NCBI GenBank assembly: GCA_001799195.1
Contig: MGSU01000007.1
Location: forward strand, 11,357-22,358
Length of the DNA: 11,002 bases
DNA from: Deltaproteobacteria bacterium RIFOXYA12_FULL_61_11
GTDB lineage: Bacteria > Bdellovibrionota_F > JAHFAK01 > YA12-FULL-61-11
Reading direction: 5' to 3'
How positions within the stretch are numbered: the stretch's first letter is position 1; each line of letters begins with the position of its first letter. The translations under genes and the position numbers were made by a program. Positions 1-11,002 of this stretch are shown piece by piece. The notes beneath the pieces were generated by a model. The model had not been told where the DNA came from. It made no database searches and saw nothing but the letters and a program-made list of their open reading frames with translations.

Positions 1-9
1 ACGTCATGC

Positions 10-2805
10 TTGCCAAAGCCGTCCCGGGGTTCTAGGGTCGAACCGAGCGAGGATGAGCGGAACCGGCTCGCGGACGAATCGAGGCGAGGTATGGAGTTGA
101 TGGAGAAATGGTGCGAGGAGGGCCGCAGGAGCCTGCCCGAGGGATTTACGCTCCGTGCGGGCTATCCCAACCAGCGCAGTCTGCAGCAGTGTCGTGCCAG
201 ACGAGGGTTGGAGCCGGGAACCAAGGTTTTGGCAGGCTATCGCGCTCCGATCGTTCGTTGCCGACTATCGGGCGAGGAGCGACCTCGGGAGTTCGAAGTC
301 CGTGAGGTCGACCTGCCTATGTTACTCCACGAAGACGAGCAGCAGGCTCGTACCCACCTCTGGTTATTGCTCCGCTCCAGGCAAGGGGACGGAGAGGCGC
401 GACAGGTTCTCGAACAGATCCAGACCGAGGCCAATGAGACCACGAACCAGTATCTCTGCGACCGGAAGAGCACCGAGGACGACTACCTGGTGCCGTGCAC
501 CAGTGAGATCCAACACCGCGAAGCGACGATCAGCCACAAGGGTACCATCCTGCTGCGGTTGTGCCAGCAGGGATTTTCCGTGCCCGATTTCGCCATCATG
601 ACGGCGAAGAGTTACCTCTTGCCGCCTTCTGAACGCGAGGAACTCATCGTCCGAGTGTTCGAAACCCTGGAGGGGTTCCAACTCCCCACCTTCGGCCCGC
701 GTAAGCAACCCTTGGTCATTGCCCTGCGTTGCGCCATGCCGGTCTATATCCCCGGTATCATGTATACATTCCTCAACGTCGGAGTGACCACCGAGACCTT
801 CGACAAGGTGAGCGATTACTATGGGTCGGTCCCTGCGCAACGCATGTTCCTCAACAATCTCGGCAATTATCTCATGTGCCATGACCCGCGACTCTACAGG
901 GAGTTGGTCGAGGAGTTGCGGTTACAGCGCGCTACCGACGAGATCGCCGAGACCTTGCAACAGGTGAAGGAACTGGTTCTAGCCCTCGACGAGCGGTTCC
1001 TCCATGATGCTCGTTACCAGGCCGATTATTTCATCCGGCAGGCCTATCGTTACTACGACGACAACCAGGACCTCCTGCGCACCTTCGCCTGCCGCTCCGA
1101 TCACTATCCTTCGGTGATCTTCCAACGCATGGTCTGTACGGTGCGGGCGCCGCGGTCGCATGTCGGGGTTTTGCACAGTCGCAATCCCTTGGCCGGAAAA
1201 GGCATGCAACTCCATCTGGCCCGCGATATCTTCGGCGAAGAGATCATGACCGGACTCGTAGAACCGGAAGAGGTGAATTTCGTAGAAGCCGAAGAAATCA
1301 TTGACAGCTTCCCCGGGGTGCATCACTTCTCCGCGCTGGTCCCGGGTCTGGAACAGCTCTTTGCCGGGCCAGCCACGGTCGAATTCGCGGTCGAAGCAAC
1401 CGAACGCTATGAATTGTTCGCCTTACTCCAGCTCAACGAGGCCAATCTCTCGGGACGGGCTGCCTTTCTTGCCATCATGGACCTCTATCGACGCGGTCTG
1501 ATCGATCGGCAACGAGCTATCGAGCTGATCAGGCCCTACCACTTCACCCAAGTCGAATCCGGGACCATCTCCGAAGCCAGTCTGAACACGCTTCGCTCCT
1601 TCAGTCAGGGGGTTTCGATATTACCTCGTACCGCGGTCAGCGCTCGAGCCGCCTTCTCGACCACCAAAGCGCTCGAGTACAAGGAGGAAGGAGAGAAGGT
1701 CTGTCTGTTCAAAGACCGTCTCCTCCCGACCGATACCGTCATTTTGCGGGAAATGGATGCCATCATCTGCCTCACGCCGGCTGCCATCCATGCAGTTACC
1801 GTGTGTCAGGGCTATGGCATCCCTGGACTCCTCAGTCTGGGCAGGTTCGGCAATTCCTTTGGCCGGGACGAGCACGGCAGCCCTTGTTTCCTCAACCAGG
1901 CAGGTGAGCGTATCCATGAGGGGGACTGGGTTACCATCAGTAGCCGCCGACAGCTCCTCTATGTCGGGCGGGCAGTGTACGAACAGGCGAGGTTGTTGCG
2001 CTACCTGGCCGGAGAGACCGTGGAACTCAACGCCGAGGAGCGTACGCTCTATGCTGCTCTGGCCAAGGCCTATTTGGACTACCACCGGCTCGTGGAAGAC
2101 CTGGAACCCGGAGCCGTCGCCTCGCTGAACGATCTGGTCCGGCTGGTACGCACCGAGTTCAAACATCAGCCTGAGCGACAACAGCAATTGGTCAATGAAC
2201 GCTACGAGCGTGACCCGGAACACTACCTCGACGAGGTGCTGGCCTGCGAGATGGGGAACCACCTCAATCAACAGACCGTCTACCTGTTGCTCACCCCCGA
2301 ACGCCGGATTGATTTCTTCCACCGCGCGCTGCGCCGTTGCAAGGAATGCGGCCTCAGCGGCTTGGCGGCTGGTTCCTTCGTCCTGGGCCGCTTCGTCAAC
2401 CAACAGCATCCCGTGACCTTCTGGCAGGCCATGGACGAAGAGGAGATCTCACGGATGCTCGACGAGTGGGTGCGTTTCGAACAGTACATGAAGGTGCTGC
2501 ACCTGGTCGGGGAGAAGGAGGTGGGACGAGTACGGCAACAACTCGACGGGGTCTCCGTCGTGCCTCTCGAGATCAATACCGCTCGGTTGCGCCATTTCGT
2601 CCCCCTCAAGCTGGCAGGAAAGAATCTCGAAATCGCCGCGGCGTCCTTGTCCGAGGGGGCGAATCCTCAAACCCGCAAGGTGATCGAACTGCTCCTGGAA
2701 CCGTTCGGCGTCTTCTATCGCTACGATGCGGCGTGGTCCCTCGGGCAACTCGAAGAACTCTGCCGCAAGGAAGGTGTGTCCATGCCTTCAGCCGAGGACT
2801 GCTAG
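10..2805 (+). CDS. PPDK-like dikinase-family protein without the PEP/pyruvate barrel, novel C-terminus
   Basis: The middle of this 931-residue protein follows the PPDK order. HKG (K177) matches the GGKGA loop. RCAMPVYIPGIMYTFLNVG (240-258) matches the RSGA..MPGMMDT..NLG segment, keeping the ATP-binding arginine (R240). RNP..G (391-396) and GEEIMTG follow, then a linker like PPDK's before LQTR, and a swivelling domain LTPAAIHAV with candidate phospho-acceptor H594. In the family, ATP phosphorylates this histidine, which passes phosphate to an acceptor. PPDK residues are replaced: TGE reads AGK, AQGED reads IFGEE, QTR reads QLN, and the Gly-Gly and Thr-Ser before the histidine are missing. About 150 extra residues precede HKG. 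After about residue 660 there is no PEP/pyruvate barrel (no CRTEHMF-like motif) but an unrecognised, mostly helical-looking region with C777-x-x-C780. Start uncertain: TTG at 10 opens the frame, no in-frame stop lies to its left, and ATG at 91 has a good ribosome site. Acceptor and activity are unknown. Confidence 0.8.
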   Translation: MPKPSRGSRVEPSEDERNRLADESRRGMELMEKWCEEGRRSLPEGFTLRAGYPNQRSLQQCRARRGLEPGTKVLAGYRAPIVRCRLSGEERPREFEVREVDLPMLLHEDEQQARTHLWLLLRSRQGDGEARQVLEQIQTEANETTNQYLCDRKSTEDDYLVPCTSEIQHREATISHKGTILLRLCQQGFSVPDFAIMTAKSYLLPPSEREELIVRVFETLEGFQLPTFGPRKQPLVIALRCAMPVYIPGIMYTFLNVGVTTETFDKVSDYYGSVPAQRMFLNNLGNYLMCHDPRLYRELVEELRLQRATDEIAETLQQVKELVLALDERFLHDARYQADYFIRQAYRYYDDNQDLLRTFACRSDHYPSVIFQRMVCTVRAPRSHVGVLHSRNPLAGKGMQLHLARDIFGEEIMTGLVEPEEVNFVEAEEIIDSFPGVHHFSALVPGLEQLFAGPATVEFAVEATERYELFALLQLNEANLSGRAAFLAIMDLYRRGLIDRQRAIELIRPYHFTQVESGTISEASLNTLRSFSQGVSILPRTAVSARAAFSTTKALEYKEEGEKVCLFKDRLLPTDTVILREMDAIICLTPAAIHAVTVCQGYGIPGLLSLGRFGNSFGRDEHGSPCFLNQAGERIHEGDWVTISSRRQLLYVGRAVYEQARLLRYLAGETVELNAEERTLYAALAKAYLDYHRLVEDLEPGAVASLNDLVRLVRTEFKHQPERQQQLVNERYERDPEHYLDEVLACEMGNHLNQQTVYLLLTPERRIDFFHRALRRCKECGLSGLAAGSFVLGRFVNQQHPVTFWQAMDEEEISRMLDEWVRFEQYMKVLHLVGEKEVGRVRQQLDGVSVVPLEINTARLRHFVPLKLAGKNLEIAAASLSEGANPQTRKVIELLLEPFGVFYRYDAAWSLGQLEELCRKEGVSMPSAEDC
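81..93 (+). promoter_or_regulatory. Ribosome binding site and alternative ATG start for the PPDK-like gene
   Basis: GAGG at 81-84 lies six bases before an in-frame ATG at 91, and a second AGG sits closer to it. This would give a 904-residue protein starting MELMEKW. The 27 codons between TTG 10 and this ATG have mostly G or C in third positions, so they may also be coding. No ribosome site for TTG 10 can be judged because only nine bases precede it. Confidence 0.4.
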
Positions 2806-2840
2806 GGCCTCTTCTCAGCGTTTCAATTCCTTCTCGAAGC

Positions 2841-2864
2841 AGAAAACCAGACGTTTGCCTTTTT
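2841..2864. terminator. Weak stem-loop and T-run between convergent genes
   Basis: The 102-base gap between the convergent stops (2805 and 2908) holds AAAC-cagac-GTTT followed by GCC and five T on the plus strand. Read on the minus strand, the same short stem is followed by TTCTGCTTC. The stem has only four firm pairs, so an intrinsic terminator is possible but weak. Nothing else was recognised in the gap. Confidence 0.25.
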
Positions 2865-2907
2865 ACCGCAACGAGTTGGCTCCAAGGCTGAGTTTGATCA
2901 CTAGACG

Positions 2908-3720
2908 TTACGTCCTCAATGGTCGGGAGGAAGTTGAACCGAGATGTCGGCGGCGGGCGATGAGGGCCGCGCCGAGGGCTCCGACCAGATCCGGCCGGGG
3001 AGGGACCGAAATGGGAAGGCCGAGTTCTTCGGATAGAGCTCGGACCACGCCCGCGTTGTGAGCTACCCCGCCCGACATCGAAATAGAGAGGCCGGTGAGG
3101 GAAGGGGCGACTCGTCTGACCAACCCGGCCGTGCGGACGGCGATGGCGCGATGCAGCCCCCGTACGATGGAGGGCACTGCGGTTCCCCCTGCCAGGAGGG
3201 AGACTACTTCACTCTCGGCGAAGACGGTACACATGCTGCTCAAGGCCGAGGTGCTGGTGGTCGCGGCGTCGAGGTCCTGGAGTTCGGTGACCTCGATTTC
3301 GAGAGCCCGGGCCATGGCTTCGAGAAAACGTCCGGTGCCCGCGGCGCACTTGTCGTTCATGGCGAAATCCAGCACCTTGCCGGCGTCGAGGCGGATGGCC
3401 TTGCTGTCTTGACCGCCGATGTCGATGAGCAAGGTCGTGCGGGGCAGGAGGTCGGCGATGCCCTCGGCATGACAGGTGATTTCGGTCACCGCGGCCAGGC
3501 GATCAGCGACCCGATCGCGGCCGTAACCAGTCGAAACCACGACGACCTGAGCAGTAGAGGGGGGGTCGAGCGCGGCCAGGACTTCGGTCCTGGCCCTGGC
3601 TATGGCCTCGAGATTGCGCGCGCCCGTGGGGACGACGGCTCCGGCCAGGAACCGGCCCTCGCTGTCGATTGCAACCGCGTCGCAGGTCAGACTGCCGATG
3701 TCGAGGCCGAGGTAGATCAA
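2908..3720 (-). CDS. 2-hydroxyacyl-CoA dehydratase activator (ASKHA ATPase, HgdC/BcrD-type)
   Basis: This 270-residue protein matches the activator (archerase) family, whose homodimer holds one [4Fe-4S] cluster and uses ATP-driven opening to inject a low-potential electron into the dehydratase. Visible motifs are the first ASKHA phosphate loop LGLDIGSLTCDAV (4-16), the second loop IDIGGQDSKAI (99-109), NDKCAAGTGRFLEAMA with C125, SMCTVFAESEVVSLLAGG with C164, and the late motif MSGGVAHNAG (215-224). The two cysteines are 39 residues apart, the same spacing as Cys127 and Cys166 of the Acidaminococcus fermentans activator. The start is TTG at 3720: its TTG overlaps the TGA of the upstream gene (TTGA) and GAGG sits seven bases before it. 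The frame is open further upstream, but that part reads as a shadow of the neighbouring subunit gene. It is the last gene of the operon. HgdC-like and BcrD-like roles cannot be separated by eye. Confidence 0.93.
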   Translation of the reverse strand: MIYLGLDIGSLTCDAVAIDSEGRFLAGAVVPTGARNLEAIARARTEVLAALDPPSTAQVVVVSTGYGRDRVADRLAAVTEITCHAEGIADLLPRTTLLIDIGGQDSKAIRLDAGKVLDFAMNDKCAAGTGRFLEAMARALEIEVTELQDLDAATTSTSALSSMCTVFAESEVVSLLAGGTAVPSIVRGLHRAIAVRTAGLVRRVAPSLTGLSISMSGGVAHNAGVVRALSEELGLPISVPPRPDLVGALGAALIARRRHLGSTSSRPLRT

Positions 3721-4961
3721 GGTAGGACCTCGGCCGACAGTTCCCGCCGTTGGAGCAGGAGTTCGACGAAGGCCTGGAGTCGGGTACGGACCTGTCCCTC
3801 GGAAAAGTTCCGCGAGTCGATGCAATCTACCTCCAGGTTGAGGACCGGGACCTCGGCCCTGCGCAACCCGCGTTCGATCAGGCCACGGCTCCCGGTCCCC
3901 TGCTTGCAACCGAAGTGGCAGGGGTTGATGACCCCGTCCACGCGATAGCGCCGGACCAGGTCGAGGAGATGGGCGATTCGCACTTCGGCGGTGCCGCTGT
4001 AAGGGTGGAAGAGGATGCGTTCGGCCAGGCTCTGCAAGGGGTTCTCGGGATCCAGCGGAGGCCAGGTGATGTCGTTGAACTCATCGGCCACGATGACGGC
4101 ACCGTAGTCGGTTTCCAGGTCTTCGATCAGCTTGGACTTGAATTGCAGGCGGTTCTGCAACCACAGCAGCCGCAAGCGTTCACCGGTCTTCGGAGGGCGC
4201 TCGGCGCGGAGACGCAACTCGTCAAGCCAGGCGCCGGCCACGGTCTCGGCTTCGGCAGTCCCGAAGAACAGGGGCAGGACGATACCCAGGTTCTTGAGTT
4301 CGGTGCTGCGGATGGGCGAGGGCACGTCGGTGCAGCGTTCGAACACCTCGACCAATGAGGCCCGGGTGCGGTTCGAGGCAAGGATTGCCTCCGCCAGATC
4401 GGCTTCTGCCAGCCGGCGTCCGGTGATCGCGGAGACGTGGAGGACCAGTCTTCCGAGTTGGCGGGTCACGTACGAGGTGGCGGCTTCGCTGCGGTCGGTC
4501 GGCACATGGAGGACGAAGGGGCTGCGGCCGAGGATGCGCGAGGCGCTCTCGAGAGCGTACATGCCCGCGCTGCAAGGCTGCGAGGTCGCCAAGAAGAGGC
4601 GTGGCGGTGGTAACAGACGAGAGGTGATCACGCCGAGCGCGGCGCGGTGGTAACCGCAGGAGTCGGAAGAATAGCCGCATTGCTCGGCCGCCTCGAGCGT
4701 GGGGACGACCAGCCCGGCCGAGGCGAGCACGCCGCCGATGAATTCCGGATAGCACGCGGGGACGCCCATGGCGTTGAGGAGTTCGAAGGGAGTAGCGACT
4801 CCGCACCAGGCGGTCACGACCTCGGGATCACACAGGCGTCTGGCAAGACGCATGGCGGCCAGCGCAAAACGTTTGCGCGGGTTGGGCGCCTTGCCCTCGG
4901 CTTCGAGCTTGGCGGTCAAACCGTCGATGGTGGCGTCGAGGTAGGCGAGGACCTGGCTCAT
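3717..4961 (-). CDS. 2-hydroxyacyl-CoA dehydratase / benzoyl-CoA reductase-family subunit (larger, 414 aa)
   Basis: This is one of two different cluster-binding subunits of an activator-dependent enzyme that dehydrates 2-hydroxyacyl-CoA or reduces an acyl-CoA. Family signatures are VPACYPEF (68-74), YSSDSCGYHR (97-106), INPCHFGCKQGTGSRG (345-360), VPVLNLEVDCIDSRN (371-385) and the closing EGQVRTRLQAFVELL (388-402). Seven cysteines lie in or near these blocks: C70, C95, C102, C130, C348, C352 and C380. Some should bind the [4Fe-4S] cluster. The length fits the larger subunits of this family (roughly 400-430 residues). The start is ATG at 4961: it forms an ATGA overlap with the upstream stop and has GAGG six bases before it. 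The open frame further upstream overlaps the neighbouring gene and carries no family motif. The substrate cannot be read from sequence. The number of cysteines leaves open a more complex cluster, as in double-cubane relatives. Confidence 0.9.
   Translation of the reverse strand: MSQVLAYLDATIDGLTAKLEAEGKAPNPRKRFALAAMRLARRLCDPEVVTAWCGVATPFELLNAMGVPACYPEFIGGVLASAGLVVPTLEAAEQCGYSSDSCGYHRAALGVITSRLLPPPRLFLATSQPCSAGMYALESASRILGRSPFVLHVPTDRSEAATSYVTRQLGRLVLHVSAITGRRLAEADLAEAILASNRTRASLVEVFERCTDVPSPIRSTELKNLGIVLPLFFGTAEAETVAGAWLDELRLRAERPPKTGERLRLLWLQNRLQFKSKLIEDLETDYGAVIVADEFNDITWPPLDPENPLQSLAERILFHPYSGTAEVRIAHLLDLVRRYRVDGVINPCHFGCKQGTGSRGLIERGLRRAEVPVLNLEVDCIDSRNFSEGQVRTRLQAFVELLLQRRELSAEVLP
3718..3731 (-). 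promoter_or_regulatory. Ribosome binding site and coupled TTG start of the activator
   Basis: On the minus strand GAGG (3731-3728) precedes TTG (3720-3718) by seven bases, inside the last codons of the upstream subunit gene. TTG and the upstream TGA share two bases, which implies translational coupling. This decides the start, because the next residues, IYLGLDIGS, are the family's usual N-terminus. Confidence 0.75.
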
Positions 4962-6019
4962 GCGACACCTCGAGCGGTCAGGAGTTCGGCGAAGGCCTGC
5001 AGGCGGGTCCTCGCTTGGCCGGGGAGGTTCGGGCCGGCCTCGCCCTCCAGGACGAGCAGCGGACAATTGGCTTCCTGGAAGGCCCGGCGCAATTCCGGCA
5101 CCTTGGCCAGATAGGGATCGCAGTACTTGAGCGTCAGGAGCACCGCGCCGCGGGCCGAACATGCATGTGCGGCGGCGAGATGATGGGCGACCAGGGTGGA
5201 GGATCGTTCGCAGCGGCACAAGGTGGGACAGGGACTGCGGCCGAGCAACGCCGAAGCATAGGCCTCGAGGAGCGCCGGGGTGGAGAGCTCGGGAGCGAGC
5301 GCGAAGGCTACCTCGTGGGGGCGGTAGGCATCGCAGGTGCCGAGTCCGGTCACGGCAAGGCCGGCTTCGACCACCAGGTCGAAGTAGCGGGGATCGGGTT
5401 GGATAGTGCCGAAGAGATAGACCGGCACCGTGTTCGGATCCCTTGGAAGGGGTGGAGGTGCCAGGAAAGCGTCGATCCGTTCCAGGGCCTCGCCGACCGG
5501 GAGGTCGGTCAATTCCCGGAGCACGTTCATTGCTCCGGCAGGACCGGTCCGCACACCCTCGGTATGCACCTGGCCGCGGAGGCGTTCGAGGTGTTCGGCA
5601 AGCTCGTTCCGGAGAGCCAGACTCCGGTACAGGGCGTGCGCATGGAGCGGCCTACCGGTCAGTTCGGTCAGGCGCTGGCCGAGTTTAATCAGGCTGGCCG
5701 CGAAATAACGCATGCCTTCTTCGTCGGGACAAACGGGCAAGTCGAGGACCAGGACCCGGGCAGGTCCCCACGTTTCGAGCAGGGCGTCGGCCATGCGGCG
5801 CATGGCATCGCAGGAGACCACGACCAGGAAGAGGTCCTGGGGATCTGGCCAGGAGAAAATCCTCTCGAGAACCCCCTTGACGTGACCACACAGGTTGTCG
5901 TGGAGCATGCCCCCCGCCACTGCCGGGTCCTTCGCCGAGGGGACCAGCCGGCGTGACGTCAGACCAAAGGCATCGAACAGGGCCAACGGAGCGAAGGAAC
6001 AGGCATAGAGGACGGCCAT
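4958..6019 (-). CDS. 2-hydroxyacyl-CoA dehydratase / benzoyl-CoA reductase-family subunit (smaller, 353 aa)
   Basis: This is the first gene of the operon and is distantly related to the second subunit. The N-terminus MAVLYACSFAPLALFDAFGL matches the family opening (a Cys, Pro, then a hydrophobic stretch ending in Ala-x-Gly). Further motifs are DNLCGHVKG with C44, LVVVSCDAMRRM with C70, TLKYCDPY with C300, CPLLVLEGEAG (319-329) and the closing QARTRLQAFAELL (335-347). C44, C70 and C300 are the best candidates for three cysteine ligands of the [4Fe-4S] cluster. The start at ATG 6019 is chosen because GGAG stands six bases before it; GTG 6043 and ATG 6025 in the same frame have no properly spaced site. 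The C-terminus resembles that of the next gene at both DNA and protein level, indicating an old duplication. In the family, the two subunits form a heterodimer served by the activator. The substrate is unknown. Confidence 0.88.
   Translation of the reverse strand: MAVLYACSFAPLALFDAFGLTSRRLVPSAKDPAVAGGMLHDNLCGHVKGVLERIFSWPDPQDLFLVVVSCDAMRRMADALLETWGPARVLVLDLPVCPDEEGMRYFAASLIKLGQRLTELTGRPLHAHALYRSLALRNELAEHLERLRGQVHTEGVRTGPAGAMNVLRELTDLPVGEALERIDAFLAPPPLPRDPNTVPVYLFGTIQPDPRYFDLVVEAGLAVTGLGTCDAYRPHEVAFALAPELSTPALLEAYASALLGRSPCPTLCRCERSSTLVAHHLAAAHACSARGAVLLTLKYCDPYLAKVPELRRAFQEANCPLLVLEGEAGPNLPGQARTRLQAFAELLTARGVA
4959..4971 (-). promoter_or_regulatory. Ribosome binding site and ATGA start/stop overlap
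   Basis: Minus-strand GAGGTG (4971-4966) precedes ATG (4961-4959). The TGA stop of the upstream subunit gene occupies 4960-4958, giving a four-base ATGA overlap. This is a typical sign of translational coupling, as expected for two subunits needed in equal amounts. Confidence 0.8.
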
Positions 6020-6029
6020 GACCATCTCC
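6017..6029 (-). promoter_or_regulatory. Ribosome binding site deciding the first dehydratase subunit start
   Basis: Minus-strand GGAG (6029-6026) is followed by ATGGTC and then ATG at 6019-6017, a spacing of six bases. The nearer ATG at 6025 directly touches the GGAG and is an unlikely start. Confidence 0.6.
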
Positions 6030-6068
6030 GGACCGGACTTCACGAAAGGGCAGAGTCTCCTCTTCTCA

Positions 6069-6087
6069 GGGACTTGTCAATCGTCCC
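6069..6087 (-). promoter_or_regulatory. Possible operon promoter: TTGACA inside an inverted repeat
   Basis: Minus-strand TTGACA (6080-6075) is a perfect match to the sigma-70 -35 box. It lies 55 bases upstream of the first subunit ATG. It sits between the arms GGGAC (6087-6083) and GTCCC (6073-6069), an arrangement that could let a repressor or redox sensor cover the -35 box. No good -10 box follows at 16-18 bases (GACTCT is the nearest), so the call is tentative. The rest of 6020-6143 holds no gene that I can see. Confidence 0.3.
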
Positions 6088-6143
6088 CGGGCTAGTGTCA
6101 TTCCCGAGATATGGAGAGGTTCTCTGTGCACTCACTTCTTCTG

Positions 6144-6992
6144 TCAGCGGCTCAGGGCGCCGATGTACTCAGGTGCATTACAGGCCCAACCATGGGGACC
6201 TTCTTTATTGAGGAGATATGCGGAGGTTGCGATGTTAGGTTCGGGACAGAGCGGGTCGCTGCCGGCGAACCCCGCGGTTGTCGAGTAATGGTCCCAGTAC
6301 TGGGGCATCCATTGGAACAGTCCCGAGGCGCCTGAAGAAGCATTGACGGCTTGGGGATCACCGCCGCTTTCGCAACGGATGATGGCCAAGGCCCAGGCGA
6401 CGTCTTCGGCCTTGAAATACTTCTCGACGAGGGGACGCCAGGCTTCGACGCCCTGTTCCGGATACGAGTAGCCGGCGCGACAATCCGCGGGGGGTTCAAC
6501 CGTGCCGGTCGGCGCGGTAGTGGTACTGCAGTCGTTGGCCGAATCGACGGTCTGGTGACCGATCGCACAGTGGGGGGATGCATCGGAAACCCAGTGCGCT
6601 TCGGCCCCGCAGGTTCGGAGGCACCGTACGCATTCACCTATGTCCGTGGGTCGGGCGAGTTCTTCGCATTGAGCTCGAAGGGTCGCGGTATCGGGTTGGG
6701 TCGGGGGCGTGGGCAGTTCTCCGGGTAAGACCTGAGCAGGCGGTGGGCTATCAATTTTTATCGATGACGTATCCCGAGATACCGCGTTCTCTTCTTGGAG
6801 CGATGTCGAGGTGTCCGGCTCAATGGGGGTCGGGAGCGTCGGTCGAGACTCCGAGGGGCGAGAGGTTTGCTCTTCGGGGAGATGGCGTAGAGTTGCGTCT
6901 CCACAGGTGAGTAGGCCGAGGGAGAGGCCGAGCATCCCCGCAATGGACAAGGTGCGTGGTAACAAAGCCTTTGGGGTGATTGAGCAGTTCAT
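6144..6992 (-). CDS. Probable exported lipoprotein with C-terminal lysozyme-like (SLT-type) domain
   Basis: The 282-residue protein begins with a signal sequence: a basic start, hydrophobic residues 17-28, then LGLLTC with C30. This looks like a lipobox, but Thr at -1 is unusual, so cleavage by the ordinary signal peptidase remains possible. Residues 35-105 are a Pro/Ser/Thr-rich linker of lower GC content than the neighbours. Residues 109-171 are cysteine-rich (C109, C121, C124, C128, C142, C155, C171). The C-terminal domain (about 185-275) has ALAIIRCESGGDP, with E208 as the expected catalytic glutamate, then ASSGASGLFQWMPQYW, and later NIATSAYLLN and GWACN. These are features of lysozyme-like transglycosylases that cut peptidoglycan. 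No Shine-Dalgarno is visible before ATG 6992. The gene follows the giant surface protein by 109 bases on the same strand. A role in wall remodelling is inferred; activity is untested. Confidence 0.75.
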   Translation of the reverse strand: MNCSITPKALLPRTLSIAGMLGLSLGLLTCGDATLRHLPEEQTSRPSESRPTLPTPIEPDTSTSLQEENAVSRDTSSIKIDSPPPAQVLPGELPTPPTQPDTATLRAQCEELARPTDIGECVRCLRTCGAEAHWVSDASPHCAIGHQTVDSANDCSTTTAPTGTVEPPADCRAGYSYPEQGVEAWRPLVEKYFKAEDVAWALAIIRCESGGDPQAVNASSGASGLFQWMPQYWDHYSTTAGFAGSDPLCPEPNIATSAYLLNKEGPHGWACNAPEYIGALSR

Positions 6993-7010
6993 GGGGCACA
7001 GTATAGCATA
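6992..7010 (-). promoter_or_regulatory. Possible -10 box just upstream of the lysozyme-like gene
   Basis: Minus-strand TATACT lies seven bases before ATG 6992, and TATGCT just upstream of it offers another match to TATAAT. No good -35 box is seen at 17 bases (CTCAAC). If used, the transcript would begin at or next to the ATG, giving a leaderless message, which would explain the missing ribosome site. The evidence is weak. Confidence 0.22.
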
Positions 7011-7034
7011 GGAGAAAAGCAGGTTGAGAACCTG
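7011..7034 (-). terminator. Weak intrinsic terminator after the giant surface-protein gene
   Basis: On the minus strand CAGGTT-CTC-AACCTG forms a perfect six-pair stem with a three-base loop, followed by CTTTTCTCC. It lies 68 bases past the stop codon at 7102 and before the next start at 6992. The stem is short and the T-run imperfect, so termination may be partial. The same palindrome could instead be an operator for the downstream gene. Confidence 0.4.
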
Positions 7035-7101
7035 GTAGGTCCTTCCCAGCCCTCGACCGCGGAGCAGTTTCCGGCCAGCGGGGAGCGAGGGTCTACCCCC
7101 T

Positions 7102-10100
7102 TCACTGGGACGGCCGGCTGCAGCGGAAGCCGAAGGTCAGGTAGGCCAAATCGGGAACCACGGACTGGCGCCGGGCGTTGCGAAAGGCCGCCAGTTGGAC
7201 TTCTGCGAAGGATCCACCGCGTTGGACGCGTGAGGGTCCGGGGGTGAGATTACACGGATCTGAGATTGCCTCAGGAGAAGCATAGAAGTCGACAGCGTAG
7301 AAATCCCGGACCCATTCGCTGACATTGCCCTGCAGGTCCATGACCCCTCCCGAGCTGGCGCCGTCTTCGAACCAGCCGACCGGCGAGGTCGTGGCGAAAC
7401 CGTCGTTGAGGATCTCATCCTTCCAAACCAGCGGGCAATTCCTATCGCAGAGGTTCAGGCGAGGATAGGGCAGGTAGGCCAAGTCCCAGATCGGGCCCCA
7501 GGGGTAGGTTGTACCGAAATCCCCCTTGGCCGCGTATTCCCACTGCGCTTCGGTGGGGAGATCGGCGCCGAGCCATTGGCAATAGGCCCGGGCCTGGTCC
7601 CAGGTGACGCAGTTCATGGGGTGATTCTCGAAGCCGGGGAGTTCGAGGTTGGAAACTCCGTCATCGGTGCAGGTCGGAGTGCTGGGACAGGCTCCTGCGA
7701 GCAGACAATATTCGTATTCGCCGGCCGTGACCGGGTTGGTCAGCAGTTCGAACGGGCTCAGGTCGACTTGATGGGTTGGCCGCTCGTCGTCCCCCCAGTC
7801 GTTGCTCCCCATGATGAAGGGACCTCCCGAGAAGGCCAACCAGGTCGGGATCACCTCGTAGTTGATCGTGTCCGAAACGACCGTCGAAACATTGCCGTAG
7901 AGATCGAGAAACCAGGCGTAGACGGTCTTCTGGCCATAGCCGGGAGAGAGCTCGAAGAAGGCCTCGGCAAAGAGCACGCTGTGCAGCGGCAGGTAGTTCC
8001 AACAGGCGTGACCATGTTCGGGTGGGGCGGGGTCTTCTTTGAAACAGGAGGCGATCACGCCGCCGGCATCGCTGACCGTGAAGGCGAGCACGACCTGTCG
8101 GAAGGGGGTGGTTTCTTCGCCTCGGTTGAGCTCGACCATGGTCTCGGCCGGGGGAAGCTGCTCAGCATCATTGCTGCCGTCCCTGGCGCAACGGAAGCCG
8201 AGGTCTTCGAAGGCGGCGTTCATGGGCTCGAACCTACGGGTATCAGTCCGGAGTTCGCCAGTGCCCGCGGCGAGATAGCTCCCTCCCCGGGCAACCCTGA
8301 CGCCGCGATCGTCGGATGCCTCGGGGTCGATGGTGTTGGCAGCGAGGAGATAGAAGGGAGCTCCCTCGGCACAGAGAGGGTCGTCGGAACCGAGGCAATC
8401 GCCGCAGTCGCGGACCCATTCGGCGATATTGCCGCTGAGGTCGAGCAGTCCGGTAGGGTTCTCTCCCTCGGGGAAACGGCCGACCGGCGCGGTTTCGAGG
8501 AAATGTTCGTTCGTGCAGAGAGCTGGACCGCAGTTGACGAGGACAGGATCGTCAGTGAAAAGCTCCCCCCAAGGGAAAGCGAGGGCTTCAGGGCCGCGGG
8601 CAGCATACTCCCACTGTGCCTCGGTGGGCAGGTCGCTTTCGATCCAGAGACAGTAAGTCCGTGCCTGAGCCCAGGTGAGGGCGGTGACCGGGTGGCCCTC
8701 GTGTCCGGGACGATGATACGTCGAGTTCGAGGGCGGCAAATCGCAGACCCCAGCAGCGACACAGGACCCATACTCGGTCACGTCGACCTCCTGGGCTTGG
8801 AGGGAGAAGGGGGTCAGATAGACCCGGTGGACGGGACGGTTCGGAGGATCGCCACCCGCGTTGCCTTGGAAGACCGACCCGGCCGGCAGGTCAATGAAAC
8901 GGTTAGCAGGGAAGACCGGTGACCAATAGTCGAGGTCGAGAGCCAGGTTGGGAGAGGTATTGCCGCTCTTGTCCCGGACTCTGAGGAGCAGCCGATGGCG
9001 GCCTTCATGGTAGGCGAGATTGAAGGGTACCTCGAGGTCGAGGGGGCTGCCGCCATTCACGATTCTCCAGCACGGATCACCGATGGGTACACTCTCTCGA
9101 TATTCAATACAGACCGCATAGACTCCGACCTCATCCGTTGCCGTCAGATGCAGCGACAAGTTCCGCGAGGGGCTGTAGTCACCGCCCCCGGCTAAGGCGA
9201 AGCTGGTCACCATTGGGGCTATGAGGTCGTCGGCCAGGCGATCGATGCTGTCCTCGACTGAGCCCGCCACATTTCCGGACGTGTCCTTCAACCAGAGATG
9301 CAGGGTCCGTTGACCGAGAGTATCTCCGAGGTCGTAGCCGACGGTCTTGTCGAGGAGTTGTTGCACGATGAGCACGGTCCAGCAGGGGGAGTCGAGAGAT
9401 GGTGTCCCGTTGTCTTCGGTCAGGCAGTATTGCCATATTCCGCGTTCGTCGTGACCACCGATGCGGGCACTGACCGACGAGAGCGTGGTATAGCCGTCCC
9501 CATTGTCCAGGACCAGCGAGAGGTCGGTGGGCGGGATGAGATCCGGGGGACGCAGATAGATGGTATCTCGAACGCTGACCGAGAGGTTGCCGGAGAGATC
9601 GGTATACCACAAGTACACGGTCTTCGAGCCCTCGCCCGCGCCGAGGGTGAAGCTCACCGTCTCCTGGTGATGGTTTTGCGGTGGGAGTGGAACTACGCAG
9701 GCCGAGGTGCCCGTTGGTGGAGCGGGGTCTTCCCGGAGGCAATACCATGCGAGGGCTTCGTCGTCGCGGGCGGTGATTGTCGCGGAGACCGCGGTGACCG
9801 TGGTCTCCAGCGCCCCTCCCTCCAACACGAGTTCGAGATTGGTGGGCGCGGTGAAATCGGGGAGATCTAAGACGAACGAGTGGCGCAGCACCGGGGAGGG
9901 GGTCCCAGCGTGGTCGTACCCCCTAAGCTCGAGGAAGTGCTCTCCCTGCCCTGTCACGGTGAGGTCGAGCGGGGAGGTGCAGTGCGTGATCAGCGCGAAG
10001 GCATCCAACTGGCAGGTATAGCTCAGCTCGGTCGAGCTACCGAACACAACCCGGAGGTCCGTGCTGGTGAGCACAATCGGAGGGGTAGGTAGGAAGTGGA

Positions 10101-11002
10101 TTTCGGGTACGACGAGGGTTTCGAAGAGATGGACAATCGGTTCGGCATGGTTGCCTGCCTCGTCGAAGCCTTCGAGGGTGAAGCGGTATTTGGCAGGAGT
10201 GTCGAGGTTGACCTTTCTCCACGGCGAAGTACAGACCTCGTCGGCCACGAGTATGGCTGAGTTCTCCAGGCGGCAGCGGGTCGTCACTCGCTCATCGGCC
10301 GAGAAGACGAAGGCGGCCTCCCGTTCGTAGTGATAACTCGCCGGAGCCGAGAGGAGGGTCAGGCGAGGGCTTCGCAGGTCAACGGAAAAACTGTGTCCGA
10401 GGGGGAGGGAGCGGTTACCCGCGGGATCGACGGCGGTGACGGTGACAAGGTGTTCGCCCTGGAGGAGGCTGGTCGCGCGGAAGGGGGAGATGCATCCGAG
10501 TGGGACAGCAGCATCGAGTGCGCAGGTGAAGGTGACGGGCTCGTCTGCTTCGAACCGCAGCTCCAGCTCGGGACTCTTGAGGTTCAAGAGGGGAGTACCG
10601 GTGAAGGAGAGCTTCGGCGGGGTTAGATCAACCTGGAAGGAGTGTTCGAGTTCGGTTTCGTTGCCGGCACGATCGGCTACGCTCAGTTCGAGGAGGTGAG
10701 GCCCCTCACTCAATTCGCGCAGGAGCAAGGGAGAAGTACAGCCGGGTAGCATGGTACCGTCGAGTCGGCAGTGGAGCGTCGCATTGCGCTCCGCCGTGAA
10801 GGAGATATCCAAGGCTGTCGCGGAGAGGACGGCTGGCGGCACGGGGGAGAAAGCCACCGCGGGAGGAGTCAGGTCGATACCCAGGGTGAGGACGAGCGGA
10901 CTGGGGTCGACGTTGCCGAGGAGGTCCACGGCACGGAGTTCCAAGTAGTGGGTACCCTCGACGAGAGCCTCGAGCAGGAAGGGATCGTCGCACGGCTGCC
11001 AG
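7102..11002 (-). CDS. Giant secreted multi-domain protein, Ig-like repeats and two FGE-sulfatase domains (5' end outside window)
   Basis: The frame is open to the right edge. The codon at 10944 is an internal TTG leucine in repeat sequence (THYLELRAVD), so the start lies outside and 1299 residues are visible. Counting from 10944, the order is: end of one Ig-like repeat; four complete type A repeats (28-107, 108-190, 191-277, 278-363) with the pattern C-x-L-(D/E)...C-(T/I)-SP...(D)-x-AGN; three type B repeats (366-465, 469-568, 574-673); an FGE-sulfatase domain (680-922); a fourth type B repeat (930-1031); and a C-terminal FGE-sulfatase domain (1034-1277). Both FGE domains have LPTEAQWEYAA, L(S/Q)GN..EWVRD, RGGS and GFRC. 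Neither has the catalytic cysteine pair after RGGS that true formylglycine-generating enzymes use. The many paired cysteines suggest export and disulfides. The signal peptide and any anchor would be upstream. A structural or binding role is inferred; ligand unknown. Confidence 0.88.
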   Translation of the reverse strand, partial: WQPCDDPFLLEALVEGTHYLELRAVDLLGNVDPSPLVLTLGIDLTPPAVAFSPVPPAVLSATALDISFTAERNATLHCRLDGTMLPGCTSPLLLRELSEGPHLLELSVADRAGNETELEHSFQVDLTPPKLSFTGTPLLNLKSPELELRFEADEPVTFTCALDAAVPLGCISPFRATSLLQGEHLVTVTAVDPAGNRSLPLGHSFSVDLRSPRLTLLSAPASYHYEREAAFVFSADERVTTRCRLENSAILVADEVCTSPWRKVNLDTPAKYRFTLEGFDEAGNHAEPIVHLFETLVVPEIHFLPTPPIVLTSTDLRVVFGSSTELSYTCQLDAFALITHCTSPLDLTVTGQGEHFLELRGYDHAGTPSPVLRHSFVLDLPDFTAPTNLELVLEGGALETTVTAVSATITARDDEALAWYCLREDPAPPTGTSACVVPLPPQNHHQETVSFTLGAGEGSKTVYLWYTDLSGNLSVSVRDTIYLRPPDLIPPTDLSLVLDNGDGYTTLSSVSARIGGHDERGIWQYCLTEDNGTPSLDSPCWTVLIVQQLLDKTVGYDLGDTLGQRTLHLWLKDTSGNVAGSVEDSIDRLADDLIAPMVTSFALAGGGDYSPSRNLSLHLTATDEVGVYAVCIEYRESVPIGDPCWRIVNGGSPLDLEVPFNLAYHEGRHRLLLRVRDKSGNTSPNLALDLDYWSPVFPANRFIDLPAGSVFQGNAGGDPPNRPVHRVYLTPFSLQAQEVDVTEYGSCVAAGVCDLPPSNSTYHRPGHEGHPVTALTWAQARTYCLWIESDLPTEAQWEYAARGPEALAFPWGELFTDDPVLVNCGPALCTNEHFLETAPVGRFPEGENPTGLLDLSGNIAEWVRDCGDCLGSDDPLCAEGAPFYLLAANTIDPEASDDRGVRVARGGSYLAAGTGELRTDTRRFEPMNAAFEDLGFRCARDGSNDAEQLPPAETMVELNRGEETTPFRQVVLAFTVSDAGGVIASCFKEDPAPPEHGHACWNYLPLHSVLFAEAFFELSPGYGQKTVYAWFLDLYGNVSTVVSDTINYEVIPTWLAFSGGPFIMGSNDWGDDERPTHQVDLSPFELLTNPVTAGEYEYCLLAGACPSTPTCTDDGVSNLELPGFENHPMNCVTWDQARAYCQWLGADLPTEAQWEYAAKGDFGTTYPWGPIWDLAYLPYPRLNLCDRNCPLVWKDEILNDGFATTSPVGWFEDGASSGGVMDLQGNVSEWVRDFYAVDFYASPEAISDPCNLTPGPSRVQRGGSFAEVQLAAFRNARRQSVVPDLAYLTFGFRCSRPSQ
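7114..7845 (-). other. Second, C-terminal FGE-sulfatase domain
   Basis: The domain begins at WLAFSGGPFIMGSNDWGDD, with the family's G-x-F-x-M-G-S opening, and continues with NPVTAGEYEYC, LPTEAQWEYAAKGD, MDLQGNVSEWVRDFY, VQRGGSFAEVQLAAF and FGFRCSRP. It ends the protein. No cysteine follows RGGSF within the stretch where the catalytic pair should be, so a structural or ligand-binding use of the fold is more likely. Confidence 0.87.
7852..8157 (-). repeat. Fourth type B Ig-like repeat, between the two FGE domains
   Basis: The segment has SCFKEDPAPP and HACW (C967 and C981 counted from 10944), then KTVYAWFLDLYGNVS, matching the type B repeats upstream. Its position makes the C-terminal half look like a duplicated unit of one type B repeat plus one FGE domain. 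Confidence 0.75.
8179..8907 (-). other. First FGE-sulfatase domain of the giant protein
   Basis: The domain runs from FIDLPAGSVFQGN through VDVTEYGSCV, LPTEAQWEYAARG, LDLSGNIAEWVRDCGDC and VARGGSYLAAGTGE to LGFRCARD. After RGGSY, human SUMF1-type enzymes carry the two active cysteines. Here the segment reads LAAGTGE, so formylglycine formation is not expected. The fold is kept, and the domain has six additional cysteines that may form disulfides. Confidence 0.85.
8926..9849 (-). repeat. Array of three type B Ig-like repeats
   Basis: Three repeats of about 100 residues share L-x-L-x-x-G near the start, a cysteine followed by an acidic pair (YCLRED, YCLTED, VCIEY), a second cysteine 13-14 residues later (usually CW), and a closing (T/R)-(V/L)-x-L-W-x-x-D-x-SGN strand. 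A fourth copy lies at 7852-8157, between the two FGE domains. The 9714-9735 and 8021-8040 segments, both encoding EDPAPP, remain nearly identical in DNA. Confidence 0.75.
9856..10863 (-). repeat. Array of four type A Ig-like repeats
   Basis: Four repeats of 80-87 residues share a Pro-rich entry, a cysteine followed by a (R/A/Q)-L-D or RLE, a second cysteine in a (T/I)SP motif 10-14 residues later, then G-x-H-x-L and a D-x-AGN-like turn, ending in a hydrophobic strand and V-D-L. Cysteine pairs are C59/C69, C141/C151, C224/C238 and C311/C322, counted from 10944. The part from 10870 to the right edge belongs to one more repeat. Repeats have diverged clearly at DNA level, so this is an old array. 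Confidence 0.8.

Follow-up and report, generated by a model that had tools for sequence, protein, structure and literature searches.

We have found, at one end of an 11,002-nucleotide stretch of the genome of Deltaproteobacteria bacterium RIFOXYA12_FULL_61_11 (the window, G000:C7:11357-22358, from a genome in 342 contigs), a gene whose product we are inclined, with some reserve, to place in an undescribed family of dikinases derived from pyruvate, phosphate dikinase (PPDK). The family has an all-helical putative acceptor domain and a PAAIH loop, and its members would either serve an unknown acceptor or be a new type of regulatory histidine kinase. Whether the window protein itself is an ATP-dependent histidine phosphotransferase, derived from PPDK, that serves a putative non-pyruvate acceptor, as its sequence and predicted structure suggest, we consider a question with about equal chances on both sides. 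PPDK-type dikinases share one module, an ATP-grasp domain plus a mobile histidine domain, that is re-used with different acceptors. The description as a derivative of PPDK in which the acceptor part has changed is supported by the domain architecture, by the retained set of residues equivalent to Lys22, Arg92, Glu323, Gln335 and the histidine of PPDK, and by the existence of a stable family.

The gene is complete, codes for 904 amino acids and occupies positions 91..2805 of the + strand, from a probable ATG at 91 to a stop at 2803-2805. It is the first gene on the + strand, and no earlier stop codon interrupts its reading frame between the window edge and that stop. In the original prediction the span was 10-2805; the stop stands, and the TTG at 10 is the less likely start, since alignments with the paralogue in the same genome and with the homologues begin close to the ATG at 91, which is probably the true one. 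An 8-N gap lies directly 5' of the window start, and the true start could lie inside it.

The protein starts with a domain absent from PPDK (residues 1-129; 91..477, +), followed by a PPDK-type ATP-grasp domain (residues 130-490; 478..1560, +), the phosphohistidine or swivel domain (residues 491-632; 1561..1986, +) and a C-terminal all-helical domain of 272 amino acids (residues 633-904; 1987..2802, +) in the place of the PEP/pyruvate TIM barrel. Both the fold and the order of PPDK are present in the ATP-grasp and swivel domains. The PPDK family model TIGR01828, of 865 positions, aligned through positions 18-517 with residues 147-640 (E 1.7e-28) and had no match further on; the score was 99 bits against a curated cut-off of 843.45, whereas the genome's own PPDK covers the model end to end with 1258 bits. 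In each of the nine members scanned, the only family matches in this part were to PPDK, and they extended no further than the swivel domain. We also examined a full-length AlphaFold2 model with a mean pLDDT of 75, for which ten sequences of the family were used. Its residues 130-635 aligned with the PPDK structure 1KBL (Z 27.5 and rmsd 10.6 for 458 residues; so large an rmsd would be normal where one domain swings), and the swivel part alone aligned with 2FM4, an NMR structure of the PPDK phosphoryl carrier domain, with Z 16.0 and rmsd 2.2 over 127 residues. The proposal that PPDK-like segments occur here in the right order is borne out by these matches; the extension in front of them is real too, with its size reduced from about 150 to about 130 residues by the probable start at ATG 91. 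A profile of this N-terminal domain found no relative among PDB sequences; R71, D74, L78, R97, D100 and E129 are invariant in it across the aligned members.

The C-terminal barrel is missing, as had been proposed. PF02896, the Pfam family of the PEP barrel, is absent from the window protein even at E<=1, and the region folded alone gave about 15 helices and no strand (pLDDT 86.5). A hidden PEP barrel is ruled out by these two results, and the fold search recovered none; the unrecognised region of about 270 residues in the original prediction corresponds to the helical domain. No Pfam family and no entry of a viral library matched this domain, and a Foldseek search against the PDB reached no better than E 0.21, with the threshold at E<=0.001. 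The best structural look-alike was the cytosolic domain of MgtE (VIA Z 7.0, rmsd 3.4 over 118 residues, noise level for helical proteins), and the sub-threshold ones, MgtE-N, PUF and HEAT/TOG-type helical repeats, are generic alpha-solenoids that are likewise at noise level. Helical-repeat arrangements of these types are common binding architectures. When the domain profile was compared with PDB sequences, the best hits (E 0.038) were chains named as protein-kinase-domain proteins, which we judged to be chance. The absence of matches would not be proof of a new fold.

The same layout was found elsewhere. A second copy in the window genome is 48% identical over the shared length, a scan of genome contigs revealed members in a Candidatus Krumholzibacteriia MAG and in a Planctomycetota MAG, and searches within phyla added five (full-length or cut by contig ends) in the phylum of the first MAG and one in Planctomycetota. 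The total is 10 copies in 9 genomes from at least three phyla, plus one C-terminal remnant in genome G262. Besides the window protein, seven members have the full layout (the paralogue included) and two are incomplete. One of the copies, in G102, is truncated by the contig end. The Planctomycetota copy L039:6400-8550 (+) is either broken as a gene or wrongly assembled, given that it is in two frames near the N-terminus, loses similarity after about residue 685 and lacks the C-terminal domain. The remnant (L055:1501-1794, on G262:C322) retains only the last 98 or so residues of the helical domain and, judged by its sequence, is a decayed second copy, G262 having an intact one as well. The recurrence of the layout in at least three bacterial phyla indicates a real enzyme family; a sequencing chimera or assembly artefact, which the collection of homologues might have exposed, is ruled out by independent homologues built in the same way. 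The N-terminal and helical C-terminal domains thus appear, from sequences and models, to replace the barrel as a stable unit in several phyla.

The family is rare. It was detected in 1 of 386 broadly drawn genomes (the window genome itself), in 6 of 80 from the phylum of G059 and in 2 of 392 from that of G060; the phylum of the window genome is represented by just one further genome among those searched. No member was found in the viral contigs searched, the plasmid search returned ordinary or short PPDKs only, and an anti-phage library gave no match. None of the libraries scanned (NCBIfam, Pfam and PADLOC) has an entry for the family itself, and we found no description of it in the literature searched, which mostly did not extend to subscription journals and preprints.

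In the phylogenetic tree the members are monophyletic (support 100/100) on a stem of length 5.4, and divide into two subclades in each of which the phyla are mixed. The clade stands apart from the actinobacterial short PPDKs; the tree does not resolve its placement among the PPDK subgroups, and the PEP-synthase-like outgroup is on a very long branch. The closest pair (L049 and L050) had a dN/dS of 0.08 overall and of 0.076–0.098 per segment, the C-terminal domain (0.085) being as constrained as the ATP-grasp domain (0.076), so every domain is under purifying selection in this pair. The two more distant pairs gave 0.29–0.31 overall; in the comparison of the window gene with its paralogue, synonymous sites are close to saturated.

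Profile searches showed that a canonical PPDK is also present in eight of the nine genomes and missing only from the small G060 assembly (the PPDK genes of G102 and G262 are each broken up between contigs, and the pieces from G262 score below the cut-off when taken singly). This coexistence indicates that the family is an addition beside PPDK and not a replacement. The window genome has in addition further PEP-synthase-like proteins, besides its PPDK and two family members, on contigs G000:C27, C243, C26 and C174 (loci L097, L106 and L124), with ATP-grasp and/or swivel parts; one stretch at C243 contains an in-frame TGA.

We have compared the neighbouring ORFs all against all and no family-specific neighbour recurs. 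The only matches were generic, to sensor-kinase domains and to a tail domain common to several surface-type proteins. One pair of neighbouring regions, L049:2459-2800 versus L052:11028-11882 and 14423-15061, consists of short ORF stretches with 73–77% identity that are similar on both strands; neither Rfam nor tRNA searches matched these stretches. In the window no RNA feature was found near the dikinase gene, and the contig of the paralogue has one tRNA, about 7 kb from it. The window gene is convergent with a 2-hydroxyacyl-CoA dehydratase trio (2908-6043, −), formed by an acyl-CoA dehydratase activase of the BcrAD/BadFG family and two 2-hydroxyglutaryl-CoA dehydratase D-type subunits. We treated the trio as a bystander because homologues of the dikinase gene occur without it. 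The two D-type subunits scored low against all named reductases and dehydratases, and a second large activase-type protein is found at L004:2-2773 (−). The remainder of the window includes a large surface-type protein (7102-11001, −) that combines bacterial Ig-like repeats with a pair of FGE-sulfatase (formylglycine-generating-enzyme-like) domains and continues past the window end. On contig G000:C81, one gene away from the dikinase paralogue, there is a circularly permuted enolase-like protein (L005:1899-3560, −), with the enolase barrel first (residues 43-309 versus chain 141-389) and the N-domain last (374-507 versus 23-142), in which motifs of the NEGG, NQIGT, SHRS and STG type are readable. 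A search of 366 genomes, run without a positive control, gave no strong relative of it, and we found no paper on permuted enolases in the literature searched.

The positions that we compared with PPDK, namely Lys22, Arg92, Asp321, Glu323, Gln335 and Arg337, are its ATP/phosphate sites. Residues were mapped on canonical PPDK numbering, which was checked against the 1DIK alignment. On the + strand, Lys22 corresponds to K150 (538..540), Arg92 to R213 (727..729), Glu323 to E431 (1381..1383) and Gln335 to Q447 in the segment Q447-x-N449 (1429..1437), and all of them are retained in 10 of 10 members. The catalytic-type histidine, PPDK His455, is His567 (codon 1789-1791), kept in the nine members that cover the site. 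With the ATP-grasp and swivel domains in the same order, this is what the family has in common with PPDK (TIGR01828, 1KBL/1DIK). Unlike PPDK, it has no barrel, has the added domains of about 130 and 272 amino acids at its ends, and has replaced other active-site elements. At the Asp321 position, two residues before E431, four members have Thr and six Met; Arg337 is Asn in all ten; and the GGxTSH(AA) signature has become xPAAIH in the nine that cover the loop (T-P-A-A-I-H in the window protein, residues 562-567, 1774..1791). All six positions are present in 30 of 30 canonical PPDKs aligned, with the GGxTSH loop fixed too, and in three short PPDKs (two of them PRK05878-like by label) everything was kept except one Asp321. 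Mutant structures of PPDK in the PDB include R337A, K22A and T453A. With Asp321, Arg337 and the glycine loop replaced in the whole family, catalysis could be altered or lost. The GG motif before the histidine is, according to PMC12167813, one of the key elements conserved in the swivel domains of dikinases. However, rifampin phosphotransferase (RPH) needs Lys22 and Arg117 and can dispense with the Mg-binding Glu297 (PMC4844700), so that an altered residue set need not mean a dead enzyme.

In the mechanism that we propose, ATP bound in the ATP-grasp domain would phosphorylate (or pyrophosphorylate) His567, the swivel domain would then turn to the helical C-terminal domain, and this domain would bind or present the actual acceptor, which would be either a partner protein or a small molecule different from pyruvate and would receive the phosphate. 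The enzyme would act alongside the cell's ordinary PPDK without taking its place. There are precedents for dikinases with the acceptor part changed for small molecules, RPH (PMC4844700) and HpeHI/PpsAB (PMC12167813). RPH applies the dikinase logic with another acceptor-binding domain (PMC4844700), and in the two-component phenolic dikinases HpeHI, CreHI and PpsAB the ATP-grasp and swivel modules are coupled to a non-pyruvate acceptor part, split into two proteins that are described as nearer to PEP synthase/RPH than to PPDK (PMC12167813). The likeness to rifampin phosphotransferase and phenylphosphate synthase that was originally drawn is therefore sound as analogy and not as kinship, both being on the PEP synthase/RPH side. 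Besides, the order in RPH is ATP-grasp, acceptor domain and histidine domain, whereas here it is ATP-grasp, histidine domain and helical domain. RPH models (NF041857; NCBIfam) gave no match to the window protein at E<=1, and neither did the PEP synthase model TIGR01418, which also had none at E<=0.001 in nine of nine members. Counting against a phosphotransferase are the residue replacements present in every member, the lack of a recurring family-specific neighbour and the noise-level look-alikes of the helical domain, and no acceptor can be named.

By analogy, the closest functional precedent would be the mycobacterial VadK (Rv1127c), a PPDK derivative without the barrel that autophosphorylates on His422; it is a regulatory kinase that binds methylcitrate-cycle enzymes and tunes flux (PMC13400623). 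This precedent gives a regulatory derivative, one of the two options of the original prediction together with a dikinase-type phosphotransferase, more weight than it received there. The original interpretation is supported in part: the data favour a PPDK derivative whose acceptor part has changed, and by sequence either of the two options may apply. A histidine kinase of the VadK type, which would autophosphorylate and modulate metabolic enzymes through the helical domain with no small-molecule product, is a possibility that we hold tentatively. The all-helical domain with its sub-threshold repeat-type look-alikes and the canonical PPDK retained alongside fit such a role, and the family shares with VadK and the PRK05878 short PPDKs the descent from PPDK, the loss of the barrel and the kept histidine. 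Yet in VadK and the short PPDKs of actinobacteria the chain stops with the swivel domain, whereas the window family has added domains and is, in the tree, a separate clade with a long stem. The window protein scored 84.7 bits with PRK05878, for which the cut-off is 456, and the family has lost the GGxTSH loop and the Arg337 that the three sampled short PPDKs keep.

It is rather improbable that the family consists of pseudo-dikinases, in which nucleotide binding and swivel motion would serve as a sensor or scaffold and phosphate transfer would be lost. The fixed changes of Asp321, Arg337 and the GG motif, otherwise key in dikinase swivel domains (PMC12167813), could be read in this way, but every member has kept the remaining residues and the histidine wherever it covers them, and the tolerance of RPH to the loss of Glu297 indicates that single site losses need not kill activity (PMC4844700). 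That PEP is still made or used through a barrel in trans, from a separate PEP-barrel protein or a PPDK dimer, is very hard to believe: some dikinases are split and have their subunits in trans (HpeHI and PpsAB; PMC12167813), and eight of the nine genomes have a canonical PPDK at hand, but when the window genome was searched with PPDK and PEP synthase profiles, its canonical PPDK alone showed the barrel half, and the extra helical domain and the family-wide change of Arg337 would be left unexplained.

The changed-acceptor PPDK derivative described here would be a further solution for the change of acceptor besides the known ones, separate from VadK. As it differs at positions where all 30 of the aligned canonical PPDKs agree, the family can be used to test the residue needs of the phosphohistidine step. 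An automatic label of pyruvate, phosphate dikinase would put the wrong reaction into the metabolic models of these uncultured lineages.
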